From positions 1 through 36,762 of the IMG/VR virus record IMGVR_UViG_3300031702_000020: DNA of 36,762 bases; one strand, given 5' to 3'. Below, piece by piece: positions 1-36,762 of this stretch. Every line of letters starts with the position of its first letter. The first letter of the stretch is position 1. The notes under the pieces are model-generated. The model searched no databases, was not told the DNA's origin, and saw nothing but the letters and a program-made list of their open reading frames with translations. Source of the stretch: a virus. The translations under genes were made by a program, and so were the position numbers.

Positions 1-482
1 CCCTTAGCAGTCAAAAGGCCGCGATTCATGCAGAATTGTTGATACTCTGCCAGAACTCCAATTTTACGTTTGGCGGCTTTCATCAGACAAAAACGCTCTG
101 CAAATATGCCGAGATTAATGCGAGTATTGCGACATTTACCAAGGTCGAAAGATATATTATAAGCAGTCAAAACGGGGGCATATTGGGCATTGACGCGAAC
201 AAGCCATTGATTGATCAAGCCAATGCTGGCAATTGAGCGGTGACCATCTTCCACCATTTGGTCGTAATCCTTGAGTCTACGATGTGCCGATTGCTCTGAC
301 CAAAACGCGTCAGGGTCAGCCAGTGGGTCAGAGAATAGCGGGAATTTGCCAAAATGCCCGTTTACAAGGTGGCCGACCTGCTCGACAATCTCGCCCTGTT
401 TGGTTACGATTACCGCGCCAAAGTCTGCAACGGTTTGCTTTTTGGTGGTTTCAGTGTCTACGATCAGGTAAAAATGTTTCAT
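1..482 (-). CDS. DEDD-family 3'-5' exonuclease (DnaQ-like), C-terminus outside window
   Basis: The frame runs leftward from ATG at 482 and is still open at the window edge, so about 160 residues are visible. The N-terminus has the exonuclease I motif V-D-T-E-T (Asp9, Glu11), and about 100 residues later there is AYNISFDLGK (Asp113), a good exonuclease II motif. These are metal-binding acidic residues of the DnaQ/RNase T superfamily. The third motif (HxxxxD or YxxxD) would lie beyond the edge, so completeness cannot be judged. The family removes nucleotides from 3' ends of DNA or RNA. It starts 3 bases after the stop of the phosphatase gene and is probably co-transcribed with it; the Shine-Dalgarno is weak (GAGAG). 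It could serve DNA degradation, proofreading or end trimming. The fold is well supported, the substrate is not known. Confidence 0.8.
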   Translation of the reverse strand, partial: MKHFYLIVDTETTKKQTVADFGAVIVTKQGEIVEQVGHLVNGHFGKFPLFSDPLADPDAFWSEQSAHRRLKDYDQMVEDGHRSIASIGLINQWLVRVNAQYAPVLTAYNISFDLGKCRNTRINLGIFAERFCLMKAAKRKIGVLAEYQQFCMNRGLLTAK

Positions 483-485
483 GGT

Positions 486-971
486 TTACGCTCTCAGTTT
501 AAGAAGTTGAAGATTTAATTGTACAGCGTTGCGGGTACGAATACCAATTTTTTCTGCCATATTTAAGACACCCTGATTATCATCGTAAAAGGTAGCGTTC
601 CGAGTCCAACGTGCAAAAGGAACCTTGAGGTCAGAGAATAGCGCGATAAGTTTTGCGCGTTTCATTTCAGCATCTCCACGGTTATCACCAAGTGCGCGGG
701 ATAGAATAAAGTGTGCTTTAATTCCATGCTCTGCTAAAAATACTTTGTCCCAAATTCCTAGAACCCTAGCTGTGCAGATTATAACGGTATCACCGTGGGC
801 GTAGTTTGATTGCATCAAGCGCGCCAGTGGTAGCAAAGTATCCTGTTCAATGTTTGCCCTAGTGTTATCAGCGATCCATTTAGGCAGATCAATGTCACCG
901 TTTGGCAGTGTAGAATATCGGTGACTTGAATCAATCACAGTTCCGTCTAAGTCCCAGATTTTATATTGCAT
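486..971 (-). CDS. HAD-superfamily phosphatase, polynucleotide-kinase 3'-phosphatase type
   Basis: This 161-residue protein has the full HAD signature. Motif I is WDLDGTVID, with the nucleophile Asp7 and acid/base Asp9. Motif II is the Thr of IICTAR (Thr67). Lys104 or Lys107 supplies motif III, and FYDDN (Asp130, Asp131) is motif IV. The stretch SRALGDNRGD around residues 91-100 resembles the R-x-x-GD-x-R-x-D pattern of the T4 Pnk phosphatase domain, so removal of 3'-phosphates from DNA or RNA ends is the best guess. A nucleotide phosphatase is the alternative. No P-loop kinase domain is fused to it. Its ATG overlaps the stop of the upstream membrane-protein gene by one base (TAATG), showing translational coupling. 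The downstream neighbour is a DEDD exonuclease, which fits a nucleic-acid end-processing operon. Confidence 0.8.
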   Translation of the reverse strand: MQYKIWDLDGTVIDSSHRYSTLPNGDIDLPKWIADNTRANIEQDTLLPLARLMQSNYAHGDTVIICTARVLGIWDKVFLAEHGIKAHFILSRALGDNRGDAEMKRAKLIALFSDLKVPFARWTRNATFYDDNQGVLNMAEKIGIRTRNAVQLNLQLLKLRA

Positions 972-1168
972 TATAATGCACCCATGTAATTAGTTAGGAA
1001 GCCGCCAATTGATATCAGGTTGAGAGCGACTAGGTTGAACATCTTAGCATCGACAGCCTGAACGGTCAAGAGGGCAAGACCTGCAATCGCCACCAATGGT
1101 TGCATAGTAAAAGCAAAGATTGCCATCAGCACCGAGCCAGTGTAGCCAGAAAAAGTTGGTATATTCAT
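971..1168 (-). CDS. Small two-helix membrane protein, function unknown
   Basis: This 65-residue hydrophobic protein has two likely transmembrane segments (about residues 10-36 and 43-62) separated by a short polar turn containing D-A-K. A Shine-Dalgarno GGAG lies about 7 bases before the ATG. The size and hairpin topology would suit a pinholin or a superinfection-exclusion protein, but nothing specific identifies it. A candidate promoter and a 26-bp dyad lie directly upstream (1185-1223), so it could be expressed separately from the genes to its right. It is translationally coupled to the HAD phosphatase gene. Confidence 0.6.
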   Translation of the reverse strand: MNIPTFSGYTGSVLMAIFAFTMQPLVAIAGLALLTVQAVDAKMFNLVALNLISIGGFLTNYMGAL

Positions 1169-1194
1169 AATAAATCTCCAGTGGTTAAGCCCTG

Positions 1195-1223
1195 ATTATA
1201 CAGGGCTTAAACAGTTTACGCAA
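1195..1223 (-). promoter_or_regulatory. Candidate leftward promoter with a dyad over the -10 box
   Basis: On the minus strand there is a perfect TATAAT (1195-1200), a 17-bp spacer and TTGCGT (1218-1223; three of six consensus bases). The -10 box is the loop of a perfect 10-bp inverted repeat (arms 1185-1194 and 1201-1210, TTAAGCCCTG and its complement). Transcription would begin near 1188, giving a leader of about 20 bases with the Shine-Dalgarno of the 971-1168 gene. The repeat could be a repressor operator or an RNA hairpin. Neither side has a U-tract, so a simple terminator is unlikely. Confidence 0.45.
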
Positions 1224-1536
1224 GGTTGGAAAGTAATTTATTTAAGGCCGATCCGGTAGCCTTCTCTAGGCCATCAAGCGTATCGGTATCAACAGCCGCG
1301 CATATAGCCGCGACAATATCGGCTTTACTTGGTGCGGCTTTTTTCTTGGCCGGAGCTGGCTTAGATATATATTCAATGCCCTCACGTTTTGCCTTGGCAA
1401 TTAGCGATCTGACAGATTTGCCAGCAAACAGCGGGTTAGTTAATAGAGCGCGACATTTTGCCAAATCTAATGGAGCCGCTATTTCTAGCGCGTTGATCAT
1501 GGCGGGAGTATAGTTAACAGTAGTATCTTGTGACAT
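1216..1536 (-). CDS. Small HTH-like phage protein, function unknown
   Basis: This is a 106-residue protein. The N-terminal half (about 1-60) is helical and contains NPLFAGKSVRSLIAKAKREG, which reads like a helix-turn-helix, as in site-specific DNA-binding or sigma-region-4-like proteins. A basic Ala/Lys/Pro linker (about 61-72) follows, then a C-terminal helical segment (about 73-106). The start is supported by GAGAG about 8 bases upstream. Position near the top of the leftward operon, directly behind a strong promoter, would suit an early regulator. I do not recognise a named family, so the DNA-binding role is inference from residue pattern. Confidence 0.55.
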   Translation of the reverse strand: MSQDTTVNYTPAMINALEIAAPLDLAKCRALLTNPLFAGKSVRSLIAKAKREGIEYISKPAPAKKKAAPSKADIVAAICAAVDTDTLDGLEKATGSALNKLLSNLA

Positions 1537-1572
1537 AGTAATTCTCTCTTTTTTATTTATTGGGTTAAGTGT

Positions 1573-1674
1573 TTATGGTAACATTAGAAGGATGCAAACG
1601 CAAGCACCAATCGCAGAAATAGCTATAGTAGATATAAAAATTGCCTTCAGAGTGTAGTCAATAATTGCTTTCAT
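1573..1674 (-). CDS. 33-residue membrane peptide, first gene of the leftward operon
   Basis: The ATG at 1674 is preceded by a strong Shine-Dalgarno (AGGAAAGG, about 7 bases away) and opens a 33-codon frame ending in TAA. The peptide begins MKAIIDYTLKA and continues as one hydrophobic stretch (about residues 11-32, containing two Cys), a single transmembrane helix with a short positive cytoplasmic N-terminus. It lies about 25 bases downstream of the expected start site of the leftward promoter at 1706-1733. Support is the Shine-Dalgarno, promoter position and membrane-like composition; there is no homology evidence. Small single-helix peptides of this kind in phages include lysis inhibitors and host-takeover peptides. 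Confidence 0.5.
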   Translation of the reverse strand: MKAIIDYTLKAIFISTIAISAIGACVCILLMLP

Positions 1675-1705
1675 GGTTCCGGCCTTTCCTGTCTAATGAG
1701 GGTAT

Positions 1706-1733
1706 ATTATAGCAAATCTGGTGAGTAAGTCAA
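1706..1733 (-). promoter_or_regulatory. Leftward sigma70 promoter
   Basis: On the minus strand, TTGACT (1728-1733) is followed by a 16-bp spacer and a perfect TATAAT (1706-1711). The predicted start is near 1699, about 25 bases before the ATG of the 33-codon gene. It should drive the leftward operon. Confidence 0.8.
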
Positions 1734-1939
1734 GTATTTTTTAGAATAAAAAAGCATAAGCAAACCTCGCCTTATTCCAAAATAATCTTGACCAGGGGGG
1801 GTTAAATGACTTGACATCGCCCGCCCGCGCCGGGCTCCCCCACACGTAAACCATTTATGTAATCTCGAAAGGGGTAAAGGGTGTATATAAAAAGACTTGC
1901 ACAAACCATTCCACCCACACACCAACTCGAAAAAAATTG

Positions 1940-1968
1940 TTGACAATTTTTGAGAATTGTTGTATACT
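1940..1968 (+). promoter_or_regulatory. Rightward sigma70 promoter of the first fibre block
   Basis: TTGACA (1940-1945), a 17-bp spacer and TATACT (1963-1968) give a near-consensus promoter. Its transcript would start near 1975 and have a leader of about 50 bases with Shine-Dalgarno AGGGGA before ATG 2026. A 6-bp inverted repeat (ACAATT...AATTGT) lies between the two boxes and overlaps the -35, and ATTGTTG occurs twice (1937-1943 and 1956-1962). Both could be contacts for a regulator. Confidence 0.85.
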
Positions 1969-2025
1969 TGGCAACATCAAAAGAAAAACAACTTTTAGTA
2001 ATAATAGGTAATTAGGGGACCTTAA

Positions 2026-3735
2026 ATGGCAGTTTCTTGTACAATTGTAGCTTTTTACGGAGGCGGATCACTTACGTTTGCGACTGAACCTTCGGGCTCA
2101 GGAAGCGTTAATTCGTTCTATTGGAAAGCAGAATTTTTAAACGTACAAGATGACTCAGCTCTCAATGCCTCTGGACAGATATACTGGGAGATTACTAGAC
2201 AGAGTGGTACTGGTAGTGACTTCTCTGCAACGTCAGGAACTTCGAGTGGCGTAGTGACTTTTAATAGTGGAGGAGTTGTTCATGCGTACATGCCTATACA
2301 GGCTTACTTTACAGATGATACTGTAGATGAGACCACGGGAATCGGCGAAAACTTTACTGTCTCAGTATATTTAAACTCGAGCAAGACGACACTCTATGCT
2401 TCGCAGACTTTTAAGTTATATGATGCAGACTTTAATATAAGTGGACCTTCGGGCACTTCTGTATTCAACATCACGTCTAGCGCAACTTCCCAGAATGTTA
2501 CATTTACACAAGGTGGTGCGACTGAGACAAATGCTCGTTCAATCGTAGTTCGAAATGCTTCAACCTCTGCAGTATTGTTTTACGATACGTGGGGCGCGAC
2601 AGAATACTATAGCCATACGATTACAATACCAAATGCCTACTTACCTTCTGCAGGGGGTAGCACTAGCTACTATATACAAGTGTATAATGGACAGTCGTAC
2701 TATACTGTAGGAAATACCTTTACAATTAATAGAGCTGCTGCCTTAACCTTTACTCAGCCTGTAGCAAGTGGAGTACTAGTAGTTGATGAGACAACTGTTG
2801 GCAGTGTTACCTCTACTTTCCAAATTTCAAATACTGGTGCTGGTGGAACGTTCTGGGCTATGCAACGCCCTACGTCGTACAACCCAGCTATTAATGATCC
2901 GAATTGGGTACAGTATTCAATAGCCGATAACTCTTCTACCTCACTTAACTTTAATCAGACTAGAGGCACTATACAGTACTACTATACTAGAAGGTATGAC
3001 TCAGCCAGTAACACGCAGTCCGTTGGTAGAACCATAAATCAGTCTGTTGGACAGATTGGTGCTGTAAGCGAAAGAGTACCTACTACTCCGGTAATCTCCT
3101 CAGTAACCATAGGCTCAGGAACACATAATGTTGTTTTGTCAAACAATCCCCCTGCTGATGGCATTACAGTAGTATACTACTATCAAAGTACTAATGCTAG
3201 TGCAATGGCCTCTCAGTCTGCTTGGGTGGATTCAGGTTCTGGAGCAGTACCTGCAGGATGGCAGGCAGGTTCAAACTTCTCAGCTAATACTGGAGTAACA
3301 TATTACTACTGGGCTCTAGGCTGGGCTGTAGGTGGAGGGGATGATGGCGCAACACTTTCAAACAGTGTATCTCAGTTCACTGCATCAGCAGTGGGTGGTG
3401 GTCTTGGCGTAGTAGGACAATCAAGTGTTAACGATTATGGACTAGAAGTTTATAACTCGTCAGGGCAGTTAAGAGTAGGGACTTTAGACAAAACATCTTT
3501 GTTTCTAGGAGATTATACCGTTACTACCAATTCTTCTGGTAACGTTGTTAATCAACAAGTACCGGGTGCAACATCCTCTGATTGTTATGCAATTAACACA
3601 ACTAATCCTAATTTTCTGCCAAATAGTGGCTGGAGAGCTAATCAAAGTCTAACGTTCACATTTGGAACAGACTCGGTAAGTATAAGCGGAGCACCTGCAA
3701 GTGTTACTATTCAATTTTATGTGGTGAGAGGATGA
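2026..3735 (+). CDS. Beta-rich tail fibre or receptor-binding protein with Calx-beta-like domain
   Basis: This 569-residue protein is rich in Ser, Thr, Tyr, Gly and Asn, as in phage fibres, and has no signal peptide. Residues about 20-130 read like a Calx-beta domain (GSDFSATSGT, then TFNSGG, then DDTVDE and a final beta strand). Two or more Ig- or fibronectin-like segments follow (about 132-450). The C-terminal 100 residues, beginning NDYGLEVYNSSGQ, form a separate module similar in opening to segments of the next protein (YGFQVIN, YGLQVLD). Start ATG 2026 has AGGGGA upstream and lies behind its own promoter. The stop overlaps the next ATG (ATGA). Genes 2026-4860 look like a host-recognition block with a chaperone. 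The fibre role is inferred from composition and context. Confidence 0.65.
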   Translation: MAVSCTIVAFYGGGSLTFATEPSGSGSVNSFYWKAEFLNVQDDSALNASGQIYWEITRQSGTGSDFSATSGTSSGVVTFNSGGVVHAYMPIQAYFTDDTVDETTGIGENFTVSVYLNSSKTTLYASQTFKLYDADFNISGPSGTSVFNITSSATSQNVTFTQGGATETNARSIVVRNASTSAVLFYDTWGATEYYSHTITIPNAYLPSAGGSTSYYIQVYNGQSYYTVGNTFTINRAAALTFTQPVASGVLVVDETTVGSVTSTFQISNTGAGGTFWAMQRPTSYNPAINDPNWVQYSIADNSSTSLNFNQTRGTIQYYYTRRYDSASNTQSVGRTINQSVGQIGAVSERVPTTPVISSVTIGSGTHNVVLSNNPPADGITVVYYYQSTNASAMASQSAWVDSGSGAVPAGWQAGSNFSANTGVTYYYWALGWAVGGGDDGATLSNSVSQFTASAVGGGLGVVGQSSVNDYGLEVYNSSGQLRVGTLDKTSLFLGDYTVTTNSSGNVVNQQVPGATSSDCYAINTTNPNFLPNSGWRANQSLTFTFGTDSVSISGAPASVTIQFYVVRG

Positions 3736-4427
3736 GTTACGGATTTCAGGTAATAAATGACAATAGCTTTATACAAGTTGATGAACAAGTTTCTGTATTT
3801 GCTGTGGATCTATCAGGTACAACAGGTACTTTAGCTCCGGACAGCAATAGTGGGTACTATAGTGTTACATTGAATTTAGGCTCAGGGTCTTTTGATCCTC
3901 TTCTTTTTGTGAGACCTGCGGGGACTACAGCCTGGTCAACTTCTGGCAAGAAAATATACGCAGGAGGATATCCAGGAGTCACTCCTACTACTATATATAG
4001 CAATACAAATAGTCCTATAGACTGGTTCACAGTACGAGATATGAGAGATGTAGCCACTTTAGCAACTTCAGGTTATGGACTACAAGTTCTTGATACCTCA
4101 AGCCCTCAAAAGGTATTATACACTAGCGAGAACGTAGTAGGAAAAGTACACGAGACTATATATATTGATCCTACGTCTACTTCGACTAATACTATATATA
4201 ACAGTTCGACCCATGACTCAAATATATATGGCATGGTAAATACTACAACTTGGAGCGACACCCTTGCAGGGAGTGGATTTATGGGTCCTGTCCTTAATTT
4301 TAAACAGTCTGCTGGAAACTATAAAATACTTGTGGAGCGTTCAGTACAATGGATCTCTGCAGGACAATTTACTACAGTTATAGGAACAGATAATAGAGTA
4401 TTTCTATCAATGAGAAAAGGAGTATAA
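3732..4427 (+). CDS. Putative virion fibre or tip protein with repeated YG-L-V module
   Basis: This 231-residue beta-rich protein opens with MSYGFQVINDN and contains a second similar opening at about residue 114 (GYGLQVLDTSS). Both resemble the C-terminal module of the preceding fibre protein (YGLEVYNSSGQ), suggesting a shared small beta domain used repeatedly in this block. It has no membrane segment. The ATG overlaps the stop of the upstream gene and the stop is 1 base before the next ATG, so the three genes are tightly coupled. It is probably a structural partner or distal tip of the upstream fibre; no enzymatic motif is seen. Confidence 0.55.
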   Translation: MSYGFQVINDNSFIQVDEQVSVFAVDLSGTTGTLAPDSNSGYYSVTLNLGSGSFDPLLFVRPAGTTAWSTSGKKIYAGGYPGVTPTTIYSNTNSPIDWFTVRDMRDVATLATSGYGLQVLDTSSPQKVLYTSENVVGKVHETIYIDPTSTSTNTIYNSSTHDSNIYGMVNTTTWSDTLAGSGFMGPVLNFKQSAGNYKILVERSVQWISAGQFTTVIGTDNRVFLSMRKGV

Positions 4428-4428
4428 A

Positions 4429-4860
4429 ATGGTAATAAGAATAGCTTGGGTAGATGGCTCAGGGAATATAAAACAATTGTTCACCCCCTCAGATTATAGA
4501 CCTTATAGTGAAGGAGATGAGCAAGATGGACTTACGCTACAGTACTGTGGAGACGGCATTAGCCCTGATACGCACTATTGGAAAGATGGGTGGTTTGTAA
4601 AGCCCACGCAGCCAGGAGATTACTATGATTGGATAGATGAAGCTTGGGTTCTTAACTCAGAGACTTTACTAGACATGATTAGACTGCATAGAAGCGCTAA
4701 ATTATTTGCTTCTGATTGGGCAGTGCTACTAGATAGCCCTCTTAGTGACGAAAAGAAAGCAGAGTGGGTTGCTTATAGACAAGCACTACGAGATGTTCCT
4801 GCGAACAACGCAGACGTCACACACTTAGACGACGTAACGTGGCCAGGAGAACCTTCATGA
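4429..4860 (+). CDS. Phage tail (fibre) assembly chaperone-like protein
   Basis: This 143-residue protein has a C-terminal part matching the tail-assembly-chaperone (Phage_tail_APC-type) pattern: helix, then LFASDWAVLLDSPLS, then EWVAYRQALRDVP and a final WPGEP. The N-terminal 70 residues form a Trp- and Tyr-rich beta segment. These proteins usually lie directly after the fibre gene they help to fold, as here. Two shorter relatives occur in the right-hand adhesin block (34468-34764 and 35613-35912), ending in the same YR-ALRD-P-DxxxP pattern. The last codons overlap the start of the decarboxylase-like gene. Confidence 0.75.
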   Translation: MVIRIAWVDGSGNIKQLFTPSDYRPYSEGDEQDGLTLQYCGDGISPDTHYWKDGWFVKPTQPGDYYDWIDEAWVLNSETLLDMIRLHRSAKLFASDWAVLLDSPLSDEKKAEWVAYRQALRDVPANNADVTHLDDVTWPGEPS

Positions 4861-5216
4861 GCTTATACTGGGGGTATCATTTAATGCTAGACTGCAGCGG
4901 GTGCAACGCGGGTATAGCTGACCACGATACAATTTATAACTTTATTAAAGATCTAGTAGTACGCATCGACATGGTAGCTGCTGGAGAACCAATCATTGAA
5001 CACCTGCTTCCAGGAGACCCGAAACAAGGGTACAGCCTGATGCAATTGATCACAACTTCAAATATCTGTGCACATTTTATGGAATTAGATGGTACAGCCT
5101 ACTTCGATGTCTTTAGTTGTAAAGAGTACGACATTGAGACGGTGAAAGAAATTGTGAGTGAGTATTTTGGGCCTAAGAAGATGCGAGTCAACTTCCTTAC
5201 TCGCCACGCAGACTAG
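4857..5216 (+). CDS. speD: S-adenosylmethionine decarboxylase-like pyruvoyl enzyme
   Basis: I choose ATG 4857 (ATGA overlap with the previous stop), giving 119 residues, similar to bacterial class 1b SpeD. Aligning from memory with Thermotoga maritima AdoMetDC, the self-cleaving Ser63 corresponds to Ser68, His68 to His73, Cys83 to Cys88 and Ser55 to Ser60, all with identical spacing. The N-terminal YHLMLDCSGC matches the usual GRHL-x-D-x-x-x-C opening, and YFDVFSC matches the IDLFTC strand. The residues flanking the cleavage Ser differ: the usual Glu-Ser-His is Thr-Ser-Asn. The family makes decarboxylated AdoMet for spermidine synthesis, and some members have become ornithine or arginine decarboxylases. 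It lies between a fibre chaperone and terS, with no spermidine synthase gene in the window. Family assignment is good, exact substrate unknown. Confidence 0.8.
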   Translation: MSLYWGYHLMLDCSGCNAGIADHDTIYNFIKDLVVRIDMVAAGEPIIEHLLPGDPKQGYSLMQLITTSNICAHFMELDGTAYFDVFSCKEYDIETVKEIVSEYFGPKKMRVNFLTRHAD

Positions 5217-5236
5217 ATACCACAGAAAAATAACCC

Positions 5237-5265
5237 TTGACAACATAACCCACTTTGAGTATAAT
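5237..5265 (+). promoter_or_regulatory. Sigma70 promoter directly abutting terS
   Basis: TTGACA (5237-5242), a 17-bp spacer and TATAAT (5260-5265) form a consensus promoter. The terS ATG begins at 5273, seven bases after the -10 box, exactly where transcription should start. The mRNA should therefore be leaderless or nearly so. Confidence 0.85.
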
Positions 5266-5272
5266 TTGAACC

Positions 5273-5743
5273 ATGGCAAAAGAACTAACTACAATCTCTC
5301 CAGAAGGCTTGGAGATCGCTAATTGTTATTTACAATTCGGAAACATTCGGGGCGTATGTGATTATCTTCAGGTACCTGAAACCGAAGTCGTAGACTTACT
5401 AAATAAGCGAGAGGTTAAGAAGTATATTGATACTGTCTACCTCGACATGGGCTACCGTAATAAGAATAATATTGGTGCTTTGCTTGACGATATGATTGCG
5501 TCCAAACTAGAAGAAGCACAGGAATCTGGTGTATATTCTAGTAAAGACCTTGCAGACTTATTACAAATGGCTCACAAAATGCGAATGGACGAAATCAAGG
5601 CTCAGGCCGATTTCGAGAAAGCAGAGGGTGGAAATATACGAAACCAGACTAATGTCCAGATCAATGAGGCGGTTCCTTTTGGTCAGGGCAATTATGGTAA
5701 GCTAATGGAAAAACTACTCAATGGAACAGAACAGCCCACCTGA
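5273..5743 (+). CDS. terS: Terminase small subunit
   Basis: This 156-residue protein has an N-terminal helix-turn-helix-like DNA-binding region (about 8-55, EGLEIANCYLQFGNIRGVCD onward) and a central helical region (about 65-112) containing YSSKDLADLLQMAHKMRMDE, typical of oligomerising small terminase subunits. The tail is polar. TerS recognises the packaging site and recruits TerL. The identification rests on pattern and on the TerL gene 1.7 kb downstream. No Shine-Dalgarno precedes the ATG, and its own promoter places the transcription start at the ATG. The end overlaps the next gene by 23 bases. Confidence 0.75.
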   Translation: MAKELTTISPEGLEIANCYLQFGNIRGVCDYLQVPETEVVDLLNKREVKKYIDTVYLDMGYRNKNNIGALLDDMIASKLEEAQESGVYSSKDLADLLQMAHKMRMDEIKAQADFEKAEGGNIRNQTNVQINEAVPFGQGNYGKLMEKLLNGTEQPT

Positions 5744-5960
5744 AAAATATCGTGAGACCGCTCAAAAGGTAACCAGACTAGAGATAGAGATGGCCACCCA
5801 CGAAGTTCAATGCGAAGAGCGTTGGAAGACTAGTTTTCAGCGTCTCGACAATATAGATGCTGTTCTAGGCAAGCTGGACTCACGCATGAGTCATATAGGC
5901 ATGACAGTTATATTATTTTTAGCCGGAGTTATAGTAACTCTCGCTACATTAGCACAATAG
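5721..5960 (+). CDS. XhlA-like coiled-coil plus membrane-anchor protein (holin-like)
   Basis: This 79-residue protein has a charged helical region (about 8-54, with heptad-like RLEIEMATHE and RLDNIDAVLGKLDSR) followed by a single C-terminal transmembrane helix (about 58-78). This is the arrangement of haemolysin XhlA-type phage proteins that work with holins. The Shine-Dalgarno is poor, but the gene starts inside the end of terS, so translational coupling is likely. It could be a holin accessory, a spanin-like factor or a membrane anchor for packaging. No endolysin gene lies beside it. Confidence 0.55.
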   Translation: MEQNSPPEKYRETAQKVTRLEIEMATHEVQCEERWKTSFQRLDNIDAVLGKLDSRMSHIGMTVILFLAGVIVTLATLAQ

Positions 5961-5969
5961 GAGAATACT

Positions 5970-6167
5970 ATGATTTATAGAAAAAGAGATACTTGGTACG
6001 TTGTAGAAGACGGAAAAGACACTGTTGGCTTTAAAAGCGAAGAAGAGGCTAAAGCACACGCAAGCCCTACTTTTAAAGAAGTTCTTGAACCCTTGCTCGA
6101 AGAAGCTACTTCTATAGATGCTCCCGTTAAGCCAAAGAAGAAACCTAAACAGAGTTGGAAGGACTAA
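5970..6167 (+). CDS. Small hypothetical phage protein
   Basis: This 65-residue protein begins MIYRKRDTWYVVEDGKD and has a short beta hairpin followed by acidic helix SEEEAKAHA and a Lys/Pro-rich C-terminus. An AGGAG Shine-Dalgarno lies 7 bases before the ATG (within aggagaatact). It sits between two membrane-protein genes of the terS-terL interval. I do not recognise a functional family. A 6-bp hairpin (AAGGAC...GTCCTT, 6159-6173) spans its stop codon. Confidence 0.5.
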   Translation: MIYRKRDTWYVVEDGKDTVGFKSEEEAKAHASPTFKEVLEPLLEEATSIDAPVKPKKKPKQSWKD

Positions 6168-6207
6168 GTCCTTTAAGATCCGTTTAAGCACGGAGAGAGT
6201 TTAAGTA

Positions 6208-6660
6208 ATGCTATTAGAAATCTCAGCTATACTTGGTGCCCTTAAGGCTGTGAATCAAGGAATTAGCACCGTGAAGGAATCGAACAAGAATCTAGGTGAT
6301 ATCGCCTCGTTCTTTGGGTCACACTCAGAGGCTAAAGAGTCTATAAAAACAATTGAGCAAGAAACTGCAAAAGGTACTCGCAGACTTACTCAGGAAGAAG
6401 CACTTGATCTAGCATGGGCAAAGAAAGCCTTACGAGATCAAGAGAAGGAATTTAAGAAGTCTATTCCACGAGATGTATGGAATGATATGTTGTTTATTCA
6501 AAGTAAGTCTATTGCAGAAGAGAAACATGCAGGCTTAACAGCCTTACTCCAGAAACGTAAAAGAAAGGCTGAACTAAAGAAAACGGCAACAGAGATACTA
6601 AGTATCCTAGTTGGATGTAGTATCATAGCCGGAGCCGTGTACTATATTTGGTACACGTAG
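6208..6660 (+). CDS. Helical protein with C-terminal membrane anchor, function unknown
   Basis: This 150-residue, almost entirely helical protein has a long charged central region (about 40-125, including a Lys/Arg cluster near QKRKRKAELKK) and one transmembrane helix at the C-terminus (about 129-148). A CGGAGAGAG Shine-Dalgarno supports the start. The topology (cytoplasmic coiled coil, C-tail membrane anchor) resembles several phage lysis or virion-membrane proteins, but no family is recognised. It belongs to the cluster of small membrane and basic genes between the two terminase subunits. Confidence 0.5.
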   Translation: MLLEISAILGALKAVNQGISTVKESNKNLGDIASFFGSHSEAKESIKTIEQETAKGTRRLTQEEALDLAWAKKALRDQEKEFKKSIPRDVWNDMLFIQSKSIAEEKHAGLTALLQKRKRKAELKKTATEILSILVGCSIIAGAVYYIWYT

Positions 6661-6670
6661 AGAATAGAAA

Positions 6671-6787
6671 ATGTCTATTGAACTATCAACCGAGATATTA
6701 AAAGCATATAAGAAGAAGAAGAAACCTGCTAAACCTAAAAGAGGTCAGCGCGCTGCAAAGAATCGTAAGCGTAGAGGAAAGAAGTAA
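6671..6787 (+). CDS. 38-residue highly basic protein
   Basis: ATG 6671 opens a 38-codon frame ending in TAA that overlaps the next ATG (TAATG at 6785-6789). The product starts MSIELSTEILKAY and the remainder is almost all Lys, Arg, Pro and Gln, with KKKKPAKPKRGQ and RKRRGKK. It should bind nucleic acid or another polyanion non-specifically. The tight coupling to the next gene, itself very basic, suggests a functional pair. There is no homology evidence beyond composition. Confidence 0.55.
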   Translation: MSIELSTEILKAYKKKKKPAKPKRGQRAAKNRKRRGKK

Positions 6788-7101
6788 TGGCTACTCGTAA
6801 ACGTAAAACGGCAGTAAAGAAAAAGGATTCAAGATTAAAGAGAGCCGGAGTAACTAAGTACAACAAAGCTAAACGTACTCCAGGCCATGCTAAGAAGTCA
6901 CACATTGTTGTGGCAAAAGTAGGTTCCAAGGTTAAAACTATTCGTTTCGGCCAGCAGGGAGCTAAAACGGCAGGGAAGCCGAAGGCTGGAGAATCAGCAG
7001 CCATGAAGGCTAAGCGTAAAAGCTTCAAAGCCCGCCATGCCAAGAACATAGCTAAAGGCAAAATGTCTGCGGCATACTGGGCAGATAAAGTAAAATGGTA
7101 G
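6787..7101 (+). CDS. Basic conserved phage protein (DUF6321-like)
   Basis: This 104-residue protein is extremely basic (MATRKRKTAVKKKD). It contains segments I remember as strongly conserved in many marine and enteric phages: the middle KRTPGHAKKSHIVVA, then KTIRFGQQGAKTAG, and the C-terminal KGKMSAAYWADKVKW. From memory this family is catalogued as DUF6321. Its function is unknown; composition and conservation suggest a DNA- or RNA-binding protein packaged with, or acting on, phage DNA. It overlaps both neighbours (TAATG at its start, 7 bases with the next gene at its end), showing a tightly coupled set just before terL. Confidence 0.7.
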   Translation: MATRKRKTAVKKKDSRLKRAGVTKYNKAKRTPGHAKKSHIVVAKVGSKVKTIRFGQQGAKTAGKPKAGESAAMKAKRKSFKARHAKNIAKGKMSAAYWADKVKW

Positions 7102-7430
7102 AAGACCTAGAGAGCCGCGTTGATACGTTAGAATCGATGGTTGCCAAGAATGGTAACGGCGTTTCTATAAATAAAGAAGCAATAGGTCAAGCAGACTTTG
7201 AAATGAAAGAAAAAATGATTAAGCTGGAGAATGAAGACAAAAAGCAAGACGCTCAGCGTCACATTGCTTGGGTAGCAATTAGTGCTATGTGCGTATACCC
7301 TCTTCTTTCTTTAGTGATACCAGACAGCAAGTTAGATACTTGGGGCTCTATGAGTGATATGATATTTCTTTCTCAAGCTTCCATAGTAGGTATGTTCTTT
7401 GGTGCACAAGCTTATATGAGTAAAAGATAA
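7095..7430 (+). CDS. Coiled-coil membrane protein (holin candidate)
   Basis: This 111-residue protein has an N-terminal coiled coil (about 1-20, EDLESRVDTLESMV) and a charged helix to about 54. Two hydrophobic segments follow (about 57-76, and 87-107 containing ASIVGMFFGAQAYM), separated by a short polar loop (PDSKLDTWG). Two transmembrane helices and a small size fit a class II holin, but the long soluble N-terminus is unusual and the lysis role is only an inference. The start lies inside the end of the DUF6321-like gene. TerL follows 18 bases after its stop. Confidence 0.5.
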   Translation: MVEDLESRVDTLESMVAKNGNGVSINKEAIGQADFEMKEKMIKLENEDKKQDAQRHIAWVAISAMCVYPLLSLVIPDSKLDTWGSMSDMIFLSQASIVGMFFGAQAYMSKR

Positions 7431-7448
7431 TCTATTTAGGCAAAACAA

Positions 7449-8753
7449 ATGGCAGTTGAAATAAGCCGGAGAGATATTCTCTCTGACCAGATTTACGATT
7501 TATCATCTGAGACAAGGTTTCTAAAACTCCCCGTACCTCCTTATTTGGAGTTGCTGGGAATCGAACCCCTACCATCCCAGGTAGCAATTATAAACGCGAT
7601 AAACAATCCCAAGTATCGTTTTGTCTGCGCTGCCGTCTCCCGTCGGCAAGGCAAGACTTACATCGCGAACATCATTGGACAACTAGTGTCTCTAGTACCT
7701 GGTTCCAATATTCTAATCATGTCTCCCAACTACTCCTTGTCTCAGATTTCTTTCGACCTGCAAAGAAATTTGATAAAGCACTTCGATCTGGAAGTTACAA
7801 AAGACAATGCCAAAGACAAAGTAATTGAAATATCTAACGGCTCTACTGTTCGTATGGGTTCGGTCAACCAAGTTGATTCTTGTGTTGGTCGCTCCTACGA
7901 CCTTATCATCTTTGATGAGGCTGCTCTGGCAGACGGCAGAGACGCTTTCAATGTAGCACTGCGTCCCACCCTAGACAAGCCTAATTCGAAAGCTATCTTT
8001 ATCTCCACCCCCCGAGGAAGAAACAACTGGTTCTCTGAGTTTTACTATCGTGGGTATTCTGATGAGTTCCCAGAGTGGGCATCTATTCGAGCTACCTACA
8101 GAGACAATCCTCGAATGACTCAATCAGACATTGACGAAGCAAAGAAGTCTATGTCTGACGCTGAGTTTAGACAAGAGTATGAGGCCGACTTTAACACTTA
8201 TGAAGGCCAGATATGGAAGTTTAACTTCCAGGAGAACGTAAAAGACTTATCTAACTTCGATACTTCTAAAATGGATGTATTCGCGGGGTTAGACGTGGGT
8301 TATAAAGACCCTACTGCACTATGCGTAATTGCTTATGACTGGGATAGTGAAACATTCTACCTAGTGGACGAATATCTCAATGCAGAACGCACTACAGAAC
8401 AGCACGCCATGGAAATTCAGAAACTTATTGATCGTTGGGATATCGACTATATTTATATTGACTCCGCCGCACAGCAAACACGTTTTGACTTTGCACAGAA
8501 CTACGGAATCTCTACTATCAACGCCAAGAAGTCGGTACTAGATGGTATCGGACACGTTGCTAACATTATTGATAACGATAAGTTACTAGTAGACCAAGAA
8601 GCTAAGCAGTCTCTGACGTGTCTTGATGCCTATCAGTGGGACCCCAACCCAAATCTGATACGGGAAAAGCCGAAACACAATATGGCCTCGCACATGGCGG
8701 ATGCTATACGTTATGCACTATATTCATTTATTGTCACAAACGTCACGTTTTAA
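7449..8753 (+). CDS. terL: Terminase large subunit
   Basis: This 434-residue packaging motor has the expected two domains. In the ATPase half, SRRQGKTY (64-71) is the Walker A loop, LIIFDEAAL (152-160) is Walker B with the catalytic Glu, and STPRG (186-190) is the coupling motif. In the RNase H-like nuclease half, the metal-binding acids are Asp282 (GLDVGYKDP), Asp338 (YIDSA) and Asp418 (HMADAIRYA). Length is typical. It cuts concatemeric DNA and pumps it through the portal. No Shine-Dalgarno better than GGCAAAAC is visible, so coupling with upstream genes may matter. Confidence 0.95.
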   Translation: MAVEISRRDILSDQIYDLSSETRFLKLPVPPYLELLGIEPLPSQVAIINAINNPKYRFVCAAVSRRQGKTYIANIIGQLVSLVPGSNILIMSPNYSLSQISFDLQRNLIKHFDLEVTKDNAKDKVIEISNGSTVRMGSVNQVDSCVGRSYDLIIFDEAALADGRDAFNVALRPTLDKPNSKAIFISTPRGRNNWFSEFYYRGYSDEFPEWASIRATYRDNPRMTQSDIDEAKKSMSDAEFRQEYEADFNTYEGQIWKFNFQENVKDLSNFDTSKMDVFAGLDVGYKDPTALCVIAYDWDSETFYLVDEYLNAERTTEQHAMEIQKLIDRWDIDYIYIDSAAQQTRFDFAQNYGISTINAKKSVLDGIGHVANIIDNDKLLVDQEAKQSLTCLDAYQWDPNPNLIREKPKHNMASHMADAIRYALYSFIVTNVTF

Positions 8754-8776
8754 TGACACCTAGCCAAAAATAGTTA

Positions 8777-8805
8777 TTGACAAATCAACTTAAAGTAGAT
8801 ATAAT
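8777..8805 (+). promoter_or_regulatory. Sigma70 promoter of the HNH-portal-capsid group
   Basis: TTGACA (8777-8782), a 17-bp spacer and TATAAT (8800-8805) match the consensus fully. Transcription would start near 8812, leaving a leader of about 28 bases with Shine-Dalgarno AGGAAAGG before ATG 8840. Confidence 0.9.
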
Positions 8806-8839
8806 TCTCCTTAATGAAAAATCATAAGCAGGAAAGGAA

Positions 8840-9205
8840 ATGCCTAAGTTAAAACGAGATGTTGTAAAGTATGTCCGAGACAAGGCTAAGTCTAAGTACG
8901 AAAAGGGCACCTCTTGTCAGATTTGCGCAGAGACGGAACAGCTTGATTTTCACCACTTTTATAGTTTAACGCCCCTGTTGAATCAGTGGCTCGCAAAGAA
9001 CAAACACAATCCGGAGTATATACAATCACTTCGGGATGACTTTATTGAAGAACACGCAGCAGAACTGTATGACCATACTGTTACCTTATGTCATACACAT
9101 CACTTAAAACTGCACTCAATTTACGGTAAAGACCCCGTCCTAGGTACTGCTAAAAAACAGATGCGCTGGGTAGAGATTCAAAGAGAAAAACATGGCTTGG
9201 TATAA
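8840..9205 (+). CDS. HNH-type nuclease-like protein
   Basis: This 121-residue protein has a C-x-x-C pair (Cys26, Cys29), then LDFHHF (His38, His39), and later VTLCHTHHLKLH (Cys84, His87, His88, His92). This is the pattern of a zinc-stapled HNH or treble-clef nuclease, with His38 or His39 as likely catalytic residue. Its place between terL and portal matches the HNH proteins that assist terminase in HK97-like cos phages, so a role in DNA cleavage during packaging is a reasonable inference. A free-standing homing endonuclease is the alternative. It has its own consensus promoter and overlaps the portal gene by 14 bases, so it is integrated in the head operon, which argues against a recent selfish insertion. 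Confidence 0.8.
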   Translation: MPKLKRDVVKYVRDKAKSKYEKGTSCQICAETEQLDFHHFYSLTPLLNQWLAKNKHNPEYIQSLRDDFIEEHAAELYDHTVTLCHTHHLKLHSIYGKDPVLGTAKKQMRWVEIQREKHGLV

Positions 9206-10394
9206 TAATATTTTTACAGCGAAGACACTTGATGCGCAGGAGAAGTTAAATCCTGCACAGCAATACTATGGTAATGATATTCAGAACTCTCGTGAGCCTA
9301 CGTTTCAGTACGAGCGCGCATACGAAGAACTAGAGATCGTAAACCGCGCCGTAAACATTATTGTTGATGATGTTGCCGAGATCCCTACTGCTGTAGGTGG
9401 TCAACATAAGGGCAACAGCATTATTAAGGGCATCAAGCGAGCTAAAGTAGACTTGCTTATCAACTATGAGCCCAACCCCTTCCAAGATATCAGCACGTTT
9501 CGTCGCAATCTAGTTATCGACTATATTCTAGACGGCAATATCTTTATCTATTTTGATGGTGTTCATATGTACCATCTACCCGCATCTAAAATGGCTATTC
9601 ATGCTAGTAAGGATACTTACATTGAGAAGTTCACTTATAACAAACTAGTAGACTACAAGCCTAGCGAAATCATCCACATTAAAGAGAACTCCTTTTACTC
9701 TATCTATAGAGGTGTTCCACGTTTGAGCCCTGCTCTACGTACTATGCAGCTTATGATGAAGATGCGTAAATTCCAAGACAATTTCTTCAAGAACGGCGCA
9801 GTACCCGGCTTAGTATTGAAGTCACCTAATACCCTGTCAGAGAAGATCAAAGAACGTATGATGATGTCTTGGCAGGCTCGCTATGCTCCAGAAGCTGGTG
9901 GTCGCAGACCCCTTATTCTAGACGGCGGTATTGAAGTAGATTCTATCTCGAATGTAAATTTCAAAGAAATGGATTTTCAGACTAGTATCGCAGACAATGA
10001 AAAGATTATTTTGAAGGCGCTCGGAGTGCCTCCAATCATGTTAGACTCTGGTAACAACGCTAACATTCGCCCAAATATGCGTATGTATTATCTTGAGACT
10101 ATACTACCTATCGTTCGTAAAATGAATTTTGCGATGGAAAGATATTTTGGTTTTGAGTTAAAAGAAGACATTACAAACATTCCTGCTCTACAGCCTGAAT
10201 TAAGTGATTCTTCTAGCTACTATACGTCACTAGTAAACGGCGGTATTATTACTCCCGCAGAAGCTAGAGAGCGTTTAGGATTCCCAGAAGTTGAAGGAAC
10301 AGACGAGATTAGAGTTCCAGCAAATATTGCTGGCTCTGCGGTTAACCCAAGTGAAGGTGGCAGGCCCACCGAAGGAGAAGAAGATGTCAACTAG
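9192..10394 (+). CDS. Portal protein, HK97 family
   Basis: This 400-residue protein shows HK97-portal hallmarks: AYEELEIVNRAVNIIVDDVA near residues 43-62, the central I-H-I-K-E with the RGVPRLSPAL segment, the long stem helix region MKMRKFQDNFFKNGAVPGLV, and a C-terminal clip/crown with SGNNANIRPNMR. It forms the dodecameric ring at one capsid vertex through which TerL drives DNA. The length is standard. It follows the HNH gene with overlapping ends, and its C-terminal 11 bases overlap the next gene. Confidence 0.93.
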   Translation: MAWYNNIFTAKTLDAQEKLNPAQQYYGNDIQNSREPTFQYERAYEELEIVNRAVNIIVDDVAEIPTAVGGQHKGNSIIKGIKRAKVDLLINYEPNPFQDISTFRRNLVIDYILDGNIFIYFDGVHMYHLPASKMAIHASKDTYIEKFTYNKLVDYKPSEIIHIKENSFYSIYRGVPRLSPALRTMQLMMKMRKFQDNFFKNGAVPGLVLKSPNTLSEKIKERMMMSWQARYAPEAGGRRPLILDGGIEVDSISNVNFKEMDFQTSIADNEKIILKALGVPPIMLDSGNNANIRPNMRMYYLETILPIVRKMNFAMERYFGFELKEDITNIPALQPELSDSSSYYTSLVNGGIITPAEARERLGFPEVEGTDEIRVPANIAGSAVNPSEGGRPTEGEEDVN

Positions 10395-10692
10395 ACCACA
10401 ACGAATTAAACTTTGCAGAGACTTAGCTATGTACTTTGCAGAGAAGGGCAAGATTATGACTCAACAGGAGTACTTGGATGCGGCAGATAAGCCCGTCTCT
10501 TTCTCCGGAGTTCGTAGTGTTGGTAGAAGTTATTCTCGAGCAATTGAAATGGTAAAGAAGGCACACCCTGAATTACTAAAAATGGCTGAGAAAAAGAAGG
10601 AAGAGGCAGTAAAGCCTGTCGCACCTAAAGTACCAAAGCCAGCACCTAAGGCAGCGGTCAAGCCTGCTCCGGCAGTAAAACTGGATAAATAA
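10384..10692 (+). CDS. Small portal-capsid linker gene, function unknown
   Basis: I take ATG 10384 as the start because GAAGGAG lies 6-10 bases upstream; an ATG 93 bases earlier in frame lies deep inside the portal gene. The 102-residue product has a compact helical N-terminal part (about 1-65, RIKLCRDLAMYFAEKGKIM then SVGRSYSRAIEMVKK) resembling a DNA- or protein-binding helical bundle. It ends in a repetitive Lys/Ala/Pro tail (about 70-102). It is probably a minor head or assembly protein. The stop overlaps the protease-capsid ATG (TAATG). No named family is recognised. Confidence 0.55.
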   Translation: MSTRPQRIKLCRDLAMYFAEKGKIMTQQEYLDAADKPVSFSGVRSVGRSYSRAIEMVKKAHPELLKMAEKKKEEAVKPVAPKVPKPAPKAAVKPAPAVKLDK

Positions 10693-12650
10693 TGGATAAA
10701 ATATTTAATCTTACATCCACTTTTAAATCACTAGAGGCCGATGACGGGTCTATAATGATTAGAGGAATGGCAAGTACTGCTGATTTTGATCGCGCAGGCG
10801 ACACCATTTCAGCCGAGGCTTGGCAGAAAGGTGGACTAAAGAATTTTGAGAAGAATCCAATCATTCTGTTTAATCATGATTATGATAGACCGATTGGAAG
10901 AGCCACTGGGATGAAAGCCGGTCCTAATGGTTTAGAGTTAGAGTGCAAAATCAGCAAATCTGCCCCTGGCAATGTAGCTGGTCTTGTTAAAGACGGTGTT
11001 CTTGGAGCCTTTTCTGTCGGTTTCAGAGTCAAGGACGCTGATTATATTAAAGAAACCGATGGACTAATGATTAAGGACGCTGAGTTATTCGAGGTATCAG
11101 TTGTATCTGTACCCTGTAATCAGGCAGCTACTTTTTCGCTCGCGAAGTCTTTTGACTCTACTACAGAGTACGAAGAATTCAAAAAAACTTTCACTAATCG
11201 TGTAGATCTAGCCGGTCAGTCTCTGGCTAAGGACGAAGCAATTGCTTCAAATGTAGCTAGTGACAACACACCGAAAAGCGTGGATACTACATCCACAGAT
11301 CAGGAGATCAAAATGGACAATCAAAACATCGACTTGGAAGCTTTTGCAAAGAAAGTAGCTGAAGATACAGCTGCTAAAATCGCAATGAAGCAAGCCGAGC
11401 AAAAAGCAGCTGATAAAGCTGAAATCGAGAAGGCTCAGGCCGAAGCATCTTTCATCGAAGCACAAGACATCAAAGTTAAGACTGGAATCCAGACTGGCGT
11501 TGAAGCTCTTATGGCTGACGTAGAAGCTAAGTTAAACGAAAAAGACGCGAAGATCGACGAAGTAATTGCTAAGTTTGGCAAAGACCTCGAAGAGAAGAAC
11601 GCAGAAATCGAAGCCATGCGCACAAGCAAGCGCGTATTTGGCGACCGTTCAGCTTCAGGCGATCTGTCTAAGTTCGGTCACGACTTCATGCACGCTAGCC
11701 TGTTAGGTACTATGACTGGTAAAGGTATGAACACCGATTTCGCTCGCGGCGTTATGGAAAAAGCTGGTCTAGACTATGCTACTAATGCTGGTGATATCGA
11801 TCAGGAAGTTGCACGTCAAATCGAGAAGGAAGTTACTCTCGAGCTAAAGACTGCTGGTGCTTTCCGTGAAATCCAGGTAAATGGCGCTGCTACTGTTATG
11901 CCCATCCAGCCTGATGTTACTGCTGCTACCTTCCAAACTGGTGCTGCTGCTGCTGGTAACCTCGACACCCCTGGTGGTGCTTCCGCTACTTTCCAACCTT
12001 CTCAGGTAATCTTGAACGCTTATCGTCTGATCTCTCAGACTTTCATGGACAACAATGTCGATGAGCAGGTTCTTATCAACTTGATGCCTATGCTAGTAGA
12101 CTCTGTTGCACGTGCTCACGCTCGCGCTGTTGATACTGCTATTATTCAAGGTGCAGGTTCTATCACTGGTCTAGACGGCTTTGCAACTGCAGCTGCTTCT
12201 GGTGCGCACACAGCAGCTAATCCTCTTACTGCTGCCCTTCTTATGGGAATGCGTAAAGACATGGGTAAGTATGGCGTTAACCCATCTGATGTTGCTTACG
12301 TTGTATCTCAGGCGCGCTACTTCGAGCTAATCGAAGATGCAGGCTTCCAGGATATTACTGATGTAGGTTCTGACGTTGCTACTAAGCTAACTGGTTCTAT
12401 CGGTTCTGTATTCGGTTCACCTGTAATCGTTTCTGATAGCTTTGCTGCTGAAGCAACTAACGAAGCTATCGCTTTTGCTGTTAACACTCGTAACTATGTT
12501 ATTCCACGTCTACGTGGTGTATCTGTTGAGTCTGACTACGAAGTCGGCAATCAGCGCAATGTAATCGTTGCTTCTCAGGCCCTAGGCTTTGAAGAGCTCG
12601 TTTCAGGCGGTGCTGGTAACCGTCCTTCTGTTAAACTCGACCTGGCTTAA
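10692..12650 (+). CDS. Fused HK97-type prohead protease and major capsid protein
   Basis: The 652-residue frame joins three parts. Residues about 1-155 are the prohead protease (peptidase U35): His62 in LFNHDYD and Ser108 in LGAFSVGF are the expected catalytic pair, with an acidic residue in ELFEVSVVSVP (131-141). Residues about 208-315 are a charged coiled coil equivalent to the HK97 delta/scaffold domain. Residues about 320-652 are the HK97-fold capsid protein (EVARQIEKEVTLELKTAGAF, later a typical HARAVDTAIIQG core). After assembly the protease would release mature capsid and destroy the scaffold. An internal in-frame start at 11313 probably makes most capsid without protease. Fusions of this kind are known in phages. 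Confidence 0.92.
   Translation: MDKIFNLTSTFKSLEADDGSIMIRGMASTADFDRAGDTISAEAWQKGGLKNFEKNPIILFNHDYDRPIGRATGMKAGPNGLELECKISKSAPGNVAGLVKDGVLGAFSVGFRVKDADYIKETDGLMIKDAELFEVSVVSVPCNQAATFSLAKSFDSTTEYEEFKKTFTNRVDLAGQSLAKDEAIASNVASDNTPKSVDTTSTDQEIKMDNQNIDLEAFAKKVAEDTAAKIAMKQAEQKAADKAEIEKAQAEASFIEAQDIKVKTGIQTGVEALMADVEAKLNEKDAKIDEVIAKFGKDLEEKNAEIEAMRTSKRVFGDRSASGDLSKFGHDFMHASLLGTMTGKGMNTDFARGVMEKAGLDYATNAGDIDQEVARQIEKEVTLELKTAGAFREIQVNGAATVMPIQPDVTAATFQTGAAAAGNLDTPGGASATFQPSQVILNAYRLISQTFMDNNVDEQVLINLMPMLVDSVARAHARAVDTAIIQGAGSITGLDGFATAAASGAHTAANPLTAALLMGMRKDMGKYGVNPSDVAYVVSQARYFELIEDAGFQDITDVGSDVATKLTGSIGSVFGSPVIVSDSFAAEATNEAIAFAVNTRNYVIPRLRGVSVESDYEVGNQRNVIVASQALGFEELVSGGAGNRPSVKLDLA
11302..11315 (+). 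promoter_or_regulatory. Internal ribosome-binding site and start inside the protease-capsid gene
   Basis: AGGAG (11302-11306) is followed by six bases and ATG (11313-11315), codon 208 of the fused gene and in frame. This is the best-placed Shine-Dalgarno within the gene and lies exactly at the protease/scaffold boundary. Confidence 0.65.
11313..12650 (+). CDS. Predicted internal-start product: scaffold (delta) domain plus major capsid protein
   Basis: Initiation at ATG 11313 (MDNQNIDLEAF) gives a 445-residue protein with the coiled-coil scaffold domain (about 1-105) and the HK97-fold capsid (about 115-445), that is, a normal HK97-type capsid precursor. A capsid needs hundreds of shell subunits but few protease copies, so a separate strong start solves the ratio problem created by the fusion. 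The capsid part uses smoother, highly-expressed-looking codons (many GCT, GGT, CGT) than the protease part, consistent with heavy translation. This is inference from sequence. The alternative is that all capsid arises from the full-length fusion by proteolysis. Confidence 0.6.
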   Translation: MDNQNIDLEAFAKKVAEDTAAKIAMKQAEQKAADKAEIEKAQAEASFIEAQDIKVKTGIQTGVEALMADVEAKLNEKDAKIDEVIAKFGKDLEEKNAEIEAMRTSKRVFGDRSASGDLSKFGHDFMHASLLGTMTGKGMNTDFARGVMEKAGLDYATNAGDIDQEVARQIEKEVTLELKTAGAFREIQVNGAATVMPIQPDVTAATFQTGAAAAGNLDTPGGASATFQPSQVILNAYRLISQTFMDNNVDEQVLINLMPMLVDSVARAHARAVDTAIIQGAGSITGLDGFATAAASGAHTAANPLTAALLMGMRKDMGKYGVNPSDVAYVVSQARYFELIEDAGFQDITDVGSDVATKLTGSIGSVFGSPVIVSDSFAAEATNEAIAFAVNTRNYVIPRLRGVSVESDYEVGNQRNVIVASQALGFEELVSGGAGNRPSVKLDLA

Positions 12651-12657
12651 TGCTAAT

Positions 12658-12687
12658 AAAAACTTGGGGGTCCGCCCCCAAGTTTTT
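12658..12687 (+). terminator. Rho-independent terminator after the capsid gene
   Basis: This is a perfect 13-bp stem (AAAAACTTGGGGG and its complement) with a TCCG tetraloop, ending in five Ts. It lies 7 bases after the capsid stop. The A-run on the other side makes it potentially bidirectional. It should separate abundant head mRNA from neck and tail genes, with partial read-through needed because no promoter is seen before 12708. Confidence 0.92.
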
Positions 12688-12707
12688 ACTAATGGACTTA
12701 TAGAAAT

Positions 12708-13298
12708 ATGGCAAACTTAATAGATTTAGTAGATTATAAAGATTCAAAGGGTATTCAAGGTACCAAGGATGATGTGCGTCTTAATATTTTAATAACTTCT
12801 GTGAGTCAATTAGTAAAAACTTATTGTGGTACTAGCATTATCGACAACTACAGCTCTCCTAAGTTTGAGAGCTTAAACATTCCATGGGATTCTCATATTC
12901 TTCAGCTAAGCGAAGGTCCAGTACTTAGCATTAGTACCATCTCAGAGAGACCTTCGTACTCTAGTGCCTATTCTGTATTGACTACAGCAAAGCATGAGTA
13001 CTACCTTGATGAGGCTACTGATAGTATTTTCCGTACAGACGGTACTAATGGATACAAGAATTGGGCTAAAGGACCTGGCGCAGTACAAGTTACTTACTTC
13101 GCAGGATACCCAGCTTGCCCCGAAGATTTAAAACTAGCAGTATTTGACTTAGTTACATACTACTTTAAAGATGAGCACAAGGCTCGTCAGACTTTACAGG
13201 GTGCAAGTGTACAAAACACTTCAACCTCTTCTCAGCGTGATAACGTAGCGTTCCCAGACCATATTAAAAGAGTCTTGGATCTATATAAAAACTTTTAA
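12708..13298 (+). CDS. Head-tail connector (gp6-like adaptor)
   Basis: This 196-residue protein has the layout of HK97 gp6 / phi-type connector proteins. The helical start (KDDVRLNILITSVSQLVKTY) is followed by a beta insertion (SEGPVLSISTISE, then GPGAVQVTYFAGYP) and the closing helix pair CPEDLKLAVFDLVTYYFKDE. It should form the ring docked under the portal to which the neck and tail attach. The position just after the capsid gene is canonical. The stop overlaps the next ATG (TTTTAATG). Confidence 0.82.
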   Translation: MANLIDLVDYKDSKGIQGTKDDVRLNILITSVSQLVKTYCGTSIIDNYSSPKFESLNIPWDSHILQLSEGPVLSISTISERPSYSSAYSVLTTAKHEYYLDEATDSIFRTDGTNGYKNWAKGPGAVQVTYFAGYPACPEDLKLAVFDLVTYYFKDEHKARQTLQGASVQNTSTSSQRDNVAFPDHIKRVLDLYKNF

Positions 13299-14635
13299 TG
13301 TCTGAGCAGGCACTATTAACGGCACTCAAGAAAGTAGAGAAAGAAATCTACAGCAGATCAGAGGACTACCGTAAATACGTAAGTAATTTCAAAGCGCATG
13401 ATATCGAAATGAATGCCGATGAGATGATAGCAGAAGTTACTAAAGAGATGCAAGCGAGAGAAGGGAGAGATAAGCTACCCTCTAGTATGCAAAAAGTTAT
13501 TAACAAAGAAGTTAGGGCAATGTGTAAAAGGTTTTATTTAGATCTACATCCTAGTCGCTTTAACTCAGGAAACAAGAAATATATTACTTCTGAGATGCAG
13601 GGAAGTCCTACTAACTTCTCCGTAGTCTATGCCACAAAGCCGGGAGAGTCTGGCAGCGTATTTAATAGGTTTAAATCTCTAAAACAGAAACATCAGAAGC
13701 CGTTAATCGCAGCGTTAAATAAGAATATAACTGCGCTGAATAAAGGCTCCAATAAGCGTGAAAAAATTGATAGCAGAAAAGGTTTTATTGATATAGGACA
13801 CGCAGAGGCTTCCGCCGTCGGAAGGCAAAGAGCCGCAAAAGTACAGAGCGTACTATTTAGTCTAGGTGGGGGAAGTACTAGTAATAAATTAGTTAATAAA
13901 CTATTGGGAGAGCTATCTACAGGAATCGAGATGTCTCTGCAGAAGTTTGATATAGGCCCTCCTACAGACATTATTAAAGTAAGTATGGAGAGTAAGTCTT
14001 TTAACAGAGCCTCTATGACTAAGAAGGAAATTTCAGACCTTAATAAAAATCTAAAGGCTGTAATAGAGAATCTGGGAGGACAGTATTGGGCAAGTTTGTC
14101 AGGCTCAGATTCCTCTATAAGCAAAAGACAGAAGATTGTTACAGAAGCCTTTCTAAAGCCTTTGAGAAAAAATAAAAAAGTAAGAATAACAAGCCCCTCT
14201 ACAAAGGTTAAGAAAAGCAGTAAGAAGCCTGTAAAAGCATCAAAGACATCAAAAGGCACTAGGTCAAGGTATAACGATACTACTGCAGGACTAACAGTGG
14301 CAAAGTCTCGAGTAAAAGGCCCCGCTTTCAGTCCTATAGCTATGATAGCTATGATGAATAAACAGCTTCCACAGACAGTAGCAAAGAACATGAAAAGCCC
14401 TGCTCTAAATTTTCAAACAGGTAGGTTGGCTTCAAGTGCTAGGGTTACAGATATAACTATGACCCCTAAAGGGTTCCCGAGCATAGGATACACATATGAC
14501 CAGAATTATCGCACCTTTGAAGTAGGAGGCGCGCAGGGTAGTATAGAGCGAGACCCTCGAAGATTAATAGATGGTTCTCTGCGTGAAATAGCCGCACAGA
14601 TGGCCATGACAAGATTCTACACTAGGAGAATGTAA
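13298..14635 (+). CDS. Large neck or tail-completion protein
   Basis: This 445-residue protein sits where head-closure or HK97 gp10-like tail-completion proteins lie, between connector and tail terminator, but is about three times longer than those. The C-terminal 90 residues (from about 355, LNFQTGRLASSARVTDI then TPKGFPSIGYTYD and RDPRRLIDGSLREIA) resemble a conserved neck-protein domain I have seen in marine phages. The N-terminal 300 residues are basic and helical, with SRKGFIDIGHAEASAVG near 160-176 and a Lys-rich linker near 300-320. No catalytic motif is certain. Start ATG 13298 overlaps the previous stop; the stop overlaps the tail-terminator ATG. Confidence 0.6.
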   Translation: MSEQALLTALKKVEKEIYSRSEDYRKYVSNFKAHDIEMNADEMIAEVTKEMQAREGRDKLPSSMQKVINKEVRAMCKRFYLDLHPSRFNSGNKKYITSEMQGSPTNFSVVYATKPGESGSVFNRFKSLKQKHQKPLIAALNKNITALNKGSNKREKIDSRKGFIDIGHAEASAVGRQRAAKVQSVLFSLGGGSTSNKLVNKLLGELSTGIEMSLQKFDIGPPTDIIKVSMESKSFNRASMTKKEISDLNKNLKAVIENLGGQYWASLSGSDSSISKRQKIVTEAFLKPLRKNKKVRITSPSTKVKKSSKKPVKASKTSKGTRSRYNDTTAGLTVAKSRVKGPAFSPIAMIAMMNKQLPQTVAKNMKSPALNFQTGRLASSARVTDITMTPKGFPSIGYTYDQNYRTFEVGGAQGSIERDPRRLIDGSLREIAAQMAMTRFYTRRM

Positions 14636-15087
14636 TGGCAGAAAGACAGTATACCACAAGGCGGTTAGGCATCATAACGGCGCTTGTAGAGAAGTTAAAA
14701 GACATAAATGGAGCACCACCTTTTCTTTCTGACTTACAAGAAAATGTATCGCCCCGTCTAAAGTTTTGGGATGAAGTGGAGGAATTTCCTGCAGTTCACC
14801 TAAATGCCGGTTCTGAGACTAGAGAGTATCAGACTGGAGGATATAAAGACAGGTTCTTATCTGTTACTTTTAGATGTTACGTTCAGCGTGAAGACGCTAT
14901 TGAAGCTCTAGATGAGCTGCTTGAAGACGTAGAGACCGTACTAGAAGAAAATTCACGTTTACAGTATACAGATCGCACAGGTGCGACTCAGCATACACAT
15001 CAGATCACAATCATCAGTATTGACACTGACGAAGGTGTATTGGACCCCTTAGGAGTAGCTGAAATGCTCGTAGAGGTCCGCTACTAG
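14635..15087 (+). CDS. Tail terminator protein (lambda gpU-like)
   Basis: This 150-residue protein has the alpha/beta pattern of tail terminators: N-terminal helix TTRRLGIITALVEKLKDING, then PRLKFWDEVEEFPAVHL, beta strands (FLSVTFRCYVQ), helix ALDELLEDVETVLEE and the closing GVAEMLVEVRY strand. Such proteins form the hexameric ring that stops tail-tube growth and joins the tail to the head. The position directly before the major tail protein is canonical. Confidence 0.8.
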   Translation: MAERQYTTRRLGIITALVEKLKDINGAPPFLSDLQENVSPRLKFWDEVEEFPAVHLNAGSETREYQTGGYKDRFLSVTFRCYVQREDAIEALDELLEDVETVLEENSRLQYTDRTGATQHTHQITIISIDTDEGVLDPLGVAEMLVEVRY

Positions 15088-15092
15088 AAAAT

Positions 15093-15127
15093 ACTGGCAC
15101 GAACAGAAGTTCACGTCCAGTTCTTTT
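15093..15127 (+). other. Imperfect hairpin before the major tail protein gene
   Basis: ACTGG (15093-15097) pairs with CCAGT (15117-15121) and GAAC (15101-15104) with GTTC (15109-15112) around an AGAA loop, with unpaired bases between, followed by TCTTTT. It may be a weak terminator or an mRNA processing or stability element for the highly expressed tail-tube gene. The stem is too interrupted for a firm terminator call. Confidence 0.35.
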
Positions 15128-15150
15128 CAAGATAACATAGGAGATAAACT

Positions 15151-16281
15151 ATGGCTCAGCAGTTATATTTTAGTCGCGACACGAAAGTATATGTCGAAAT
15201 CGGCTCAGACGTATGGGAGCTTCCAGTACTGGATGGTTTCTCATTTTCACAAGCAACAAACTCAAGCGAGATTACTCTTGCAGAAATGGAATCCACAGCC
15301 GGTGTGAGCCGCCGTGGTCGTCGTGCGTTTAATGACTCTTTGGCACCTGCTGAATGGTCTTTCTCAACGTATGTTCGTCCTTTCATCTCAGCAGGCTCGG
15401 GTGCAGGCGCCGCAGACAGCGCAGCAAATCATCACGCAGTAGAAGAAGTTTTATGGGCACTGTTCTCAGGTCCTGCAGCTTATGCTTCTAGCACTTTTAC
15501 AAATCAGTTCACAGCCGATGCAACAGACCTAGACATTGACTTTAGTGAGTCAAATAAGTCTACTCTTGGAACAGCAAATATCTACTTTGTAGTTGGTAAT
15601 GCTAACAAGAAGTCTTATAAGCTGGCTAGCTCTGTAGTTAACGAAGCTTCTATCGATTTTGATATTGATGGTATTGCGATGATCAACTGGTCAGGTTTCG
15701 CTTCAGAAATTACCGATGATACAGCAAATGGTTTACCTACCGCTACTATCTACGAATCTATTCTGGATACTACTAACTTTATTCGTAACCGTCTAACTAC
15801 TCTTGCTGTAGTTCCTACTACTCAAGATCCCGATGGTGATGGTGTAAATGAGTTAGAATTAAGTTATGCACTTACTCTAACTGGTGGTAATATCACAATG
15901 TCTAACAACATTACCTTTATTACCCCCGAAGAGATTGGTACTGTAAATATCCCAATTGGACACGTTACTGGCACTCGTTCTGTGTCTGGTTCTATGACTT
16001 GCTACTTAAGTAAAGATACTGGACTCAACACTCATTCCTCTGATCTTTGGGAAGATATGAAATCGATTACTAACGTTGTTACTAATTCTTTCGCTCTTAC
16101 CTTTAACATCGGCGGTACTGCGTCAAGTACTCCCCGACTATCAGTAGCTATGCCTACCTGTCACTTGGAGATTCCAACTCACTCCATTGAAGATGTAATC
16201 TCAGTAGAGACCAACTTTATGTCACTACCGAGCACCATCGATCAGACTGATGAAGCTACTTTGAAATACATTGGTGCATAA
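15151..16281 (+). CDS. Major tail (tube) protein
   Basis: This 376-residue, beta-rich protein has the opening MAQQLYFSRDTKVYVEIG followed by VLDGFSFSQATNSSEITLAEM and an Arg-rich loop (SRRGRRAF), a pattern of phage tail-tube proteins. It is longer than lambda gpV, suggesting an added surface domain (about 150-250). A strong Shine-Dalgarno AGGAG precedes the ATG. Its codons are regular, as expected for an abundant protein. The neighbours (tail terminator before, frameshifted chaperones after) match this role. Confidence 0.85.
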   Translation: MAQQLYFSRDTKVYVEIGSDVWELPVLDGFSFSQATNSSEITLAEMESTAGVSRRGRRAFNDSLAPAEWSFSTYVRPFISAGSGAGAADSAANHHAVEEVLWALFSGPAAYASSTFTNQFTADATDLDIDFSESNKSTLGTANIYFVVGNANKKSYKLASSVVNEASIDFDIDGIAMINWSGFASEITDDTANGLPTATIYESILDTTNFIRNRLTTLAVVPTTQDPDGDGVNELELSYALTLTGGNITMSNNITFITPEEIGTVNIPIGHVTGTRSVSGSMTCYLSKDTGLNTHSSDLWEDMKSITNVVTNSFALTFNIGGTASSTPRLSVAMPTCHLEIPTHSIEDVISVETNFMSLPSTIDQTDEATLKYIGA

Positions 16282-16299
16282 CCAATAGAAAAAAAGTTC

Positions 16300-16328
16300 T
16301 TGACATTTATGGTCTCTTCGACTATACT
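16300..16328 (+). promoter_or_regulatory. Sigma70 promoter before the tail-chaperone genes
   Basis: TTGACA (16300-16305), a 17-bp spacer and TATACT (16323-16328). Transcription should start near 16335. An ATG abuts the -10 box (16329) upstream of this start site, so it cannot be the start used on this transcript; ATG 16407 is preferred. Confidence 0.88.
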
Positions 16329-16348
16329 ATGTTAATAGAAAATCGAAG

Positions 16349-16377
16349 CAGGGGTGATTTTTCACCCCTGTTTTGTT
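16349..16377 (+). terminator. Terminator-like hairpin just downstream of the tail-chaperone promoter
   Basis: This is a perfect 9-bp stem (CAGGGGTGA, 16349-16357, and its complement 16362-16370) with a TTTT loop, followed by TTTTGTTT. It sits about 15 bases after the predicted start site of the promoter at 16300-16328 and before ATG 16407. It can end transcripts coming from the major tail gene and would also attenuate transcripts from the local promoter, or yield an RNA of about 40 bases. Confidence 0.78.
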
Positions 16378-16406
16378 TCCGTAAATTACTAATTAAGGAT
16401 TTAAAG

Positions 16407-16847
16407 ATGAGCACTACCCCTGCAACTCCCGCAACACCAGTTTCATTAGCGAGTCTTATGACTCCGAGTAAGACAGTAACTCTTGACTTCTCAGGATATA
16501 CAGGTATGACAGTTGATCTGTGCTACCTCGCCAGAGAAGAGCTTGTTAAGCTTCGTAAGAAGTGTGTTACCACTAAGTTCAGTAAGAAGACTCGTCAGCC
16601 GGAAGAGATTCTAGACGAAGATACTTTCTTAGTAGAATATTGTAAAGCAGTCATTAAAGGTTGGTCAGGCCTCAAATATCGTTACCTAGAAGAGCTTCTT
16701 TTGGTAGATGTCTCGGCTTTTGACCCCGATGATCAACTTGCTTTTACCCATGATAATGCAGAGCTGTTGATGAAAAACTCAACCGACTTTGATACTTGGG
16801 TCACAGAAACAGTGAGTGACCTAGAAAATTTTACTGGGAACAAGTAG
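16407..16847 (+). CDS. Tail assembly chaperone (gpG-like)
   Basis: I start at ATG 16407 (AAGGA about 8 bases upstream), giving 146 residues: MSTTPATPATP, a low-complexity N-terminus, then a helical domain from about residue 40 (CYLAREELVKLRKKC) to the end. The position between major tail protein and tape measure, and the frameshift signal at its 3' end, identify it as the lambda gpG equivalent that binds the tape-measure protein during tail assembly. A longer reading from 16329 is unlikely because it begins upstream of the transcription start. Confidence 0.85.
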   Translation: MSTTPATPATPVSLASLMTPSKTVTLDFSGYTGMTVDLCYLAREELVKLRKKCVTTKFSKKTRQPEEILDEDTFLVEYCKAVIKGWSGLKYRYLEELLLVDVSAFDPDDQLAFTHDNAELLMKNSTDFDTWVTETVSDLENFTGNK

Positions 16848-17260
16848 GGGAAATAAGATCCCTACTTGAGCAATACGTACAGTCTTCCAACCAGATAGAC
16901 GTTGAGAAGTACTTACGTATATGTGAACAATTGGGAGAAATGCCAGACCCTGAAAAGATGCCGCTCGACCCTTCGGATTTCCCCGTAGAGGTCCAAGTGG
17001 CATTTTTCGTATTTAGCCTATTAGAAGATAACTGGGAAGGTATGTCAGGCACTTATATGGGAAAGACTTGGAATAATATAGAGTACTTTTTCAACTTATA
17101 TGAGGTGGACGAACCCAGAACAATTTTATATATAATGAAAGTGTACGAAAGCATACTAGTATCTTTCCGTTCAGAAGAATCGGAAAAACGTAGAAAGGCA
17201 GAGGAGCGAAAAAGCTCCTCGGGCGGTGGAAAGAATTTCACCCATAATGTGACTGGCTAA
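16407..17260 (+). CDS. Tail assembly chaperone fusion (gpGT-like) made by -1 ribosomal frameshift
   Basis: Slipping one base back at 16826-16832 joins the first 142 residues of the G-like protein to the -1 frame, which is open from 16820 to the TAA at 17258-17260. This gives a 284-residue fusion, as for lambda gpGT. The T-like part starts YWEQVGEIRSLLEQY, contains EVQVAFFVFSLLEDNWEGM, and ends in a basic-acidic helix (SEESEKRRKAEERKSS) and a Gly-rich tip. The T-like frame has no good ribosome-binding site of its own. The stop overlaps the tape-measure ATG (TAATG). Start and end given are of the fusion; the frame changes at about 16832. Confidence 0.85.
16826..16868 (+). promoter_or_regulatory. 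Programmed -1 frameshift signal: slippery heptamer plus stem-loop
   Basis: In the G frame the heptamer A AAT TTT (16826-16832) fits the X XXY YYZ rule. After an 8-base spacer comes a perfect 9-bp stem (CAAGTAGGG, 16841-16849, and CCCTACTTG, 16860-16868) with a 10-base loop. The G-frame stop codon (16845-16847) lies within the stem. Confidence 0.88.
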
Positions 17261-20200
17261 TGGCAAAAAATAAAGTTGAGATTGATGTAAAAGTCGATGA
17301 CAAAGGCACTACTAAAAAAGTAGGTCTCGGAGCAAAGAAAGCCAGTAAAAACCTCGATAAACTTGGTACTTCTGCATCTACTGCTGACAGAAATATGAAA
17401 GGTGCCGCACAAGCTTCTGCAAACGGCACTAAAAACTTCTCTAAAATGGCACAAGGGATGGGAGGGCTCGTAGGAGCCTACGCAACCCTCGCCGCTAACA
17501 TTTTTGCAATTAGTGCAGCATATAACTTCCTTAAAAGTGCGGGAGATATGAGAATACTAGAGCAAGGTCAAAAAGCTTATGCGATGGGAAGCGGTATAGC
17601 AATTAAATCCCTGACTAATGATATCATTTCCGCTACTGATGCACAGATTGGCTTCAAGGAAGCTTCGCAAGCAGCAGCAATTGGTCTTTCCTCAGGTCTT
17701 AACGTGGACCAGCTTAAGAGATTAGGTAAGGCTGCAAAAGACACTTCAGCGATATTAGGTAGAGATGTTACAGACTCTTTTAATAGACTAGTTAAAGGTG
17801 CAACAAAAGCAGAGCCGGAATTACTGGACGAATTAGGTATTATACTTAGACTTGAGCCTGCTACTAAAAAGTATGCGGATGCTATCGGTAAAACCGCCAA
17901 AGACCTTACAGCTTTTGAACGAACCCAGGCTGTCACAAACGAGATACTAAGCCAGAGTGAGGAAAAGTACTCTTCCATGTTAGAGCAGCTTAACCCTATG
18001 GGAAACGCTGTTGCTAAGCTAGGTAAAGCATTTGAGAATGACCTTCTAAAACCCCTTCAAAAGGTGATAGCCTTAGTAGTAGAACCGGTGTTCTCTTTCT
18101 TGGCTGATAATGTAATAGCACTCGCAGCCGCTATGGCCGCCCTAGGGTTGCCCATAATTAGAGCTATAATACCAGGTCTAACAGGCATGACAGCCGCGTC
18201 AAAAGAGGCAAGTAACGCAGCCTGGGATACCTATAAGACCCAAAAAATAGCCTCTGAGAAATTCAGAGCCGATAAAAAATTAGAGCTTGCTGCCCTGAAG
18301 AGTACAGGAAATGCCGCCCGACAAAATGCATCTTCTATGGTGACTGGTATACAGGCCAGAAAGGGTTCTGGAATAGCTAAGTTGCAAGCAGGCGAAGAGC
18401 CAAGTGCTAGATCTAGAAAAGCAATGATTAGAGCCGCAGAGGACTATTCTAAGCAATATCACGGATTAAAAAAGAAAGATCGTAAGATGTTTGTTGAGCA
18501 ACTTAAATTAATGGATGCTGCTAATACACGGTCAACGGGATTTTTCACCCTGCAGTGGGCAAAAGCCTCTACCTTTTTCCAAACTACAGTCAAACGAATG
18601 GGAGTAGCTTGGATGGGGTTTGTAGGATTAGTTAAGTCCGGAGCATTATTAATGGTGAAGGGTATAAATTTTGCTCTTAAAGGTTTATTTCTTGTAGGTA
18701 TTTTAGTTATGGTATGGGACCTAGCAAAAGGGGCTTATAATATGATTGCAAACCTATTTCGGTCTCCTGAAGACAGATCTATGCTAGCAGCCCTAGAAGC
18801 CAAGAGACAAAAACTAGAAGATTTAGCCAGCGCCGCTACTACACTTAATGGAGAACTAGTAGAAATTAACAAAGCAGACCTAGCTAAAGACACTAAAATC
18901 GGTATAATGACAGGGGCAGAAAGAGTGTCTCGAGCAGGAAATACTGCCGCAAATATAGATGTCTCAAATTTAAAAACATTATATAACGAAGGTGATGAGG
19001 ACCAGCGTCAAAGAGCTATTGAACAAATGGAATTACTCAGAAAAAACTTCATGGATGTGGGCGATAGTAGTAATCTCAGCAAGGTTTTTAAAAACATGAC
19101 AATAGATGCTAATATGAGTGAGGATGCTTTAAATAGTTTTACTGCAAATTTAGTCAAAATGCAAGCACAGGGTGTGGCCGCCACCGCCTTTACTAAAAAC
19201 CTTCAAGACTTGCCCGCAAGTTTATCTAAACTAACAAAATCATATCTACCTTCAACAAAGTTTGATGATTCTATTAATATTATAAGAGCAACTATAAAGG
19301 CGTTGGGAGAGGCTAAGGAAGACGGTATGGCTTTGGCCTTAAATATAAAAGAAACAGAAGAATACAAGAAGCAGCTAAAAACATTAGAAGTACTAGAGAC
19401 TTTAAGAGACCAGAAGATAAAAGATCAGTCTAGAATGCTAACTAATGAACTTGCTCTTAATAAAGCTCTATTAAGCGCCGGCCCTGTGGAAGCGAGATCC
19501 GCGCAGTTAGTAAAGAAGGATGCAGATGCTCAGGCTAGTATAAGCAGTAAGTCTGAAGAGATAAGCAATTTTAAGGCCGTGATTCTAGAAAATGGCGCTA
19601 AGATAAGCGCCTTTGAGCAACTAACATTAGATAGAATGAATCTTCAACTGAACAGCCTTAGGGCGAAAAAAGATCTTACAAACCAGGAGATAGTAAGAAA
19701 TGATCGATTAGCTGTATTAAGAAAGGAAGCTACCTTATCTAATAAAGAATCTCTTGGCATAGAACTTAAATATTCAAAACTATTGCGAAATAGGTCTAAA
19801 CTTCAAACAGTTAGTATCAAGAGATCACAAGATCTGGAGAAAGCTCTTAAAGCTGTAGCAGATCAAGAGCAAAAGATCAGAGATTTCATGATAGATCAAA
19901 ATGGCCAGGCTAAGATTCTTAACTCTGAAGATAAGCTAACCATTGCAAACATGAGGATACAAAAAACCCTTCTATTAGAGCAACAGCAGTTAAGAGAGGA
20001 TGCACTCAATAATACACTACAGTTAAAAAATGCCCTTAGGGACGGCTTTGAAGGCGCGACTGTTACTAATATTGCTGATCTTATCAAAGGAAACGAGTCT
20101 AGCATTAAAGACGCTATGATGAAGATTGCAAAAGGAGCCCTAGAGGCAGTTGCAGACAAACTAGCTGAGCAACTCACTTTAAAGGTAACAGACTTTATCT

Positions 20201-20997
20201 TCGGAAAAGATCCCGCCATTGTCGCTCAACAAGCCAATACTACAGCGCTTACTTCGCTAACGGCCGCTATAACTTCAAAATTACCTTCAGGTGCGACAGG
20301 AGCAGCGGGTGTTGCCACTACTGCTGTACCAAAAGCAGTGGGAGATGTTGCAGGGACTGCAATAGAGACCGGAGCCGAGATGTCCGAAGTAATCACTAAG
20401 GGATCTAAGAAAGCTGTAATCCCTTTTGTCAGTGCTTTCGGAGACTTCTTTGCTAACTTTAAAACAGGTGAGGTGTCTTTCGGAGACTCTTTAAAAGGGT
20501 TATTTACCGATATCGGAGTCGATTTTAAAGGAATCTTTGATGGATTTGGAGATATGTTTGGAAGTATGTTTAAAGGTCTTTTCGGAGGAGACGGCGGCGG
20601 GGGTATAATGTCAAGCATATTCACAGGCATTTCAAGTATGTTTGGAGCGCCCGCTGCAAGAAACGGAGGCGTTTTCTCTGCAGGACAGAAAGTACCTGGG
20701 TACGCTACAGGAGGCATCGCAAGAGGCTCCACCTCAGGGTACCCTGCAACTCTGCACGGAACGGAAGCAGTAGTACCTTTACCTCACGGAGGAAAAATAC
20801 CTGTTGAGATGAAAGGCGCAGGCTCGCAACAAAACAATGTAGTAGTGAACATCAGCAGCGAAGGAAAGACTCAGACTCAAAGCAGCTCCGGCATGGACGC
20901 AGACAAATTAGGCCAAGCCGTAGCAGCAGCAGTACAAGTAGAGATGCAGAACCAGAAACGTTCAGGCGGAATATTAAATCCATATGGAGTATCATAA
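17260..20997 (+). CDS. Tape measure protein
   Basis: This 1245-residue protein determines tail length and is threaded inside the tail tube. The N-terminus is basic and helical. Hydrophobic stretches occur at about 69-95 (MGGLVGAYATLAANIFAISA), 270-310 (VIALAAAMAALGLPIIRAII) and 445-500 (GFVGLVKSGALLMVKG onward), consistent with membrane insertion during DNA ejection. Long coiled-coil regions (about 690-910) follow. The C-terminus (NGGVFSAGQKVPGYATGGI then GTEAVVPLPHGGKIPVEM) is the conserved end of lambda gpH-like proteins. By the usual rule of about 1.5 angstrom per residue, a tail near 190 nm would be expected. No frameshift or truncation is seen. Confidence 0.93.
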   Translation: MAKNKVEIDVKVDDKGTTKKVGLGAKKASKNLDKLGTSASTADRNMKGAAQASANGTKNFSKMAQGMGGLVGAYATLAANIFAISAAYNFLKSAGDMRILEQGQKAYAMGSGIAIKSLTNDIISATDAQIGFKEASQAAAIGLSSGLNVDQLKRLGKAAKDTSAILGRDVTDSFNRLVKGATKAEPELLDELGIILRLEPATKKYADAIGKTAKDLTAFERTQAVTNEILSQSEEKYSSMLEQLNPMGNAVAKLGKAFENDLLKPLQKVIALVVEPVFSFLADNVIALAAAMAALGLPIIRAIIPGLTGMTAASKEASNAAWDTYKTQKIASEKFRADKKLELAALKSTGNAARQNASSMVTGIQARKGSGIAKLQAGEEPSARSRKAMIRAAEDYSKQYHGLKKKDRKMFVEQLKLMDAANTRSTGFFTLQWAKASTFFQTTVKRMGVAWMGFVGLVKSGALLMVKGINFALKGLFLVGILVMVWDLAKGAYNMIANLFRSPEDRSMLAALEAKRQKLEDLASAATTLNGELVEINKADLAKDTKIGIMTGAERVSRAGNTAANIDVSNLKTLYNEGDEDQRQRAIEQMELLRKNFMDVGDSSNLSKVFKNMTIDANMSEDALNSFTANLVKMQAQGVAATAFTKNLQDLPASLSKLTKSYLPSTKFDDSINIIRATIKALGEAKEDGMALALNIKETEEYKKQLKTLEVLETLRDQKIKDQSRMLTNELALNKALLSAGPVEARSAQLVKKDADAQASISSKSEEISNFKAVILENGAKISAFEQLTLDRMNLQLNSLRAKKDLTNQEIVRNDRLAVLRKEATLSNKESLGIELKYSKLLRNRSKLQTVSIKRSQDLEKALKAVADQEQKIRDFMIDQNGQAKILNSEDKLTIANMRIQKTLLLEQQQLREDALNNTLQLKNALRDGFEGATVTNIADLIKGNESSIKDAMMKIAKGALEAVADKLAEQLTLKVTDFIFGKDPAIVAQQANTTALTSLTAAITSKLPSGATGAAGVATTAVPKAVGDVAGTAIETGAEMSEVITKGSKKAVIPFVSAFGDFFANFKTGEVSFGDSLKGLFTDIGVDFKGIFDGFGDMFGSMFKGLFGGDGGGGIMSSIFTGISSMFGAPAARNGGVFSAGQKVPGYATGGIARGSTSGYPATLHGTEAVVPLPHGGKIPVEMKGAGSQQNNVVVNISSEGKTQTQSSSGMDADKLGQAVAAAVQVEMQNQKRSGGILNPYGVS

Positions 20998-21377
20998 TGA
21001 CTATAGGTTTTATTTACACAGGCACTACCTATGCCACCCCCGATAAAAGCCTAGGAAAAGCTTCTAAGCCAAAAGTCTTAACAGCCAGTTTTGGTGACGG
21101 GTATGAGCAGCGCATTGCAGATGGCATAAACTCTGTGAAAGAGTCCTATACTCTGACATTCAAGACACGCCCTAAAGAAGATATAGACGATATAGTGGCG
21201 TTTCTTGACAACCAGAAGGGTGTATCAAATTTTACACTTACGCTACCTGATACAAACAATACAACACGAACAGGCGAAAAAGACGTAAAAGTAGTCTGTG
21301 ATGATTATAGCACTAGCTATGTTTACGATAATTTTTATTCACTAAGCGTTAATTTAAAAAGAGTTTTTGAAGCATGA
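20997..21377 (+). CDS. Minor tail protein M-like (distal tail)
   Basis: This 126-residue protein matches the lambda gpM family: the FGDGYEQRIADGINSVKESY segment near residues 32-51, then TLTFKTRPKED and a C-terminal strand FYSLSVNLKRVFEA. It forms the ring that joins tail tube to tip. Its ATG overlaps the tape-measure stop (TAATG) and its stop overlaps the L-like start (ATGA). Confidence 0.88.
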   Translation: MTIGFIYTGTTYATPDKSLGKASKPKVLTASFGDGYEQRIADGINSVKESYTLTFKTRPKEDIDDIVAFLDNQKGVSNFTLTLPDTNNTTRTGEKDVKVVCDDYSTSYVYDNFYSLSVNLKRVFEA

Positions 21378-22534
21378 GTAACTTAATAGCAACCGATTTA
21401 CAAGGGCAGCAAGTTGATAGCCCGTTAATTGACCTGTTTGAGATGTCTTTACCTGATGGTACTGAAATCTACTTCCACCCTGGAGTAGACGAGACTACCT
21501 CTACTATACAGTTCCGAAGCTTAGATAACTCTACAATAAATACGTATGTAGCACTGCCTTTGATAATGGACGGCATAGACATACAGGCGGATGGTGCTAT
21601 GAGTCGTCCCACTCTTACCATTGCAAATGTAACTGCCGTACTCGGAAATGCTTTATCAGGCTATAGTTATGATGATCTTATAGGGCGCACTGTTATTCGT
21701 AGACAAACACTACAAAAGTATTTGGTAGGGCAGACTCCTGACGTATCCAATCCTCCAATTGAGTTAAATAAAGCAAAATATAAGATAGATCGCATAGCTT
21801 CGGAAAGCAATATATCAGTCACATTTGAGCTAGCAGTCGCATACGATTTAGAGGGCATACAACTACCTCGTAGAGTAGTTGTAGGTAAGTACTGTAGTTG
21901 GATGTATCAAGGACACTATATGTACGGTAAAGGTGGTTGTACATGGGCACCTAGTGGAGAGCATAAAGACTACGATGCAGCTAGCGCCACAACTAAGGCA
22001 CACAATCTATACTTTAACATAGAAGATAAACCCTTAGTTTTAGGTACCTGGCTTACGACTAATGCAACGACTTGGTCAAACGCGTCTGTATCTTATACCC
22101 AGAATAGCTACGTTATTTATAATACTAAGTACTGGTTGTGTCAAATAGTGCATACTTCAGATGCTGCAAAAGATCCGGATAGTACCTCCTCTTACTGGAA
22201 GGAGGTGAAGTCTTACTCTCCACATAATACAGCAGGCCCCAACTACGCTATAGGCGACTTGGTAAGGTATACTGCTACTATAAATGCGACCGCAATAGAT
22301 ACAATTTGGAGATGTAGGGTAGTACATGATCCTTCAGACGCAGATACTGTACCTGCAACAAAAACCAAGTACTGGTCTAGAGAAGATATGTGTGGCAAGA
22401 CTTTAAACTCCTGTAAGTGCAGATTTCAAGCGAATGTCACAGACATTACAACCCCAGGCTCACCTCCTTCCTCGAAGAAGGATACTAGCTCTACACTTCC
22501 CTTTGGCGCATTTCCTGGAACAGCGAAATTCTAA
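21374..22534 (+). CDS. Minor tail protein L-like (Fe-S tail-tip protein) with chitin-binding-like insertion
   Basis: The first 170 residues and the Cys pattern match lambda gpL, a tail-hub protein that holds a [4Fe-4S] cluster through four Cys. Here Cys174 (GKYCSW) and Cys189 (KGGCTW) are followed only much later by Cys340, Cys347 and Cys349 (DMCGKTLNSCKC). The intervening stretch, about 225-335, contains two repeats of the form W...Y..Y.YN..YW.C...H.S....P....YW, resembling carbohydrate-binding module 5/12 (ChtBD3-like). Each repeat adds a Cys (256, 314). The protein (386 residues) is therefore longer than gpL (about 230). A sugar-binding role at the tail tip is inferred. Confidence 0.85.
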   Translation: MSNLIATDLQGQQVDSPLIDLFEMSLPDGTEIYFHPGVDETTSTIQFRSLDNSTINTYVALPLIMDGIDIQADGAMSRPTLTIANVTAVLGNALSGYSYDDLIGRTVIRRQTLQKYLVGQTPDVSNPPIELNKAKYKIDRIASESNISVTFELAVAYDLEGIQLPRRVVVGKYCSWMYQGHYMYGKGGCTWAPSGEHKDYDAASATTKAHNLYFNIEDKPLVLGTWLTTNATTWSNASVSYTQNSYVIYNTKYWLCQIVHTSDAAKDPDSTSSYWKEVKSYSPHNTAGPNYAIGDLVRYTATINATAIDTIWRCRVVHDPSDADTVPATKTKYWSREDMCGKTLNSCKCRFQANVTDITTPGSPPSSKKDTSSTLPFGAFPGTAKF

Positions 22535-22535
22535 T

Positions 22536-23234
22536 ATGATACAGTTTTTAACTAAGATACAAGAGCATTTCGAAGAGTGCTACCCTAGAGAAGGTTGTGG
22601 TGTATTAGCCGTTGTAAAAGGAGACTTAAAGTGGTTTCCTTGTAATAATGTAGCTACGGGAGATGATGACTTCATTATAGACTCTAAGCAGTTTATAGAT
22701 ATATCACACAGAAGTGATATAGTATCAGTTGTACACAGCCACCCAGATGCTAGTAATGATCCTAGCGAAACAGATATTAAGTATTGTAATGCCACAGGTC
22801 TTACATACCATATTTTTAGTTATCCGGAGATGGCACTATATACTCTCCAACCTGATAAGCAAGCTAAGCCTTTATACGGCCGAGAATATGAATTTGGTAA
22901 GGATGACTGCTTTGAAGCTGCAAGAGATTATTATATTAATAAAGGTTTAGATATACCGAACCGACCCCCTTTTGAAGATGATTGGTGGGAAAAAGATTTA
23001 GACTATTTTACAGACGAGTATATATCAACATGGGGCTTTGAAAGAGTAGATGGCAATATGAAAGAAGGCGACCTACTTATCTTTACAATAAGAGCAAATG
23101 TAGGAAATCATTGTGGTGTATATCTCGGAGAAGACATATTCTACCACCACGCAGAGAACAGGCTATCTTGCCGAGAGAATTTATATCCATTTTGGAAACA
23201 ATATATAACTGGAGTTTATAGATATGCAACGTAA
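22536..23234 (+). CDS. Tail tip hydrolase K-like (JAMM peptidase plus NlpC/P60)
   Basis: I use ATG 22536, one base after the L-like stop; the frame is open further upstream but overlaps that gene. The 232 residues contain both lambda gpK domains. The N-terminal JAMM domain has VVHSHPDASNDPSETD with His67, His69, Ser77 and Asp80. The C-terminal NlpC/P60 domain has Cys125 (KDDCFEAARDYY) and His192 (NHCGVYL), with His204 or His205 as the likely third residue. It may cut peptidoglycan cross-links during infection or process tail proteins. Both active sites look intact. There is no clear Shine-Dalgarno, so translation is probably coupled to the L-like gene. Confidence 0.92.
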   Translation: MIQFLTKIQEHFEECYPREGCGVLAVVKGDLKWFPCNNVATGDDDFIIDSKQFIDISHRSDIVSVVHSHPDASNDPSETDIKYCNATGLTYHIFSYPEMALYTLQPDKQAKPLYGREYEFGKDDCFEAARDYYINKGLDIPNRPPFEDDWWEKDLDYFTDEYISTWGFERVDGNMKEGDLLIFTIRANVGNHCGVYLGEDIFYHHAENRLSCRENLYPFWKQYITGVYRYAT

Positions 23235-23916
23235 TGTATACTTACAAGGAGAATTAGGCGATAAGTTTGGTAGTAAATTTGTTGTAGTAGGAAATACATA
23301 TAAAGATATTTTTAAATGTATTGAAGCCAATCGGCCTGAGTTTAAACCCTTTCTATTGGACTGCCACGAGAAAGATATCGGATTCACGGTAGAGTGTCAA
23401 GGTACTCTAGTTGATGCAGATGCATTGCTTCTACCTATTAAACAAGGAGACGTAACTGTCTCCATCATACCTGCAGGCTCTAAGTCGGGAGTGGGAAAAA
23501 TATTAGCGGCTATCGCTATCATTGCTTTAATTGTGTTTACGCCCTTTGGAGGTAGCTTTGCGACTGCTGTAGGCCCTGGAGGAGCGGCTATGGGAGGACT
23601 AACTGCTGCAGGTACTGCCGCCACAACGTTAGCAGTAAACTTAGCTCTTTCGGGCATACAACAGATGATGGCGCCAGACCCCTCTGTAGATCAAGACTCT
23701 CCAGAGAATTATGCTTTTAATGGTAATGCACAAAATATTGTAGAAGGGGACCCAATTCCACTTCTTTACGGAGAGTTAAGGGTGCCCGGCCGTCCCGTCT
23801 CAGTGGAGACAACAATAGGTAGCTTTAGAAATCAGGGAGGTATTCCTTCGTATGCAGGAAGCTACACAGGTACCGGAACAGATCAAACGTCTCCCCCCGC
23901 GACACAGCAAAGATAA
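23224..23916 (+). CDS. Tail assembly protein I-like
   Basis: This 230-residue protein matches the lambda gpI family: an N-terminal ubiquitin-like beta-grasp segment (YLQGELGDKFGSKFVVVG, then EANRPEFKPFLLD), a Gly/Ala-rich hydrophobic region (about 88-145, ILAAIAIIALIVFTPFGG) and the C-terminal PIPLLYGELRVPG motif. It is needed for tail-tip assembly in lambda. It overlaps the K-like gene by 11 bases and precedes the J-like gene by 9 bases with Shine-Dalgarno AAGGA. Confidence 0.88.
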   Translation: MQRNVYLQGELGDKFGSKFVVVGNTYKDIFKCIEANRPEFKPFLLDCHEKDIGFTVECQGTLVDADALLLPIKQGDVTVSIIPAGSKSGVGKILAAIAIIALIVFTPFGGSFATAVGPGGAAMGGLTAAGTAATTLAVNLALSGIQQMMAPDPSVDQDSPENYAFNGNAQNIVEGDPIPLLYGELRVPGRPVSVETTIGSFRNQGGIPSYAGSYTGTGTDQTSPPATQQR

Positions 23917-23925
23917 GGACTAAAT

Positions 23926-26900
23926 ATGACAACTTCAAGCACAAATGGAACAGGAAATTCAGGATCTTCTACTGGAATAGATAATCCTATAACTACGAGA
24001 CAGTCCGATAGACAGAATATCTCGATAACAGATGTTATCTCAGAGGGTCCTATCTATGGTCTGGTGAGTGGAATCTCATCTGTATTTTTGAACGATGATA
24101 GTATATCCGATAAAGCGTACTCGCCAGAGCAGCTAAACAAAGGCCCTATGACTATTACTCTAGCAAATGGCTCTACCAGCGCAACAATTAATAACTCGGC
24201 AGACCCCGATCCAATTATTATCCCTTCAGATGCGCCTCCTACTGCAAAAAAATACTTAGTTATTCGTAGTGCTTTTCCCTCTACTCTTGTCACTTCGGAG
24301 TATCAGAGCAGGCATAAAACCGTTTTAAATACCTCTTCGTCTTACTTTACGAATGATATGCTTACAGAATCTCGAGATAGATTTGATCCAGAGTCTGCTG
24401 TGCCTGCACGACTTACTGCAATTAAAGGTAGCTCTACTACTCCTCAAGGAGTTCCTATTGAGGGTTTTTTGCATCACATAGACAGTACAACTACAGCTCG
24501 CTGGCGTACAGGTAGTCAGGGAGACTACAATGATAATCCTATACCAGATAATGGGTATATACTGGATCTAGATAGAATCGTTACATTAGCGTCTGTGAGT
24601 GGTACTTCTATTGTACTTGACTCTCCGTGGGCAGGCCCTTCTGGTGCATATAAGTTTGATAGTGCAGGTATTATTGATACAGGTAGTGTATCTGTTATAG
24701 ACGCAGGCTTCCAACAAAAATATCAAGGTTCTAGCGTTCAGTTTCGTTCAGGTACTCTGCACCAGACTCCGTTTTCGGGGTCTGGAGGCGAAGGCTCGAC
24801 AGGTAAAGCTACTTCCTTAGGCCTTACAATGGAGCAGACTACAGGATTTGGAACAGGTAGTCAGGCCCCCAGAGAATTACTTGGCAGCGGAAACGTAGGG
24901 CTCAGTGCCTCTCAACTTTTAGAAGTAGATGAAGTAAAAATTAACTTTGTATATCCAGGCGGTTTCTATGCCGTTAACGGTAAGGGCAAGGATAGGACTA
25001 CTTATCAACAGTATCAAATTGCTATAGCCTTAAAAGAAGAAAACGTATGGGGCCCTACGTTTATAATTAGGGAGACCTTGCAGCACTCAGGTCTTCAGAA
25101 GAACGCTACTACTTTTGAACACTCTATTGACTTGACACAATTTAGGCCTTTTCAAGACTTTAGACTTACGGTTAGTAGAAAGACGGCTCACGATGGTCCG
25201 GGATATGATTCTACAACAACGACCTTTCCTGATTGGGGTAATATTACGAATGGAAGCCTGTCTCTCATAGTTAGTATTATGAAAGAAAAGCTTGCTTACC
25301 CTCTCACTGCTATGGCAAAAACTACTTTTAGTACCAAAGAGTTCCAGGATACTCCTAAAAGGGGTTACCATGTAAGAGGTTTACTAATAAACGTACCTTC
25401 TAACTATATTACTAGAGAAGAAAGTGGGGGCGCTGCGTCTTATAAAAGAAATATCAGTACAGGCGCGGTAGAAAGTACCTACCAAGATTGGGACGGCAGC
25501 TTCCGAGAAGAGCTAGTTTATACTAATAATCCTGCTTGGGTATTTTACGATCTTCTTACAAACAATAGATATGGGCTTGGAGACTTTATTCACGATATGG
25601 ATATTGATATCTATTCTCTCTATCGAATTGCAAGATACTGCGATGAAGAGGTTGATAACGGTAAAGGAGGTATAGAGCCTCGATATACTTTAAATGCCTA
25701 CTTCACAAAAGCCGCAGATGCCTATAAAGTATTAAAAGATGTGTCCACTACTTTCCTAGGTATGTTATATTTTCTAGACGGGAAGATACATTCAGTACAG
25801 GACGCTCCTTCGAGCCCTGTTTACTCTTTCTCAAAAGCAAACGTAATTGAGGGTACCTTCACTTATGAAGGTACTGGAAGTAAGACAAGGGCTAACCAAG
25901 TAGTTGTATCATGGAATAATCCAGACAATAACTATAAGATAGAGCCCCTTCTTGTAGAGGATAAAATAAATATTGCAGAGACTGGTGTGATAATCAACCA
26001 GGCAGCAGTTGCTTTCGGCTGTACCTCAGAGGGTCAAGCACTTAGATATGGAAGATGGAAGCTATGGACAGCCGCTAACCAGAGAGAAGTAGTATCTTTC
26101 TCCACAGGATTGAACGGGGGCTTTATAGGTCCCGGAGACATTGTTAATATACAAGATGCAGATAGAACTGCAGTACGTTATAGTGGCCGTATAAGTAATA
26201 CAGGTACTCTATCTAGCACTATTATACCTCTAGATGCTCCTGTAACTTTAAACGGCTCTAACACTTATACAATGAGTGTTATAGTTGTAGAGCCAGGTGC
26301 CTTTTTAAGTAGTGATTCTGCTACTATTGATTCCGTGGATTATATTAAAGGTGACTTAATAAAGCAGGCTTATATAGACCACGATGGCAATGGCTCCTAC
26401 ACTCTACAGGATATAGCTACGGAGGAGTACGCGGCAAATGCTAAAGCTGCCCCTGCGGATACTGAAGCTCTATTACTTTCTTGGAAGGATAATGTTCGAG
26501 TAGAGACACAAGAAGTAGTAGTAGTTGCAGGGTCTACTAGTTCTATTACAGTATCAACGGCTTTCTCTAGTGTTCCGGCTTTGGAGGATATTTGGGTACT
26601 TACTGAACAAAGTGGAGGTGTAAATGTAGAGGGCTCCGCAAAAGAATATAAAGTGCTAGCAATTTCCCAGAGCTCTAAGAATACTTATGATATATCAGCA
26701 GTTGAGCATTATGACTCTAAATATAACGCAGTAGAGAAAGACTTTACAACTTATGTTGCGCAGACCCTTGAGGCTCCTGTAAAATCTACGGATATAGTAC
26801 CCGTTCCTCTCGATGTGTTTTACGAGGCGACTCTTTCTGATACAGGAAAAGGAAACTCTGTAGCAGTAAGCTGGAGAGCTCCACAAGGTATAAGTAAGAC

Positions 26901-29658
26901 AGTTACTAACGAAGATGGCACTACGTCGACTATTAGCCTTACTGACGAGTATGAGTTCCTGCACGGGTTTGAGATTGAACATGACTTCCCAGGAGTAGAA
27001 ACTCCGTTAATAGTAGAGAAAGGTGTTAGACAACGTACATTCTCTGAAGTAGCTACAGGAACTTATAACTTATCTGTTAGAACGCTTAATACTTTAGAGA
27101 ATAAGTCACAGCCTATTCGAATCACTATAAACGTAGAGAATAAGTTTGAAGACAACCTTGACAGGTTGCCTCGCGGCCTACCTTATGGAGGTTTAGCAAG
27201 TACTAATAGTTCTATAGACAACGCTACGGGGTTGTTTGAACTCGGAGATAATGTATATGGATTTAAAGCTCCTCAAAGTGGTGCTGCTGTTATTGAAAAT
27301 ACTTCAAGCACCCTCACTACGTATCAGCAAGATTGTAGTGGAATGGCAGCAATTTCTTGGACGCAGCAAGCAAACTCAGGTGAATTTATACATGAACATC
27401 ACTATCTTGCCCTAGATTCGAGTGACGCTGTAGACCGCATTAAACTTTTGAAATACTACAAATCTCCTTCTCATCAAGTTCCTTACTGGTTTGATGCAGG
27501 TAACGGCAGTAACACTACAGGTATGATTAGTTTAACGGGTACTGTTACTAAGGCAAGCAATTCTTCGAGAGTAGAGGGTTCAGGTACTCTCTTTACTAGC
27601 GAGTTAGCTGCTGGAGAACTATTCGTAGTAGGCACAAGTGCCTCGATAGTAGCGCGTATAGAAAGCGACACTGTTATTTTCCTTGACAGGTCTTTAGAGG
27701 ATACTTATACGGCTTCTGCAAGCTCTACAAACAACTTGCGTTTTGATTTCTCAAATGATACTATTATCGGAAGGGCTTATCAAGATAGCAGTAATGTTTT
27801 TCATGTTCAAACCTTTTTAGGTCTGGATGCTACTCTTGCCCCTCAAAAAGCTCTTACCCGTGCTATTTATAGACTAAATAGCAATAGTATAAATACTAGT
27901 GCAGGCAGCTTTGGTAGTCCTCTAGCAGGTAATACAGGATGGGGTCTTAGTGTTCCTTCTCTAAGTGTGGATGGAGATATAGTTTATGTAAGTACACGAA
28001 CCTTCACTAATAATGGTGCCACTCCTCAGGATGCGGCATGGAGCACTCCTACTGTATACGCTCAAAGGACAGATGGAATAAACGGAACAAATGGAGTAAG
28101 TTTTACAGCAACAACAGAGTACTATAAACTTAGTAATAGCGCTACTCCTCCTGGTAGATACTCTTCGGGCACTACGATAGACACAGGGTGGCAAACAACA
28201 CCTCAGACTCCTTCGTCTACTAATCAATACCTTTGGAACTTTAATAGGAACTCTAGGTCAGATAGTACTTTTACTGATAGCCCAGTAACCTTAATTACTC
28301 AGTTTGTTGAAGATGGTAACGGCATACAGTCTATAACTGAAGAGTACCAAAGAGGAGTCAGCCCTACTTCAGCTCCTACAGGTACTTGGTACTCTGCCTT
28401 TAGTAGTGCAGGAACGCTAACATCTGCTTTACCGTATATGTGGAATAGAACTACAATTACTTTTACAGATAGCACTTCTCAAGTACAGACGACTTTAATA
28501 GCGGCAAGAGGAACCGATGGAGTATCAGGGGCAGCGGTTAATATAGTATTTCTTAGGTCGCCTACCGCCCCAAGCACCCCTTCTTCCTCTGCAACAGATG
28601 TACCTGCAGGCGGCTGGACTGATAGCCCTGCTTCAGGAACAGGACTCCTATGGGCGAGTAAAGGTAGTCAAGCTAATCCGTCTTCCAACTATATTTGGAG
28701 CACGCCTTATCAGGTAGAAGGTACAGCAGTAGCCGAGCTATATGTATACAACACTACTGGAGGCGTTCCTTCTGGGGGATCATATAACTTTGTCACAGGA
28801 GTACTAACTCCTCCTACTGGTTGGCAATTAACTCCCCCTGCGTTATCTGGAAATGGAGCTACAGTATATATTTCAGTCGCCCTCGCTGTAGGCGGTCCGA
28901 CAGATACTTCAATATCTATGACTGGTTGGTCTACTGGTGCTTTATTTGCCCAGCAAACGGACGGAGCTGCCGGAGCTGCCGGAGCTGCAGGAGTTGATGC
29001 CTTCAACGTAGTGCTAGGATGGACTAGTAGAGTTGTACCGAGAGACGCCTCGAATAACCCTGATCTCTCAAGTACTGCTAACACTGTTACATTATATAAA
29101 GGCGGAGCTCTCTACGGTAGCTATTCTTTGCCCTCTGCTAACGTTGTGGGCTCTAATATTACTCCCGACACAACCGGATCAGGCGGCGGCACCGGCGTAC
29201 TTAACTATGGTTCCGCAGCAAATATGACAGCAGATGAGGCTACCATTACATATGGCGTAATTCCTGTTGTTGGAGGAGTTAATCAAGCTACTATATATGT
29301 TACTAGTACATTGACTCTTGCGCCAATTGGCGGTATAGGTAACACTGGTTTCTTATTCGTAACTACTTTACCAGCGCCTGCTGCTTATGATGTAGGTCAG
29401 GTTGTTATTGTAGAATCTTCTGCAGGTGCAGCGCAGCAGGGCTATATTAAAGTAGGTACGGTTTGGGTTGCCAGAGATATAGTAAACCATGAAATTATAT
29501 TCGCCAATGCAATTCGCTCTGATCAACTAGAGATATCCCGAACTTCAGCACAAGCAGGCGCTTCTGCAGATAGAGTATTTATAAACGATAACGCGATTCA
29601 GATATTCGCAGGTGGTACTCTTCGAGTTAAGCTTGGTAATTTAAACGCAGCACCATGA
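23926..29658 (+). CDS. Central tail fibre / host-specificity protein J-like
   Basis: At 1910 residues this is much longer than lambda gpJ (1132). The conserved N-terminal two-thirds hold the tip-hub domains (VISEGPIYGLVSG near residue 38; HVRGLLINVPSNYITRE near 486; the NPAWVFYDLLTNNRYGLGD motif near 540) and fibronectin-like repeats around 960-1060. The C-terminal third is a fibre made of repeated beta modules joined by Gly-rich DG-x-x-G links (TDGINGTNG, RGTDGVSG, TDGAAGAAGAAG). It ends in a small domain (FANAIRSDQLEISR to the terminus) similar to J-type C-terminal trimerisation modules. It binds the primary host receptor. The unusual length comes from the repeated C-terminal part. Confidence 0.92.
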   Translation: MTTSSTNGTGNSGSSTGIDNPITTRQSDRQNISITDVISEGPIYGLVSGISSVFLNDDSISDKAYSPEQLNKGPMTITLANGSTSATINNSADPDPIIIPSDAPPTAKKYLVIRSAFPSTLVTSEYQSRHKTVLNTSSSYFTNDMLTESRDRFDPESAVPARLTAIKGSSTTPQGVPIEGFLHHIDSTTTARWRTGSQGDYNDNPIPDNGYILDLDRIVTLASVSGTSIVLDSPWAGPSGAYKFDSAGIIDTGSVSVIDAGFQQKYQGSSVQFRSGTLHQTPFSGSGGEGSTGKATSLGLTMEQTTGFGTGSQAPRELLGSGNVGLSASQLLEVDEVKINFVYPGGFYAVNGKGKDRTTYQQYQIAIALKEENVWGPTFIIRETLQHSGLQKNATTFEHSIDLTQFRPFQDFRLTVSRKTAHDGPGYDSTTTTFPDWGNITNGSLSLIVSIMKEKLAYPLTAMAKTTFSTKEFQDTPKRGYHVRGLLINVPSNYITREESGGAASYKRNISTGAVESTYQDWDGSFREELVYTNNPAWVFYDLLTNNRYGLGDFIHDMDIDIYSLYRIARYCDEEVDNGKGGIEPRYTLNAYFTKAADAYKVLKDVSTTFLGMLYFLDGKIHSVQDAPSSPVYSFSKANVIEGTFTYEGTGSKTRANQVVVSWNNPDNNYKIEPLLVEDKINIAETGVIINQAAVAFGCTSEGQALRYGRWKLWTAANQREVVSFSTGLNGGFIGPGDIVNIQDADRTAVRYSGRISNTGTLSSTIIPLDAPVTLNGSNTYTMSVIVVEPGAFLSSDSATIDSVDYIKGDLIKQAYIDHDGNGSYTLQDIATEEYAANAKAAPADTEALLLSWKDNVRVETQEVVVVAGSTSSITVSTAFSSVPALEDIWVLTEQSGGVNVEGSAKEYKVLAISQSSKNTYDISAVEHYDSKYNAVEKDFTTYVAQTLEAPVKSTDIVPVPLDVFYEATLSDTGKGNSVAVSWRAPQGISKTVTNEDGTTSTISLTDEYEFLHGFEIEHDFPGVETPLIVEKGVRQRTFSEVATGTYNLSVRTLNTLENKSQPIRITINVENKFEDNLDRLPRGLPYGGLASTNSSIDNATGLFELGDNVYGFKAPQSGAAVIENTSSTLTTYQQDCSGMAAISWTQQANSGEFIHEHHYLALDSSDAVDRIKLLKYYKSPSHQVPYWFDAGNGSNTTGMISLTGTVTKASNSSRVEGSGTLFTSELAAGELFVVGTSASIVARIESDTVIFLDRSLEDTYTASASSTNNLRFDFSNDTIIGRAYQDSSNVFHVQTFLGLDATLAPQKALTRAIYRLNSNSINTSAGSFGSPLAGNTGWGLSVPSLSVDGDIVYVSTRTFTNNGATPQDAAWSTPTVYAQRTDGINGTNGVSFTATTEYYKLSNSATPPGRYSSGTTIDTGWQTTPQTPSSTNQYLWNFNRNSRSDSTFTDSPVTLITQFVEDGNGIQSITEEYQRGVSPTSAPTGTWYSAFSSAGTLTSALPYMWNRTTITFTDSTSQVQTTLIAARGTDGVSGAAVNIVFLRSPTAPSTPSSSATDVPAGGWTDSPASGTGLLWASKGSQANPSSNYIWSTPYQVEGTAVAELYVYNTTGGVPSGGSYNFVTGVLTPPTGWQLTPPALSGNGATVYISVALAVGGPTDTSISMTGWSTGALFAQQTDGAAGAAGAAGVDAFNVVLGWTSRVVPRDASNNPDLSSTANTVTLYKGGALYGSYSLPSANVVGSNITPDTTGSGGGTGVLNYGSAANMTADEATITYGVIPVVGGVNQATIYVTSTLTLAPIGGIGNTGFLFVTTLPAPAAYDVGQVVIVESSAGAAQQGYIKVGTVWVARDIVNHEIIFANAIRSDQLEISRTSAQAGASADRVFINDNAIQIFAGGTLRVKLGNLNAAP
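28963..28989 (+). repeat. 9-bp tandem repeat (three copies) in the J-like gene
   Basis: GGAGCTGCC occurs twice and GGAGCTGCA once, in frame, coding Gly-Ala-Ala repeats (TDGAAGAAGAAG). It is a collagen-like hinge in the fibre and a possible site of in-frame length variation. Confidence 0.8.
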
Positions 29659-29670
29659 AAAAAATAATCC

Positions 29671-29699
29671 TTGACAATATACCCCAACTTGTCTATAAT
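29671..29699 (+). promoter_or_regulatory. Sigma70 promoter of the post-J fibre block
   Basis: TTGACA (29671-29676), a 17-bp spacer and TATAAT (29694-29699) lie immediately after the J-like stop. The transcript would start near 29706, leaving only about 14 bases, containing GGAG, before ATG 29720. Confidence 0.9.
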
Positions 29700-29719
29700 T
29701 CTGTAATGGAGAAAATCAT

Positions 29720-30058
29720 ATGAGCGCAGCCCGATACAACCTGGTCATTGACCAAGGATCCGATTTTGCGGTAGAGTTTGCTCTGGCCGAGAACGGTTCC
29801 GCCAAAGATTTAACTAGCTATTCTGCAAGGGCTCAGATGAGAACAGCTAGGACTAGCCCCACTGCCGCCGCTACATTCACTTGTAGCATTCCAACTCCTA
29901 CTAACGGCAAGATTAACATGACGCTATCGAACGCAACTTCGACAGCGGTTGCTGCTGGTAGATATTTTTATGATCTAGAGATTTTTACCGCTGGAGATAG
30001 TTCAGTAACTAGATTATTACAGGGGGAGGTTAACCTTACCCAAGAGGTGACTCGATAA
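29720..30058 (+). CDS. Small fibre-associated protein (BppU-like N-terminal type)
   Basis: This 112-residue beta-sandwich-like protein has the pattern RYNLVIDQGSDFAVEF, DLTSYSARAQMRT, and GRYFYDLEIFTAGDSSVTRL-type ending. I recall this as common in marine phage tail-fibre loci and as similar to the N-terminal attachment domain of baseplate proteins such as BppU. It probably attaches fibres to the J-like hub. The stop overlaps the next ATG (TAATG). Shine-Dalgarno GGAG supports the start. Confidence 0.65.
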   Translation: MSAARYNLVIDQGSDFAVEFALAENGSAKDLTSYSARAQMRTARTSPTAAATFTCSIPTPTNGKINMTLSNATSTAVAAGRYFYDLEIFTAGDSSVTRLLQGEVNLTQEVTR

Positions 30059-30513
30059 TGGCAATTTCTATAACCGCCACCACTTCTGGCGGAACCACTG
30101 TTGTTACGTCATCAAGTATTGCTTTTGCCGGAGTAAGTTCTACAGGAGTAGCTTTTACTCCTTTTGGTAATATAACTGCTGTAAATGTTCAAACAGCTTT
30201 GCAGCAAGTAGATACTCGAATAGGGAATATCTCGGCTGGTGGTGGTACAGGTACCGCAACAGCTTTTACTCCTTATGGCACAATTACAGCCACAAATGTT
30301 CAGCAAGCTTTAGAGCAATTAGCTGACCAAAACTTTAGAACCGCTTCCACGCCCACTGGTTCTAATGTCAATGAGGGTGATACTTGGTACGATACTAGTA
30401 CTGAACAATTTAAAGTGTATCGCGAGACTAGTGTTGGTGTCTTTCAGTGGGTTCCTATTATGTTAGGAACGCCTGGTCTAGATTCTGACACTCAGGACGC
30501 AGGGACCTTCTAA
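30058..30513 (+). CDS. Short tail-fibre protein with repeated NVQxAL motif
   Basis: The 151 residues include two copies of a fibre-shaft repeat, FTPFGNITAVNVQTALQQVD and FTPYGTITATNVQQALEQLA. A typical fibre tail follows (GDTWYDTSTEQFKVYRE then GVFQWVPI), a motif often placed before adhesion domains. There is no membrane or enzyme motif. It is coupled to the previous gene by TAATG and precedes a longer fibre gene by 22 bases. It is likely an adaptor segment or short fibre. Confidence 0.7.
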   Translation: MAISITATTSGGTTVVTSSSIAFAGVSSTGVAFTPFGNITAVNVQTALQQVDTRIGNISAGGGTGTATAFTPYGTITATNVQQALEQLADQNFRTASTPTGSNVNEGDTWYDTSTEQFKVYRETSVGVFQWVPIMLGTPGLDSDTQDAGTF

Positions 30514-30534
30514 GGTCAAAAGAGAAACTAACAC

Positions 30535-32076
30535 ATGGCTCAAACATTATTAATTAAAAGAAGTAATATAACCGCCGCTCCCCCAACGATCGGCTCCGCT
30601 GGAGCACTCGCTGCAGGTGAACTGGCATATTCAAGTCACGCTAGTGGCAATCGTCTATATATTGGACACCCTGATGCTACCAGTGGTCACATTGTAATTG
30701 GTGGTGCATACTTTACAGATATGCTCGATCACACTGCTGGAACTCTGACTGCAAGTAGTGCAATTATTGTTGACGCAAACAAGAAGATCGATGACCTACT
30801 GGTTGATAACTTACAACTAAATGGTAATGCTATTGTTTCTACGGATACTAATGGTGATCTTACTATTACTCCAAATGGTACTGGTGATCTTATACTTGAT
30901 GGTGTTAAGTGGCCACAGGCTGACGGAAGTGCTAGTCAATTCTTGACTACAAATGGTTCTGGTCAAACTTCTTGGGCATCTATCCCAAGTGGAAGCTTTA
31001 CTGTATCCGATGGTGCAGGTAGCCCAACTACCTTTACCTTTACTACAGGTAACACTCTAAACTTGATTGGTGGTACTAATATTACTACCGATACTAGTAC
31101 TGGCGGTACTGTTACTTTCAATGGTAAGAGCGATGCGGATATCACTACTCTTGCACAGGGCGCTATTTCTGGTAGTTCTAGTATCACCAATACTGCAGGT
31201 ACTTTAACTATTCCTGCAAGTGGTGTTACTGCTGCTCTTTATGGTTCTGCGTCTACTGTTCCAGCAATTACAGTAGGAGCCGATGGAAGAATCACAGGTG
31301 CTACAAATACTGCTATTTCTATTACTACAAGCCAGATAGGTTCTTTCTCAACTGATGTAAGAAATACTCTCTCGCATACTAGCACTGGTGATGGTTCCGT
31401 AACATATACTGCAGGTACTGGTGTTATAGCATATGCAGGACCTGGTGCAGCTGACTATCGTAGCGCGTTCAGTGGCGGTACAGGTGTAACTATTACTTCT
31501 GGTTCAGTAGCAATTGGTCAGGCTGTCGGTACATCGGACAACGTAACCTTTAACGATCTAATCGTATCTGGTAATCTCACTGTTAGTGGTACAACTACTA
31601 CTATTAATACTACTAACTTGAATGTTGAAGATCCTCTGATCTCTCTAGGTACAGGTAATACCTCTTCTAACCTAGTGGATCTTGGTCTATTCGGAACCTA
31701 TAATGACGGCGCTCAGAAATATGCTGGTTTATTCCGTGACGCTGATGATTCTGGAAAGTGGAAGTTATATGATGAGTCCGCTGTTGCTCCTACTACCACT
31801 GTTAATGTCGGTAGTGCTGGTCATGCTGTAGCAACTCTGGTAGCTGATCTTGAAAGTGCTAATGTTGCTATCACAGGCGGTACTATTACTGGTATTACAG
31901 ATCTTACAGTTGCCGATGGTGGTACTGGTGTAAGCTCCTTTATCGCGAATAGAGTATTATTAGGTAATGGTACTAGTGCACTCTCATCCGTTCCTACAGG
32001 TACTCAAGGGCAGGTAATGGTTGTCAATGCTTCTGGTGTTCCTGAGTTTGCTTCTATTGATGGCGGAAGCTTCTAA
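30535..32076 (+). CDS. Tail fibre protein
   Basis: This 513-residue fibre opens MAQTLLIKRSNITAAPP and continues with LAAGELAYSS and RLYIGHPD, an N-terminal motif typical of marine phage fibres, and shares the MAQT-KRS start with the fibre at 32180. The middle consists of Thr/Gly/Ser-rich beta repeats (ITPNGTGDLILDG type). The segment with FGTYNDGAQKYAGLFRDADD and PTTTVNVGSAGHAVATLVADL is a recurring fibre module in marine phages. A candidate terminator follows 20 bases after the stop. Confidence 0.8.
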   Translation: MAQTLLIKRSNITAAPPTIGSAGALAAGELAYSSHASGNRLYIGHPDATSGHIVIGGAYFTDMLDHTAGTLTASSAIIVDANKKIDDLLVDNLQLNGNAIVSTDTNGDLTITPNGTGDLILDGVKWPQADGSASQFLTTNGSGQTSWASIPSGSFTVSDGAGSPTTFTFTTGNTLNLIGGTNITTDTSTGGTVTFNGKSDADITTLAQGAISGSSSITNTAGTLTIPASGVTAALYGSASTVPAITVGADGRITGATNTAISITTSQIGSFSTDVRNTLSHTSTGDGSVTYTAGTGVIAYAGPGAADYRSAFSGGTGVTITSGSVAIGQAVGTSDNVTFNDLIVSGNLTVSGTTTTINTTNLNVEDPLISLGTGNTSSNLVDLGLFGTYNDGAQKYAGLFRDADDSGKWKLYDESAVAPTTTVNVGSAGHAVATLVADLESANVAITGGTITGITDLTVADGGTGVSSFIANRVLLGNGTSALSSVPTGTQGQVMVVNASGVPEFASIDGGSF

Positions 32077-32095
32077 GATACTATAAGTAAAATAA

Positions 32096-32123
32096 CCCGT
32101 CTACTGGTAAAACAGTAGGCGGG
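32096..32123 (+). terminator. Candidate terminator or mRNA hairpin between fibre genes
   Basis: An 11-bp stem (CCCGTCTACTG with CAGTAGGCGGG, one G-U pair) and a 6-base loop is followed by ACTTCTT, a weak U-tract. It may terminate part of the transcription or stabilise the upstream mRNA. A 12-bp palindrome (GCGTATATACGC, 32151-32162) lies between it and the next gene. Confidence 0.5.
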
Positions 32124-32179
32124 ACTTCTTAAACATAAACATAAACTCCAGCGTATATACGCAATTTATAGGAGGCCAC

Positions 32180-33082
32180 ATGGCTCAAACAATTAAGTTA
32201 AAACGTTCGGCTACACAAGGGGCAATCCCCACAACAAGCTCACTAGAGCTTGGTGAAGTAGCAATCAATACGTATGATGGTAAGATGTACATCAAAAAGA
32301 ATGACGGTTCTGACTCTATAGTCGAACTTGGTACAGGCGGAGATGCCCCTGCAGGCGGTGTATGGACGGAATATCTATATACAGCAACAGCGGGACAAAC
32401 GGCTTTTACTGGCTCAGATGACAATTCAAATACCCTCTCTTTTCTAACAGGTTATATTCAGGTATTCTTCAACGGTATATTACTAGATCCCGCTGTTGAT
32501 TATACTACCTCTGGTAACACTGTTACTCTCACCGTCGGAGCTTCTCTTAGTGACGTGATTCAAGTCGCAGCCTTTAGCAAGGTTTTAGGTACTGGCGATA
32601 TTATCATTGACTCTTTCACAGGAGATAATACAACTACTACCTTTACTATGTCTGCTGCTCCTGGTGTAGAAGGTAATACCCAACTATTCGTAGATGGTGT
32701 GTACCAGAATAAAACTGGATACTCTATCTCAGGCACTGCTTTAACATTCAGCGAAGCCCCCGCAACCTCTGCCGCTATCGAAGTAGCAATTGGCTCGCGA
32801 GAAATTTCTTATTCAGATACCACAGCAATAACTCTCTCTGGAGATGTAAGTGCTGTAAACGGCACCTTTACCGGAGACCTTACAGTCTCAAGTACGGGTG
32901 CTATTCAAGTACCAATTGGTAGTACCGCACAGAGACCTGTGCCTGCTGCTGGACAGTTCCGCTATAATTCTACAGCGGGTAAATTCGAAGGCTACTCTAA
33001 TGTATGGAGTGAGCTGGGTGGTGACAGTGCTCTAGCAATTGCGCTAGAGGACGAAGTTCTACTTAATATAGGAGTGGTATAA
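32180..33082 (+). CDS. Tail fibre protein
   Basis: This 300-residue fibre has an N-terminus (MAQTIKLKRSATQGAIPT, then ELGEVAINTYDGKMYIKK) of the same class as the preceding fibre. Two beta modules follow: YIQVFFNGILLDPAVDYT and its relative TQLFVDGVYQNKTGYSIS, which look like an internal duplication. The C-terminal VPIGSTAQRPVPAAGQFRYN and EGYSNVWSEL motif is widespread at fibre ends. Strong Shine-Dalgarno AGGAGG precedes the ATG. The stop overlaps the next ATG (TAATG). Confidence 0.8.
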   Translation: MAQTIKLKRSATQGAIPTTSSLELGEVAINTYDGKMYIKKNDGSDSIVELGTGGDAPAGGVWTEYLYTATAGQTAFTGSDDNSNTLSFLTGYIQVFFNGILLDPAVDYTTSGNTVTLTVGASLSDVIQVAAFSKVLGTGDIIIDSFTGDNTTTTFTMSAAPGVEGNTQLFVDGVYQNKTGYSISGTALTFSEAPATSAAIEVAIGSREISYSDTTAITLSGDVSAVNGTFTGDLTVSSTGAIQVPIGSTAQRPVPAAGQFRYNSTAGKFEGYSNVWSELGGDSALAIALEDEVLLNIGVV

Positions 33083-33594
33083 TGCCAACAACAAATAGTA
33101 ATTTTTCAACGCTGATTACAGCGATTGATTCAAAAGCACAATCTCTAGCGGCCAGTACCACTGACGCAAAAGATCTAGTATTCTTAGGTAAGGCAATTGA
33201 AGCCTTAAATATCCCCAGTACAGTCTCTGCTATTATTGCAGAAGGCGATACACAGGTAGGGTTAGTGACTACTGAAGGAACCACACAAGTAGGGTTAGTT
33301 AACTCTGCGGCTGCTTCTATATACCCTACTGGTACTACTACAAGTACAAGTAAAACTCTTGTACACAATGAGTTTGTACTTGTAGACACAGCGACTCAAA
33401 CAATGACTCTTCCTGCTGGTGTAGCAGGGCAGTCTATAGTTTATGTTGCTGTAGGCAACTTTGCAGATACAGTTGTTGCTCCCAACGGTTCTGAAAAGAT
33501 TATGGGTTTAGCTCAGTCAATGACGATCGATACAGCTAATACCACAATCACACTTATGTACCACTCAGCCGCTCACGGCTGGCGTGCATTTTAA
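33082..33594 (+). CDS. Short fibre or tip protein sharing a C-terminal beta domain with the 35950 gene
   Basis: This 170-residue protein has a helical N-terminal region (SLAASTTDAKDLVFLGKAIE), a short direct repeat (EGDTQVGLVTTEGTTQVGLV) and a C-terminal beta domain (about 98-170) with DTATQTMTLPAG, VAVGNFADTVVAPNGSE and a HGWRAF end. The same domain is at the C-terminus of the 35950-36513 protein (DTATQTLTLPAS, VTVGNFTDTTVARNSE, RGWVIL). It is probably a fibre tip or receptor-contact head. No chaperone gene follows it directly. Confidence 0.65.
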   Translation: MPTTNSNFSTLITAIDSKAQSLAASTTDAKDLVFLGKAIEALNIPSTVSAIIAEGDTQVGLVTTEGTTQVGLVNSAAASIYPTGTTTSTSKTLVHNEFVLVDTATQTMTLPAGVAGQSIVYVAVGNFADTVVAPNGSEKIMGLAQSMTIDTANTTITLMYHSAAHGWRAF

Positions 33595-33607
33595 TTAGGA
33601 GAACTAA

Positions 33608-34456
33608 ATGAGTAATTTATCAGATTTTTTTGGAAGTAGTGGTGGTGGCTCTGCGTCATTTCCAACAATCTTTTTAAGCAAGTCCCAGACATGGGTTCCA
33701 CCACAGGACGGCAACATTTGTATCCATGTTATTGGCGCAGGTGGCGGTGGTCGTGGTCATAGTAACAATACTGGTAGTGGTGCTGCTGGCGGGTATTGCA
33801 AAAAGAACACTTTAGCAGTCACTACTTCTGGCTCTTTCACAGTTGTAGTAGGTGCTGCTGGCGCTGGCGGTGCAAACGGCAGAGGAAATACCGGAGCTGG
33901 GGGAAATGGTGGAAACTCAACTGTAGCAGGCACTGGGTTGTCGGCTACTCTAACGGCTAACGGGGGTGCAGGTGCGGCAGGTAGTAATGGCGCTTCGGCT
34001 GCATCAGGAGGCTCAGCCTCAAATGGTGATGTAAATAATACTGGTGGCGCTGGCGCAGCTACACACGGAAATGGTTATGGTGCTGCTGGAGGCGGTGCTG
34101 TAGGTCTCACAGGTACAGGGCAAGCAGGTGCTATTGGTAATTTAGACATTCCCACAGCAGGCGAGACTCACATTATTGGCGACTTGTGGTCATCGACAAT
34201 GGGACAAATAGCTGGCGGCTTAGCTGGGCGCTGTATTAGAAGGATCAATGGCACAGGACCTCATGACGCTGTCAATGGCGGCCCATTATCAGGCGGTGGC
34301 GGTGTTTTATTCCAGACAACTACTGAGGCACTAGTGCAAGGCGGTGCTGGTGGTATTGGCGGTGGAGGCGGTGGAGGCGAAAACAGAGCACATCAATCGT
34401 CATCTTTAGGCGGTGATGGCGGCGAAGGTATCGTTGTCATCCAATACATACCATAA
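33608..34456 (+). CDS. Glycine-rich adhesin, copy A
   Basis: This 282-residue protein begins MSNLSDFFGSSGGGS, followed by a small domain (SQTWVPPQDGNICIHVIGAG) and then a body dominated by Gly-rich repeats (AGGGGRGHSN, GGNGGNSTVAG, GGAGGIGGGGGGGE), ending in EGIVVIQYIP. This polyglycine layout recalls the receptor-binding gp38 adhesins of T-even phages, in which Gly-rich motifs sandwich variable loops. It and the next gene (a chaperone-like protein) are repeated immediately downstream. AGGAG precedes the ATG. The adhesin role is inferred. Confidence 0.72.
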   Translation: MSNLSDFFGSSGGGSASFPTIFLSKSQTWVPPQDGNICIHVIGAGGGGRGHSNNTGSGAAGGYCKKNTLAVTTSGSFTVVVGAAGAGGANGRGNTGAGGNGGNSTVAGTGLSATLTANGGAGAAGSNGASAASGGSASNGDVNNTGGAGAATHGNGYGAAGGGAVGLTGTGQAGAIGNLDIPTAGETHIIGDLWSSTMGQIAGGLAGRCIRRINGTGPHDAVNGGPLSGGGGVLFQTTTEALVQGGAGGIGGGGGGGENRAHQSSSLGGDGGEGIVVIQYIP

Positions 34457-34467
34457 GGAGGTATAAA

Positions 34468-34764
34468 ATGAGATATAATATTAAAGATGCTGACGGTAAC
34501 ATCACAAATACCATCACTGCTGACGCTGAGTTTGTTGAAGCTAACTTTGAACACTATGAGCTTTGGGTAGCGGCTACACCTGTAGAGCCTACAGCAGCAG
34601 AAGCTGGACGTAGATGGCGCAACAGTGAGTTAGATGCTACAGATAGAGCAGCAGAGATATCTGACTGGCCTAACCGTGACAATATCCTGACCTATAGGAC
34701 TGCATTGCGTGACTGGCCGTCTACCTCAGACTTCCCTGACACACGTCCAGTACTAGGAGAATAG
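34468..34764 (+). CDS. Tail-fibre assembly chaperone-like protein, copy A
   Basis: The 98 residues begin MRYNIKDADGNITNTI and end RTALRDWPSTSDFPDTRP, the W/YR-ALRD-P pattern of tail assembly chaperone (APC-type) proteins. A strong AAGGAGGT site lies before the ATG. It directly follows the adhesin it probably folds or caps. It is about 70 percent identical by eye to copy B at 35613 and shares its C-terminal pattern with the 4429 gene. Confidence 0.7.
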   Translation: MRYNIKDADGNITNTITADAEFVEANFEHYELWVAATPVEPTAAEAGRRWRNSELDATDRAAEISDWPNRDNILTYRTALRDWPSTSDFPDTRPVLGE

Positions 34765-34765
34765 A

Positions 34766-35602
34766 ATGAGTAATTTATCAGATTTTTTTGGAAGTAGTGG
34801 TGGTGGTTCTCCGCCAGTAAATATAGTATTAACTTCATCACAGACATGGGTTCCACCTGTTGATGGGACTATTTGCATACACGTTATTGGTGCTGGAGGC
34901 GGTGGTTTTTCGTCAACGGGCAACCCAAATTCTGGTGGTGCAGGTGGTTATTGCAAAAAAACTTCACTAGCTGTGACTACTTCTGGTTCCTTTACAGTTG
35001 TAGTGGGTGCAAAAGGTCGTGGTGGACATGGCGGTAATGTAGGATTAAGCGGTGGAACTTCTACTGTTGCAGGAACAGGGCTGTCAAGCACCATAACTGC
35101 TAACGGAGGAACAGGGGCTACATCTTCTGCTGTTGGCACAGGAGGGTCAGCCACAAATGGAGATGTAAATAATACTGGTGGAAACGGCTCAGGGGGAAAC
35201 GAATGTGGCGGAGGCGCTGTTGGTATTTATGGTACTGGAGAAACCCCCCAACCTGGTGCAACTTATGGAAACCGTGGTGGAGAAAGCGATTCTCAAGCAC
35301 ATGGTTTTGAATCAATGAGTGGTTACGGGCATCTTGTTGGCGGTAAAGCAGGAAAACTAGTCAATATAAGTAGTGCTGGGACTAACTACATACAACCTAC
35401 ATACGCTGAAATTCACGGAGGGCCGTTGTCTGGTGGGGGCGCACAGAAAAATCGTTCCTCGAATACATATACATACGTACACGGTGGGGATGGTGGTATA
35501 GGTGGTGGCGGTGGTGGGTGTCGTAATGCATCAAGCGCATCTTACGCTGTTGGTGGCGATGGTGGAAACGGCGTTGTAATTATTCAATACCTACCAGGAT
35601 AA
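34766..35602 (+). CDS. Glycine-rich adhesin, copy B
   Basis: This 278-residue paralogue of the 33608 adhesin shares the N-terminal MSNLSDFFGSSGGGS and the QTWVPP-DG-ICIHVIGAGGGG block, the GGYCKK-SLAVTTSGSFTVVVGA segment and the GGIGGGGGG-to-VIIQYLPG end. The region between (about 95-235) differs, as expected if the two copies recognise different receptors. The start lies 1 base after the stop of chaperone copy A, with GGAG about 7 bases upstream inside that gene. Confidence 0.72.
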   Translation: MSNLSDFFGSSGGGSPPVNIVLTSSQTWVPPVDGTICIHVIGAGGGGFSSTGNPNSGGAGGYCKKTSLAVTTSGSFTVVVGAKGRGGHGGNVGLSGGTSTVAGTGLSSTITANGGTGATSSAVGTGGSATNGDVNNTGGNGSGGNECGGGAVGIYGTGETPQPGATYGNRGGESDSQAHGFESMSGYGHLVGGKAGKLVNISSAGTNYIQPTYAEIHGGPLSGGGAQKNRSSNTYTYVHGGDGGIGGGGGGCRNASSASYAVGGDGGNGVVIIQYLPG

Positions 35603-35612
35603 GGAGAGAAAA

Positions 35613-35912
35613 ATGAATTATATAATTAAAGACGCTGACGGCAACATCACAAATACCATTCTTGCTAGTGCTGAGTTTGTTGAAGCTAACTTTGAGCATT
35701 ATGAAGAGTGGGTTGCACCTACACCTGTAGAGCCTACAGCAGCAGAGACTGCTCGACAATGGCGCGATGGCGAACTGTCATCCACAGACACAGCAGCACA
35801 AACCCCAGACTGGCCAAACAGAGCTAATATTCTGACCTACCGTACAGCTCTACGAGACTGGCCGTCTACTGAGGACTTCCCTGACACACGGCCGACATTG
35901 TCTACAGAATAA
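35613..35912 (+). CDS. Tail-fibre assembly chaperone-like protein, copy B
   Basis: The 99 residues begin MNYIIKDADGNITNTI and end RTALRDWPSTEDFPDTRPTL. It is a close paralogue of the 34468 gene, so it most likely serves adhesin copy B. AAGGAGAG precedes the ATG. The pair of chaperones diverges most in the centre (residues about 45-70), possibly for specificity. Confidence 0.7.
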   Translation: MNYIIKDADGNITNTILASAEFVEANFEHYEEWVAPTPVEPTAAETARQWRDGELSSTDTAAQTPDWPNRANILTYRTALRDWPSTEDFPDTRPTLSTE

Positions 35913-35949
35913 TACAAGGCTTTCAATAGCAAGCTAATCGGAAACTAAA

Positions 35950-36513
35950 ATGTCAAAATCAAAAGCAAGACATATGGGTGACATGATGGGAGCGGACGGG
36001 GTCGTAAAGGCCTCGTCAGCTCCTACTGTTGCTAACGCACGGCTAGGCGATGGCTCTGTTACAACTCCAAAGATCGCAGACATTAATGTTACAACTGCAA
36101 AGATCGCGGACAGTAATGTTACAACTGCAAAGATCGCGGACAGTAATGTTACAACTCTAAAGATCGCAGACAGTAATGTTACAACTCTAAAGATCGCAGA
36201 TAACGCTGTTACTTCCGATAAGGTTACTCCCACTCTCGCAGTGGGCATACCTACTACCGTAATTAGCAGCTCAGCTACAGCAGCGGCAAATAATCACTAT
36301 TTTATAGATACCGCCACACAGACACTTACTCTTCCTGCTAGCCCAACGGCTGGGCAGAAAGTATCCGTAACTGTGGGCAATTTCACAGATACTACAGTTG
36401 CTCGGAATAGCGAAAATATCGCATCTCTCGCTTCTGACTTAATAATAGACGTAGCCAACTTGGGTGTAACCCTTTGCTACACTAACGCATCAAGGGGGTG
36501 GGTAATACTATGA
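35950..36513 (+). CDS. Tail fibre protein with 10-residue repeats and shared C-terminal domain
   Basis: This 187-residue protein has a short basic N-terminus (MSKSKARHMGDMMGADGVVK), five tandem 10-residue repeats (about 38-87) of the form TTxKIADSNV, then a C-terminal beta domain related to that of the 33082 protein (DTATQTLTLPAS, RGWVIL end). Repeats of the VTT-KIAD type form the shaft in many phage fibres. Its stop overlaps the next ATG (ATGA). Shine-Dalgarno is modest (CGGAAA). Confidence 0.75.
   Translation: MSKSKARHMGDMMGADGVVKASSAPTVANARLGDGSVTTPKIADINVTTAKIADSNVTTAKIADSNVTTLKIADSNVTTLKIADNAVTSDKVTPTLAVGIPTTVISSSATAAANNHYFIDTATQTLTLPASPTAGQKVSVTVGNFTDTTVARNSENIASLASDLIIDVANLGVTLCYTNASRGWVIL
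36061..36210 (+). repeat. 30-bp minisatellite, five copies, in a fibre gene
   Basis: Five consecutive 30-base units (36061, 36091, 36121, 36151, 36181) encode TTxKIADxxV. Copies 2 and 3 are identical and the others differ by a few bases, mainly at the third codon. All are in frame. Confidence 0.92.
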
Positions 36514-36762
36514 CAGCAATTTCAACATTAATTTCAGCAGGAGGCGGTGGTGGCGGCTCTGAGGTCAATGACCAGAAGTTTATCAACAGTGCAGCCAATC
36601 TTATTACAACAGAGTCAGGCGAGAAGTGGCTAAAGTCTGGAGTTACAGAGACTTCAGTGTCCGACTATCCTAATGCAAATGTCGCTATAACTAGCATAGC
36701 TAACGGGAATTCTAACTTTGTTCTCGCATCAGCACCAAGAGGCATTGTGGCTATAGGTTCTG
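36510..36762 (+). CDS. Putative tail protein, truncated by window edge
   Basis: ATG 36510 overlaps the previous stop and opens a frame still open at the window end (84 codons visible). It begins MTAISTLISAGGGGGGSEVN, a Gly-rich linker similar to the SSGGGS linker of the adhesins, followed by SGEKWLKSGVTETSVSDYP. It is probably another fibre or adhesin component. Too little is visible for a firmer call. Confidence 0.6.
   Translation, partial: MTAISTLISAGGGGGGSEVNDQKFINSAANLITTESGEKWLKSGVTETSVSDYPNANVAITSIANGNSNFVLASAPRGIVAIGS

Follow-up and report, generated by a model that had tools for sequence, protein, structure and literature searches.

The window, that is, the whole 36,762-nucleotide stretch of viral DNA analysed here, is a fragment of a tailed-phage genome; its terminase (50%) and portal (40%) come nearest to those of phages of about 100–120 kb, e.g. 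Vibrio phage vB_ValS_X1 and phages of Serratia and Escherichia, which we take to be T5-like. Within it, a tail-fibre operon ends with a small gene of the S-adenosylmethionine (AdoMet) decarboxylase family, designated here speDC (Table 1). The product of the first gene of this operon has no database match. A GTG start at 4839 was considered for speDC and rejected, as protein similarity to the relatives L005–L009 begins only at the ATG; in L005–L008 the ribosome-binding site reads AGGAGG. Comparison with L005 gives proportions of differences of 0.06 for nonsynonymous and 0.73 for synonymous sites, and speDC is therefore under strong purifying selection and has been kept functional.

Table 1. Features of the speDC locus (window coordinates)
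Feature	Position	Strand	Description	Basis
Sigma-70 promoter	1940..1968	+	near-perfect (11 of 12), upstream of fibre operon	
First gene of the operon ended by speDC	2026..3735	+	likely fibre/receptor-binding protein	position only
Tail-fibre assembly chaperone	4429..4860	+	ATGA overlap with speDC	PF16778
Shine-Dalgarno AGGAG	4845..4849	+	precedes speDC	sequence
speDC	4857..5216	+	119 aa; predicted pyruvoyl-dependent L-ornithine decarboxylase proenzyme	PF02675, phrog_3125, AlphaFold model, residues, tree
Ser60 codon	5034..5036	+	equivalent to T. maritima Ser55	alignment
Ser68 codon	5058..5060	+	predicted self-cleavage site and pyruvoyl source; equivalent to T. maritima Ser63	alignment
His73 codon	5073..5075	+	equivalent to T. 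maritima His68	alignment
Cys88 codon	5118..5120	+	equivalent to T. maritima Cys83	alignment
Sigma-70 promoter	5237..5265	+	perfect (12 of 12, 17-nt spacer), between speDC and terS	
Terminase small subunit (terS)	5273..5743	+	starts separate transcription unit	phrog_3802, E 8.8e-38

The window protein is unambiguously a member of the PF02675 (AdoMet_dc) superfamily with the class 1b SpeD fold. It matches PF02675 with 65.7 bits (cut-off 25; E 5.7e-18) over positions 1–106 of the 107 in the profile, and phrog_3125, ‘S-adenosylmethionine decarboxylase’, with an E-value of 3.8e-21. Sequence searches of the PDB with either the protein or its family alignment returned no match; comparison of folds gave one. 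The AlphaFold model, built from 18 sequences (the window's and those of viral contigs), has a mean pLDDT of 92.6 and matches T. maritima SpeD (1vr7) along the whole chain with a Z-score of 17.1 and an r.m.s.d. of 2.1 over 113 residues at 21% identity, and Foldseek gives the same model a TM-score of 0.84 against T. maritima SpeD. The first-pass annotation of this DNA had noted that four residues fall at the spacing of the T. maritima SpeD active site, considered self-cleavage plausible, and proposed structure prediction and alignment against SpeD as a check. The fold match bears this out, and MAFFT puts all four residues on catalytic positions, with gaps of 8, 5 and 15 residues both in S60-S68-H73-C88 and in T. 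maritima S55-S63-H68-C83. All catalytic residues are kept in 94/94 viral relatives; Ser68 is invariant across all relatives aligned, and the position of Ser60 is occupied by Ser or Thr. The retention of the catalytic Ser, Ser, His and Cys makes self-cleavage plausible.

Fold and catalytic residues are thus common to the window protein and to bona fide class 1b SpeD/SpeH (T. maritima 1vr7 and 1tlu), but the surrounding motifs are not. The HTWPE motif of SpeD contains AdoMet-binding residues; HT[WY]PE, present in 18/18 bona fide SpeD, reads HFMEL in the window protein. At the cleavage site the same 18 proteins have E-S-H where the window has T67-S68-N69, so that both the Glu preceding the cleavage Ser and the His following it are gone. 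This substitution had been remarked upon before and the sequence is as described, but it is not unusual, since T-S-[N/S/A/L] is the norm of the window's clade; Asn69 in place of that His still stands as a reservation about processing. The protein also misses the SpeD equivalog model TIGR03330, scoring 31.2 bits where the cut-off is 75.65.

In place of the SpeD motifs the window protein carries four other residues. Li et al. (JBC 2023; PMC10407285), who introduced the names SpeDC and SpeDA for the cellular enzymes, describe a Gln, a Thr, a Phe and a Tyr in the central region, shared by bacterial and archaeal SpeDC, as diagnostic for SpeDC. All four are present in the window protein as Q63, T67, F74 and Y82, around Ser68, His73 and Cys88, the columns being deduced from the published order of the four letters together with the alignment. 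In a joint alignment the complete set occurs in 25/25 viral and 29/32 cellular relatives and in 0/18 bona fide SpeD, conservation among the relatives being partly built in at the Tyr82, Phe74 and Asn69 columns, which the search patterns contained. Gln63 lay outside every relative-search pattern used and is invariant in 174 sequences; neither it nor the comparison with SpeD is affected by this bias.

The phylogeny places the protein accordingly. In a maximum-likelihood tree of 81 sequences, computed from few alignment columns, the window protein and 20 viral sequences form a set containing no cellular rows (support 100/96) within a cellular SpeDC-like group, and the 18 bona fide SpeD branch apart (support 100/97). 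Most of the cellular homologues found, which come from Methanomicrobia, Spirochaetota, Anaerolineae, Pseudomonadota and Chlamydiota, carry the four SpeDC residues. We searched 38 genomes, mostly drafts, that encode a close cellular relative for the PF02675, spermidine synthase and PLP-decarboxylase families. At least seven of them (G064, G070, G071, G076, G078, G079 and G080) encode SpeDC, SpeE and a bona fide SpeD in that order on one strand within about 2 kb. No PF02784 protein was found in 8/38 genomes, mostly Chlamydiota with one Verrucomicrobia and one Anaerolineae, weak evidence given that the genomes are mostly drafts; most of the remainder have a single PF02784 protein, which may be a lysine-pathway enzyme. 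Comparable genomic settings served in PMC10407285 as the ground for predicting ornithine decarboxylase (ODC) activity, which was then proved. Cellular SpeDC genes frequently share an operon with speE, speD or genes of that sort, whereas the window gene is alone and belongs to a virus-only clade.

Biochemical precedent for this type of protein exists in phages. Several phage AdoMetDC homologues of 117–122 residues lack AdoMetDC function and act instead as pyruvoyl-dependent ornithine decarboxylases (Li et al., PNAS 2023; PMC9992855). Among these, LBP ATV46410 and UCP02–UCP04 are, like the window protein, phage-borne class 1b homologues, of about 119–122 residues; they fail to bring back spermidine in a speD deletion, and the purified phage SpeDC proteins decarboxylate ornithine (PMC9992855). 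The window gene differs in closing a tail-fibre operon. The sequences of these assayed enzymes were not found in the collections searched, and in the phage record collection the best match to the window protein is only 35% identical.

Taken together, these data suggest that speDC encodes a SpeDC-type pyruvoyl-dependent L-ornithine decarboxylase, which would self-cleave before Ser68 and make putrescine from ornithine, and we assign this reading a probability of roughly 0.77. The 119-residue proenzyme would fold like SpeD, with Ser60 and His73 assisting cleavage before Ser68 to give a beta chain (residues 1–67) and an alpha chain beginning with the residue that would become the pyruvoyl group. 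Ornithine would form a Schiff base with the pyruvoyl group and lose CO2, after which Cys88 would give the proton and putrescine would be released; such an enzyme would require neither PLP nor AdoMet. As part of the late fibre operon, speDC would increase the putrescine level of infected cells, and host enzymes would convert this putrescine to spermidine or homospermidine. A benefit to the phage by this route is plausible by analogy, because polyamine dependence is known in some phages, phage JG004 depending on polyamine via host speD (PMC3120641).

A changed amine substrate, either ornithine or arginine, had been proposed in the first-pass annotation. The change of substrate is upheld as far as the residues can tell, and ornithine is the better fit of the two because all four published SpeDC residues are present. 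It is quite unlikely that the window protein is instead a SpeDA-like pyruvoyl arginine decarboxylase, or a mixed ornithine/arginine enzyme, yielding agmatine as in pelagiphage HTVC201P. That phage carries an arginine decarboxylase (PMC9992855) which, like the window protein, is phage-borne with a changed substrate and has Gln63 and Thr67, the pelagiphage enzymes grouping beside the SpeDC side of the tree, and UCP01, one of the assayed phage ODCs, clearly acts on arginine as well (PMC9992855). The HTVC201P enzyme, however, has only 2/4 SpeDC residues in the joint alignment, with Ser in place of Phe74 and Gln in place of Tyr82, retains the Trp75 and Glu77 that are absent from the window protein, and is encoded beside ribonucleotide reductase. 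In addition, PF00491 (agmatinase/arginase) is absent from 48/49 related viral records, the exception being a single copy in a 524-kb record. We know of no single residue signature published for SpeDA.

Retention of the ancestral activity is considered very unlikely. A true AdoMet decarboxylase could supply decarboxylated AdoMet to the host spermidine synthase or deplete AdoMet, e.g. against restriction-modification, and the family name speaks for it, as does the AdoMet decarboxylase of Sinorhizobium phage phiN3. The phiN3 protein is 35% identical to the window protein, shares Gln63, Phe74 and Tyr82 (3/4 SpeDC residues in the joint alignment), has no HTWPE and joins the SpeDC side of the tree, where both it and the pelagiphage enzyme sit on long branches whose exact places are unsure; nevertheless it restored spermidine in an E. 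coli speD deletion (PMC9992855). AdoMet activity can therefore occur in the SpeDC-side group. The window protein, in contrast to phiN3, which has Asp and His in these positions, has Thr67 and Asn69, and against AdoMet as substrate stand its score below the TIGR03330 cut-off and the absence of HT[WY]PE and of the Glu and His that flank the cleavage Ser in SpeD. AdoMet depletion, one of the possibilities raised earlier, is unlikely because HTWPE and the Glu preceding the cleavage Ser have been lost, although the phiN3 case tempers this, and PADLOC gave no support for a defence or anti-defence role of speDC. Spermidine synthase (PF01564) was found in 0 of 49 related viral records, many of them fragments, although a host enzyme could be used. 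With PF02784 (PLP decarboxylase) likewise in 0 and PF00491 in 1 of the 49, these records gave no sign of a polyamine pathway carried by the phages around speDC.

The transcriptional setting bears on what the putative ornithine decarboxylase is for. The first-pass annotation described speDC as translationally coupled to a fibre chaperone and preceding terS; the ATGA overlap and the phrog_3802 match of the next gene agree with this, but the intervening promoter separates terS from speDC and rules out an operon link between the two. In L005 and L006 the hexamers of this promoter are conserved while the spacer has diverged, and speDC therefore closes the unit begun near 1940 and terS opens the next. 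Perfect TTGACA/TATAAT promoters with spacers of 16–18 nt occur three times in the window against 0.03 expected. Counting near-perfect ones with 17-nt spacers, five such promoters (at 1940, 5237, 8777, 16300 and 29671, all on the + strand, three of them perfect) divide the late/structural region into units, an arrangement that would be out of the ordinary for late genes in a phage with late control of its own. The promoter before terS ends 7 nt from the terS ATG, as it does in L005/L006, and the terS mRNA may be leaderless.

The position of speDC changes from phage to phage. The gene arrangement is identical in L002–L004, whereas in L005–L009 speDC has its own near-perfect promoter 24–27 nt before the ATG, and in 32/94 viral relatives a dsbA-like gene (phrog_12534 and phrog_639), which we read as T4 dsbA, and a T4-like DNA polymerase lie nearby. 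This variation marks speDC as a movable auxiliary phage gene, and its nearness to terS is uninformative on packaging. The earlier suggestion that polyamine is supplied for DNA condensation during packaging finds no evidence here, as terS has its own conserved promoter and speDC stands elsewhere beside fibre genes or DNA polymerase. For the same reasons we regard it as highly improbable that the protein is catalytically inactive or part of the virion and serves in structure or packaging: speDC does follow the fibre chaperone in the window and in L002–L004 and precedes fibre-like genes in L007–L009, but the DNA polymerase neighbourhood leaves no constant structural neighbour, terS is independently promoted, and the catalytic residues are kept throughout the viral relatives. 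Downstream of the fibre genes, L007 (2798–5421) and L009 (4139–6405) encode secreted-looking small proteins, two of which were tested and have no Pfam match.

Elsewhere in the window, a two-gene tandem repeat at 33608–35912 encodes a glycine-rich fibre protein and a short chaperone, the copies being alike, with PF21722 in the fibre protein and PF16778 in the chaperone of the first copy. The head maturation protease and major capsid protein form one 652-residue ORF at 10692–12650 (phrog_80, phrog_617), and a HAD phosphatase at 486–971 on the minus strand resembles the phosphatase domain of polynucleotide kinase (phrog_415).

Phage AdoMetDC homologues that no longer act on AdoMet have been known since 2023, and with them the phage SpeDC kind, to which the window gene adds a checkable case. 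One pattern scan matched at least 600 stretches, and 563 of the 600 matches listed encode relatives. The re-purposed form is widespread among phages, where it makes up a clade without cellular members and moves between genome positions that are unrelated. The annotation ‘S-adenosylmethionine decarboxylase’ is probably wrong for this phage SpeDC group.

A second enzyme gene recurs beside speDC in other phages. A gene for a PF11927 protein (haem-dependent oxidative N-demethylase alpha-like, HODM_asu) directly adjoins speDC in 20/94 viral relatives (L010–L013, L030, L032–L042, L044, L045, L061 and L063), either in tandem, with PF11927 second and usually an overlap of a few bases (about 7 nt), or convergently (L030, L032 and L033). 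The reverse search found speDC directly adjacent in 34/68 viral PF11927 loci, in both arrangements (range L213–L278); since the records include many near-duplicates, the independent events are fewer. PF11927 was present in 1/38 cellular genomes only, and the gene is absent from the window. Our literature search found no earlier report of the pair, and its recurrence offers a new, testable lead on how phages use the amine. One conceivable, though unlikely, explanation is that the virus-only SpeDC and the abutting PF11927 enzyme constitute a two-gene phage module that would make and then oxidise or otherwise modify an amine; phages whose sequenced part shows speDC only, such as that of the window, may encode the partner in the part of the genome that is missing, or draw on one from the host. 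A different grouping is seen in Microcystis phage MaAM05 (L028, 2486–5264), where a four-gene cluster combines two AdoMetDC homologues, one of them, named speH_1, with neither the SpeDC residues nor HTWPE, with speE and speB.
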